64,000 nucleotides of DNA, from the NCBI GenBank assembly GCA_026413225.1, contig CM048591.1:35867803-35931802 (forward strand), in the 5' to 3' direction. Below are positions 1 to 64,000 of this stretch, in pieces. The notes under the pieces were generated by a model. That model had not been told where the DNA came from and did not search any database. It saw only the letters and a list, made by a program, of their open reading frames with translations. The stretch comes from Otis tarda (Eukaryota; Chordata; Aves; Otidiformes; Otididae). The position numbers and the translations under genes are program-made. Position 1 is the stretch's first letter. Every line of letters starts with the position of its first letter.

Positions 1-71
1 GTACCTTGACATTGATAAGACTAACTCAAAAATAAAATTACTGAGAAGCAGAATGCAGCATTTGTTATAGA

Positions 72-1242
72 ACATAGAATCATTTAGGTTAGAAAAGACC
101 CTTAAGATCATAGAGTCCAACTATAAACCTAACACTGCCAAGTCCAGCACTAAACCATGTCCCTAAGCACCACATCTACAGCTTTTAACTACCTCCAGGG
201 ATGGTGATGCAACCACTTCCCTGGGCAGCCTGCTCCAATGCTTGATAACTCTTTCAGTGAAGAGTTTTTTCCTAATATCCAGTCTAAACCTCCCCTGGTA
301 CAACTTGGGTCCATTTCCTCTTCTCCTGTCACTTGTTACTTGGGAGAAGAGACAGACACCCACCTCACCACAGCCTCCTTTCAAGTAGTTGTAGAGAGCT
401 ATAAGGTCTCCCCTCAGCCTCCTTTTTTCTAGGCTAAGCAACCCCCGTTCCCTCAGCCACTCCTCATAAGACTTGTTCTTTAGACCCTTCACTAGCTTTG
501 TTGCTCTTCTTTGGATGTGCTCCAGCACCTCAATGTCTTTCTTGTAGTAAGGAGTCCAAAACTGAACATAGTATTCAAGGTATGGCCTCACCAGTGCTGA
601 GTACAGGGGACAATCAGTTATCTAATCCTGCTGGCTACGCTATTCCTGATACAAGCCAGGATGCTCTCAGCCTTCTTGGCCACCTAGGCACACTGCCAGC
701 TTATACTCAGGTGGCTGTTGACCAGCACCCCCAGGTCCTTTTCCACCAAACTGCTTTCCAGCCACTCTTCCCCAAGCCTGTAGCATTACATGGGGCTGTT
801 GTGACCCAAGTGCAGGACCTAGCACTTACCCTTTTTGGACACCATAGAGTTGGTCTCGGCCCATCTATCCAGCCTGTCCAGATCCCTCTGTAGAGCCTTT
901 CCACCCTCAAGCAGACCAACACTCCTGCCCAACTTGGTGGCATCTGTAAACTCACTGAAGGTGCACTCGATCACCTTGTCCAGATCACTGATGAAGATAT
1001 TAAACAGAACTGGGCCCAATACTGAGCCCTTGTGACGGCCACCAACTGGATTTGACTCCATTCACCACAACTCTTCGGGCCTGGCCATCCAGCCAGGTTT
1101 TAACACAGTGAAGGGTACACCTGTCCAGGCTGTGAGCAGCCAGTTTCTTCAGAAGCATGCTATGGGAAATGGTGTCAAAGGCTTTGCTGAAGTCCAGGTA
1201 AACAACATCCACAGCCTTTCTCTCATCCACTGAGGAGGTCAA
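72..1242 (-). mobile_element. CR1 LINE fragment, 5'-truncated, minus strand
   Basis: Read on the minus strand this is the C-terminal reverse-transcriptase part of CR1 ORF2 followed by the 3' end. The RT motif YLDFSKAFDT lies near 1190 and [18 protein letters not shown] near 1000. The catalytic box appears as FTDATKL instead of the usual [18 protein letters not shown] and [20 protein letters not shown] follow, then the PREVV segment and the tail at 72-84. The reading frame changes at least twice (frames end near 1000, 820 and 590), so the copy is dead. It is 5'-truncated near 1242, as most CR1 copies are. Confidence 0.92.
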
Positions 1243-4223
1243 ATGTTTAAAACCCCATCACTTCTGCTGCTTTGCTTGATCCTTTGTCAGTAAAGTAAGT
1301 GGGAATTTTTCTGCCAGTCTCTGTGGTAAAAGGTCACTTATGGAAGTCAAAGTGTATTTGCTAAGAAGCTAGTTTTGCTACCTTTCTGCTAAGAAAATTT
1401 GTACTTTGCAAACATTGTAACTCCAAGACGTGGTGGCAACTAGGATCCTAGCTAATTAATCCACCCTTCTACCCTTCAGTATGTATAGAATGTATACATG
1501 CTGAAATCTGATCACAGGTGATTAAATGAGCTGGTGTAGGTCAGAGATGTGCTCAGTCAGAGATACCTGACTGGAAAAAAGCTGTAAACCCAGTGGCATA
1601 ACAGAGCCCCGTATGAGCAGAAGTGGTGTCTGAAGCTGTCTGTAGGGGTACAGTACCAGTTGTAATACAGGGTTTCCTTGTTTGCTGGCTTTCTAAAAGG
1701 CTGTGAGGATAAATGAGTTTAAAATGTTTTTAAAACTATGTAGATAGGAGGCACCATTATAAGCAGATAACAGTGAAAAATCTGTGCTCCTCAAGAGTCT
1801 CAACAACTTGCAGTTGGTACTGTGACGAAAGCCAGGAGGTTGTGCCTGTCACTGAAGGTTTTGTGCAGGCTGGTCCAGGATCTTCTCTAAACTGGAAGGT
1901 GCATTAAGACAGCTTAAGGCGAGCAAAGCGTACTTAATACATTGCAAACCGACCGCCTCTGTGTATAATTTCTGCTTGTATCTTGCCTTTGGAAACTCAT
2001 TCAAATACAGTATTCAAAACAAGAAACAACAGTATGAAAGATTCAGAATTTCTCAATAATTACTTTACCTCAGACTGACTACACTGAGCAGCTTCCAAGG
2101 CCAAGTAAGGCAGTGAAATATTTAGTAGCATTTCTGTCTCTAGGAGAGCAACTACAGGTCTGAAGGCCATGAAAGAGTACAGAGCCCCACTTATTCTTGC
2201 CCCCACCCCTCCAAGGTAAAACTGCTTCAGTATAATTGACATGTTAGTGGCATAGTTGTCTGCACAATGGACAGTAAGTCTGAACACGTGGGAAGTTAGG
2301 CTAATTATGCTCATTTACTAATTACATCAAGAGGCTACTGCTGTATTTTTATTTGTGGCTGTGATGTTTAAATTTAGACATTTGGAAATCTCACCTGGTC
2401 TGTATTTCTTGTTATTTTTTTGCTTTTATACCACCACAGAACAACTTTATGGTAAATTTTGTGTTGAATATAGGTGTTCTAAATTTAATTAGCAGATTGA
2501 CACAAATGATCATACATGCTTTGATATCCCATGCAGACTGCAAGATACTTACATCCTAAAATCCAAGATGTGTTTTAATACATGCCAGTATGGAAAATAT
2601 GGGGAGGAGGGAGGGATGGAAAAGTGTAATTTTCCCTGTAGTGTACGGTGATTGTCTTTAAAAACATTTTCCATTATGTTATTTCAAATGGAACAGAAAT
2701 TCTATGCATTTAAAAGCTTTATTTTACATGTCCCTTACATCTCATTCTGTAAAGTACACGGATACCTTTTGATGAAATGTGGTACCTCTGGGACAGAACC
2801 TGGCATAAAACAGATCAGCACCTGGCACAGAGCAGAGCAGCACCTGGCAACATAATATAAATGTTTTTAAGAAAACGGATGAAAGAAGAGGTGATGGGTT
2901 TTTCGCTGACAGAGGCAGCATAGAGCATCTGTTAGGGTTACATGTGTCATAAAATGGAAGCTGATTTGTGTATGTTACAGCAACTGAAGATTGCATCTCC
3001 TTTATACTCTGCTCTCTCCTGCAAGGTAGTAGTCTTTTGCAGGGAGGAGGTGGCAACCTCCATGTGATTTGCAGAAGCCGGAAAGTCTCTGTGTGTGTCA
3101 CAAGGACTGTATAGCGTGCCTTGTGTCAGCTGTGTACCATAAAATGGATTTAGTCCAGAGAAGATAGGAGTCAGTGAGATGGCTGTGGATGTGCAGGCAT
3201 GGAGGTGGGCCATAAGGGCTGCCTTTCCTCGTCTGTGGAAGACAGACGTGACCTCTCCAAATAGAATGAGACAGGTTTAAACGATTGCTGTGTAACTGTA
3301 CTTGACGTGAATATGCAGCTGTCCTTCTAAAAAGGCGCTCCTAGGATAGCCCTTCACCTGCATTAACCTGCTGGAAGAACCAGGTGGGGTTTTAGTACCA
3401 AGTAGTATATTCCCATGCGTACATTTCTGCACTCTAAGCTGTGAATATTACTCCTTTTATGTAGCTATGGTTTTATTTTGTAGTCGCTGTCTTAAAGGTG
3501 ATTGCCATTTTTTTTCAGATGGGACATGCCTACGATGTGATTTAGGAAGGATGAAATGTCAGCCTTGATAAAGTCTTCCCTTTATTTTTTGTGGAGGCTG
3601 CAGTATTTTTCAGACTTAGTTTGTCTCTGAAAGTAGTCCATCACATGTGCTTGTGCACATTGGAATCTACCTTGCGTGTTTCCTTTTGTGCATGGGCTAA
3701 TGCAGTGTGAAAATACTTCCATTGTGGATGGTGGGCTCGCAGAGGACTTCTGGACACTGAGGGCAGGGAGGTAACAATGGATTAACTCTCAGAAGACAAT
3801 TCAGAAAAGAATATTTTGTCATTTTCTGTATTTTTATATTAAGCAAGAAATGTAAGCAGTTCCATATTTGCATCTTCCTAATCTCTTTTTAACATTCAAG
3901 GGCTGTGGATGAGCCTTCACAGCCAGTTCATTAAGACTTCATAATATTTTTAGGAAAAGTTAATAGAGTCTAATAGAGTTATAAAACTGAACTTATTCAT
4001 TGCAATAGTTTATTCTCATATGATGTTAAAGTTACATGGGATATAACCTGTCAAAAAGCAGCAACTGAATTTGCACTGTAAGAGGAACACTTTTCTTTTC
4101 GGTGAAACCTCAGATATGTATGTAAATTGATCCACAATGGCTCAGAGCTTCAGCTGCGGTAAAAGACTGAAAGGCTGACTGTAAAAGACTAAAAAACTGC
4201 AAATAGCTGGAGATAGTAAAAGG

Positions 4224-4269
4224 TGTAAGTATTTACAATTTACAATTTTAGATGTAAGTATTTACAATT
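4224..4269 (+). repeat. Local direct duplication, 17-bp unit
   Basis: GTAAGTATTTACAATTT occurs at 4224-4240 and again at 4253-4269 with 12 bp between. This is a small intronic duplication of no evident function. Confidence 0.8.
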
Positions 4270-7200
4270 TAAAGTCATAAGTCCTTTTTACCAAGCCAAA
4301 TATTATTTTTTTTATTGTATTTTCATCTGGATTCCATAATTCAAATGAATTGTGAGGGAACATTAGCAGAAAATGACTATTTCATTATTATCTCTCAGAA
4401 ATCTCTATATCCCTCCTGGTAATAAGACACTGTTTTGTAAATTAGGTAAAAACCTAGCAAAATATTTTAATTTCCCATTGTCACAGGAGCCTTCTTAGAG
4501 CATCAGTATCTTGGATACTAGCTAGAACAATAGATACATATTATTACTGCATCTAAAGCAGAGTTTGTTGTGTTGATCCATGTTGTATTAAGATCAGTCC
4601 TGACAGCAGTCATAAGCCAGTTAGTGAAATCATTGCTGTAGTATAATTTGTTTCGAGGCGGATTTTATGGTCATTTTTCTCATTTCTTTGTTACGTCTTA
4701 GAATTTCCAAATAAGAATCAGAGAGCAGTGGGCTCAGCTCTGCTTTTGCTTAATGCAGGTGTGTTTGTGTAAATGCCTGAGCTTCAGGGGTGCTGCTGAT
4801 GAGTTGCAGTAGTGCTCAGGTCAGAGCCGAGTCCTGGGTCTCTTGTTTGTTTATGCAGGTTTTTTTTCCTTACATTTTAAAACGTACCTTGTCACTGGTA
4901 GCTGATACACATAGTGGTGGAAGGACGAAAACGATCACCTTCAGGCTTAAATGTTAATGCCCTTGAGCTGTGGCTATGCATTTGTTTTGGTAGGAAGGGG
5001 CTGCTTTTACCTCCCTGCCAGGGCAGAGTCCCCTTGCTGACCTTGCTGCATCTGCAGAAGCAGAGCTGCATCTGCTCTGGGCTGTAGCGCGGTGCAGCAT
5101 TCTCCTACGCAGTACGGTGTCAAGCTAAAGTGGGGGCTGTCCATCATTTTTTTCTTGTAACTGGATATGTTTCATCCGGTCCTAACTCATCCAGTCCCCA
5201 TTCTCTTCTCCCTTTTCATTTGCATACATCTCAGAAGCAGAAAAAGGCAGACCAAGTTTCAAGAGATCAATCAAGGGTGTCACCCAAGAAGTACCCGGAG
5301 CTTGTCTGAGCATTGCTGTTGTACTGAAGTGCTCTTCTGCTCGTGCTTTGGCACATACTGCTCTTACACAGTGAACATGAGACACGGGACAGGTATTTAA
5401 GGAAAGAGCATTCAACTTCATTGATGTCGTGCTTCTGTAAAAAAAAAGTTACAGCTTAAAGCAGATCCCAGCAATTTCTAAATGTGCTGCTATCAGACTG
5501 AATGCGGTGGATGGCTTTGGGTTGCTCTCTATGTAGTTAATAAATCAGCAACACTGCAAATGGCATAAGAAAATATACAAATAGTTTAGACTGGCACTTT
5601 GCTGTGCAGTACCAACTGCAGCCTTTTAGACATTGCAGCAATAAGAACACCAGAAATAAAACGTACCTCAGTACCAGCAAAAGCTTATAGACATAGTTCC
5701 CCGCACAAACTCCCTTTAACTTCTTGTCTTTGGCAGATAACAATTAATTCACTGATAGATTCCAGCAAATGCACTTTCAGATGCAGAAGAGACAAGTTCA
5801 CAATAGTGCAGTTTGTTCAGCTGTTAAATCCATGAATCGTATTTAAGCCATGTTTCATTCTCTTGGCCTCTAGCAGTTTCTGAGTGTTCCCAGCATTGTT
5901 GCATTTCCAGATGTTAAGGACTAGGCTGACTTTCACCCAGCAGAAGGCACGTAGACTAGTCTACATTATGTAGAGTTATAAAATATACCTTAAATGGTAT
6001 TTCATTGCTGTAAATTTACCCTGCTGTTATTTTGCCCTTTTGTTTTTGGCCTGAGTATGTCCGATTTATTTCTGCTAAACTTTAATTCATTCCTGTACTG
6101 ACAGAAAGAGATTACAACACCCCCAAAGCTTTAATAGTCTGTAAAAATCAATAGCTGATTTGCCTAACAAAGCCATGTGTAGTAGAGTCTGCTTTTCCGA
6201 TCAACATACATCGTTGCGTCACTGCTTGCATAATGCTGATCAGATATTTGGACTCCATGTGTCGTGGAGATCTTCGCAAGGTGTATACTGTGCCCTAACA
6301 CTCTTCACCTGCTATGCCTGCATGTGAAATACTCTAGTGTTTTTCAAAGTTGCTGTTTAGTGCAGGTAAGTTAGCTGGATCAGTAGCCAAGACTAAATGT
6401 GCTTCTTCTTGAGAGGTGAACATGAACTCTGCCTCCCAGCTGGTGGCTTAAACTATTGCTGCAGGAAACACAGGTTTGTGCTGAAATGGAGTAGGTGGGC
6501 TTGAGCAGTCCGATGACATGATTTAAGAAGCCATGGGATGTTTTAAGCCACCTGTCACCTGTACCCAGACTGGATCTGCTATGTGGTGAGGTATGCACGC
6601 GCCAAGTGAGGTAGTGGGAAGGAAGAGATCATTGTTTCTGCTGAACTTATAAGCAACGTGGACGGAGCAAGCATGTGTTAATGTATATAGCTGAGATAAG
6701 ATGGATTATGATCCGTAAGCATGCTGTACCTGGGCTCCAGATTAAGATGCTAGCTGGATGGATACATGGTCAGTGTTCTCTTTCCCAGTCTTTTGCTCTG
6801 TGTAGTGTCATACACCTCTGTATATGGTTTTAAGATCCACAGCTCACCTGCCTGAAAGTGCAGCAATAAAACTGAAAGCTGCAATTCTGTGTACCCAGAG
6901 GAAGCATCTTCCCCTTGAAGCTTCATAAAAATTGCTTTGGAGACATGAGAGAAGTATGAAAGTTTGAATGAATGTGTAATTTCGTGGTTTACGTTCCCCT
7001 TCTAAAATACAAAAACTTCATTTATTTATGGTAACAGAGCATGCTAGGTCAGGAGCTGGCAACTTACAGGAGCTGCTTACATTGAAGAAACACTCAGGCA
7101 GCTAGCAAATATTTTGGCACTCTGGGAAATAGAGCACAAATGTCCTCTTTCTCTGTGGCAGCACAGTGTAGGGCAGGGCTCCCACTACTGCTGTGTGGAA

Positions 7201-9786
7201 AACTCGTAAGGATTGTGGTTCTGAATGTAGATCCCTTTGCACAGGAGGAAAAAACTTGAGAGCATTTTATTGCCCGTGGGTCCACTAAGGGACTGGGTCA
7301 TGGTACTGTTGGCATCTGAAGTAGAACTATATTGGGGAAATAGGTAACATATAGGAATAGATTCTCTGCTGCTTTTCTGTACTGCAAAACAGAGATTGGC
7401 ACATCTTCTAGCTAATACAGCCACCTTTTAATGCCAGTTCCTTCTCTGTTTCTCATACTGGTGGCCTGCTAGGGACAGAGAGTGTTAAAAAAGCACACAG
7501 TGTTCTGACTGTCCTCAGCTCTCTGGTAGCTTTTGAGCTTTTGCCAGCTTCTCTTTGCCAGCTCCTGAGGCCACTCACTCTAAAATGCGAAGGTGCTGGG
7601 GTTGCGATGAGCTTGCTGGCCGAACTTAAACTTTGCAGAGAACCAGCCTCCTAAAGTGTGTGTTTGGTAAACTTGCAAAACTTCAGTAAGACGTTTAAAT
7701 GCATGAAATTTATTCTCTTGGTTATTGTGGATGCACTGCAGTATCTTAGCTGTCAGCACACCCCTGTAACTGAAGTGCATAATATTGATTTAAAATTTTG
7801 GCTGCCCTAGGGTAGGACTTACCTCATCTGTCATGGTGGGTGCCTCTATGCAGGAACTTTCCGTACAGAGATTGAGCGCAGGGCACTACTACACCTCAGC
7901 AGTTCTTCCCCTGCTCTCGCCCTGCTTTATTCACTTGCCGGCGGACAGCCTCCAACGTGATGCAGTGGCATTGCAGCAGAGGCTCTGCAGTAACTCCTGT
8001 CAGTGCAGAAGCCTGCGGCGTGCTTTTGTATCATGCGCTAGTGCTGAATGTGAATGACTGCCCCGTGGTGCTGGAGTTGCAGGAGTTCTGCAGTGTGGTC
8101 CTTGCGACCAGGCAGAAAGCAAAGTGCTAGATCAGATTGGTCAAAGAAAGGATTGATCCCGACACCCTCTGCTTTGACAGTTTTAGCTGAAAATGGAAAA
8201 AAAAAAAAGGCAAATTAGGGATTGAGTCTAAATGAGTAGAGTAAGAACATGGGGCAGGTACACACTGAGCATTTCTTACACAGCAACAGAGCTGGAGGTT
8301 CGATCCTGACCTCTTTTTTGTCCTTCTTGGAGAGAAGCAGTTCCACTGAGACATTTTGCTTTGGCTCCAGACTATCACTGGTGTTACTGGAGATCCTATC
8401 CCGTGACAAATTTCCTTCATGATTTGACAAGCTTTAACAATGGCCATTGTTAGTTCCTATGTCTTGTGTAGGTCACATCTGTAGCCAGTTTTCCTGGCTT
8501 TCTGACCTGCCTTCAGGCTGTTAGTGGAGCTCTTAAGAGGGCTGTGGGCCCTACTACTAGCAGCCATTGAGGATTAGCAAGGCCAAGCTATTGTATATAT
8601 ATAAAGGGTATTTAGAAGATGCTTTGTGAGAGATGAAGGCAAGCCTTTTAGAGTCCAGTCCTAGCCTTCCTTTCACTCGTTGAGTTTCCAAAATTCAGAT
8701 AACTTCCTGATACTCAAGTAGTGCACTTCATTGCTAACATTCTGCATCCAACAGCAGAGTCCAGGGAACTTTTAAGGGAGGATGAAAACAGCCAGCCTGT
8801 GGCTGATGTGGTAGAATAGGCCAGCGAACAGAGATTTCTAGCATGGAGAAAGTTATTTCAGTGCTATCAGGGGTAAAGTATATTATTTCCTGATTAAATG
8901 TATCTGCTTAGTGACAGAAGATAAAAAGGAAAAGATAATCTCAGGCTTGTCTGGCAGATGCTTACCTTAGCTACATCATGAACATTTCTTTCAGATATGC
9001 TGTTATTGGCAAGCAGTAGCAGGTGCAAATTAATGCTCACAATTTTCCCATGTGGTAGGCAAGTGTATTTCTTCATTTTGCCAAGGAGAAAGCAAAGCTT
9101 CAATGGCATGATCAAAGTCTCAGTGTAAACAGGAGACAAACAATTAAGTTTGCTGGAGATTCTTGTATGTCTCAGTTTTTCCCTTTTGTCTTTCATGCTA
9201 TCTTCATGATTTCTTCTTACAGCTTCTGTGGTAACAACGGAGTCACTGTGCTCCTCAGTTCTACAAGCGAAGGATCTTCTGCTGATGAGCTCCAGCTGGC
9301 ATTGGGGATGGCCCTTGTAGCCATCCCTGCTGAAGATGAGAAATTTACAAATGAAATGTAAATAGGAATTACTGTATCTTAAATATATCTTAAGTTGGGA
9401 TCCTATTTTCATTTTACTATTGAAGTGTCTTGTTCTGCATTCTCATGCCGTGTCCTGTTGGCTGTCCCTGTTTTGCACAAAGTGTTTACAAGTTAAAAGA
9501 AAAGTAGAATAAAATTAAAAGAATTTTAAATGCAAGGGAAAGGATGATAAGCTTTCCTGTCTTGTGAAATCTTTTGTGTTTAATGACAGTGTGAGTTTTG
9601 CTCAGTTTGTCTAAAAAAATGAGTGCAATGTAAGTATAAGTCTACTCAGACACTTCTGGCTTGTAGTGAGATTTATCACATCTGTTGAATTTCCTGAAGC
9701 TTTCCAAGACTAATGATAATTGGATCATTTGGCTTGTGAATCAAGACTTCCCTCATTTAGATGGCTATTCTGGAAAAGCTTGAGCA

Positions 9787-10462
9787 CTCTTGGGAGTGCT
9801 GGTGGACGAGAAGCTCAACATGAGCCGGCAATGCACCCTTGCGGCCCAGAAGGCCAACCGCATCCTGGGCTGCATCAAGAGGAGCGTGGCCAGCAGGTCG
9901 AGGGAGGTGATTCTCCCCCTCTACTTTGTCCTGGTGAGACCCCACCTGGAGTACTGTGTCCAGTTCTGGAGCCCCCAACATAAGAAGGACATGGACCAGT
10001 TGAAGAAGGTCCAGAGGAGGGCCTCGAAGATGATAAGAGGGCTGGAGCACCTTTCCTATGAGGACAGGCTGAGAGAGTTGGGGCTGTTCAGCCTGGAGAA
10101 GAGGAGGCTCTGGGGAGACCTGATAGCGGTCTTCCAGTACCTCAAGGGGGCCTACAAGAAAACTCTTAGCAGGGACAAACTCTTTAGCAGGGCCTATTGT
10201 GATAGGACGAGGGGTAGTGGTTTTAAAATAGAAGGAGGTAGATTTACATTGGATATTAGGAAAAAAATTTTTACAATGTGAGTTGTAGAACACTGGCACA
10301 AGTTGCCCAGAGAGGTGATGGAAGCCCCATCCCTGGAAACGTTCAAGGCCAGGCTGGATGAGGCTCTGTGCAACCTGATCTAGTCGGGGATGTCCCTGCT
10401 ACTTGGAGGGGGGTTGGACTAGATGACCTTTGAAGGTCCCTTCCAACTCTAACCATTCTATG
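9787..10462 (+). mobile_element. CR1 LINE fragment, 3' end, plus strand
   Basis: The C-terminal ORF2 region is open from 9790 to 10281: [51 protein letters not shown], then RFTLDIRKK. The [21 protein letters not shown]-like segment and the terminal ATTCTATG (10455-10462) follow. At 163 codons it is one of the longest open CR1 frames in the window, so this copy is among the younger ones. It is 5'-truncated and lacks the RT catalytic core. Confidence 0.93.
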
Positions 10463-10531
10463 GTGGTGGTTGGACTGGATGATCTTTTAGGTCTTTTCCA
10501 ATCTTGATAATTCTGTGATTCTGTGATTCTA
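10463..10531 (+). mobile_element. Second CR1 3' tail directly abutting the first
   Basis: Immediately after the first CR1 terminus comes another 3' end: TGGTTGGACTGGATGATCTT, then TTCCAATCTTGATA and three copies of an ATTCTGTG-type octamer. Its sequence differs from the first tail, so it is a separate CR1 subfamily end, about 70 bp long. Confidence 0.8.
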
Positions 10532-13500
10532 TAAGATCGCTCTACTTCAGTGGAAATCAGGTGTTAATTTCCTTACCAGTACAGGATAAGGTACTGTCGA
10601 CCAACACTGGTATTTTCTACAGCCTCTTAACATTTCTGAAGATAACCTACCTCCAGACAAATCTGGAAAAAGTCCTTCTTTTCTTTTGTATTCTGATGTC
10701 AGTTGGAAAAATACAGCTAATTTATGCATGCTTTTGAGATGGGTTTTTTCTTTTAGTCCCTATTCTGATTTATCTGAAGTCACCAGAAAATCTCCACTCT
10801 TGCTTACTGTTATTGCTGAGAGTGTGATTTGCCACAAGGAAGTGTGCTTCATTATCTGCAGAGAACTAGGGCCATGACCATAAACTTGAATTGCAGATGT
10901 CACATATTTTCTGTGGTAACAAATTCTGATATCGTAAATGCCAAACTGTGCAGGTTCAAACAGACAGAGAAATTATCCTGCAAGTGGCTGTTTTTTGTTA
11001 CTCTAGCATGTGAAGTGACAGAAAGAATAAAAAACCCCCTTGATTAGAGACTGTGCTTTTTATAAATGTTCTTTTTCAAATGTTTTCTCCTTCTGAAAAG
11101 CCTGCAGTGTTGGCAAACCTTCACCATGTGTACAGAGACTTCTTCCCATTAAAATGTGTATTTCTCACTACTTTCTTTTGGAAGTCAGCTCTGTCTTGTG
11201 TTTTTGTAAAGCTAACAAAGCATCGCAGCACTTCAGAGCATGTTTGAAAATCTTTAACAAACTTAAAGATACTTCTATCACTGTGCTTCCAGAACAGGAA
11301 CACTTACAGTGACAGGTAAAATGGCAAAAAATGCATGGAAGAACTGTAGAAACCTGTGGAACTGATACGAGGCTATCAGGAATGAGAAATCAACAAAGTG
11401 ACTTGCATTTAACAAGCATGAAGTACAGAGAGCATTATTTTTCTCCATCGTGAATTTGTAAGTGGCATTCATTACTGTTTCATGTAGCACTCATGTTAAT
11501 AAAATTTTTATTCCTTCCACCCTGCCCACGGTGTGGCAATTTGATGGCCCTGCAGTGTCAGCATCCTTCCTTTTAGGGGTGGGGAGTTACACCATGGAAA
11601 CTGAACTGGGTGGTGAACATCATGCAAGGACGATCTCCAAAGTATCTGAATGGGCAAGCCAGTCTAGCATGGCGGTAGTGATAAAAAGTATAAAGAAGTA
11701 GATCAGAGTTTGAGTAAAAATGTTGCTGTGCTTCGTATTTGGAGCTATGAAGACGTGCCATGAAGAGACTGTTACTTTTTCAGTCTTACTGTGCTGTTGA
11801 CTGCTTTGCAAACATGTCATTCCGTTTGCATCACAGGCAAAGGCAGTGTATTGTGGTAGTAATCTATTCAAAGCTGGGTTTCCCCCCCCCTATATAGAAG
11901 CAAAGCTGCCTTCTATACATGCTGCCAGACTAGTATTTAATGAAATTAATAGAGCTGCAGACTCAGGTAACTGCTATTGTAGTTTAATGCTGATGTTGGT
12001 TGGGCAGTGGCATATCACACTGTGCAAGGCTTTCCACTAGCTGTTGTTGGAACTGTGAATTGTTTGGAAGGCACTAGGTACGACCCAGTGTGATAGTACT
12101 GAAGAACATCATTCTCATGGAATAGCTATCTAATGCATGTTTGATTTAGATTAATATCTTGTGAGAAGTGAGAGATGATAGCATTACATTCATGTTGTCA
12201 TTAGTTAGTGGACTGCTGTACGGGATACTGTACAAGTGTATTCATCAGTGTATTCTGTAAAAAGCAACTGGAATTTTCAGCATATTTGTAGTGACTGCAC
12301 AAGCACTTTTTTTTGTCCTGTAAAACATGCTGCATCATGACACAGCAACAGAAAAAAAAAAGGTTAATTGCACAACTATATGAAACATTAAACAAATGGC
12401 TCCATAACTAAGACCTAATAAGTTTTGTTGTTTCACATTAAGTCCATCTACCAAGTCATACTCCTGTCCTATGGCTTATATTTCAGATCCTGTCATCATT
12501 TACCAAAATCTGCCTTTAAAAAATTATATGTCAGGAAAAAAAAAGGTTTATTTTTTCCCTTAAGTGTAGGATTCATGCCGCTTTTGTTGTCCCTATTAAA
12601 ACCACTCTAACTAGCAGATGTTGTTAATATTCTACCTGAGTGGAAATGGGATTGTTATAAAATTGGAACTTGTTCTGAGGCAGATAGCACGTGTTTCCAG
12701 TCATATAAAATATGGAGATCCCAACTGTAAAACATCACATTGTTAGGTGTAGAAAAGGTTTGTGTATTTTTGATGCACAAAAATGTTTTCTTGATGTTTT
12801 TCCCCCACCCAGAAAAATGTTTGTTGAATCTGTTATTTTTCATGAAAGTATATTGATATTTTAATGATAATTTTATTGTAAAGGCTTTTTGGAGGCAAGA
12901 TGGAATAGGTAATCAAAATCAGAAAGAGGAGGCACAATTACAACATAACTAAATAATGTTGGATGTGGAATTAGATTAGGTCTTGATCCTTCCATGTGAC
13001 TGGACCAGGAGGAGATGTAGTATGACCTTTTTTAAAGGTAGCTTAAAGGGCCTGATTTTCATTCTGTTTTAAAGCAAGAACCAAAATGTTGAAAGCTCGA
13101 CTAAAATGACATGGCAAAGGAGACTTTTGTTTTCTGGCTAGCTGTGGCTATTAGCTGGCAATGTTTGTGACTGCTTCTGAACCTTCAGCAGGAGAGCAGA
13201 TCCTCAGACGATGTAAGCTGGCATAGCTTCATGAGTTACAGTAATCAAATCTGACAGTCTTAGAGAATGGTGGAGCAGTAGCCTTAATGAAATGCTTTAA
13301 CAGTTGATTTGGAGGATGGATAAAAATGAAATTAAGAATGTATCTAAATTTAGTTGATATAGTGATGACATAGATGTGGGCTCTGTTGCAAGTGCTTAGG
13401 CTGCCTTTCTCAAGCCCACTGCTCCTACCCGACCACTTTAGATTATGGCCTTGCAAAGGGGGCTTAATATCCTCTCTGAGTAGATTTCCCCCTTCTGCCT

Positions 13501-16256
13501 TAAGGGGCAAAAAATATAGAGGGTTTAATTTTTTTTCCCTTAAATTTGAATCCTTAATTTGAGTTCTCATCTCTGACTGCTGTGAGGCAGTTGCCTTCAA
13601 GAAAAAAGAAAACAGTATTTAAATTTTCAAGTGGGATTTTGGTTCAGCTGCACTTTTTCTCTGGTCTGTCAGTGCTTTTCCAATTCAGATTTTTGGATAA
13701 TGGAGATGAATATACTTACTTGAGGGCCTGTAACTACCCTGAAAGAAGAGTCACCCAGCTCCAGACGGGCTGAAGGCTTCACAGCTCGTCTCTCTCCTTT
13801 GGCTCACCTCTGTTGTTTGTAACAGTGTTTGACTCAGAGCTTTAGAAACAAATTTTATGCTTGGTACATAGTTTTGTTAGTCACCTTGAACGGGTGACTC
13901 ATGATGTGAGGCTAATATTGACAAAGTGGCCAAAAAATGGAAGGGACGTTTAGAGGAGAGGGATGACCTGCCTTTTTGCCTCAGCAGTGACCACTCCAGC
14001 GGACTGCAGAGCTGCCTAGTAAAAGCATCATATGTTCCTCAGCTGAACGATGAATATGGAGGGAAGGAGCAATTGCTATGGTTTGTAGGTGTGCGATGGG
14101 ATCTTTAGGGCATCTCTGGGGACTATAAACCATGTCTTTGCAAATCCTCTTCAACTACGAAAATATCTCAAAGTGATGAAAAGTAAAGCTACTGCTGAAA
14201 AGGACTCGAACATTAATTACCTTTGAGTACTCTGTATCCTAAGAGTTGAACTTCAGTTATTCAAAACCTGATTTGAATATTTATGTACTAGTATATTTGC
14301 ATACTGTTTTTTTTCAGGGACCTGAAATTTTTGTGGTAGAAAGCTCCCATGCAGATTTTGCCATGTAATCTGTAATAGGAGGTCCATTTGCAGAAGATTC
14401 ATTCATGGATTGATGAAGAAAACTTCTCGTCTTTTATGCTTCCTTTCTTACCATTTTTTACAGAGACTGCAGATGAATAGCACCTTTTTGGACATTGAAT
14501 CTGTCTCTTGTCCACAGCACGGAGTTTGAAATCTGTGATTTTTTTGTGGCACTTCACTAATCTCTGTAAGGCACAAGTTCAGTAATACAGACTACACAAA
14601 CTCATCTGCATTCAGATTAATGATGAGAGCATCTGCATGGATTTGCACATCTCTTGTGTATAGGAAAGAAAGGATAAGTAAAGTTCTTTGCTTTTTCCAG
14701 ATGTTTCATAATATTGGTGTCTCATTAATGCACTGTTTGGGTACTAATTTGCAAAAAGCTGACAAGAAAACAGACAGAACCGATAGCTGTTTCCTATTGC
14801 ACAGATAATTATAGCCTACATTAGTAAGCGCTTGGCCATGCTGCACTTGCAGCTTTGTTGGAATGAACTGGAGTGAATTTGAAATTAATAAAATCTCTGG
14901 ATTTTATTAATGTCACGTGAGTGATTGACTGTGGGTCTTCCTCCTCTCTGTACTGAAAGAAAGCTTCAGAAGAGCTAACACAGTGGTTGGAACCAAGAGC
15001 AAAAACATGCAATTTTTCTTTCATTTCTCCTTTATTGCAGGAGTCACTTCACTGAAAGCAGTAGTTCCACTTAGTTAAAACCATCTGAATATGATTTGGA
15101 GGCATCTAGGAAAGTTTGTAAAATTAAATGGCGTTCAGCACGAAGAGCTAAAAATAAAGAGAAAACAGAGAGTCATATGTCTGATTAATTTCTTACGACA
15201 AATACCAGCCCATTGAAAGACTAGTACGTTCACTGGATCATATGCACCTGCCTTAGTCGTGGAGTTACACCACTAAAACATTTTGTGACTGACAATGCAA
15301 TTGCTAAAATCCATTTTGAATGGTGCTGCACAGCAGTTACTGCTGAAATCTGTTACTGTCGCTTTTACTGACAGTAGAGGGAAACTCAGTTCACTATGTT
15401 CCACTGAATCAGGGAAAGGATATGGTAGCACAAAAATTTTCCAGTTTCTTTTCAAACTGAGTATTTAATAAAAAAAAAAAAAAAAGAATTTACTAAAGAC
15501 ATAACACCAAATTTCCCTTTCATTCTTTCTAATAGATCTGTCAACTTGGTATTTTATATATAACTCATGTGAACCTCTAGCTCTTGCATGGTGTGAATTT
15601 AGGTTTTTTTTGTTTCTACCTATCATGTTTATTTTAAACTTTATTTTTAAGGGTGAAGATCTGGTTGTGCTTTAGTCAGTATGTTTCTGAGAGTTCCCAG
15701 GTGTGGGTGCCTGTTTCCTTCTGGATGTCTAGAGTCAGGCCTTGGGAACTTCTTGCTCTGTGCTTAGGCGTGATTATTATTCTTAGTGTTGCATTGGACA
15801 AAGCGGCTGGGGCCAGTTTTCAGCTCTGATAAGAAATTTTTTAGTGCCTTGATTCCTTCCCAGTTCATTCTATCAAGTCATCTCCTTCTTCATCAGCACA
15901 CACGACCATGGATATTTCTGTCTGCTGAATAGAGTTCTGTCATTATTGATTATTGCTTGATAAGTTCCAAGATACAGACTTTCATTCAACAGAGAAATAG
16001 AGGTGTGATCTTTTAAAGACATGATAATATGTACTTCTGACAGCAGCGGAAGATTGAGTCTGTGAGACTTAAGCAGTAACATATTATTTTCTGATTTTTC
16101 AACTTCAAGTGTGTTTGAAATCAGTTTTTCAGAAAGAACAGTGTGCCTGAATGTTGTACCAACTTACAGAAAAAAAGCACATTTCCACAGGAAAGCAGAG
16201 TGGCTAGTTTTTTCATTTATTGCTGAATCTGTTCGTTGCTCTTTTTTTAATTGCAG

Positions 16257-16325
16257 AAAGTGAGTGAAAAAGTAGGAGGTGCAGAAGGAACCAAGCTAGA
16301 TGATGACTTCAAAGAAATGGAAAGG
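16257..16325 (+). CDS. SH3GL2: SH3GL2 exon 2 (residues 16-38)
   Basis: The exon has 69 nt and 23 codons and starts and ends in phase 0. The acceptor is a T-rich tract followed by ATTGCAG and the donor is GTAAGT. It encodes [18 protein letters not shown] and on to EMER, the end of the H0 region and the beginning of BAR helix 1. The preceding exon should encode the 15-residue amphipathic N-terminus and is not in the window, so intron 1 is longer than 16 kb. Confidence 0.96.
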
Positions 16326-19300
16326 GTAAGTCTAAATGCAGAAGCATTTATTCGTTATTACCATTGATTTTTCCTTTCTAGGGCAGGAATTTCAAAGCTT
16401 TTGTCCCTGAACCACTCGAACAATTTTGAAAGACTTCTTGTTCAGCAAAACTGAGCTTTCTGTTTCTTATTTCCTTTTGTTTTCTAAGCAAGGCATACAT
16501 AATATATGGCACTCTTTATAATGCCAGTATTTCATTCAGAGATTGAGGCTGATGTCAGCTACAAATTAGTTTCAGTTAAACCATTGTACAGGATCTCTGA
16601 AAACGGAGAGTCCGTCTACAAGAGGCTCATTTCAATGGCAAAGGGTGCCTGTAAGTCTCAGCTCCTTGAGCGTCAGTCAAGAGGAGTAAGAGCTGTCTGC
16701 CGAAGGGGGCTGACAGTGGCACTTGGGATATTTATTCATAGATTCAGAGATCCTGTTGGGCAACCTCCACTGGCAAAGTGCCTTGGGTAGATGGGGCTAA
16801 CCACTCAATAGACTGCTTGGTGAGTCTGGCAGTGTTTCTGTGGAGGGGAAAAAAAAAGAAGCCACAGCTTCTCAGAAAGGATGAGTAGGGCCAGGTTTTT
16901 TCTAGCTTCGACTTTGAAAGGTCCTATCAGATTTTGTAACAGAATCTACTGCTAGGTGATTTGTAGGGTACATATCTGATATATAACGCTGATCTAGAGA
17001 AACAGCAGCTATTTATCTGTACATTTGTATACTGAGATGGGGCAGAAACCTTGGATGGAAAATAAAGGATAAGGGCATATCCTTTGTACTTCTTACAGTT
17101 GAAGTACTGCAGAGCTCATTTCTCCCCTTCCTGCCCAGCTTCTCGTTGAATATGCCACAAGTATAGGCACTGCTGGCAAAACTGGAGAGTGTTAAGAAAG
17201 ATTCAGAAAACTGATGCAAGGTTTGGAATGGAAAATAGGATGCTGCAACAGCCAGGGTGAGTCCCATGTAGTGCTTGTGGGCGGCATGGATTGGCAGCCC
17301 AGAAGATAAGAGGACTGGTCATCGTGAAGAGAATGGAGTAACATCATCAGTTGCCTCCACGCTCCCTGCCTGGCCTGATGTCCCTTGCCAAGTTTTCTAC
17401 AGGCAGTGGCCATGCTCCTCCTGCCTGTCCTCTGCCTTCTGTGCCCTCGCCCCCGCTATCCTCTGCAGCTTTCTAGCCCTTTCTGGGCACCCTACCAGGC
17501 AGTTCAGCTACTTATTCACCCAGGGCTGGCAAACCTCTTCTGCTTCTTTGTGTAGAGCACAGAGCAAGACCTGGCAGATGGCAGTGGCAACAGGAAACTG
17601 GAAAGGGGTCAGTCACAGCATGCTGCAACCAACCTATCTCAGGTGTTCTTTTTTTAAAATAGGAACTTGCCATTATGGTAAAGGAGTTCACTCTGTGGGA
17701 CTCTACCCTGCAGAGAAATGCAATGTATCTTCATAAATGCAGAGTGCAGGACAGGTTACAGGAATCCCCAAATCTGCCAAAACAGCGTTTTTCACTTAGA
17801 GCCCTGATTCTGAGAGAGAGAGTAGTTCCATATTTTGCTACATGCAGCTTAGGAAGCTTATGCGGAGTACTTCTTAAGAAAGCAAGAATTCCTCTTACAG
17901 TAGTAGAAATTAACGCTATTCAGTTCAAAGTATTTTAAATTCCTGGATAGAAAGTAATTCTTCATGGAGTGAGCCAGGAGGAATAAATGGTCAGTGCCTT
18001 CATACTGATAGGTTTCTTCAAATTGGAAACCGAGGGATACCTAGTGTTCCTTAGCCCACTTTTACCGGACCTGACTCTGGAAGAGAGAGACAGCCCATTT
18101 TATCATTGGTGGTAAGTTTGATTGACATCCACTTTCTCCTCATTTTTCCAGTTATTAGAGGAGGATTAAAGACAGCTAATTCTTCAAATAGTTTTCAATG
18201 ACCATTTGTCACAGTTTAGCCCCGCTCAGGACCAAACCATGCAGTCTCTCTCTCACCGCCCCCCACCCTCCAAGGGAATAGAGAGAGATAATATAAGAAA
18301 AAAAAGGCTTGAGGTTTGAGATAAGGACAGGGAGAGATCTTTAAAGTTACCATTATGGGCAAAACAGACTTGACTTGAGGAAAACTATTGGTTTATTATT
18401 AAAACCAAAGCAGGATAATGAGACAGAGAACAAGATAACCTCCCCCCACCCCTCCGTCTTCCTGGGCTTAACATTATCTCTACCTCCTTCCCCACCCCGA
18501 GCGGCACAGGGGGGAAGAGGGAATGGGGGTTATGGTCAGTTCATCGCTTGTCACTTTACACAGCTTCTTGCTCCTCAGGGGAAGAATTCCTCACATTCCT
18601 CCCCTGCTGCACAGGGGGGTCCCTCCCACGGGCTGCAGCCCTTCATGAATTGTTCCAGCGTGGATCATCTCTTTTATGGGGTGCAGTCCCTCCAGAACAA
18701 CTGCCCCAGCGTGGGCCCTCCACGGGCCACAGCCTCCTTTGGGCGTCTGCCTACCCCAGTGTGGGGTCCTCCACGGGCTGCAGGTGGATCTCTGCCCCTC
18801 CGTGGGCCTCCATGGGCTGCAGGGGCACAGCCGGCCTCACCATGGGCTGCACCATGGGCTGCAGGGGAATTCTGGCCAGGAGCCACATTACTCCTCCCCC
18901 TCCTTCTTCACTGACCTTGGCGTCTGCAGCCGTTCCTCTCACAAGAAATTCTTCACAACAGGCTGGCAGACACCTCTCAGGTTCTCTTCACATCTCATCT
19001 CCTTTCCACTTCTTGCAGCCGGGCTGGGCCGAGTCGGGCCCAGTCAGCTGCCTGGCGGGAGGCCAGAGGGTGAGGCCTGCAAGGCCCACAAGGTTCAGGC
19101 CTCCCCTCTCTGTCCCGGCTCAGCGTCCTCACATCTTCTTTTTCTTTTGTTTTTATTCTGTTTTCCTCCTTCTTAAATATATTATCACAGAGGCGTTATC
19201 AGGGAACATTCTGTTACCAATTGGCTCGGCCTTGGCCAGAAGTGGGTCTGCCCTAGGCCCAGCCGAGTACACTGGACAAAGGGGAAACTACTTGTAGCAA

Positions 19301-22300
19301 CTTCTTACAGAAGCTGCCACTGTAGCCCCCCTCACTAAATAAAACCAGAACACCATTCTGTCAAAAACTTTTCCCTATTGTGGACACTTCCCAGGGTGAT
19401 ATAAGTTATTAGCATAATACAATGAGTTGTATCAATTTCCGAACACATCCTGAGGTACTCTGTACTAATGTCCTCACTTGAGAATGGATATGCTATAAAC
19501 TGGAACAGTGGACTCATGCTTTGGTAGTTTTCTGGGTATTGTCACCATTCTGGTACCAAGGCTGTTCTCAGGGACGTGAAAATAAAATTATAAGAAGAGT
19601 TAAAAGAATTTATGAGAACAAAAAGAAGAGAAAAAAAATAATCTTCCATTTGTCTAACATCTTTTTTTTTTTTGTATTTGTGTAACTCTGTCCTTTAGAA
19701 AGTGGATGTTACCAGCAGGGCTGTTATGGAAATAATGGCAAAGACGATAGAGTATCTTCAGCCCAATCCAGGTAATGTAATTTCACAGTCTCACAGTACT
19801 TGCAGCACTTTTTGAAAATACTCTTTCTCCAATACATAGTCTGATAGATCTCATCCTCTCTAGTGCAGTTAAGATTAACATGAAATTGGGGAGGTTACCA
19901 TGAAGTAAAAGACAGAGATGAGTACAGGCTTCTGTATTAGGCTGTCAGGGGGAATGGAGGCTGGCTTTGGGAGGCTTTGTTTTCTATTTGTGTGTTCTTG
20001 CTTTAGATAAAGGGGCAGCATATGCCTGGAAACCAGGTGTATTTACTTAGAGGCATCTGAATGTCTGCACAGCGAGCATGGAGGGCTCCCAGGGAGCTGG
20101 AGATGGCTATGGACTCCCCATAGGGGGGAACCACTGCTCCAGCCAGGAGCAAGGCAGTCAGAGGGCACTGGGGCAGCAGCAGCCCTGGCCATCAAGCAGC
20201 TGCCTGGGTATGAGGACCAGCTGAAGCCAGGCAAACACCGAAGGTGTGGATCAGGATCAGGCATGGCGAGAGTGTCTGCATGAGACATCTCTTTATTCTA
20301 ACAGTCCCAGTCAGTCATGCTGTGTGAGGGAAGAGGACCAGGTTGTCCTTGCAGACCGTGGGAAGAAAGACAAAGTTCTGAAGCAACTTCCTCCAGAACA
20401 CAGGAAGAGATGTAACACCACCTTTCACCTGCTCCCGTAGCAATTTCCCATCCTTATTAGAGTTACTACGAAAGGGAGAGTGCTGAAGAGCTGTTGATGC
20501 TGAACTGGAGAAAAGGGCAGATAAATCGATGTAATCAGAGATTACTAAATTGAACCTTCAAAACAGAAATAAGTGATTGGTTTCCATGGGGAGATGAAAG
20601 AAAGGTTTTGTGATTGGGCTGATGGAGAGCCTATTGCCAAGGAATCTTCACAAGGAGGGGTGATCTGGAGCTGTTATAATCAAGAATTAAATTAAAGAAC
20701 TTGAAGATTTCCGTAGTAATCTAGGAACATAAGAGTTTTGATACTAGCATAAGTCAATGTCAGTTTCACCGATGGGGTCAATGGAGTTATGCTTGTGCAA
20801 AATTAGTGTGAAGGTAAAATGAAGCCCTCTGCCTACCATAAGAAGCTTAGAGTTTCATGGAAGTACAGACCAAATTAACTCATTCACTCTGAGGAATTTG
20901 TTCCCTAATAGGTGGAAACAAATTCAAACCAGTGCGGAATTCGAATGGTGTGGTATGATGAAGGGCTGTGGCTAGTATAGCTTAATTGGTGATGGTTTTA
21001 TGTTAGACCACAGAGGAAAGGAGGATAATTTGAAGATGCTGCCAGTAGATTGAAAAAAGGAGGAATAATATTTACAAGTTCAAGAACTGCCTGAGAGAAA
21101 ATAATGATGGCTAAAATGGTTTCTATGTCAACAGATGAAATACTGTTTATGACTTGAGTCCACAGCTTCATTGCTCATTGTCAACAAGCACTCTGCAGGA
21201 AAAGCAATAGAATTGACAAACATTATGGGGCTAGTGATAAAATTGTTAACTACTGTCAGGCTGCTGTTGTGCAACATCGTATAGACTGAGTAATAAGCTT
21301 TGGCTGTTTAGTGCTTCTCTGGCTGCCTTCCTGAGTGATTATGATTGCTGTGAATCATGAAAGAGGCTCACAGCAATGGTAGAGAGGAAGATTTCTGGAA
21401 GTAGCTAAGGGTGTGATTTCAGGCACCTCAGGCTGATGTTAAGTTTGCGGTGCTGCAGGAAAGAGCAGTTTCCACGCACTAGCTACACATCCCTTCATCT
21501 GCTTCTGGCGTGTGCAAGTAGAATCAGAAAATTAAAATTGTAATAGGCAGGAGGAAGATTTACTTTCTTGGCTATCAAATGAGATCATGTTATTCCTTCC
21601 ACAGCTAGGCAATGGTAGCAGATTGAGTAACAGGAAAGGAGGACTGACTTTTCAGTTGTCACCTGATCCTAGATGGTTTTATGCCAATTGCAAAAGGGCT
21701 TCCTATAGTGAGAAGAATTGCATGAAAAATTGCTTCTTTTTTCAATAAAATAAAAAAATTCCTCCTTAAAATTCTCCCTACAACTATATTACTGTTTACC
21801 TGGGTCACCAAAAATGCTGATTTTCAGTATTTCCTTTTTGCTTTTTCATTTTCATAAAAAATTAGAAACATTACATTGGGAAGTGGGGGGAAATTTATTG
21901 AAAAACAATTCTTTAACAGCAATATTTAACAGAAGATTTTCTTTAAAAATTTACCTGGGTTGGTAAGGAGACGAAGGTTTGGGATGTAGCACTCAGTCCT
22001 TGATAAGTAAGATGTGCCCTGAAAACATAAGTATGCTTGGATAACATAGTACTGCAGTGCTAGAGATCAGTTGGCTTCATCGTGTTCTGAAGGATCAATA
22101 TATGAAGTATCTAGCGTTGTTTTAACTTCACAAAACAGTTAATTAACTAATGCTGAAAGGAAGAATGAAGAGCGAAAGGGAAGGGGAAGGGCAGGGAAGG
22201 GAAGGGCAGGCAAGGGAAGGCAAGGGCAGGGAAGGGAAGAGGGTATTAAAGACAAGGGTGAATTTATTGTAAGAGGTGTTGGGCTGAAGATAGCGCGAAT

Positions 22301-25300
22301 GAAAAAGATAGCTTTGTAGACTTCCCAATTACAAAAAAAAACTTGAAGGACAGCTTAAAATAACTAGAATTGAACATGAGGAAGGCTCAAAGACTTTCCA
22401 TGCAGAGGTACATAAGCATAATTTCAAGAAAAAGAGGTGCAGAATTAACAAGATTCAGAGTACAAAGAATGAGCACTTGAGCCCAGCGCTGAAGTTTCTT
22501 GCAAACTCTTTTGGCGGTATTCTTATGATTCACCATGGCTCTCTTAACACTTAATATTAAAGTGAATCATTAGTGACACCATGAAAGTCAATGTAAGGGA
22601 GAGGGAGTGTAATTGGGAAAAGAATCAACCATTTAAGTTGCTTCTATGTAGTGTTCTGTGCATCTCTGCCTGTCCTCAGGTTGAAACATAACTTAGAGAA
22701 GGAAGCGCGTGCCACTAGCACAGTAAAACGATTAAAATTAAAGGGCTCATGATGGGATTTTGAGATTATCTAAGCACAAACTTACCTCTTCTCCAATGGA
22801 AGTTTCTGGAGTCAACCTTAAAATAAGAAAAGTGGAATAAGACCACCAGTGGATGTATTCTAAGATTTCCTACTAGATCAGGATTCTAATGTAATAAATA
22901 TTAAATGATTAGGTGAATCACTGAAGCATGAATTTTTCATACTTAGCTTTCTTTGCTTTATGATTTATTTCTTGTCCTTCCCTTATTGTCCTTTCATGTT
23001 TTTCATTCTTTCCTGTACCTTTTGCTTTGTACTCTCATCTGCCTGTCCACAATATAGCCACTTTACTTTTTTTTATAGTCCCTCTTACTTTTTTTTTTCT
23101 TTTATTTCTGAAAATACTCCCATTTGTTCCTGTTTTAATTCAGCTTGCTGCTTCCATTCCTCTGACCGATTTTGTTTGGGCCTTAGTTTCTTTTGTGCTT
23201 CTGTATTTTCCCATTTGATGCCATTTGTAAAGGCCAGACACTTCATTAGCATGCGGTTTCTTATACTGAACAGTCAGTCAGTCTGCAGACTGTAGTTTTG
23301 TAGTGGGTAGAAACAGAAGGCATCCAGAAACTCATACACTGAAAAGCACGATCTGGTGGCACTCAAGGGTAGTGAGAAAGCGTACAAAAACGTAATTACT
23401 ATATATTAAAAATACGTTATCCTTTCATAGCTGCTTCTCAGGCAAAATAAGTACTATGACACTTCCTTGATTTTCCTGTGTCTGTCTCTGTGTCTGTGCA
23501 TGCATTTGTATGGCACAAAGTGAAATGCATTCAGCAACAAGAACCATCTCTTGATATGCACTTTCAGGAATAAATTAAGAGCAAAACAGTCATTGACTCC
23601 AATCTGCTAATGTTTTGTTTTGTTGCAGAAATGTGTGCAAGGCTGAGTTTTGACCTATGAAATCACACATCTGTGTGAGCTACTAATGTTTTATAAACAG
23701 AAATACTAACTTATAAGAGCAACTAACAAAGTCAATCCTTTGCAAGAAGGAAGGTGGAGACATTCATAGGTGCCCTTCTGTAGCACACACAATAATGTAT
23801 GTAGAAATACCCAATGAGTAAGCTGTGCTGGCAATAGGATTTAGCTGGCCAAATTTGAAGTCAAGAGGCATTAATTAATTCACTTTGCAAGCCATTCACA
23901 TTCTGGAGTTGCAAAAGTTCACTAAAGCACATCATCATACAAATTAGGTCTTTTAGGTTTGCTGTCTTTATTTTCATCAATTATTATAATTGTGTACTTT
24001 CTTCTTATGTGGAATTGTGTGTCTGAAAGAAAATACAAGCTAAAGTAGAGTTGAAAACCATATTGATGTAGGAGTGTCCCCAAAACCCTATAAAAAGCAA
24101 AAAGTGTTTCCAGGGTTGCTAGACATCATATTTGGAGACATAAGTTTTGTTTAATGTTCTACAACAGAAAAACTTTCAGTTTAATCTTGAGTGTACCTAG
24201 TCTGGACTTTTCCTTAAGAAGAAGGCTGGCTCAATCTGCTGTCCATCTGAGGATTTTAAGATTTAAGAATTTGAGGATAGTTTGAAGATTTTTCTACCTG
24301 TGTTGTGATGTGTGTCAGACATGCTAACCTGGGAGTATACTTGGGCTTTCTTCTGTCCAAGTCATTTCAAGGGAAGCTTTGACTTAAAGGTCAGGACAGA
24401 GCCTCCTGTCTGGCCTACCAGCAGAAGAAAAAAGTCAATCACCAAAAACATTTCACTCCTTTGCTCTAAAAATATTTGATTAAAACCAAGACTTAATCCT
24501 AAACATAGATAATGTCCTTCAAATACATCATAGGTAGCTGAGATAAATTTAAAGAATGCATTCCTGTCTGTGTAGTCAAACTGTTGCACATTTGTGATCT
24601 CTGTCACTTGCCTGCTTCAGCTTCCAGAGCTAAACTCAGCATGATCAACACTATGTCAAAAATTCGGGGCCAGGAAAAGGGACCAGGTTACCCTCAGGCT
24701 GAAGCTTTGCTGGCAGATGCGATGCTGAAATTTGGCCGAGAACTTGGAGAAGAATGCAACTTTGGTAACTTGATTTCTTCCCTTCCCATTATAATGCAAT
24801 AAAAATAGTAGTAAAATGTACTATAACTTTCATTATTAAAGTGTTGCGCTCTTATATAAAGGAAGAACTTCTGCAAGAAGCATCAGAGTTCTGCTTAATC
24901 TCCTTTAAGGTCAGTCTAGGCCTGCTGAGTATCTTTTGCATATTTGGCCTGGAGGGCTTTTTTATTGTGTATGAAAGTAAAATTGTTTCCATTTGGATCC
25001 ATATCCATATAGGCTTTAGGCTCTCTGTCATAGACTGTGTTACTGGGGATGTGTTGGGATTAAAGATGTAAGTGTACATGGTCAGAGATTGTATTCTTGT
25101 CTATGCCTCTGTACAATAAAACCCTTTGGTCTTCAGAATCCTTATAATAAATGTTATTGTCTTCATTACAGGCAAGGAATAAAGGCTAATAGACTTTTAG
25201 TAGATTTTAACCTTTTTTTCCTTACCAAATTTCACATTTTAAGGCACTAGTGAATACTACTGTCTTATCTGTCAGCTGCTCCTTCCTCCAAGCCCCAAAT

Positions 25301-28300
25301 GCGTTTACAGCTGCCTGAGTTAGAAATTTTAAATCATAGAATCATAAAATAGTTTGGGTTGGAAGGGACTCCTAAAGGTCATCTAGTCCAAGCCCTCCTA
25401 CAAGGAGTGGGGACATCTCCAGCTAGATCAGGTTGCTCAGAGCCCCATCCAACCTGACCTTGAATGTTTCCAGGGATGGGGCGTCCACCACCTCTCTGGG
25501 CAACCTGTTCCACTGTTTCACCACTCTCATAGTGAAAAATTTTTCCTGATGTCTGATCTGAATCTACTTCCCTCTATTTTAAAACCATTACTCCTTGTCC
25601 TATCACAACAGGCCCTGCTAAAGAGTTTCACCTGCCTGTCTTTCTTAAAAGCCCCCTTTAGGTACTGGAAGGCCACTATAAGGTCTTCCCAGAGCCTTCT
25701 CTTCTCCAGGCTGAACAGCCCCAACTCTCTCAGCCTGTCCTCACAGGAGAGGTGCTCCAACCCTCTGATCATCTTCATGGCCCTTCTCTGGACTCCCTCC
25801 AGTAGGTCCATATCCTTTTTATGTTGGAGGCTCCAGAACTGGATGCAGTATTTCAGATAGGGTCTCATGAGAGCGGAATAGAGGGGCAGAATCACCTCCC
25901 TCGACCTGCTGGCCACACTTCTTTTGATGAAGCCCAGGATGAGGGTGGCTTTCTGGGCTGTGAGTGTGCATTGTCAGCTCATGTTGAGCTTGTCATCCAC
26001 CAGCACTCCCAAGTCTTTCTCCTCCGGGCTGCTCTTGATCCATTCTCTGCCCAGCCTGTATTTCTGCCTGGGATTGCCCCAACCCATGTGCAGGACCTTG
26101 CACTTGGCCTTGTTGAACTTCATGAGGTTTGCCTGAGCCATCCCAGGCAAACCATGAGGTTTGTCAAGGTCCCTGTGGATGGTAGCCCGTGCCTCCAGAA
26201 TGTCAACTGCACCACGCAGCTCAGTGTTGTTGGTGAACTTGCTGAGGGTGCACTCAGTCCCACTGTCCATGTCCCCAGCAAAGAAAAACTGAGACTTAAC
26301 ATTGTGTTCTTCAACAGTAGAGGTCTAACTAAAAGAGAGGACATTCATGACAGGATCCTTTATATCTTTGTCCTATTTGTGTGGGCTACTCTGTGGCCGT
26401 TTGTATATGGCAACACACAGGACCACAAATAGGAATGTGAAAATGCTATTTCCTATTTGAATCTTTATAAAATGTCGTTCCTGGCATAAAGACATTTGCA
26501 GTGGAAAAGGTACTTTCTTGTTTGTTTTATATTTTTTACTCGTTAGCTTGGCAGATTTCAGCTGATTTCTGCTAAAGACTATGGAATTGTTTATTTAATT
26601 GGGTGCCTCTCATTTGCTAAATTTCAAACACATTTTTAAAGGGAAAATGAAGAACTAATAGAATTTACTTTGTGCAAATTGCTGGATATTTCCTGATGAT
26701 TGCAGTAGCACACAGCAGAATAGATACGGCAATTATTTTCACATTCTTAACTAATAGCAGCTGTTATGGCTGTTTGTTACTCTTCATCCCAGTTGGCAGG
26801 CTCTCTAGTTTTGCAGTGCATTGCTGGCATCTCCTGCTTGGGAGACAAAGCTCCCTCTTATTTCTCACATTTTTAGTTTTTCAGACCCTTTGTATTCTTT
26901 TGAAGTGTTGGTTTTTTTTTTGCACCAACCTACATTTCTAACCAGGAGGGTCTTTTTGAGCTTCTTGCTTTTGTTAGTATGCAGAGAAGGTGAACCAGAG
27001 TGGTAGTTTTTGTGGCCCTCAAGTTAATCTTGGAGGAAATTGCAGAAGACAGCTCATAAAATCTCATTTAAAAAATATTTCTAAAAGAAAATTCTGTGAA
27101 ATTGTTAAGAATTTTCACATTTGATACTGTCACCAGTCTCACTGATACAAACAGGGAGATGTAGGCTTGCGTTAGAGCTATTTTCGTATTCAGTCTAGTG
27201 TCTGCTGACGGCAACACTGGAGCAAATACAGATTATTCTTTTCTAGCATGTTTGTTACACCATACTGAGGAATGAAAGTACGATGAGCAGTGTGGAGGAG
27301 TCTGTCTTCGTGCAGCGTGGGTCCTCAAGCTCGGCTATGTTACAAGGCATAAACTGGGGGCTGCAGAAGTGTAAAATCCATGTTGCCCTTTCACATAGTG
27401 CGTCATACTGTGTTTCTTTCCTAAATTTGAGGCTTAAAATGAAATGTTAACTGAAATTTCTGTGACTCAGTTTCATTCTACAGTGATTTGCAACTAAGTT
27501 ATTTTGAAATAAACTGGACATCTTTTATTTCAGGACCAGCACTTGCAGATGTGGGAGAAGCTATGAAGGAACTTTCTGAGGTCAAGGATTCTTTAGACAT
27601 GGAAGTGAAACAAAACTTCATTGACCCACTTCAGAATCTCCATGACAAAGATCTGAGAGAAATACAGGTATTGCCCTCAATGTGGCATTTTAATAATGCC
27701 AAATGTGCAGACTGTGTATATGTTCAAAATTTATGTTAGTCATGTGGTTTAAAATGGGCTTTCAGGTTTGCAGATGATCTGATTTTAGTCTCTTTTGGCT
27801 TGAGCTTTACTTTTCAATTCTGTCTCTCTTGTTAATGGTTTAGAAAAGGGAAGGTGAAAATTCAAACATTTGTTGATGGCAGCATCATCAAGCATATGCA
27901 GGCATGAACACAGTACTCTAATCCTACAATCTGAAAGGTTATTTCATTAAACAGATGAGCACATGTTTACATTCAGTTTTCTAGTGTATGACATCTGAGG
28001 GCATTGTGATAGTTGCCTCTAGACTGGCACTACACTTTTGTCTGTATGAAGACTGTGCCCAAAACTTTCTTAGGAATTTTGAACACAAACACTGTTTGCT
28101 TACATGAATTATGTAACTTGTAAACCAAGAACCAGAAAGCATTTAAAGAGAAAAATCTATTTGCTCACATACTTCTGCAGACAAAACCTAATTGTGTAAT
28201 TGGAAGTAAAAGTGCCTCCCAATTCAGCAAATGCTTATCTGTATAGGTAATTTCTTCTGAGCTCAGTAAGGCTTTGATATTGTTAAATGTATGGGGAAGA

Positions 28301-31300
28301 AAGATGTCTTAGTCACTTTGAAACACTTTACAAAGTTGCCAAAGTTATAAATGTCATAATAGATGACAAATTGACTTTTCTGAGGGAAAGTAAACACCGA
28401 AAGTATTCAAGCTCACGCTGGTAGCTTTTGGCAAGCTTGATGTGGCAGCTGCTAAACAGATTGACATGAATGTTACATCAGTTAATAAACTATAAAATTT
28501 TTAATAAAAGATAACATCAAGATCCTTTGGTGTCTGATGGAAATGATTAAAGTATTTTCTGTTGCTTTTTTATGAGAACTGTTACACAAGCAAAAATGTA
28601 CTAACTTGGGCTTTTAGCAGAGTTTTCTCTTAAACACCTATGGAAAAAACAGTGTTGAGGTAATTCTGCAGGGTTAAAAAGCTAGAAACTCACGTAACTT
28701 TTAGACAGGTGACAATTGCACTTATCCATTCTACATGGCCTTTTTTAATGTTGAAGGTCTGTCAGTTAGACAGCAGTGCACCAAGGCTTCTTACATGATA
28801 TGTAAAACCACCTTCTTCATTGTTCTGTATTTCTCCCTTCTGGGGAAGGGTTGGTGTACAGCAAACAGCACATGCTTGTGAATGTACATGGGTTACCTGA
28901 TTACAATGCAGTATAAGGAGAGTTAGGGAACATCCTTTATTCTGTGCTTGCGTTTGTGCTTTTTTTTTTAGCATCACTTAAAGAAAATGGAGGGTCGACG
29001 CCTGGATTTTGATTACAAAAAGAAAAGACAGGGCAAGCTCCCTGATGAAGAACTTCGCCAAGCTCTTGAGAAATTTGATGAGTCAAAAGAAATTGCTGAG
29101 TCAAGCATGTTCAACCTTCTGGAGATGGATGTGAGATACCCCTTGTTAAGCTTTGAGCTGAATCTTAAAATGAGAAAGATACTGGTTCAGCAGTGAGGGC
29201 AGTCTAAAGTAGTCTAAAACTGTAAAGCCTTATTAAATCCATGATACCACAGATTCCTGTCACTGTAGAATGGGGAAGAATTTACCCATTGGACTCAGTG
29301 AGAGGCGCAGAAGCTATAGTAATGTACAGCATGCAGATGTAGGACTAATTTTATAGGTAACTGAGCTAAAGAACATAAATCCTCTGTAGCATTGTTGTGC
29401 TTCCTAAGTGCATAGTGTTACTTACAAAAGCAAAATATCATCCTCCTTAGAATTATGTGAATGTAAGTCATGACTTTTACTTAGCTGTTTGTTTACTTAG
29501 AGTTTGAGCCAAGGCTTTTGCTCAAGTGTGTGGGCTACTGGGAGGACTGGTAAAGATCAGAGATGATGAACTCATAACCCCATTGTCTCTGCTGTAATCA
29601 GAGACATACTGAATATGAAAGTCAAAGTTAATGTGACTGCTCAAATCTGACTCTGCAGCATATTTTTTTTTGCTTACAGACTGGTTTAGAGTTGAGCATC
29701 TATTAGCCTTTTTAATCTTTTATTAAAATCAAGCAAGAAAAAAAATGTGTCTCTTTTGGAGAAAAAAAAAAACATTTCAGCTGAAGCTGTCTTAAAGAAT
29801 ATGTGGTCAAAGGAAGTTTAAATACACACCTAATTGAATTCTTCATTTTGTTACTGAATTGCTGTAGAGGGGGCATAACAAACCTGAGAATATTTGCTTA
29901 TTAGAAATTAAATACAGCTGTGCTGAAATTAAAGAAGTGTAACAAGTTTGTAGTTTTAATCCTTGTAGTAACCTTCAACCCCATGTGGCCAGATAGGGGT
30001 GGTCTGCATTACACCATTGTGGCATTGTGTATTATGGAAGCTGCTAGCAACTGCATTGCCCACACAAGAATTTTGCATTATTTTTCCCTCATGAAGTAGA
30101 ATGCTCTCTGCCTGCACTACAGATATTCTGCATCCAAGAGTGTGTAGTATCTTCCTGGTTTGGTCTGCTTCACAGGCCAGAATACAACAGAAGCATAAGC
30201 ATAGCTCCAATGGTCTTGTGCCCCTCAGAGGCAGGGATGAAGAAGGTCTATTATGCTTTCATTACAATCTCATTTTTACGTTCCTAGTGTGTGCTGAATG
30301 GGGTAGGTCTGTAGGCTGCTGGTCATGCAAATCAGCCATGGAGATGATCAGTTGAGAAGAGTTGCAGTTACCATTCCAGATCAGATCATAACCACACATG
30401 GTAATGAATAAAGACTGATATGTAATTATTTACAAACTATAATGATGAATCAAGCTTTTAGAGATGTAAGTAAAACTGTCTTTGCAGTGTCAGTGTGATG
30501 GTGGTCTTTACTCACTATTGCTGAGCTATTAGTACTTGATTAAGATCTGACGTTTTAATATCAATCCTCAGATTGAGCAGGTGAGCCAGCTTTCTGCTCT
30601 CGTACAAGCCCAGCTGGAGTACCACAAGCAGGCCACACAGATCCTACAGCGAGTTACTTCTAAGCTGGAAGATAGGTAATGCACTTTTTGTAAGTTTGTG
30701 AATTGGTTTTTTTTTTGTTTCAGTCATAGGCAGAAGACCTATGAGTAGAATGCAGTACTTTTGCAACTTGGTAATTGTGTGTTTATGAAAATGAGGGCCA
30801 TGTCATGAGGCAACTGGAAGCTGAGGTTTATATGTTTTGGAGATGCATATACTTCTGAGTATGACTGAATGAGGGCTGGGTTCAGGAAAGCATCTCAGCT
30901 CAGTAAAGCTGTTAAATGTCATTTGACTGAAAGCAAGTGTTCGGGACTTACAACTTTGGATTCCTGACCATTCCTGCATGTATTCACAAAGTAATCTTTC
31001 TGAGAGATGATCTGAATGATTGCTATTGAAAAAAAGTAGCTTGTTACAGTCTCATCTACCTGAAGATCTTCCTGAGCCAGGTAGTGAGACACTCATCATT
31101 TGCCACCTTATTAAATACTCCTTTTTTCTTGCTTTATTGTCAGATCAAACTTGATAGAAGGCTCAGTTGAGTTTATCTCTTCCATCCCCTTTTCTGTAAC
31201 TGTGACTGCTATTTCAGAATTGATACAATATCTTTTTAATAGAATTTTAGAATTTTTAGTTTAGAATTTTTGTTTCTACCAACATGAAACAGATTGTTCC

Positions 31301-34300
31301 CCCTTGAAATGAGGAAGATAATGTTTGTAAAAGTTCATCAGCTTTCCACACACATGTCCTTCTTCAAGGAAACTTAGTGTATAAGAAAGATTTCTTTAGT
31401 CTACATGGTGCTGGAAGACTCTTCCTAAAAGCTGGACGTAATTCCCAAAAGCAGATAATGTTCACATACTGTGTGAAGGCAGCTTTTTAATCGCACATGA
31501 TTCTTTGCTGTTTTCTGATGTCATTAGATCTAGTTTCTGGTACTACTGGGTCTGTCAGTGTTTATTTTTCTCAGAACACAAAGTCTGTAAGCCTCATCCA
31601 GTTCTAAGTCATAAAATTTCTTTGCAATTAGGAGCAGCACTTGTTTTGGTGGGTAGGGTGACCAGCAGGCTGTTTCTGGATACAGTTTGCAGTACCCCCT
31701 AAACAGCTAACAGAATGATTTTCAGCACTTCCAAATTAATACCGCAATTCACTTACTTTACAGAGACATTAAGAAACCCTCAGGAGCAGGTGGGTTGTTC
31801 TGTAGTCTGGAGGTTACGCCATAAAGGGAACATACCTCTCTGAAACTCATCTCTCTTCCTGTATCAGTTCAGATAATCTTTTGCCATTTTGAAACTTCTG
31901 CTAAGCGGTCACTATCTTTGCTTTAAGTTTCAGCTCTAAATAATTTTAGCTTTTCGAGAACCTTGCATCAGATTGCTATTATACATCAGCTGAAGTAAAT
32001 CTAATTGTCCACGTGACAGTCAAATAGTATTTCAAGGCTGGAGTCTTCTTGGTCCTCATTGAGTCCCTTTGTCATCTCTAGACAGGCCATTTCCTTATCT
32101 TTGAAGTTTGCAGCTGGTTGCTGATTTCCTTGTCTCCTGGCTTGGGCCTTCAATTATAGAATCAGAGAATCATAGAATAGTTTGGGTTGAAAGGGACCTT
32201 TGACGATCATCTGATCCAACACTCCTGCAAGGAGCAGGGACGTCTCCAACCAGATCAGGTTCCTCAGAGCCCTGTCCAAGCTGGTCTTGAATGTTTCCAG
32301 GGATGGGACATTTACCACCTCTCTGAGCAACCAGTGCTGGTGTTCCACCACTCTCATTGTAAAAATTTTTTTCCTTATGTCCAGTCTGAATCTACCTCCT
32401 TCTATTTTAAAACCACTACCTCTCATCCTATCACAACAGGCCCTGCTAAAGAATTTGTCCTCGTCTTTCTTATAGGCCCCCTTTAGGTACCGAAAGGCCG
32501 CTGTAAGGCTCCCTGGAGCCTTCTCTTTCCAGGCTGAACAGCCCCAGCTCTCACACCGTGTCCTCGTAGGAGAGGTCCTCCAACCCTCTGGTCATCTTCG
32601 TGGCTTCCTCTGGACTCGCTCCAACAAATTTATGTCCTTCTTATGTTGGAGGCTCCAGAGCTGGATGCAGTACTCCAGGTGGGGTGTCACCAGAGCAGAA
32701 TAGAGGCGGAGAATCACCTCCCTCAACCTGCTGGCCACGCTTCTTTGGATGCAGCCCAAGGATGTGGTTGGCTTTCTGGACTGCAAGCGCACATTGCCGG
32801 CTCCTGTTGAGCTTCTCATCCACCAGCACTCCCAAGTCCTTCCCTTCAGGGCTTCTCTTGATCCATTTTCTGCCCAGCCTGTATTTGTGCTTGGAATTGC
32901 CCCGACCCATGTGCAGGACCTTGCACTTGGCCTTGTCGAACTTCATGAGGTTCTCATGGGCCCACTTCTCAAGTCTGTCATGGTCATTCTAGATGACATC
33001 CCTTCCCTCCAGTGTGTCAGTTGCACCACACAGCTTGGTGTTGTCGTCAGACTTGCTGAGGGTATGCTCGGTCCCACTGTCCATGTTGCCGACAAAGATG
33101 TTAAACAATGCTAGTCCCAAAACTGACCCCTGAGGAATGCCGCTCGTCACTGGTCTCTGCTTGGACATCGAGCTGTTGACCATAACTCTTTGAGTGCAGC
33201 CATCCAGCTAATTCCTTGTCCACCAAGCGGTCTGTCCGTCAAGTACGTGTCTCTCCAGTTTAGAGACAAGGATGTCATGCGGGACTGTGTCAAATGTTTT
33301 GCACAAGTCCAGGTAGATGATGTCAGTTGCTCATCCATTATCTGCTGCTGCTGTAACCCTGTCATAGAAGGCCATCATATGGGTCAGGCATAATCTGCCC
33401 TTAGTGAAGCTATGTTGGCTGTCATGAATCACCTCCTTATTTTCCATGTGCCTTAGCATGGTTTCTAGGAGGATCTGCTCCATGATCTTGCCAGGCGCAG
33501 AGGAGAGACTGACTGGCCTGTAATTCCCCAAGTCTTCCTTATTTCCCTTTTTAAAAATAGGAGTTCTGTTTCCCCTTTTCCAGTCAGTGGGGACCTCACC
33601 GGACTCCCAGGGCTTCTCAAAGATGATAGATAGTTGTTTGGGAACTTCATCCACTGGTTCCGTCAGGACCTGCAGATGCATCTTATCAGGTTGCAGGGAC
33701 TTGTGCACCTCTAGGTTCCTTAGATTGTTTAAAATCTGCTCTTCCACTGCAGTGGGTGGTGCTTCTGCCTTCTGCCACTTGGGTGACGTGGCTAGAGCCC
33801 TCTGTGGTGAAGACTGAGGCAAAAAAGTCGTTGAGTACCTCAGCCTTCTCCATGTCCTGGGTAACCAGATCTTTATGAAGGTCTTTGTTCATTATCTGCT
33901 ACCTGATTTGAAGGTCTTCTTTTTCCTGGAGTCATGGGTTTGGTTCCACTTATCTTGTAGATTGGAGTGTCCTGTACTCCTTTGTTACCTCCTCTGCATA
34001 GCCATCCATGCTAATGAACGGATTTCAGTTAAAATTCACTTATGCTAAGTTTTAAACAAGGCCTACTCATGCTAAACTGTAAGCAAGCTACTATTCAACC
34101 ACACTTAATTTTAATTTAGCTTACCTCTAAGCAATCACACAATTAATTCTAACATTCTATATGTAAAATTATTTTATTCCCGAACAAAGTTCAGCAAAGG
34201 CTTTTCCTTTTAAACTCTTTTTCATCAAGTAAAAAAGGAGGCTGCAGTTTTCAAGTCAGTGTTGTAACAGAGCAGCTGGGAAGCAGGAATGGTTTCCTTG

Positions 34301-37300
34301 GAGATGTTTCTTTTCTTAAGAAACATGGCTGATGCTGAGATTTGGGGTAATTTTTAGCAAGTCACTAGAACTGTCACATTCTAGTTCATAATCTGTAAAA
34401 GTGACGTTTGTTTCACTGAAGTATTAAGTATAGTACTTGTTTAAGTATTTCTTCAAAACTTTCCTGTTTTGAAAAAATTACTTCTGTTCATGAGTGAAAA
34501 ACGGCAAAGCCTTTTTTACTTCAGTCTGTTTTGACAACTTAATTAATTTATGTTTTTAATATACTTATGTTTTTGTTTATGAAGAAGAAAGTAGTCCCTA
34601 GGGACTGATTAATACTGATGATAGTATTTTGGATGGTGAGGAAACTCTTGTTATCAGGACTAAAAGTGGTGAAGGTAGAAGCAGATCTTTTCAATAGGTA
34701 AATCAAAATGTGCTAAGAACAGCAAGTCTGGCATAGATCTAGGGAAGGTTAGAGGAACCAACTTGTGCTTTAAATATGGAGGTCTTGACTCAGGTATTCT
34801 TTCATATGCGGTATTAGAAATATATATGACAGGTGTTCTGCGTAAGCTGCTCTGATTCTGTCATCGATTCCTGGGATTTTTACCTTGGAATCTGAAAACT
34901 AGAAATTCTAGATTTCTCAATTAGAAGAATAAATTGAAATGAATGACGCATAATATTTTTATTTTGAGAGTTAGGAAAACAAGAGTTGTGTGCTTTTGTG
35001 AAACAAGTATTCCAAATTATAAATTAACTAAGTCTGCAACTGAAGTCAAGACATTCCCACACAGTCTCCTCATAAAATGACAAGAGTTGGCATCAACCAA
35101 CTGAATAGTTAGGGCTTGCCAGGGATAGAAGCAAAAATCACGCTAAAAATGGGGGCAGAGGTGTTTGTATAAGCATTGCTAATCACGTAACAAGTTGTTT
35201 TCAATTAGAAGCTCTTTGTTATTGTTAGACAAAAGGAAGCCAGATGAAATGCTGGGTTCCTAGAAGGAAAGGAAAACTAACAAACAACTTCATGGCATAG
35301 TAACATCAGGTGTTTTTTGGTAATTTTAACTGATGTTGTAAACAAAAGATTACTCCAAATGCCAAAACTTGTTTAGTCTGGGTGATTGGTGTATGGAAAT
35401 TTCAGCCATGGAAATAAAGAAGATTGGTGCACCTCATCTGTTAACAAGAAAGTAACTCTTGACATTTAACTTCATGTTTTGGCAGAATAAAAGAGGCATC
35501 ATCTCAGCCCAGGAGAGAGTACCAACCCAAACCCCGTATGAGTTTGGATTTCACAACTGGTGACAATACTCAGCACAATGGAGGAATATCCCATGCCACC
35601 ACACCCAAACCATCAGGTAATGCCAGTATCAATGCGAGAAGAAAAGCCAGCTCTCTCTGAAGTTTTGCTACAATGCAGAAGTTCCGTGCTTTCTTCTAGA
35701 GATGAGTTTTTCTATAGTGAGGGAAAATAAGAATGAGGATAGTATGGAAGAGAGCTGTTTGAGCTGTTGTTTCTTTGTAAAGTATTCACATTCCCAAGCA
35801 AGAGAACAGGAACGGATCATCCACTGCTTTAAATATGTCTTTGGGTCAAAAATTTCCTTACTCCTAGAAGCTCAAAGACATGCTGTCTTACTAGATTCAT
35901 CTTGAAATATAGATCTTTACAACATAGGCATTTAAAAGACTGAAAGAGCAACTGGAAGTTTTCCATGAAAAGGCAGAACCCTGAACCCCCAAAACCTCCA
36001 TAACCTTATCCTGCTTTTTAAAACCAGATATTACGAAACAAAGAGCCTGAAAGTGAAAAATCACTAAAAATAAAAACAAAGCTATCTGAGTTATTTTCTT
36101 TGTCCAGTTGGGAGCAGCACAAACAAGAGTAAATATTTATATGACTGTGCATAGTTGTTACCTTAAAGAAGTGTTTATTTCATATCAGCACATACTAAGA
36201 AAGCCTTATTATTTGTTTCTCACAGTAATGGTCTGTTATCCCATGTTGTGGTCAGGGCTGTCCTCTGTCCAGACCTTGACCCCAGTTATTCCAGTTTACC
36301 TCAGTGACAATTACTAGCACACTCCACCTTGCAAGACTGGATTTTTTTCTCTAGATCTTTAATCAGAATTTCCTTCCTTCCCATCACATCCTGATGTGAA
36401 TACTTGATGTTCTCCCAGATACAGGCAGCAACAGTGTCTCCATTTGGCACCTGCAACTGGAAATTATCTTGCATAATCTTGCAAACTCTTGGTGATCTCA
36501 CTATGCTAGTGAGGAGGGGGATACAATGGAGATTTCCTGTGCATGAGCGTGGCTTGAGTCTTGCATGCTAAAGCTCTTCTCATGCCACCGGTAATTTTCT
36601 TCACTTCTTTTTTTTATAGTGTCATAAACAATTGTCTGTGCTAAGACAGTGCAGACTGATGATCAGCGTTCGTATTTTCCTCTTCAGAGAGCAGTATTTA
36701 GCATTTTCTTCAATAGGGGTTCTTTCTTTTGAAGTGTTTATCAGTTTCAGAGAAACATCTTCTTTGAAAAGTTTTTAGTGTATGTTTGGGTCGATTCATT
36801 CAAAGCTCCAGTCTTCTATGGTCACTAAAGTTTATTTGCTAAGTTTTCTAAATTTCAGCTGGTAGCAATGAGGATACCGAACACGCATTATAAAGCTTAT
36901 TGATGCCAGCAAAATAGTCTTCATAACAAGTAAAGCAAATGCACTCTGGGTGATATGTAAAGAAATGAAAGAAAGTTTCACTACAGAATTTAATAAATTA
37001 ATTGTGGTGTTTGAAAAACTTGCTCTATTGACATCCATAGAAACAGAATATTTTTATCCTAAAATAGCTCAAGTATGGGCCTTCTAGCCATAGTGAGTGG
37101 TTGAAATGAATAGGCAAAAAGTTTGAATCTGAAACTTACTCATCCTGAATCCATTATGCCTGAAAAAGCTGAAATACACATTCTTAGAAGTGCCATTATG
37201 ATGGAGTGGCACATGTTGGTCCATTCTGTCCACTGTAAGTGCATGAACTTTTACTATGGAAAGTCAGGTAGGGATATAAGATTCCTTACAGTTCAGTCCT

Positions 37301-38304
37301 GCTATATCCTAAATATTTTGACCAGTAACAGTTTTGCTTTTGGTAGGCTTGAAGCTGTAGCAACTTCTAGGAGGGTAGGAAAGATGAGGGACGGGAAGAA
37401 TATTTATTCGTTTCATATAATGTATGAAAATCTAATCTAACTAAAGACTTATAATAATATCCATTACCTGTCCTAAAGGGTTTATAGTCAGTTGTTCATG
37501 AACTAGCATATTAGAAAGGTTTCAGTTTCAAACTTGCTCTGAATCTGTTCTGGTGCCTCTGCAAGCATTTTGTGGGAATGGGGAGAAAAGATCTTTGGAA
37601 ATCTCATATTAAAATTCAGAGGATTAGGAGCATATACGGTGGTTTACAGTATAGCTGTACCAGTGAAGTTTCCAAATAAAGGACAAAGACTGTTTTTTTA
37701 AGATACCCCTTACACTACTTACGTGAGGTAAACAGACAAATGCATCTCTGTGCCAGTAAAGCTGGAAATACTGTAGGGCTTTTGCTTATTTTTTTCTGTT
37801 TTGCAAACTGATAAAAGTTAGATTCCAAACTGGTCATAGCTGTGCTTTTAGGTATGGACTTTACTGTAGCTTGGTTCTTTTAGGATTCTCAGATGTTTAC
37901 TAGCAGAGTCATATGTGAAAACTGAAGGCTGCCAAAAGCTGATAGCTTCTAATGAAGTATAGCAGTCCAAATTGTCAAAGAACTGTCATCAGCATGTAAG
38001 TGATACCAGAAACAGCAAAATCCGTAGTAGGCGCAGTGATAAAAAGGATACTGTAACTGTTGAGATTTTTAAGCAAATTGTTTCTGTATGTTTCTTCTCC
38101 ATAGGTGCTCACATGGATCAGCCCTGCTGCAGAGCTCTGTATGACTTTGAACCAGAAAACGAAGGAGAGCTGGGATTTAAAGAGGGTGATGTCATTACCC
38201 TCACTAACCAGATTGATGAAAACTGGTATGAGGGGATGCTTCATGGCCAGTCAGGTTTCTTCCCCATCAATTACGTTGATATTCTAGTGCCATTACCTAA
38301 TTAG
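16257..38304 (+). CDS. SH3GL2: Endophilin-A1, exons 2-9 (spliced; first coding exon outside window)
   Basis: Endophilin-A1 is a cytosolic presynaptic protein. Its N-BAR domain binds and curves membrane, and its SH3 domain recruits dynamin and synaptojanin during synaptic-vesicle endocytosis (family knowledge). Eight exons (16257-16325, 19699-19771, 24621-24764, 27534-27667, 28972-29130, 30572-30675, 35486-35616, 38105-38304) total 1014 nt and join in one frame: 337 residues plus TAG. Counting the 15 residues expected from exon 1, the protein is 352 residues, the usual length. The N-BAR region covers roughly residues 16-247, a proline/basic linker 248-290, and the SH3 domain about 293-350, with ALYDF at 297-301, NWYEG at 326-330 and the FFPINYV strand at 338-344. 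The A1 paralogue is chosen over A2/A3 because of the [11 protein letters not shown] start, the [18 protein letters not shown] stretch and the PKPRMSL linker. No frameshift or stop interrupts it. The promoter and the membrane-inserting H0 helix lie upstream of base 1. Confidence 0.97.
18202..18206. repeat. LTR target-site duplication, left copy (CCATT)
   Basis: CCATT lies immediately before the LTR terminus TGTCACAG and matches 19353-19357. A shared A would also allow a 6-bp reading. Confidence 0.75.
18392..18397 (-). terminator. Predicted LTR polyadenylation signal (minus strand AATAAA)
   Basis: TTTATT on the + strand reads AATAAA in the LTR orientation. The related LTR has the same motif at 40140-40145, at a similar distance from its end. 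Confidence 0.55.
18610..18880. repeat. Degenerate GC-rich tandem repeat inside the LTR
   Basis: Units related to CCAGCGTGGG followed by TCCACGGGCTGCAGG recur imperfectly at roughly 18630, 18700, 18760, 18810, 18845 and 18856. They give a GC-rich block unlike the AT-rich intron around it. The array probably belongs to the U3/R part of the LTR. Confidence 0.7.
19171..19181 (-). promoter_or_regulatory. Predicted LTR TATA-like box
   Basis: On the minus strand this reads ATATATTTAAGA, followed by a purine-rich stretch. The related LTR has a similar TTAAGA box at 40511-40520. An antisense LTR promoter within SH3GL2 is possible. Activity cannot be judged from sequence. Confidence 0.45.
19353..19357. 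repeat. LTR target-site duplication, right copy (CCATT)
   Basis: Follows the LTR terminus AGAACA and matches 18202-18206. Confidence 0.75.
19699..19771 (+). CDS. SH3GL2: SH3GL2 exon 3 (residues 39-62 plus first base of 63)
   Basis: The exon has 73 nt, an acceptor CCTTTAG and a donor GTAATG. It encodes [13 protein letters not shown] followed by [11 protein letters not shown] and ends in phase 1. This is BAR helix 1 leading to the tip. The solo LTR at 18207-19352 ends only about 350 bp before this acceptor. Confidence 0.96.
19772..24620 (+). other. SH3GL2: SH3GL2 intron 3
   Basis: A 4849-bp GT-AG intron, the largest of those complete in the window. It contains the purine-rich simple repeat at 22173-22241 and otherwise AT-rich single-copy-looking sequence. 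No RNA gene or transposon was recognised. Confidence 0.9.
22173..22241. repeat. Purine-rich simple repeat (GGGAAGGGCA-type)n
   Basis: About 69 bp of AAGGG/GGCAGGGAAG units, almost all purine on the + strand with an occasional C. It has homopurine-homopyrimidine character and is likely polymorphic. Confidence 0.85.
24621..24764 (+). CDS. SH3GL2: SH3GL2 exon 4 (residues 63-110)
   Basis: The exon has 144 nt, an acceptor GCTTCAG and a donor GTAACT, with phase 1 at both ends. It encodes the endophilin-specific helix-1 insert ([12 protein letters not shown], then [10 protein letters not shown]), which inserts into or lies on membrane in the family, followed by [13 protein letters not shown]. Confidence 0.96.
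24765..27533 (+). other. SH3GL2: SH3GL2 intron 4
   Basis: A 2769-bp GT-AG intron holding the minus-strand CR1 copy 25333-26284. Nothing else was recognised. Confidence 0.9.
25333..26284 (-). mobile_element. CR1 LINE fragment, minus strand
   Basis: It begins with the reversed tail (ATCATAGAATCAT) and contains, on the minus strand, [15 protein letters not shown] (a decayed FADDTKL region), [27 protein letters not shown], then [19 protein letters not shown] and [21 protein letters not shown]. There is a frame change between the two halves near 25920-25974, and the copy is 5'-truncated just inside the RT domain. Confidence 0.93.
27534..27667 (+). CDS. SH3GL2: SH3GL2 exon 5 (residues 111-155)
   Basis: The exon has 134 nt, an acceptor ATTTCAG and a donor GTATTG. 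It enters in phase 1 and leaves in phase 0. It encodes [17 protein letters not shown], then the conserved [19 protein letters not shown], part of BAR helix 2. Confidence 0.96.
27668..28971 (+). other. SH3GL2: SH3GL2 intron 5
   Basis: A 1304-bp GT-AG intron. I see no repeat or gene in it. Confidence 0.9.
28972..29130 (+). CDS. SH3GL2: SH3GL2 exon 6 (residues 156-208)
   Basis: The exon has 159 nt and 53 codons, phase 0 on both sides, with an acceptor of nine Ts then AG and a less usual but acceptable donor GTGAGA. It encodes [19 protein letters not shown], the basic concave membrane-binding surface of the BAR domain, then [20 protein letters not shown]. The Met in KKMEG replaces a Leu that I recall in the mammalian protein, a conservative change. 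Confidence 0.97.
29131..30571 (+). other. SH3GL2: SH3GL2 intron 6
   Basis: A 1441-bp intron with donor GTGAGA. I see no repeat or gene in it. Confidence 0.9.
30572..30675 (+). CDS. SH3GL2: SH3GL2 exon 7 (residues 209-242 plus two bases of 243)
   Basis: The exon has 104 nt, an acceptor ATCCTCAG and a donor GTAATG, entering in phase 0 and leaving in phase 2. It encodes [20 protein letters not shown] and [11 protein letters not shown], the C-terminal end of BAR helix 3. Confidence 0.96.
30676..35485 (+). other. SH3GL2: SH3GL2 intron 7
   Basis: A 4810-bp GT-AG intron. Its middle is the 1.8-kb minus-strand CR1 copy (32155 to about 33990). The rest is AT-rich and unremarkable. Confidence 0.9.
32155..33990 (-). 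mobile_element. CR1 LINE, longest copy in the window, minus strand
   Basis: About 1.8 kb. From the 5' side of the element (high coordinates) one sees the RT-proximal segment [14 protein letters not shown], then [15 protein letters not shown], then the RT finger motif NYRPVSLSS at about 33570. [22 protein letters not shown] and a decayed catalytic box (KSDDNTKL) follow, then [41 protein letters not shown], and the 3' tail at 32155-32180. Several frame changes break it into pieces. It retains most of the RT domain but no endonuclease. Confidence 0.92.
35486..35616 (+). CDS. SH3GL2: SH3GL2 exon 8, linker (residues 243-286)
   Basis: The exon has 131 nt, an acceptor TTGGCAG and a donor GTAATG, entering in phase 2 and leaving in phase 1. 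It encodes the flexible linker between the BAR and SH3 domains, with [17 protein letters not shown] then a Gly/Thr/His/Ser-rich segment ending TPKPS. It appears to be the least conserved part of the protein. Confidence 0.95.
35617..38104 (+). other. SH3GL2: SH3GL2 intron 8
   Basis: A 2488-bp GT-AG intron. It contains no recognised repeat or gene. The ORF at 37123-37440 shows no domain. Confidence 0.9.
38105..38304 (+). CDS. SH3GL2: SH3GL2 exon 9, SH3 domain and stop (residues 287-352)
   Basis: This last coding exon has an acceptor TCTCCATAG, 200 nt of coding and a TAG at 38302-38304. It carries the entire SH3 domain: [15 protein letters not shown] at the start, the acidic RT loop [13 protein letters not shown] with the ligand-binding Trp, and FFPINYV with the binding Pro and Tyr. 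The open frame extends back to 37972, but the bases before 38105 read as intron. Confidence 0.98.
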
Positions 38305-39225
38305 GATGGCTGATCCACCACCTCTGACCCAGATAGTTGTGTCAGTACCACTGCTTTCAAAGTGCTGCTTCTTACACCTTACAAGTGCAAACTGCAGTGG
38401 TTAGAGTCATCGATTCCCACTGAGCATCTTTGGTTTACGTGTTGTCATACTATGTGGTGGTGATGCGTGGTATCTTCTGAGGCAGCACAGTGTGGGTTAG
38501 TTTATTGGCCTGGTGGTAACCAGAGCCATTACTGAGATGAAGCTGGGAAGATGATGGCAAGCAAAGCACGTAACTCATAGTGAAGTAGCAGGAATGGAAG
38601 GTGGTATTGGGAAGATAATGCCTATTACCACTGTATTACTTTTCAGTCTTAGTTCTCTGTAAAAAGAGGGAAAAGTTCTTGCCATTCCATCTTTCCCTTC
38701 CTAATGATACAATTCACACAGGTCTAATATTGACTAACCAGAACGGTATCCTCCAACCAAACTGGCTTGCTGTTCTCATAGAGACAGTGTAAATGTAGAC
38801 CATCTGGTTTCTCAGAATGTGAACCACTGTACTGTCTGCCCTGCTGCTCTCTGCTCAGTTTTATATTCTTAATTATTGTTAAAAGGCCTATTTCCATCCA
38901 GAGGTAAACTGTAAACCATAAAATGGGGATTCCTGTAGTAAAAACCTTGGACCACAAACCACCTGAATTTGCCCTTCAGGTACTTTCAGCATGCTCACCA
39001 AAATGCCAGTAAGAGGGCAAGATGGGGAATAAAACTGGCATTTGTTAACTGTTTCTTGTCATGTCTTGGCACAAAATCATGCTGCTTATGCACTAGATAT
39101 CCTTTGTAAAATCATTCACTGAGGAATACAATAACCAACCAAACATAACCCTCACTTCATTTGTTTCTATCTCCCATGTGTTCTTTGAACATCATTTATG
39201 CTTATTCTGCCCTCAATGAGGACTC

Positions 39226-39231
39226 AATAAA
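39226..39231 (+). terminator. Proximal polyadenylation signal AATAAA
   Basis: Canonical AATAAA 922 nt after the SH3GL2 stop, followed within 20 nt by a T/GT-rich stretch (TTGTTATCTTTTTGTGTTG). It could give a shorter 3' UTR. Confidence 0.6.
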
Positions 39232-39566
39232 ACTTGTTATCTTTTTGTGTTGAGCAGTTAAAGACATGTGGCCGTATATGCAAAAACATTTCACATTTCC
39301 CATATGTTTAGTTGGTTCTCTTGTGTTCCTTCCTGCACTTTGTGTGTACAGTGCTGTGCCTAGCTTCTTGGCATTCTTTTGGTAACAGTTGCAGAAGTTC
39401 TGTTAGTTTAGTTATTCAGAGTTCTATTTATCTAAATTGTACAGACTCCTTCAGAGGTTTAATGTGCTGCTTCGAATGTGCCACTTCAGTACTGGACGAT
39501 GTGAAATTAAGACAATTCCCTACTGCTTAATGTATAAACTATATCATGGAAAGTATTGACATTTCA

Positions 39567-39572
39567 AATAAA
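39567..39572 (+). terminator. Distal polyadenylation signal AATAAA
   Basis: Canonical AATAAA followed about 20 nt later by a GT-rich element (ATGTGGTGG). No further gene-like sequence follows, and the antisense LTR begins at 39976. This is the best candidate for the main end of the SH3GL2 transcript. Confidence 0.7.
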
Positions 39573-39590
39573 TGCTGAGAGAATAACTAG

Positions 39591-39975
39591 AACAATGTGG
39601 TGGATTATTACTTTGTTCCTTTCAAATTTGTTGTGCTATCTTCAGCTAACAATTTCTTTTTTTTCAGAAAGCATATTCCTCATTTCCAGCAAATGTGAAA
39701 AATACATTTTTTGACATTGTCATATTGCTTCAGTCAATTAAAACTCATACAGATTATCGCCTTCATAAACAGGATAAACTGAACACTGAGCACATTAAAT
39801 TAATGTCATGATGACCAGCATGCAATCTTGTGGATACAGGTTGGTTCTCATTAAAGAGTGCTAGTGTTCACTAGCCCCTAGTAAACTTTAAAGATATGGT
39901 AGCTTATAACTTATTTTTTCTTTCATATGGCGTGGCATTTTTTTTTTTATTTTATGTTCTTTGTTGTACACATAC
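39591..39975. other. Short intergenic spacer
   Basis: AT-rich sequence between the end of SH3GL2 and the LTR. Nothing was recognised. Confidence 0.6.
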
Positions 39976-40139
39976 TGTGGTGACTTAACCTTGGCAAAGC
40001 GCAAGACACCCTCCCAGCTGCTCACTTGCTGTCCGTCCTCAGTGGGAGGATAAGGAAGCTGGTGGGTTGAGATAAAGACAGGGAGATTGCTTACTGGTCA
40101 CTGTCACAAGCAAAACAGACTTGACTTGGAAAAAACTAA

Positions 40140-40145
40140 TTTATT
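40140..40145 (-). terminator. Predicted LTR polyadenylation signal (minus strand)
   Basis: TTTATT on the + strand equals AATAAA on the minus strand, about 165 bp from the LTR end, matching the layout of the other LTR. Confidence 0.45.
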
Positions 40146-40510
40146 ACCAATTAAAGTAGATTTATGTAGTGAGAAACCAAAAAGACAAACATTGAAACAG
40201 CACCTTTCCTGCCCCGTTTCTGAAGCTCAAATTCACTCCTTCACTCCTGACTCTTCCCCACCAGCAGCTCTGGGGAATGTGGAATGGGAGGTTTATGGTC
40301 AGTACATAACAGCTCCTCTTGGCTGCTCCTTCCTCCGCACAGTTTCCCCTTGCTCCAGCGGTGGGTCCCTGCACAGGCCACGGTGTGAATATCTGCTAGT
40401 GTGTCATGGACCGCCTCCTCATCATCTTTCTTTGACCTTGGTGTTCCCTCTGCTGTTTCTCACTCTTAGTTTTCCCCTTCTCCTCTCTCTGCCCAGTATG
40501 TTTTGCTCTT

Positions 40511-40520
40511 TCTTAAGTAT
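40511..40520 (-). promoter_or_regulatory. Predicted LTR TATA-like box
   Basis: On the minus strand this reads ATACTTAAGA, in the place equivalent to 19171-19181 of the other LTR. Confidence 0.35.
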
Positions 40521-40685
40521 GTTTTCTCTCAGGTGCCGCCATCTTGCCTGAGGGGCTCAGCCGTGCCCTGTGGTGGGTTTGATGGAGCTGGTTGGAACCG
40601 GCTGTCCCTGGCATGAGGCAGCTCCAGCCTCTCACAGAGGCTGCCCTGCAGCCCCCTGCTGCCAGCGCCCTGTCACATAACCACA

Positions 40686-42984
40686 GGGACCTATCTAAGG
40701 GATGTCCATACACACACACATAGACAGAGACTCCGACAGAGTGGAACAAGACAGAGTCTTACAGAGATGGAGCCTCATACACAACTCCTATTACTTTTTA
40801 TTTACAATTGTGGCCTAAATGCTAGGACTAGCCGCTAAGTAAATTTCTTTCAGTGACTGGAAGCAACCCAGTGGCCCTGAAACTTTTAACAGATGCATTA
40901 ATGGTGACATACTACAGTTAAGAATGATGTTATAGTTAATTAGCTATGTTTGTTATCAAGGCCTAGCAGTCCCAGGTAATGTCGCTGGATCTGAGAGACA
41001 CGTTTCTGGCTGTGGGACACTCCTGTTTTATCAGATAATTATTTTGTAGTGTTTGTGGAGGCTGTGCAAACGTAGGGCAGCTATCTTAGACAGGGCCTGT
41101 TTTTTAACATGTAGGGAAATGTGTCTTTCAACAAATGGGGCCAGAACGAATGCACAGAATAGTCAAAAAATCTGTTACATGCCATCACTTGATGACATGG
41201 GCCTGATCTTGACATGTTACACAATTCTTGGCAGTTCTATATTTCTCTGTTCTCTGTCTTGTAATCCTTGAAGAATGCTTTATTCCTTAGGTGGTAAGAT
41301 CAAAGTCTGACTTGGCCAAGACAGAGATTACCAGGGCTGACAAAAGTTTGCATCTAAAGCTTCAGCGCTAGAATGAAGGGTGTGATGTGTGATCAGGGAC
41401 TGGAAGAAAGCAGTTGGCTGTTTGCTTTTACACCTCGGGTAGTTCAAAGTTTTGCCTACGGAGCCCTGTGACTCTATTTTCTTCTGGAAGCACATAAGAC
41501 ATGTTGTTGATGGAGACAACATCCTTTTTTTCACTGTCAGACTTACAACTTCTGCCATCCTGCTTCCTAAAGTGTATGTTTTCAGAAACATTTCAAAAAT
41601 GTGGCATGGGTTCCTAATTACCAAACTCTGCTGTAGAGCTGCTGGTCTTCTCAGAGGAAATTAGGAAGTCTTCCAGCACAGAGCTATCAGCTGCCAAATA
41701 GAACTAAATGTTTTTGGGGTCGATTTTTTGTTTGTTTGTTTGTTTTCTGTTGAACTGTAAGGTTTCATGAAGCTTTTACCTTCTTAGACCTTCTCATTTA
41801 TTGCAAAGTTAACTTTGTGAAAAATACAGCAAAAAAAAAAAAGCCCAACAGTTCCCTGAACAGTTCTTTATTTAAATAAAGAAGTGATTGAACCAAATGA
41901 GAGTAGTTTTTTTTTCCTCTTTTAAAATATCCCCTTCCCTCCAGAAAGTAAGAAAGAACATGGTAGTCACCCTCAGAATTTTGTATTTGAATCTTGACTT
42001 AGTGGTCATACAGACAACTCTCCCTTTACAGATAATCATACTGTTTTTCCCACATGAGCTACATGGGCAAGACTAGAAAACTGCTATGAGGACTTCCTTC
42101 CTGCTTTCATGTTTTTAGGTCTTTCAAATCTTTATGGCTACTGCTACACTGAGCAATAGTTCTGCTCCAGGATGTGTCCTAGGCTTGTCGTATCTACAGG
42201 CTGAGGAAACTCGTTAGACTCATGAAAACAAGGAACAGGATACGTATAGGCCGATATGCAGATGGGTCTTCTTCCAAGCGTAGGAGTAGGCTGAATTTGG
42301 GATGGGCAAATGAAGCAATGAATTAGGGCACATTCCCAGCTAACACCAAGTGCATTCTGTAGAAACAAACTTGATCTTAATTTTCTGTAAAGCACCAGTA
42401 AGTTGTCATAGACTTAAGCTCAGAATTTCTGTAATTCTCTGTAATTGTTATTTTATTATTTCTAAACTCTAAGCACTCTGGTAGTTCAAACACAGACTTG
42501 GAATTTCCAGAAGGCTTTGCTGTCTTTCTTTACCATTTGGCCTAAAATGTTGCAGGAGATGGCAACAGCTTTGTGATATATTCTTGCTGTGCACTGTAAA
42601 GTACAGATAAATTCTAAGCTATTTACCTTTAATAGTATCTCCTTGGACATAAAGCACAGGAGAGCAGGTCAAAAAAGCAGCAGCTTCTGCCATGCCTTCC
42701 TAGAGCTGCTAGCTGTGGAAAGCCCTGGCAGCTCTGGGATCAAGAGTTATTTTACTAGATTTTTCTAATGATTCCCATAGTCACTCTATCCTCCCACACC
42801 AGAGTGGCAAGAGGTTCACTGAGGTAATGAAGAACTGGTAAAGACAGAAGGCATGGCTCCAAATGGGCCAGGGGGCCCTCCAGGCCTTGAGGGTCTGCAC
42901 AACCCTGGACTATGGGCATGCTTGGCATCCCACAGCTACTTTCCTATAGCTGTGAGATGTCTGTAGAAGAACAATTTCTTCTTC
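40686..42984. other. Intergenic, no gene seen
   Basis: AT-rich sequence with a short CA run (about 40709-40720) and a TTTG run near 41728-41745. Short ORFs at 40513-40749 (overlapping the LTR), 41053-41271 and 41328-41664 have no recognisable similarity. Confidence 0.6.
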
Positions 42985-43105
42985 CTGAGGCTCTGAGCAA
43001 CCTGATCTAGTCAGGGATGTCCCTGCTTCTTGCAGGGGGGTTGGACTAGATGACCTTTGAAGGTCCCTTCCAACTCTAACCATTCTATGATTCTATGATT
43101 CCTGC
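42985..43105 (+). mobile_element. CR1 3'-end fragment, plus strand
   Basis: About 120 bp: GCAACCTGATCTAGTC, GGGGGGTTGGACTAGATGAC, TTCCAACTCTAACC, then two ATTCTATG octamers. It is almost identical to the 3' end of the copy at 9787-10462, so the two belong to the same CR1 subfamily. Confidence 0.92.
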
Positions 43106-43334
43106 TACAGTGCTCCACAGGCTCTCTCACAAGACCAGGTTCCATGGGCTGCAAGAGAGACCCCTCATAGGTTTGTGTTAGTTGTACTCTAGGTACCATG
43201 CTGCTGCCTCACAAAGACCACGTGTTTTCGTTTGAAACCATGTACCCATCTAATGCCTACACTCAAATTCAATGTAACATATTAACTTTCTCTTCTCACT
43301 TACAGACCTATATTGTGATATGTAACCTTCACTT

Positions 43335-43790
43335 TGTCTAAAATTTCTCCTCAGGGGTAGGACTTGGTATTTCCCTTTGCTCATGAAGTTCCTGTCAGTC
43401 CCCTTCTCCAGCCCATCCAAGTCCCTCTGAATGCCAGCACAACCCTCTCTGTTTTGTATCATCTGCAAAGTTATGGAGGGTGTACTCTGCCTTATCATCC
43501 AGAGCACTAATCATAGAATCATGGTCTCTCAGCCTCTCTTCATATGAGAGATGTTCCATCTTCATGGCCCTCCTGTGGACCCACTTTAATGAAGATGTTG
43601 AACAAGTTTGGACCCAATATTGATGGCTAGTGTACACATGGCTGGCCTCCAGCTGGTCATTATGACACTGATCACAACCCTCTGGGCCCAGTCATTCAAT
43701 CAGTTTTCGGTCTACCTCACTGTCCACTGATAACACATACTTTATCAGTTTGTCTATTAGGATGATATACCATGGAGAATGCTGTACCAC
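43335..43790 (-). mobile_element. Composite, decayed CR1 fragment, minus strand
   Basis: The minus strand contains a RT-domain piece around the catalytic box (LDDKAEYTLHNFADDTKQ near 43470-43505) and the following RDLDGLEKG. Toward higher coordinates NIFI/GPNL-like and decayed further RT sequence runs to about 43790. An unrelated short CR1 piece (43507-43590) splits it. Strong decay makes the outer boundary approximate. Confidence 0.75.
43507..43590 (-). mobile_element. Short CR1 piece nested in an older CR1
   Basis: A reversed tail (TAATCATAGAATCAT) is joined directly to a segment reading HRRAMKMEHLSYEERLRD on the minus strand, skipping the several hundred bases that normally separate them. 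It sits inside the RT region of the older copy. CACTAAT and CACTTTAAT flank the two sides and may be a worn target duplication. Confidence 0.65.
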
Positions 43791-43964
43791 AGGACTCTCA
43801 AAATAATAGCATATATATTTCTGTAGCACTTGCCTATATATAGAGCTTTAGGAGACCACAGTCTTCTAAAACATTTGGATTCTTAAATAACGGGTAGATT
43901 CTTAAATACTGAATACTTTAAGTCTGATATCTATTTTCATGTTGGTGAAACAAATTTTCATAGA

Positions 43965-44107
43965 ACCAAAGAAAAAATATAAATTTAGAGAGTCATCTGT
44001 GGAGTCTAGCCCAACTTCCTGCTCAGAGAAGGTATGCTTAGATCATGCTGCTCAGGGCCATGTCCAGCTAAGCCTTGAACATATCCAAGATGGAGCTGCA
44101 GATTCTT
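43965..44107 (-). mobile_element. Old CR1 3'-end fragment, minus strand
   Basis: Pieces resembling GTCTAGCCCAACTTCCTGCT, ATCATGCTGCTCAGGGCC and GTCCAGCTAAGCCTTGAA match the reversed CR1 3' region but with many differences. A T-rich run (44109-44133) follows. Confidence 0.7.
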
Positions 44108-47100
44108 CTTTTTTTTTTTTTTTCTTTTTTTTTCAGAGAGTTGAAACATCCTAGTTAGGACTTTGTGTAACAGTTATGGCTATAATAGTTGACAATATGA
44201 AGTACTTGAAGGATACTGAGGTATCTAATGGTGGAAGTGACAATACACAGCTTGCATAATTACACTGAATTAATTGCATAAGGAGAATTCCACAAATACC
44301 TTGGCTAGATTTCAAAGATGTAACAGGCATTCTGAGTGCATATGTCTAAGGTTTGGTTTCTCAAAGTGCCCATTGAGTTGCCACTTATCCAGTGGTGATT
44401 GCGGGTTTTGTTTGTAAAGTTCCTCAAGTGTCTTCATTTCTTACCCAGACGCACCAAAGCCTTGGCAAAACTCACCTGTGACTGTTTGCAGCTGGTGAGC
44501 TAGATAATCTGCCAATACTGAAAGCAGAACTCAGTCCAGTATGCAGTCATGTATTCTTAATTTATGTCAAAATCCGCTGGGTGATTAGATATTTAAAACC
44601 TATCAGCAAAAATTGTAGCACTAATTCTAGCTACGTAGTCCCAGTCAAGCATTTTCTATCCCCATCTGCCTGGACCTTCCAGAGATTAAAAGAACAAGAA
44701 GAAACCCAGAAACTCCTGTAGCAATGCAGAAAGTGTCTTATGTCTGAAGCTTCAGCCCATGTATGGGGTTGCATGATGAACAAGGTAACTTTAGAAGACA
44801 CAGAAAGGAAGCTTCAGAGCCACAACTATCCTCTCTTATTGCTGACTTTTCTGTCAGGTGGTGCTGGGGAAGGAATACTGCCTAAAATCATTAGGGAACA
44901 GCAGAGTACTCTGTAAGAAAAACAGGAAGGAATTTTATTTCTCTTCTCCTGTTCTTCTAGAGATAGGACTTCTGTTCCTGGGATTTCTCTGATTTTAGCC
45001 TTTAAGTGAAATGTAACCAGAGCTGCTTCTAAAACAAATACTGACATGAAGACAGTCATAAACAGAAAACCTTGCAAGCATACTTTACTTCTTCAGCATG
45101 AAAGAAGGAGATGGCCTCTGACAGTCCTTTTGCAGTAGGCTGAAATAGTTTGCTAGCAGCTCACAGTTAATGCAAATTTGAACAATCAGGAGAAGATATA
45201 GTATGATGATAGACATCATCACACATCAGCTGTGATGTCCAAAGGAAATTGCAGATGCCTCAGCTTCGTCAATCCTACAGCAATCTTCTGATCTAATGTT
45301 GTACCCAGTTCCTGTGCAATGAGTGATATAGAGGGAGGGGTAACGCTACAGCAGCTAATTGACTCTTGCAAGTCCTGTAAGCAGGTGCTTTAATGCTTGC
45401 TTTTCAAACAGCAGGATGAATGACAGATATCAAATAAATAGAAGGCAGCTGGACTGTTCATACCATCAATTTAATACTTCTAAGCAGGAGGATAAAAAGC
45501 CTGATATACCATATGAAATAACTTAGACTTATGACGTCTGCTACAAAAGAGCAGCAGCTGCTATGTTCAGCTGTGTATGAAGCTGAGATCATAGCTGTTT
45601 AAAATGAGGAAGCTTCCAGAAGCATGGGACATTACAGACCATTTAACCATGTCCTCAACACTCCTTCTCCCAGAAACTGCTCCTTGATTTCACTTTGGAG
45701 CATCATGAAGTTACTGTTTGCTTTGGCCTGGAAGTCTAGCAGAGTCTCATAGGGTTCCCAAAGTCACTGAGGTCACATCATACCTATTTCTAGATCTGTT
45801 TAAGATCCTAGGATGGGACTCAGCAAAGATCTGATTTCCAGTGCTGGCAGAGAATTGTTGCTAGAAAGTGGGCAGTGAATTTAATTTTAATTCTCCAACT
45901 GTATAATAGGGCTGATAATAATTCCATGTTTCACAGAGCTGTTGAGAATATATATTAATATCTCTAAAGCTCTCAGACTTTACACTGTAGACGCGAGGAA
46001 AAATCTGTTCAGTTTGCTCTGTACAATCTATTATATTAATCCAGCCAAATCCAAATTTCTGCTTTTACCAAGGCCTAAAGTTTTACTTTTGCTAGTTTAA
46101 GAATATTTACTAAGCATTAATACTCTAACCGTCAGCTGAGAGAGGAATTTAGATGAAGGTATTTTCCACTGAATACTGGGATGATATTTTGCCAGTAGGG
46201 GTATTAATGCTCTGCAGTTTCATAGGCAGATGTCTGCAGGTCACAAGCTCAGCGCTTCACTAGACTGTAACGTTAACTGTAGATGTGCTCCTCCACACCC
46301 TCATGTCAGAGTGCTATCAAGTAATAACACAAAGAGCATCAGTGGTTCTTGGTCTTTTCTTCCTCTCAGCCTGCAAAAGTTATAAATAATCTCATTTTCT
46401 AACACATTTTAAATTTCTTTATCTCTAAAGGAGGTTTGTGGAGTTCAAAAATTCCCTGTAACCCAAGAAAATCTCTCACTTCCTGCTGCTCTCTGCAATA
46501 TTGCAGGATGAAGAGGTATAAGGAAACAAGTCTGCTGACCTGGCTTGTAGCACTGCATGTAGCCTTGTAAAGGATACAAGGAGGCAAAACTGGAAGCACA
46601 GACAGGTGTTAAACTGTTCCTTCTGTGTGGGAGACTGCTTGCTGAACGTCAGCAGTCACCTGCTGCCACCTCTGAGCACGTATTTACAGTTTGTGCAAGA
46701 AGCTTCTTACTTGATGTTGGAGGTGAAGAGCTCCCTCTTGATAGCGTGCAACTATCAGTCTTGTTTCTAAACTTAACACAGGCCAGCAGCCCACTTTCGT
46801 CACAGCTCGTGCGAGGAACTAGGGCAGGGAAGGACTTTGCAACAGCAGGAATTTCACAGTCCCTGCTGAACTTGTAGGCTCTGGCGAGCTGTAGAAAACA
46901 TAACAGGGCATGCTTTGTTTCTATTTTCATACCCTGGAAAGCATTTTTTCAACTGATGATGCATAACATTGCAGCCTTGTTGCTGCAATATGAATGTGGT
47001 TTTCTCTACCATGCAGTCAGCAGCCACTGGAGAAGCCAGTCAATTTCTGTAAGCTGCGTACAGCGTATGCTGCCAACACCTTTCCAAGACGTGGGAGGGA

Positions 47101-47237
47101 CCCAAATCTGTTTTTAACAAGTCCAGCGTGTTTCAAATTAAATGCAGCTGGCAACCTTCTCTCAGAGTTTAGACCGTGGTTTCCTGTTGGGTTACAAATA
47201 GTTGGTTTTTGTTACTGTTCGGTGTTAATGCTGTGAG

Positions 47238-47252
47238 CCGGTAGAGGGCAGC
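47238..47252 (+). promoter_or_regulatory. Candidate CTCF-binding motif
   Basis: CCGGTAGAGGGCAGC fits the vertebrate CTCF core CCASYAGRKGGCRSY at 14 of 15 positions (G for A at the third). It lies in a small GC-richer patch within AT-rich DNA. Motif match only; occupancy is unknown. Confidence 0.5.
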
Positions 47253-49715
47253 CCGGCATTTAATTTTGGTCCCGTTGACCTCTCAATAGATACGTTTTCT
47301 TCCTAAAATTTGAAGTTTTAAAGGATATTGTTAACAAATACAAAGATTCCTACAGAAAATGGACATTTGTCAAAAATCTGCTTTTTCAATACCACCCAAA
47401 CCTGAATATTAAAATTTCAAAAACCTCAACCTAAAAGCCCAAGCTGTGGAAATTGCTGAAGCTCAGCGTACCTCCTTTCATCTATCATATTTTCATAATG
47501 TAGGCAATTCTTTTTTTCATGCGGATCTTCAGAGTCGGTTAATAAAACATACCTAAGGCTTGAAAGGTCCAGTAAAACAGCTGAGTAGCACCCACATACT
47601 CACATCACCCATCTGTCCTGAATAAAGGTATTTTTAGCTGTCTCCTAGTAACAGATCCTTCCAGCACAAAGTTTTATCATTTCAGTCTGACACACAATGC
47701 TTATATGTAGCTTTTTCTCTCCCCTCCCCCATATAATAATAGAATTGCAGATGCTCACTTTCAGAAAATATAAACTAAAAAAAAAATCAGAATAGCTTCT
47801 GAAATTGTTCATTCAAGCACAAACTATTCACCATGAAATACATCTGCCAGTCCTTCGCTGGAAGGAGAGTTATGCTTAATTTGGGCCAAACTGTCTCAAA
47901 GAATACAAATGTTTTGACAGTTCACACCATGTTTCATCTGAAGTTCCCCAGATACTTCCTGTGTATTAACTGAGGTTTCTTCTTGTAGCAAAATCTTTTT
48001 ATTACACCCAGTTTAGATATGGGCCCTTGAGGCATAAAGTGATTAACACCCACTTTTTCCAAAGTGTGTCTTGAAGTAGTTGTCCCAGTGCCTGGTTGCT
48101 CTTCACTGTAATATTAGGGCAATTTCAGATGTCTTCTGTTTTGTTTCTCTGAAAATGTATTAGGAGTAAGAAGAGGTGTGGGCACTAATAATGTCTAAGA
48201 AGACAGTAAGAGATAAGTCTGAGAATAAGGATCAAAAAATGTTTTCAGCAGTAAAGATGGGTTCTCCAGAGACATTCCAAAAGTTACTCATATTGGTAAA
48301 CAACTAAGATGAAAGTGCCTGTTAAAAGTGCTGAAACAAGTACTCTTCACGCAAAATCTTAAAACAATCCTTAAAAAACCAGATTATAAGAATATCAACC
48401 TCATGCATATGTGCAAAAGGAGACAGTGTGTGAGGTGAGAAGATAACAACCTGAGGCATTGACTTGGTATAGGCAGGGCAGAGAGGACTTAGGATGTCAA
48501 AGGTATAGGAGCAATAATGGCAAATCATTGCCATGTGTGCCCTGCGTGGCATCACCAGAGAGCTGGGCTGATGTCATCGGCAATGCCAGTGCTTTGTAAA
48601 ATGTAGTTTTGCCCAGCGGCACACAGAGACACCTTTTCCTGAGACTTTCACCCTCCCTAGCTATCATTTTGACCATTTAGAATGAGTTTAAAAGAAAACA
48701 AAAGAGTCTGACAAAGGAAACTAAGTCTTTTTTTTGCCTCATTGGAATGGAAAAATAAGTAAAGAATGCAAGGATGCAGATAGAGCTCCATTGATACTGT
48801 GGTTAGAGCTCCATGGATACAGGCTTATGCTCCCACCTGTACACTACTGTTGTAGGAAAGACTTACAAGCTGTGTAAGGCAGGCACAACATTATCAGTGC
48901 ATTCCTTTCAAGTATCTTGAATGTGCAAAGTAGAAATGTTTATTAATGAGCTCTGGAAAAATCCCTTCTAGCCACCAATCTTTGCTGTCTTTATTCCTGG
49001 GTCCTTCCAAAGCATCATTAGTAACAGCATTTGCTTCAGCTAGTACTTTGTTCCTACAGATTTAAGAGTATTCCTGACAGTTAAACCCATCAGGATTACA
49101 AAACACAGGGTTGCCAAGGACTAGGCAGTCCCAACTCCGAATTATTTGAATATTCTGTGCTGTGATAGAATTCTAAAATTTCTGGACAGTACAGACTGTC
49201 TTTTGATGGCTGAAAGCAAATCTTTTAACTGTATGTTTCAACTTCCATTCCTTTCCAAATTTTTTTTCTCCAAAATCTTTTTTTGTTTGCTGCGGGAATA
49301 TCACAGCCTTTGCCTGATCATAAGTAAGTAACTAAGCGTAATTATCCATGGCTGACAGGCAAGCAAGCAAGAACCGAGTGGTGTGAGCCATGGCATGGAC
49401 CATGGATTAAACAAGAGCCAGGAACAGAACACCTGAAATTGCTGGAAAGGCCTACTGTGGTATCATCATGTATCAATATGAGACAGGATCTAGCTGTAAC
49501 TCTAGCAACAAAATTTGGGAATGCGGGTATGTGGACATCTGGCACCATCTAGAAGCAGAGGACCTGATATGCAACTGTTAAAACATCGCCTGTCAAGACC
49601 TCAGGCAGAGCCTGCCACAGAGCAGCTGGAGAGAGTGTCAATTTTTCTGCAGCCTCAACTTTCTGGCATGTGAATGGTGGCAGAATCATGCACATAACTG
49701 TGTTAACTCTGTGTC

Positions 49716-49759
49716 TGCGTGCACACGTGCATGTGCGTGCACACGTGTGTGTGTGTGCA
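49716..49759. repeat. Alternating purine-pyrimidine tract (TG/CA/CG)
   Basis: Forty-four bases alternate strictly between purine and pyrimidine, ending in a GTGTGTGTGT run. It includes GCACACGTGC and GCACACGTGT, which are near-palindromic. Such tracts can adopt Z-DNA. Confidence 0.85.
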
Positions 49760-52700
49760 ATCCTTTACCTGACACAGCCTATCCCACTTTTTTTTGGTCC
49801 ACTTAATAACTCATCCATGTCATTTTATCTGGTGTTCCTTTTCCACCACAACATTATATTATTAACAAAGAATAGAAGGTATCTTGCTTCAAAGTATTTT
49901 CTTCCTTTTTTGTGAGGGACTACAACTTTCTCTTACTTTAAAATCTTTTCTGTAAATCTTTTCTCAGCATAAGCAATATTTTTTTTTTTGCTAAGTTCTT
50001 GCTTTTTATCCAATATAGAAAGTGAAAAGGTTTAATGTTCTGGTCTCAGTGTTTAAGTGATACAATCTGAAGTAAAATGACTGCTATTTTCTCTCTCTTA
50101 TACCTTTTATATGCCGTGTTTTACACAGGTTTCTGTAGTAAAGAAAGCATGTGAAACAAAAAAAAAAAAAGAAAAAATACAATAATATCGATAGCTTTGA
50201 AAAAATATTTAAAACTTTTACATTCTTTAGGTATTCTACTCTGTGTTGGTATTCTAAGAAAAATGCCACTGGAAACAATTTGTAATTAAAAAGTTTTTTT
50301 TTTTTTCTGACAAAAATAAGTTTTGGCAAACAATTTTTGATGAGCTCTTCAGTATCTCTGTAATTCAGAGATATCACCTAGATAAAAGAAGATTAATTAG
50401 GCCACGACTGAGACATACTGGGTGTTATATAAGATGGTATCTATAGCTGCTTTGATATGCAAAATTACTAGACATAGTAATATATAGCACCATATCTTTG
50501 CCTCTATACTAGTTTTCTACTCTACAGATTGAAGCAACGGCCTCTTATTTTATATTTTTTCATGTTTATATGGAGGATAACTTCTGTTTATGTAGAGGAT
50601 GCACACCTCCTTGTTAAGGAGTTTGTCCTGAAGGAGATAATTTCGATAAAGATAACAGCAACTTATTAATCTCTGTTATCAAGATTATTCTTCTTACTTT
50701 CATTTTATTTCTGTCATCACATCTCTCTGGTGTATTCACTGTAAACCCTGAGGATCTACTTATGTTCCAGCAGAGACTGAAAATAGTTACTCCCCTTCTG
50801 GCTATGTATCAGAGTAGCCTCTGCAAGCCTTTTGAGTTTGGCCTTTATTCTCATCTACTTAACATCCTGTAAAACTTCATGGAGCTTTTAAAAATTTTTG
50901 TATTGGATGCTCAGACAACAGGAATGTAGCTGAAAAACACTTTTTAAAATCCCCTATATTTGTAATTCCTGCCTGCGCTAAGCAGTGCACTGCCATAGGC
51001 TGTATGCATCTCCCCTGTCTTTCAAGTATTTTGGTCCTATGCCTAGGCAATTAGTTACTTGACTTTATTTCTACAGCATTTAGTATAGAGAGAGGAAAAA
51101 ATTCTCCCTATGTTTTTCTGACACTGTGCTTTGCATGGTAGAAGTTCTACAGTAATTTTGCAAATCAATCAACAGCAGCTGTAGACACAATCCTACACAA
51201 TACCCAGTATATCCTACTCTTGGCCTAAGTAGATTTTCTGTATGTTTTCTATAATACTACATTATTCAGCTTTGCTTTTAAAGATCTTCAGTACTAAGCT
51301 TTGTAATGACAATCCAGACTATATGGACAGCCTTCAGATGCTGCTGCGCATGCACTCTTAGAGAGAAAACAAGTCACAGGTGGAGTGTCTTGCATTAGCA
51401 ATGTTTAGGAACAGCTGTGCAGTTGGTATCCTTGGGGTTAGCACTCCTGCAAACTTGAAGCAGCTAGTAAGGGTGTCTGCCCACAGAGGGAGACAGAAAA
51501 GGATGCCAAAGGCTAGGAGTCTGGTGAATAACTCTGGTGATAGGAGAGGATAACCAGAAATTCCTGGCTAGTTGGTATCAAGCAGGATGCTATCCAAGCT
51601 CCCTGCTCAGCTTGACAAAAAGGAAATACAAGAATGAAGAAACTTCCGACTGCTCTTCTCTCTGAGTAATAAGAGGAAAAGCACTGGGATACGTTCTTCT
51701 CTTCCCATTAGGTCTGAAGACATTTTCTTGTGTGAGCATCTCATAGTTTCTGCTTTTATTATTTGCAAGGAGGCTACACCTTCCCACAATCACCCAAAGC
51801 GGTGATTACTAGTCAAAATATTTTGTGTACGCTTCTGTGTGGCTATGCTTAACATAGTTTCTGACATCTTGAAAATGACTAGAGCATAGATAACCACACT
51901 GATAAGATATCCCGGGTGATTTTACTTTGTAAAATTTTATCTGTAAAAAAGAGATGGCTACATTTTCTGACCTGCTTTTCTCATGTTACAGCTGCATAAA
52001 TTCAGAAATCTTTCCTAATAATTCTGCGTATATGACCTGACATTTAGAGGAATTAATATTGGCAACCTATCGTTATGGTTGTTCTTCAAGAAGTTATCAA
52101 AATTCCATTCCTCCTACCTGCTTAAGCTATCAGAAAAGTCTGAAGATCTGTGAGATTTTTATTTTCCACCTTTTAACTCCTATGTTCTTTCTTCATCTCT
52201 ACAATCTGTTGGTGCATGAACAGAGCTGAGGAGTTTGCCCCATCCAAAACTGGTTTTCATTCTGGGCTGCTGTAAGAGGTTGATAAACACAGATAATAAA
52301 AGTCAGTGTCAGGTGACAACACAGAATCATAGAATGGTATCAGTACTGAGATATGGGCATCAAAACAAAGGCCACAGACTCTTACACAATACGATGTGAT
52401 GAGATGTAGAATTGGTGTCAGGTGCAATACCCTCATTATCCATTAAAAACCAGAAATATGGGAAAATATTTGCTAGTTGTTTGAAGGCTAGGGAAAAACC
52501 CTGCCAAGGCACAATTCTTGTTTAGCTTAATAAGAAACAGAGATAACTTAATTTTCGTAGAAAAATATATTTATTGGTATAAAGAGGATAAAATAGAGAA
52601 TTACTGGGTCTACTAAAGCTCATTGGCTCTTGGCCAAAATAAGAAGGAAGGAGATGCACCCACAGTCTTTTAGTGATTGGGTCCTTCCAAAATGCAGAGC

Positions 52701-55700
52701 ATAACAAGGCATAGTTTATAGATGTAGTTACTATGTGGCAATTCGGTGGCTTGAATAAATTTGTCTATGTGTTTAATAGCCCTGATCAGTCTCAAAGACA
52801 AGAAGTTGATAGTGAAGACACCAAGGGAATTGCAGGGTAGAGGAAGAAATGAACATGCCGTCAAAGAAGAGGTACGTAGCAGGAAGGTAGAGCAACATCG
52901 CAGTAATGACTGTCCCTTAATTAAATGAACAGCACTGATGGTGTTAACAAGAATTTTTGTCTGGAATATGTGAAGAATATTTTAAGTGATACAATATTCA
53001 AGGCTTCCTCTGTAAATTTCTCTCGTCATAAAAGGATGCTGAATGGGTCACTATCCCTGACCGTCAACAAGTAAGACCAACAGTGTAGCCTCAGTTGAAT
53101 AAGTCAATAGGCCCTGAAAACTTCATATTCATTCAAATATTTTACCTCTCTGGTATGCTGTAAAAAAAAAACAGATAAATACCATCATCTTTATAGTATC
53201 TAGTCTTTAACGGCAATGAAGTCTAGAGACAATATATTATATGGAAGGAACTCACCATGGAACTTACAAAAATGTGACAATATTTAATGTATTAATGTAT
53301 ATTTTAATTCCAGGTCAAAAAAGTGTCAGAAGAAGTAGGCATGTAGTGGGGTTTTTAATTGCGTAGTTTCTCAGTGTGATTTAGTACGACACAATTGCCT
53401 ATGATCCGCAGTGTGTACTCGAGTGCTTCAAACAAGGGAAGAGCTTTGGAGAATGACTGAGAATGTTTAAACTACATTTTCTTATATCTATGGTTCACAG
53501 TAATGATGTAACTAACATTCATTATCTGAGAGAACCTTGTGGTGATTGAAATACATTAAAAATTGAAAAATAAAAGCTAACTTTCAAATAAGATAAACGA
53601 GAAATATTTGTATTTAGGCATTACTTTTCTTTGGAAATTTACAACCAGGTCTTCCTCACTCATATTTGGCATTTTTCAGTGTTCTTCAAAGCTGGAGATT
53701 CACACTCATGTATTTTTAAAAAGGAATATAACAAAAGGATCTGTCTAACATGGACAGCTATGTAAATAATTTCATTTGGCATTATAAAATCAAATATTTC
53801 AGCATTTCACATCCATAATCCCTGTACTGACAATTCTCCTGACTTTATCACTTTTAGTTTAGTGGTATATGTATGTTTCTATAGTACATGAACAGCAAGG
53901 CAGTTTATATTCATGATAGGCGATTTTAGTTTTTAATGGATGCTTCAGCCCCAGCTAGACCTGGAGAACGTTCTACTGTATGTGGGTACTTGTAACTGCA
54001 TGCTAGAACTGCACAGTGTAATAGAAGTGTTATCACATTTAAAATCTCTGCTTAACTGACAGATAAGTGCTTTTTCTTTTTTGTTTTCTGTTATGGAAAA
54101 CATTTGTGATGTCAAGCATTATTAGCAAACCTCTGGATTCTCTGTGCATTTTCTTATTACAAAAGAAGCTGCATTGTCCTAGTTCTTTTTTTTTTTATGT
54201 AACTAGGGAAAGAAATAAATTCCTTGTATAATAAAAAAAATAATAATAATAATTGAGTAAACTTTGAAAGATGTCAAACAACTTATTCAGATAGTGTAAG
54301 CAGGTAAAAGTCAATCACTTAAGTCTCATATGGGCTTTTAGCTAGAGATACATAAGACAAGCTGTTAGATGACAAGAGAAAATCTTCTAATAAATCATCT
54401 GTGGACTCTTTTTCATGCTTAACTAGGAAGGCTTTGTCTTAATTCCAGCTCTTCAAAAACTCTGAGCAATTGGCACTAGACCAAGACAGCAGGAAATGGA
54501 TACCTGCAAGTACCTCTAATGTAATGAGAAAGGGTTGCATACCATCCAGGCAAACTGAGAAGAATCTTGGTGATGAAGAGGGAAATGCTGTTTGCATTTG
54601 GAATTGTTCAATATGTTGCTTCATTTTTTCATTTGTTCTCAGAAAGCACCTATTATGAAGTTCTGTTTACTTGATCATTAATACATTGAACTTAGTGCTT
54701 CTCTTCCAAGTGTCTCAAAAGTGGCTTATGAAAAGGTAAATTTGAGTCATAAAGGTTGAAGGTGGAGAGCCACTGGTAGACCTGAGGAGGAAAATAATGT
54801 CCAGAATCTTTTGTCTGATTTAATGGCTGCACCAAACTCTCTGCTAGAGCCTATATTACAGTATCTGGCACCTAATTATTCAAACTTTCTTTATTGTCTA
54901 TCTCTTTGAAAGACTTTTCAAGTTTCCTATGTATTCTATGCATCTTAAAATCAGAATTATTCTTTAACTGTATGGATAGTAAACAGTAAAAATCCAAACT
55001 TTGTGGTATTTTTATGCTTTAAGTTTCTTTTAAAGTAAAATCAAGGTATTCCTTATCTTAATGATTCTAGTACAGTTTGCTGCTGCAAAGTACTGAAAGT
55101 TGCCTTTCTATTTGGCCCAATTATTTGATAATTTATGAGGCAGGAGATTTGTGATTTGTACTTAGATTTGACATGATTCACTCTGTGCACCTGAGCAAAA
55201 CGTGTACTCTCTGCATATTTCAGTAGCACTTGTTAATCAAATATAATTAATATTAATTGTAACTGAACACTAAAATACTAACTCAAATACTGTTACAATA
55301 GTATTTCTGACCATCTCAGGAGAAGTCCTATGATATTATTTGAACCAAGAAAAAATGATCAATAAATTCAAATTCTTTTAATATGAATTTTGAAAAACTT
55401 AGGAGCAGGTTTTTATGTTTAAAATAAGATAATTCCTAGGAGATCAGGAGTGAAGTTTTGGATATGTGAGCACATCATATTCCAAAAGGAGCTTGAAAAG
55501 AGCCTGAATTACTGTTTGTTTGCAGTTCAGCTTTGCTGTATTACTATGTGCTTTGAGTCCTGCTAGTTGCTATGGAGGCTTATTTCCTTGCCAAGGAAAG
55601 ACGACTCTTCTCCTCCCTCCCACTCTTCCTCCCTCCCTTGCCCCACTCAGTGAGCATTTAAAAGATCGACTGCTGGGCATTGTCATCTTTTTTTCTGAAG

Positions 55701-58700
55701 CATTGGACTGAAAATAATGTAAATATATATAAAGTATGATTACTGACAGTAATATTTATCTGGTATCTGACTATGGTGACCAATTAATATGCTCAGGATT
55801 TAACCAACTACTGGGTTTGGGATAAAGCAGGGGTCCCTGCTAGATCAGGAAGCATGAGATTCGTGAGACCTTCTGTCCTTTCTACTCACTTTCTATGTTT
55901 CTTTAAAGTTGTGGATTTTCTTCATTTGGCTTTATCTTTTCTGTAGTCTGTTGAGAAATGCTGTGGGTTCTATGATGACACACAGAACAGAAATCCTAGA
56001 CAGTTTTCTAAGCCGAGCCTTTTTTACAATCCTTTTTTCATCACAGGAATAGGACTTGGCTATCCCTCTGATGCTCTCCAATCTTATCTAAAAGAGATCT
56101 TTTATTGTCTTACTGACTTGCTGTAACCACAGAGTTTAGGGTTTTATCTAAGATTATCATTAAATCCTCAGTTACTCATCTTAAATTCCCAGTAAAAGTG
56201 TTGATTAATTTTGATTGTTATAATAGCTTTGGAACAGAACTTTTGTTTAGCAATAGAAAGCACTGTATCTTATTACCAGGCCTGTAAGATTTGAGTCTTT
56301 CATTTGACATGAAGACTTTATTCCTACTGCTCTCTTGAAAGTTTCCTGTGATTCATTTTAATAGCATGTATTCCTCTTGTAAAGTAAATGGCTGCAGAAA
56401 TGAGAGACATTCACTCCCCTACCATTTTTCTCCTTCCTGTGTCTGCCATAAAGCAAAGCTAGGTAGAACTGTAGGCCAATTTAATGGCTAGTTACAGCAT
56501 GGTAACCATCTGTTTTACCTACTGCTTCACTGGGCAAACGAGTGGTGATCCCTGCCAGAGTAGACACCTGCTGTCCTCTTTGATCATCATTACTGATGAT
56601 CTGGATTTCACTTTTCTAACTAAAGTTTCAGAGCACTACATGCAAGTGATGTCCCATTTCCTTTTCAGGGTGGATATCATCCAGTCTCTTTGTGCTGACT
56701 GACTGAAAATCCTTGGAAGGTGGGTCATTGCTCTTTGTCGTAGTTCAGCCCTGATCAGGACCAGACTGATTGCAGGACTGCAATTTCTTTTACTCACCTT
56801 CACTCACACCAAAAATCCAGTCTGTATAAGAAGTCTGTGTTCATACAGAACTCTGTAGTGTTATTTTAAAATAAAATTCACAAATGTCTGAGGAAAGATG
56901 TATAAAAGTGGGGAGGGCAGTAATGCATTTAGGATCCGATTTCAAATTGCTGGTCAAGAATTGATCTCTGTGTACTTAGCCTGATGGTAGACAGAAAATA
57001 AAAATTGGTAGAGTGAAAATAAGAATTAAATTATATTAATGGCTCATTACATGGCATTGTTTTAGCTCTCTTGACCAGTGCAGTCAAAAAGCAAAGTTCC
57101 TTATAAGTATTTCTTGCAATATCTTTAAATATCTCCAGCTTTATTTAAAAAGCTGTAACATGTAGACATGATTAGATATGTGAGAAACCTTTTAAGTATG
57201 TTTCTTGCTCTCATAGAAGTTAAAAATACTTATAAGATTTCCAAATGCTTTCTGGAGTCTCAAGAAAAAAAAATGGAGACAGTTAAAAAGGGCACTTACA
57301 ATAACTTAACTCTAATGATTTTCAAGAACCTTCTACTTCTTAATGACAGTTGTAACTGTAATCTTCGTGGTGTTAGAAGTGCACTTTGATACAAGTGTCT
57401 CTGAAAAGTCATGAAAGGCAAAAATACATCTGAAAGAAAAGGAAATTCTACTTCCCCAAATTCTCCACTAAGAGAAAAATTCTGTGTTTCAAAGGTGCTT
57501 TTGTTATCCTGCTGCTGTTTTAGCCTTTTGGGTGAAGAACTCTTTAAAAACACAGGTGCTCCAGCCTTTTAACTGCAGCTGACTAGTCTTTGCAATCCTG
57601 TCTCCTCCGTAGAGGTGTAATTCAGTTCCCTGCAGAGCAGTAGATAAAAGTGCAGTTTAACTTCTATTTCTGCTAGGCATGCTACTTCTGAAACCCAGCT
57701 TCTGGCTGAGGTGAGGCACTTGTACAATGTGAGCAACACTTAAGGAAAGAGGACAGGGCCCCTGCAGCCCTGGGGAATACCAAGCATCTTCCAGATACCA
57801 GAAGAGATACCAGAGAAACAGCAACTACTAGTATCAGCAGATACTGAGTCCCTGTTTTGTGGCAAAAGCTCAACTTTTTCAGTCACTTTTCTGGCCAGGT
57901 ACTTAGGTGAACTCTCTTAACTGTGTGCATCTACAGGTACCACATTTATTATAGTGGGGATCAGACTTTGTACATCTCTGGCTCATAATTGTTAACTCTC
58001 TGAAAAACTGCTGTCAGGTGCTTTTTGTCTAAGTATTTCTATCTGACATAACAGATATTAAATAATTAAAATAACTATCTTTCAAAGCAACAGCATTTGA
58101 AGAAGATAACTCATCTCTCTGTGGTATAAAATGAATTAATCTGTGTGATGGCAAACAAGGAAATAAGGATGTGTTATTTACTTACATTTCTATTCAAACA
58201 AAAAAAAACCTTGCAAGAGAAAATATTCTGATGAATACCAAAGATCTTTAAGATTTCTAAATGACCTATGAAAAATGTTAAGAATTCTAACTGATATGTG
58301 AGAAACAATGCTATAAAGAAGTGAGCGGTTCAATAGATGGTGCTTTGTGCTTACCAAGCAAAGTAATACTATATGCAAACAAAACCAATAAAAAGCATTT
58401 AGTTGCCCCTTAAAAGTCCAGCACTTCTTTGTAAAGTAAGAGGTGGAACTTATGGACACATAATGCATGTACATTCCACGGGACTAGTAGAGTGTACCCA
58501 GTCAAAATTTTACCTAAGTGAATATGTGAATAAGTTCTAAATAAGAAAATTTAAAAGTAATTAATCCAGTTTCTTAACATGGTGAAGCATCTCTTAATAT
58601 ATATTTGAGAAATTTTTTTTTTATTTTTAAAAAGCTCGGTCATTTTAGTGGCTCAGAAACATCTAAAAGGCATAGATTGTAACTGGGCCAGAGCTACAAG

Positions 58701-61583
58701 CTAAGGTCCAAATCCAGCTATCTTTAAAACTCATATATGATCAGATCCAAAGTTTTGGTTCAGTTCATTATGAGACATCTGCAAAATTTGGACTCTGATG
58801 CAGTAACTTCCTCAAAGTTTGCTGTGTCCAGATGTCTGGTGGGGAATGTTGCTCACTTGGGCCATTCCATCTGTTTGGTTTTTGTCTTACTTTTCTTAAA
58901 TGTTCCTACATTTTTATTTTAATTTTATATCTGACATAGATCTTTTGAGACAGTAAATTTTATGCTGACTGTATTTGAAACACTGAAATCCCTTTAATCC
59001 TGTTGGTTTTGTTTTTGTTTTTTTTTTTATGCAATAGAAAGAGAAGATAAGCATGATACTATACAGAAACTAATCTACACTAATTCATTGTGGGATTGTA
59101 CTGCTGCCCACTGTCTTGAATTCAGTTTTGGAGTGATCCAGTGTATCACTTCAGGGGCTGGAAATCTTCAAGATATTGCTGCTGTCTTGTAAGACTAGAT
59201 AATGAAGACCACACAGTTTGTAATACACTGGTAGATCTAGCATTTCATTTCTTATTAGAAAGTTTTTGCTCCTCCTTTTGGAATTGCTTAACTCCAACAT
59301 GTCAGCTCCAGTCCTCATTTGCTTCTGATTTGTGACTTCCTTTACACATGATGATCATTTCAATGAGTTGAAAAGTGCCATTGTTCTTGAATGACTCTAT
59401 CTTCTCTGAACTGTTCATGGAAATAAACCTGGAAGATACAGTAGCTCTTTATGATTTAAGCTAGTGATATCACCTTAAAGATAGCAGACCACACTTCAAG
59501 AAACTTTGTTTTGCTTTCTGATGAAATTAAGCCCAAAGGCCAAAACCAGGGATGGACTTCCAAGTCAACTTACCTGATTTAGAAAACAAGAACACTGTGA
59601 GGGCAAGTACCTTTCACCAAAAATAGTGAATATTCTACTGACTCTGTATTGTAAGCTGTGCAGTGTGCAAACAAAGCCTTCATCTAGGAGGGGCTGTATT
59701 TGAAAACAATTTGTTCTGTGGCATCTAGACAAAAAGAGAAAATGAATTCTCTGCCTCATAAATATACTTCTGTTCTGCAGAAGTGTACTGCAGGTGGTGA
59801 CCATCCAGAGGCAAAGTTGAGAGCACCTCTCAGCAGAGAGCTGGAAGATATGACACTTCTGCATTCTCTCCCTGCTAGAAAGCCATGGCCTGTAAAGTGG
59901 TACGTGTTGGGGCGGGAAGGGCAGGGCCATTCTTTCTACGTCTCCCGTGCCCTACGATCAGTGTTCACTTGGAGCACACTGCCTTCAGTCATTATGACTT
60001 CATTAACAGGGGACAGTTTCCACATGTGAAGCAAGGAGGAGCAGAGCTTTCTAAGTCACAGGGATGTTGACAAAGCTGAGCCTGAGCTGCACAGGAACAG
60101 TGCACAGACAAATGTTTGGCATCAGAATTACACTTGGGCTCCAGCAGTTTAGCTGCTCAAGTCCAGTGAGGCTCCACAGCCAAAATCACAATGCTCTGAC
60201 TTCTTACTTTATAGAGACCAGTTTTATATTAAGCATCAATTTCTGTTCGGTTTAACCTACTTCACGGTGCATCAGGAGGAACTACTTGCAACACCCTGCA
60301 AAGGTGTAAATATTTACTTACAAAGACAGCAGGAGATCTGTGTTTTTATTCGAAAAGGAATGGCAAAATTACTGTATCAGGAGCTGAGCAGGACTTCCAG
60401 GTTCTGCAACTCAGGATAGTCTGAAAGTACGTGTACTGGCTAAACTCCTACTGAGCTGTCTAATGACAAGACTTTTAAAAGGAGGGCTCAGGGACTATTT
60501 TGTGTGCCATCTTTACTGGCAATGGAATATTATTTTGTTTCCTAAGTAGCCTTATTGATCTCTGAGGGAATACTTATATGTTTTAAACCATAATTTACCA
60601 TTCAATAAGAGCAAAATCAGATCACAAAGCAGAGCTACCTTTACAATCTCGGGTGGGCCAAGAAAGTGGGCCAAGGAATTGCTAGCCTTTTTTAGAGCTC
60701 TGCTCATCTAATCCATCTCAACAAGAAGGGCTCAGTCTCTGGCATTCAGCAACAGTGTCAGGGAGCGTACAGAGTGTACTTTCAGCACCAGAGGAGAAGT
60801 AGGAGGATCCTCTTTTGCGTTCTTTATGGTTCCTCTCTAAAGAGTGCCTCTAGTGCATCTGGCAGTCTCCATTCAGCTACATGTAGGGGCAGAAGCATGT
60901 TGTACTTCTTCACATACTTTTTCCTGGCAACCTGCTCAATAAGAATTTTTGTACTCCTTTTAGAACATAAGCAAGATCAAAGGTGACATTTTGCCTATTT
61001 CTTAAATTAACTTTAAGTCTTGTAATAATAAATGTTGAACATTTTGCAGAACAATCAGATATGCATAAGTTATTGCTATCAAAAGAGTATCCTTCCTTTT
61101 CCTGAAACACGGGACTTAACACACAAAGAAAGACGGAGAATTGCTTTGGGTGGTACCATTGAGTATTGCTGGGAGTACTGGAGTCAGATGGTAATAAAGA
61201 GAAATCAGCATAGGCTGAGCAATCAGAAAAAGTTCTTAATGAGCTAGCATCCCAAGAGGCTTAGGGAAAACCCTGTCATATGGAATGCTTAACATTTCAT
61301 GTTTAATGTTAGACTGCAAAATGCATTGAACGAGGGAATAATCCTGCTCTGGCAGAGGAAGGTACTTATAATGCAACTAATAATTTCAGGGCCAAATTCT
61401 CTGCTAGCATAAATAAGCCAAGCTCTGCTGAAGTCAAAGGAGACCCACCCTTTCATGCCAACAAAGGATATAGTCTTCCCTGCTACTCTGAATGTAGCAC
61501 AGTTTTGAATGGGGATCATTAATCCCCATGAAGCAGAGGCCTGTGTGAGTACTTGGCTTTCCAGGAGGGTTTCTTTTTTCTTT

Positions 61584-61585
<2 letters not shown>

Positions 61586-61614
<29 letters not shown>
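61586..61614. repeat. Uninterrupted T29 run in a pyrimidine tract
   Basis: Twenty-nine consecutive T within a longer polypyrimidine stretch (about 61570-61618). On the minus strand it would read poly(A), but I see no retrocopied gene or SINE body next to it. Confidence 0.85.
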
Positions 61615-62859
61615 CCCCTGCTATGATAAAAGCCTGAATGAGAAAAAGCAAACTATGGCATTCTTTATTTAACCCTCAATGCGTGGTGTTTGTTGACCAT
61701 CATAGCAGTCTTTGTCCTAGCTTTGTCTCAGGAGGCAATGTGATTTTTTCAAACCAGGTACTGCCAAAGAGAATTGCGTTGAACTAAATCTTTAATTTTT
61801 TAATGCATATGCTTGACGAAACTAAGGGCATAAAAACAAGGAACCAGCATTCTAACTGCATGCACATTACTAAACTGCTTTTGGGGTTTTTTTTGTGGTC
61901 CTGTCCCTTGCTACTTATTATTTCGTTTAAGCAGCTAAACTCTCTTCTCTCTCTCTTTCTTCCCTCTGCTTCCACCAGCTTCATTCCAATAAATAATAGG
62001 CTCAAATGTGGGCTTAAGATGTATCCTGGGAGATCATCTAACCTCGCACTTTCAGACCTCCAAGTTTCACATGCCTAGCAGCAATTCACAATTTATTTGT
62101 TCTTCTTGCTAGCTCCTTTGCAAGGCTTGAGGGAATTATCAAGACTTACTAGCAATTGCAGTGGAGAACGTTTCAGCCAGGAATGAAAGTTGCTGTCATC
62201 AGGTAAACAAAATCTGATGAGATTTAGTCAGAAATAAAAATTAAGCATGCATAAACCTGCTGGACTGTGACCCCCATCTATTCACAACACTCATAGGAAT
62301 TTGGTTGAGTAGGCCCGGGCAGAACGTTGCTTGAAACCCCAAAGGGAAAGAGCTAAGTGTGATTCGGTGCATTATGCAGGCAGAGGCAGAACACGGTTTT
62401 TACAAGCATATTAGAATATCTTTAACTCCAGGTTTGGGATCTGAATGGGCTTGACTCTTCTGTTTGTTTCCCTTCAGCCTGGGTGGGATCACTGCCTTTA
62501 AGAATTTAAGAGGAATCTTGCCACCAACACCAGTAGAAATACATGGAAGCACCCTGTATAAATAGCATCACAGTTGAGCTGGTCTGATCCTTATCCTGGC
62601 TAATTGTATGCCTATGCCACTTTGACATGACCGGTATTTATTTATTAGTTATAGGAAAAAGCATTCTGCTGGCTTTTCAGCAGGTTTAAGAAAAAAACTT
62701 TTGCTTTTAGGGAGTGTGGGGAAGAAAGACAAAACCATAGTTCTTTCTGTCTATCTTATATGCCAAAATGATGCAATGGAGCCAAAATGGCAATATATTG
62801 AAAGAATGCTTTGCTGTAAAGCACTTTGCATCCATTCAACCTATCCAGAACTCACCCAG

Positions 62860-63102
62860 CCTGCTAAACTAAAGCTTCCTTTCTGATTTGGGCTTGAGGT
62901 TTGGTAGACTGTAGGTTTAACTGCAAATTGGATAAGGGTGGAAACACCTTATCCAGTGGTCTCTCTTCAGTAGGCACTGTCATGATGTGTAGATTTGGAC
63001 GGAGATGTGCCTGTGAAAGCCTTGCAGGGAACAGGAGTCTGAAGGACACACTTTTACTACTTGGGTTTTTAATGAATCTACAAACCTTTACCAGCATGTG
63101 CA
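62860..63102 (-). pseudogene. Possible decayed continuation of the fossil viral element
   Basis: Downstream of the small ORF the minus strand keeps short basic and hydrophobic stretches in shifting frames, for example CRFIKNPSSK in one and LQGFHRHISVQ in another. That is what a worn C-terminal half of the small gene would look like. No motif is decisive, so the element's inner boundary cannot be set. Confidence 0.3.
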
Positions 63103-63258
63103 TCACTTGGGGGTTAATGCAATGCTCTCCTTCAACGCATTCCGGGCAATTTCAGAAATGGCCTTTATCAGGTCACCAGAAGGAGTGCAAGAATATTGCT
63201 TTCCTCTGCCAGGGGGAGGACCAATCAACAGCTCCAAGAGGGACAGACACTGGGACAT
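63103..63258 (-). pseudogene. Short ORF of a Polinton/adintovirus-like element, following the ATPase
   Basis: An ATG at 63258-63256 opens a 51-codon frame ending in TGA at 63103-63105. It starts 57 nt after the ATPase stop, on the same strand. Such tight head-to-tail packing is unlike the surrounding vertebrate DNA. The translation has a short hydrophobic start (LSLLELL), a Gly/Pro stretch and then an amphipathic helix with SGDLIKAISEIARNALK and IALTP. I associate this helix-plus-LTP pattern with a short conserved protein of Polinton-like elements. That is from memory, and its function (possibly a minor virion protein) is uncertain. The frame probably ends early through mutation, since related pattern continues below 63103 in other frames. 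Confidence 0.5.
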
Positions 63259-63315
63259 TGTGTTCCTAAGTCTGCACTGATAACAACACAAGATGTCAGT
63301 CCAGGTCCTTTCTAT

Positions 63316-63956
63316 TTACTGTTGAACACCAGTTTTTTCTGTTTTCAATGAGTGGAGAGTCAGCTGCTCTGGCTGGAAAAGACCAGTTCTTAGCCTAAAA
63401 GCCTCTGGGGTAAAAGCACTTAAATAGGCAACCAGATACCTATGCAGTACCTACATAACTTTTTCAAATGCTTCTAAAAAAAACCAGGGCCTTGCAAGAT
63501 ATATCTGGCTAGGGATGCAACCTGGAGGTTGTCTCTGGGATTCTCAAATAACACCATATATTTTGTGTTGAGAGTGACTGTGCAGCTCTTTCTACCCTGG
63601 CAAATATCCTTCTGGACGCTGAGATTCCTGTAACGCAGATACTTAGTAAAAGCTTTCTCAGTTTCGTTGCTCTCACAAGCAGGGTTCATCAAATCATTGA
63701 TCACAACTGCATTTACTTTATTAGGGGAAAATAAATGGTTATCATTATAACTTTCAGATGAGTCCTCCACAAGTTTGATAAAAAAATATTTACAGAGTAG
63801 TTCCTGCCAACAACAGTCAGATCACACAATATTCTCATGCATAACAGAGAGGTAGTGGTTGGTGTTCCCCAAAATACTTTTTGCAAAATAGACCTTCCCA
63901 CAGTTGTTAGGCTGTGCCAGAATAGCAAAAGAGGGGTGCTTCCAGCACATGCCCAT
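63316..63956 (-). pseudogene. Fossil A32/FtsK-HerA-type packaging ATPase of a Polinton/Maverick-like element
   Basis: In living elements this ATPase drives genome packaging into the capsid. On the minus strand one frame runs from an ATG near 63956 (or 63950) past KHPSFAIL to a P-loop-like AQPNNCGKV (63891-63917), where the usual glycines are lost but Gly-Lys remain. ENIV and WQEL follow, then the Walker-B-like AVVINDLM (63687-63710; the first acid is Asn), RNLSV, CQGRKS and the signature MVLFENPRDNLQ with LAR (about 63500-63557). After a T8 run (+ strand A 63476-63483) the similarity shifts to another frame: LEAFEK, YLVAYLS, TPEAFRLRTGLF, ending at TAA 63316-63318. Breaks are TGA 63822-63824, the frame change at T8 and TAG 63451-63453. 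Its length of about 213 codons suits the family. The order of motifs across 600 bp makes chance unlikely. A host AAA protein is less likely because of the NPRD and TPE...RLR motifs. Confidence 0.85.
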
Positions 63957-64000
63957 GATCAAAAACTGTAGGGAAGGCTTTTAAAATTTTAATTGGTACT
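63957..64000. other. Right edge, probable upstream flank of the ATPase fossil
   Basis: On the minus strand this is AT-rich, with an in-frame TAA at 63981-63983 before the first ATG. It could be the promoter or intergenic gap of the element. The rest of the element would lie beyond the window. Confidence 0.3.

Follow-up and report, generated by a model that had tools for sequence, protein, structure and literature searches.

A dead Maverick/Polinton DNA-packaging ATPase gene downstream of SH3GL2 in the bird Otis tarda

Introduction

Fossils of Maverick/Polinton elements have been described in several amniote lineages, including birds. Guizard et al. (2016) reported that chicken chromosomes 2 and Z both carry interrupted Polinton PolB frames, and that the regions concerned are conserved in turkey (PMC4992247). 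Barreat and Katzourakis (2021) listed Mavericks for many bird groups, and the bird copies described in that account are defective members of the same element type as the one presented here (PMC8097293). The same work describes T. carolina as carrying an intact Maverick and gives the module order of intact vertebrate Mavericks as ppolb-atp-pm-pz, all on one strand (PMC8097293). The human Maverick integrations on chromosomes 7 and 8 are described as highly degraded and orthologous; like the copy studied here they are degraded Maverick fossils in an amniote lineage, although the host class and the integration sites differ (PMC9683012).

Here, we analyse a stretch of 64,000 nucleotides of Otis tarda DNA (the window), which was located at C40:35867803-35931802 of its own genome (C40, 84.19 Mb; genome, 1.198 Gb). 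At its right-hand end lies what we interpret, with a probability of about 0.97, as the ATPase gene that once belonged to an ancient Maverick/Polinton, an adintovirus-type endogenous DNA virus that inserted in an ancestral bird germ line and is now dead. The kind of fossil is already known, and the insertion itself is probably known too. In a literature search of papers exclusive of their supplementary files, no paper was found that links a Polinton with SH3GL2, the neighbouring host gene, or Mavericks with the bird Z chromosome as an endogenous virus; it is thus possible that the precise site and the ATPase in it have not been described before.

A decayed packaging ATPase gene

Protein searches that started from the best piece of the remnant and went on with a small alignment retained 32 of 438 candidates at E values of up to 1. 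These included two very close decayed relatives, P0005 (77 aa, 84% identity) and P0006 (161 aa, 75% identity), both predicted proteins, as well as a group of seemingly intact proteins, 219-242 residues long, among which one is named as the FtsK of Terrapene box turtle adintovirus (P0007). An ATPase profile (A2) built from 12 intact relatives among the 32 proteins was searched against all 2179 stop-to-stop frames of 20 aa or longer in the whole window. Strong matches were found only on the minus strand at 63825-63980 (38.7 bits, profile positions 2-44), 63477-63821 (128.3 bits, 49-162) and 63319-63450 (25.1 bits, 182-218). With a short piece at 63454-63543 (minus strand; 5.8 bits, 158-175), they make up four collinear pieces that together span profile positions 2-218. 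In 20 first-order Markov shuffles of the window, the best score per shuffle was 4.4-10.0 bits, which rules out a chance origin of the match. As the shuffles reach 10.0 bits, the 5.8-bit piece is not significant by itself; it lies within the tblastn match to residues 160-222.

In tblastn searches, each of the 12 intact proteins gave the same two blocks in the window. The closest named relative, P0007, is the same protein along its whole length, 58% identical across residues 1-168 and 46% identical across residues 160-222. Its residue 1 aligns at 63956, and the C-terminal frame closes with a stop at 63316-63318. Together, the profile and tblastn results confirm that a packaging-ATPase gene of the Maverick/Polinton (adintovirus) type, dead but almost complete, occupies 63316-63956 (minus strand). 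Split between two reading frames, it corresponds to the intact protein from residue 1 to about residue 222.

An earlier note on this DNA, written from the letters alone, had given exactly these limits, and the motifs that it described are all present where it placed them. The first open piece (63825-63980) contains the start and a worn P-loop, which reads AQPNNCGKV versus AGPSNCGKS in intact relatives. The second (63477-63821) contains the Walker-B-like strand (VVINDLMN versus IIIDDLMN in intact relatives) and the NPRD motif (LFENPRD versus LFKNPRD). Past a frame change near 63505, the reading continues with WFFLEAFEKVM and then YLVAYLSAFTPEAFRLRTGLF; the short piece at 63454-63543 reads QIYLARPWFFLEAFEKVM, and the C-terminal piece at 63319-63450 reads TPEAFRLRTGLF. 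The note's attribution to a Polinton/Maverick packaging ATPase is borne out as well: both halves match the family in profile and tblastn searches, and a remnant of a family B DNA polymerase adjoins (see below). The finding that would have refuted it, according to the note, included a better match to a host P-loop protein with introns; no intron structure was seen.

The possibility that the pieces derive from a host P-loop ATPase or its processed pseudogene gains some plausibility from the P-loop being common to many host proteins. Yet the whole-length match goes to adintovirus FtsK-type proteins, the ATPase remnant has a polymerase remnant of viral type as its neighbour, and neither Pfam nor solved-structure searches with the best piece yielded a host ATPase, so we regard a host origin as extremely improbable. 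A host ATPase with introns was rejected on the grounds that the matches are of the adintovirus FtsK type and that tblastn revealed no intron structure. The Pfam family Pox_A32 (PF04665) exceeded its cut-off in three of nine intact relatives (P0009, P0012 and P0020), with the others below it or unlisted, and in none of the four window pieces. Pfam assigned these four pieces to no ATPase family and gave one weak Haem_bd match below the cut-off; solved structures compared with the best ATPase piece gave two chance-level matches only, and scans of viral contigs gave no relative. Profile, tblastn and tree (see below) agree on an FtsK/A32-like packaging ATPase of a vertebrate Maverick/Polinton element.

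The damage to the gene is extensive and exceeds what the earlier note had listed, which did not include the in-frame stops and the gaps. The P-loop has lost its first Gly and its last Ser/Thr, so that the window copy has no working Walker A motif, as expected of a dead copy. Two stops interrupt the frame, a TGA at 63822-63824 between the P-loop and the rest of the protein and a TAG at 63451-63453 in the C-terminal part. Two gaps of four codons each, relative to the intact relatives, were detected by tblastn within the core (63477-63821), one after CWQ and the other after RNLS. In all of these respects the window copy differs from the turtle protein, which is intact. A P-loop ATPase so damaged cannot make a working enzyme, and the lesions in P-loop, stops, frame and core rule out a working gene.

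A remnant without enzymatic activity might nevertheless have been taken over by the bird and be translated in part. A 115-codon open stretch survives, and P0005 and P0006 have been predicted as proteins, both of which would suit such exaptation. Against this, breaks affect the P-loop, a core strand and the reading frame; in the closely related P0006, P0021 and P0024, the frame is lost elsewhere, and P0006 and P0021 have a Trp codon in place of the window TGA. As frames break at different places and the stop is not shared, the pattern is that of free decay, and exaptation appears highly unlikely. Judged from its sequence, the ATPase copy gives no sign of a present function.

The polymerase remnant and other parts of the element

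In the 10 kb next to the window on its right (L007), six family B DNA polymerase motifs occur in order, on the same strand as the ATPase and upstream of it, from C40:35935438 down to 35933345. They read CDMEC, AHNAKGYDGY, DYCQQDV, YDLASLYPF, NSLWG and YHDTDS, and correspond to what we take to be the defining patterns of exo I (DxE), exo II (NxxxYD), exo III (YxxxD), A (DxxSLYP), B-like (NSLWG) and C (YxDTDS). Across six frames of the window and 11 fetched stretches (169.5 kb), with patterns that were written after seeing the sequence, the exo III, A, B and C patterns were confined to L007 (2, 1, 2 and 1 times, respectively); the exo I and exo II patterns are less specific, with 16 and 5 occurrences in all. 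Two of the seven polymerase pieces matched PF03175 (DNA_pol_B_2) in the right order, at profile positions 235-310 and 366-403, with 14.7 and 11.6 bits, below the 25.8 cut-off. The six ordered motifs and the two collinear sub-cut-off matches point to a family B DNA polymerase, putatively a protein-primed one, an identity that we propose largely from the motifs.

Several other searches were silent. PF03175 gave nothing over the whole of the bird's own genome or in any of the control genomes, and Pfam searches of eight and then seven flank pieces gave nothing relevant beyond the two sub-threshold matches. PHROGs returned nothing relevant for six polymerase pieces, solved structures gave no match to the one piece compared with them, and the flanks fetched for four other ATPase copies contained nothing that matched the polymerase pieces.

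The locus thus has polB followed by atp on one strand, matching the first two of the published modules. What follows in the element, where pm would lie, starts within 63113-63315 (minus strand). DNA homology to a separate copy on C1 is unbroken from 63926 to 63113, through atp and about 200 bases beyond (69.4% identity, 876 columns), and for this reason the stretch beyond the ATPase is probably present; its identity as pm is suggested by its position. Translated matches in 63113-63315 (E 1.6e-6 to 1.4e-5) fall in antisense frames, so that no coding frame is confirmed there. A protein search with the frame at this position found no database relative, with no candidate sharing three words. Window frames of 25 aa or longer, from 44 kb onward, matched the flanks of the four other ATPase copies only within the atp-to-pm stretch. 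In comparisons with other copies of the element rather than with reference proteins, neither pz nor the genes typical of the opposite strand in vertebrate Mavericks, namely a retroviral-type integrase, the major and minor capsid proteins and a protease, were identified, and no terminal repeats or target-site duplication of the element were identified either. For terminal repeats, no convincing pair was found in window positions 46000-64000, which held only simple repeats and weak pairs.

Between polB and atp lies a 1.17-kb repeat (L007 146-1312) that starts TGTTCTGG, ends ...ACA and has GCCTC on both sides; it is a solo LTR with a 5-bp duplication. As it sits nested between the two genes, the Maverick was there first. 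Three LTR copies that we compared differ by K2P distances of 0.15-0.22. The rate in birds is about 2e-9 per site per year, which would place this divergence at roughly 40-55 million years; as subfamily divergence before insertion may inflate this figure, it is not used as a date. A second LTR-like copy, 82% identical and with AATGG on both sides, lies at window positions 18213-19352, between SH3GL2 exon matches, and is therefore intronic.

Chromosomal setting

The earlier note had placed the remnant beside SH3GL2, and it does lie there. A tblastn search with an SH3GL2 probe peptide gave eight matches to SH3GL2 coding exons on the plus strand, from 16254 to 38301, and the ATPase remnant lies 25 kb past the SH3GL2 stop codon on the opposite strand. 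The window contains eight matches, including two overlapping pairs, to a CR1-type 3' repeat of the avian type (up to 2 mismatches; 0.09 expected), in keeping with a bird genome. Further to the right, at L008 1-800 (G000:C40:35941803-35942602), a long simple repeat adjoins a repeat with further copies in other fetched stretches; the latter resembles a CR1 reverse-transcriptase end.

SH3GL2 is on the Z chromosome in chicken (PMC3096585), and C40 is therefore most likely the Z chromosome. Because of this linkage, and because PolB remnants have been reported on chicken and turkey Z, the insertion in the window is probably the same as the Z remnant of Guizard et al. Those remnants are likewise decayed Polinton sequences with PolB on an avian Z; the relevant part of that report names no ATPase and gives no coordinates, so that the identity of the loci is not proved (PMC4992247).

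Related copies and the history of the insertion

With the intact turtle protein as query, the bird's own genome gave 17 matches with E up to 0.001 at 13 loci, which are spread over C1, C2, C3, C6, C21 and C40; the copy beside SH3GL2 scores highest. All 13 loci match individually by tblastn (weakest E 8e-8), and one of them (L028) fails the profile at E 0.1. The earlier note had treated Mavericks as scarce in birds, so that a recognisable copy would be a marker. The copy is indeed recognisable; the argument from rarity is weaker, given these 13 loci and the bird Maverick fossils described in published accounts (PMC4992247, PMC8097293).

Two of the other copies have features of their own. L010 108-966 (G000:C1:85062608-85063466) is an independent second Maverick ATPase remnant with 69% DNA identity that is without the gaps of the SH3GL2-side copy. 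At L004 1303-2040 (minus strand; G000:C3, around 59281154-59281357), a stop-free frame of 246 codons that has no Pfam match runs across another Maverick ATPase fragment, and may be due to chance or be a reused exon.

To place the window copy, a tree of 24 rows was made, comprising the 115-aa piece of the window, 15 relatives that are intact or nearly so, six other fossil or partial rows and two outgroups. P0006 and P0021 were trimmed to their in-frame heads, and the tree leaves out the window's other three pieces, P0017, P0024, P0027, P0030-P0032 and P0034-P0036. The window groups with P0005, P0006, P0021 and P0023 (98/96), inside a larger group that holds P0008 and turtle P0007, in a tree with several weak forks, six rows that are under half filled and two outgroups that are long branches that meet. 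The 4-codon gaps are common to this clade wherever they can be read, the first in P0006 and P0021 and the second in P0005 and P0023. In the bird's own genome, the first gap can be read at five other loci, four of which are without it and one of which (L033) has a different, 2-codon gap. The second can be read at 11 other loci, with nine lacking it and two (L021 and L033) having other or unclear changes. P0017 is without both gaps, and P0026 and P0028 are without the second, the only one that they cover. As the shared gaps are absent where covered, these three proteins represent another kind of fossil or partial copy, perhaps from other insertions.

The five-member clade probably represents a single Z insertion seen in several birds, as its shared lesions suggest; the database proteins themselves bear no species names or flanks. 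This lack of context also leaves room for a different history, in which the clade stems from a defective lineage that copied itself, making the database fossils paralogues and not orthologues of the locus. That copies did multiply is clear from the 13 ATPase-remnant loci in one genome. However, no other copy in this genome shows the two 4-codon gaps, and with the second of them part of a core strand is gone, a loss that an active copy should presumably not tolerate. We therefore consider paralogy the less probable history, albeit one with a sizeable minority chance. For the stronger proposition, that the Z copy downstream of SH3GL2 goes back to one insertion, which was inherited throughout a deep part of the bird tree and is marked by the two 4-codon losses, we put the chances at about even.

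Implications

Members of the A32/FtsK-HerA family pump the viral genome into the capsid, driven by ATP. By analogy, the ATPase would have used ATP in the same way in the living element. Under the reading preferred here, a Maverick/Polinton would have inserted in an ancestral bird germ line 25 kb beyond the stop codon of SH3GL2, on a chromosome that is most likely the present Z. The copy has since been disabled by the ruin of its P-loop, the loss of two 4-codon stretches of the core, two stops and a frame change, and a solo LTR has inserted itself between the ATPase gene and the polymerase gene's end. The ATPase copy is presumably now decaying as neutral DNA.

The cause of the disappearance of Mavericks from birds and mammals is described as an open question (PMC9683012). 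The 13 loci in one bird genome suggest that queries with intact tetrapod ATPases can uncover more copies than the small numbers that have been reported for most vertebrates. Its clear synteny, nested LTR and shared lesions allow a copy such as this one to be followed from one species to the next, which would give a minimum age for one germ-line entry in bird ancestors. If descent from a single insertion holds, the copy beside SH3GL2, as a virus fossil with synteny that can be dated, would set limits on when Mavericks entered bird germ lines, in a genome that keeps 13 remnant loci.
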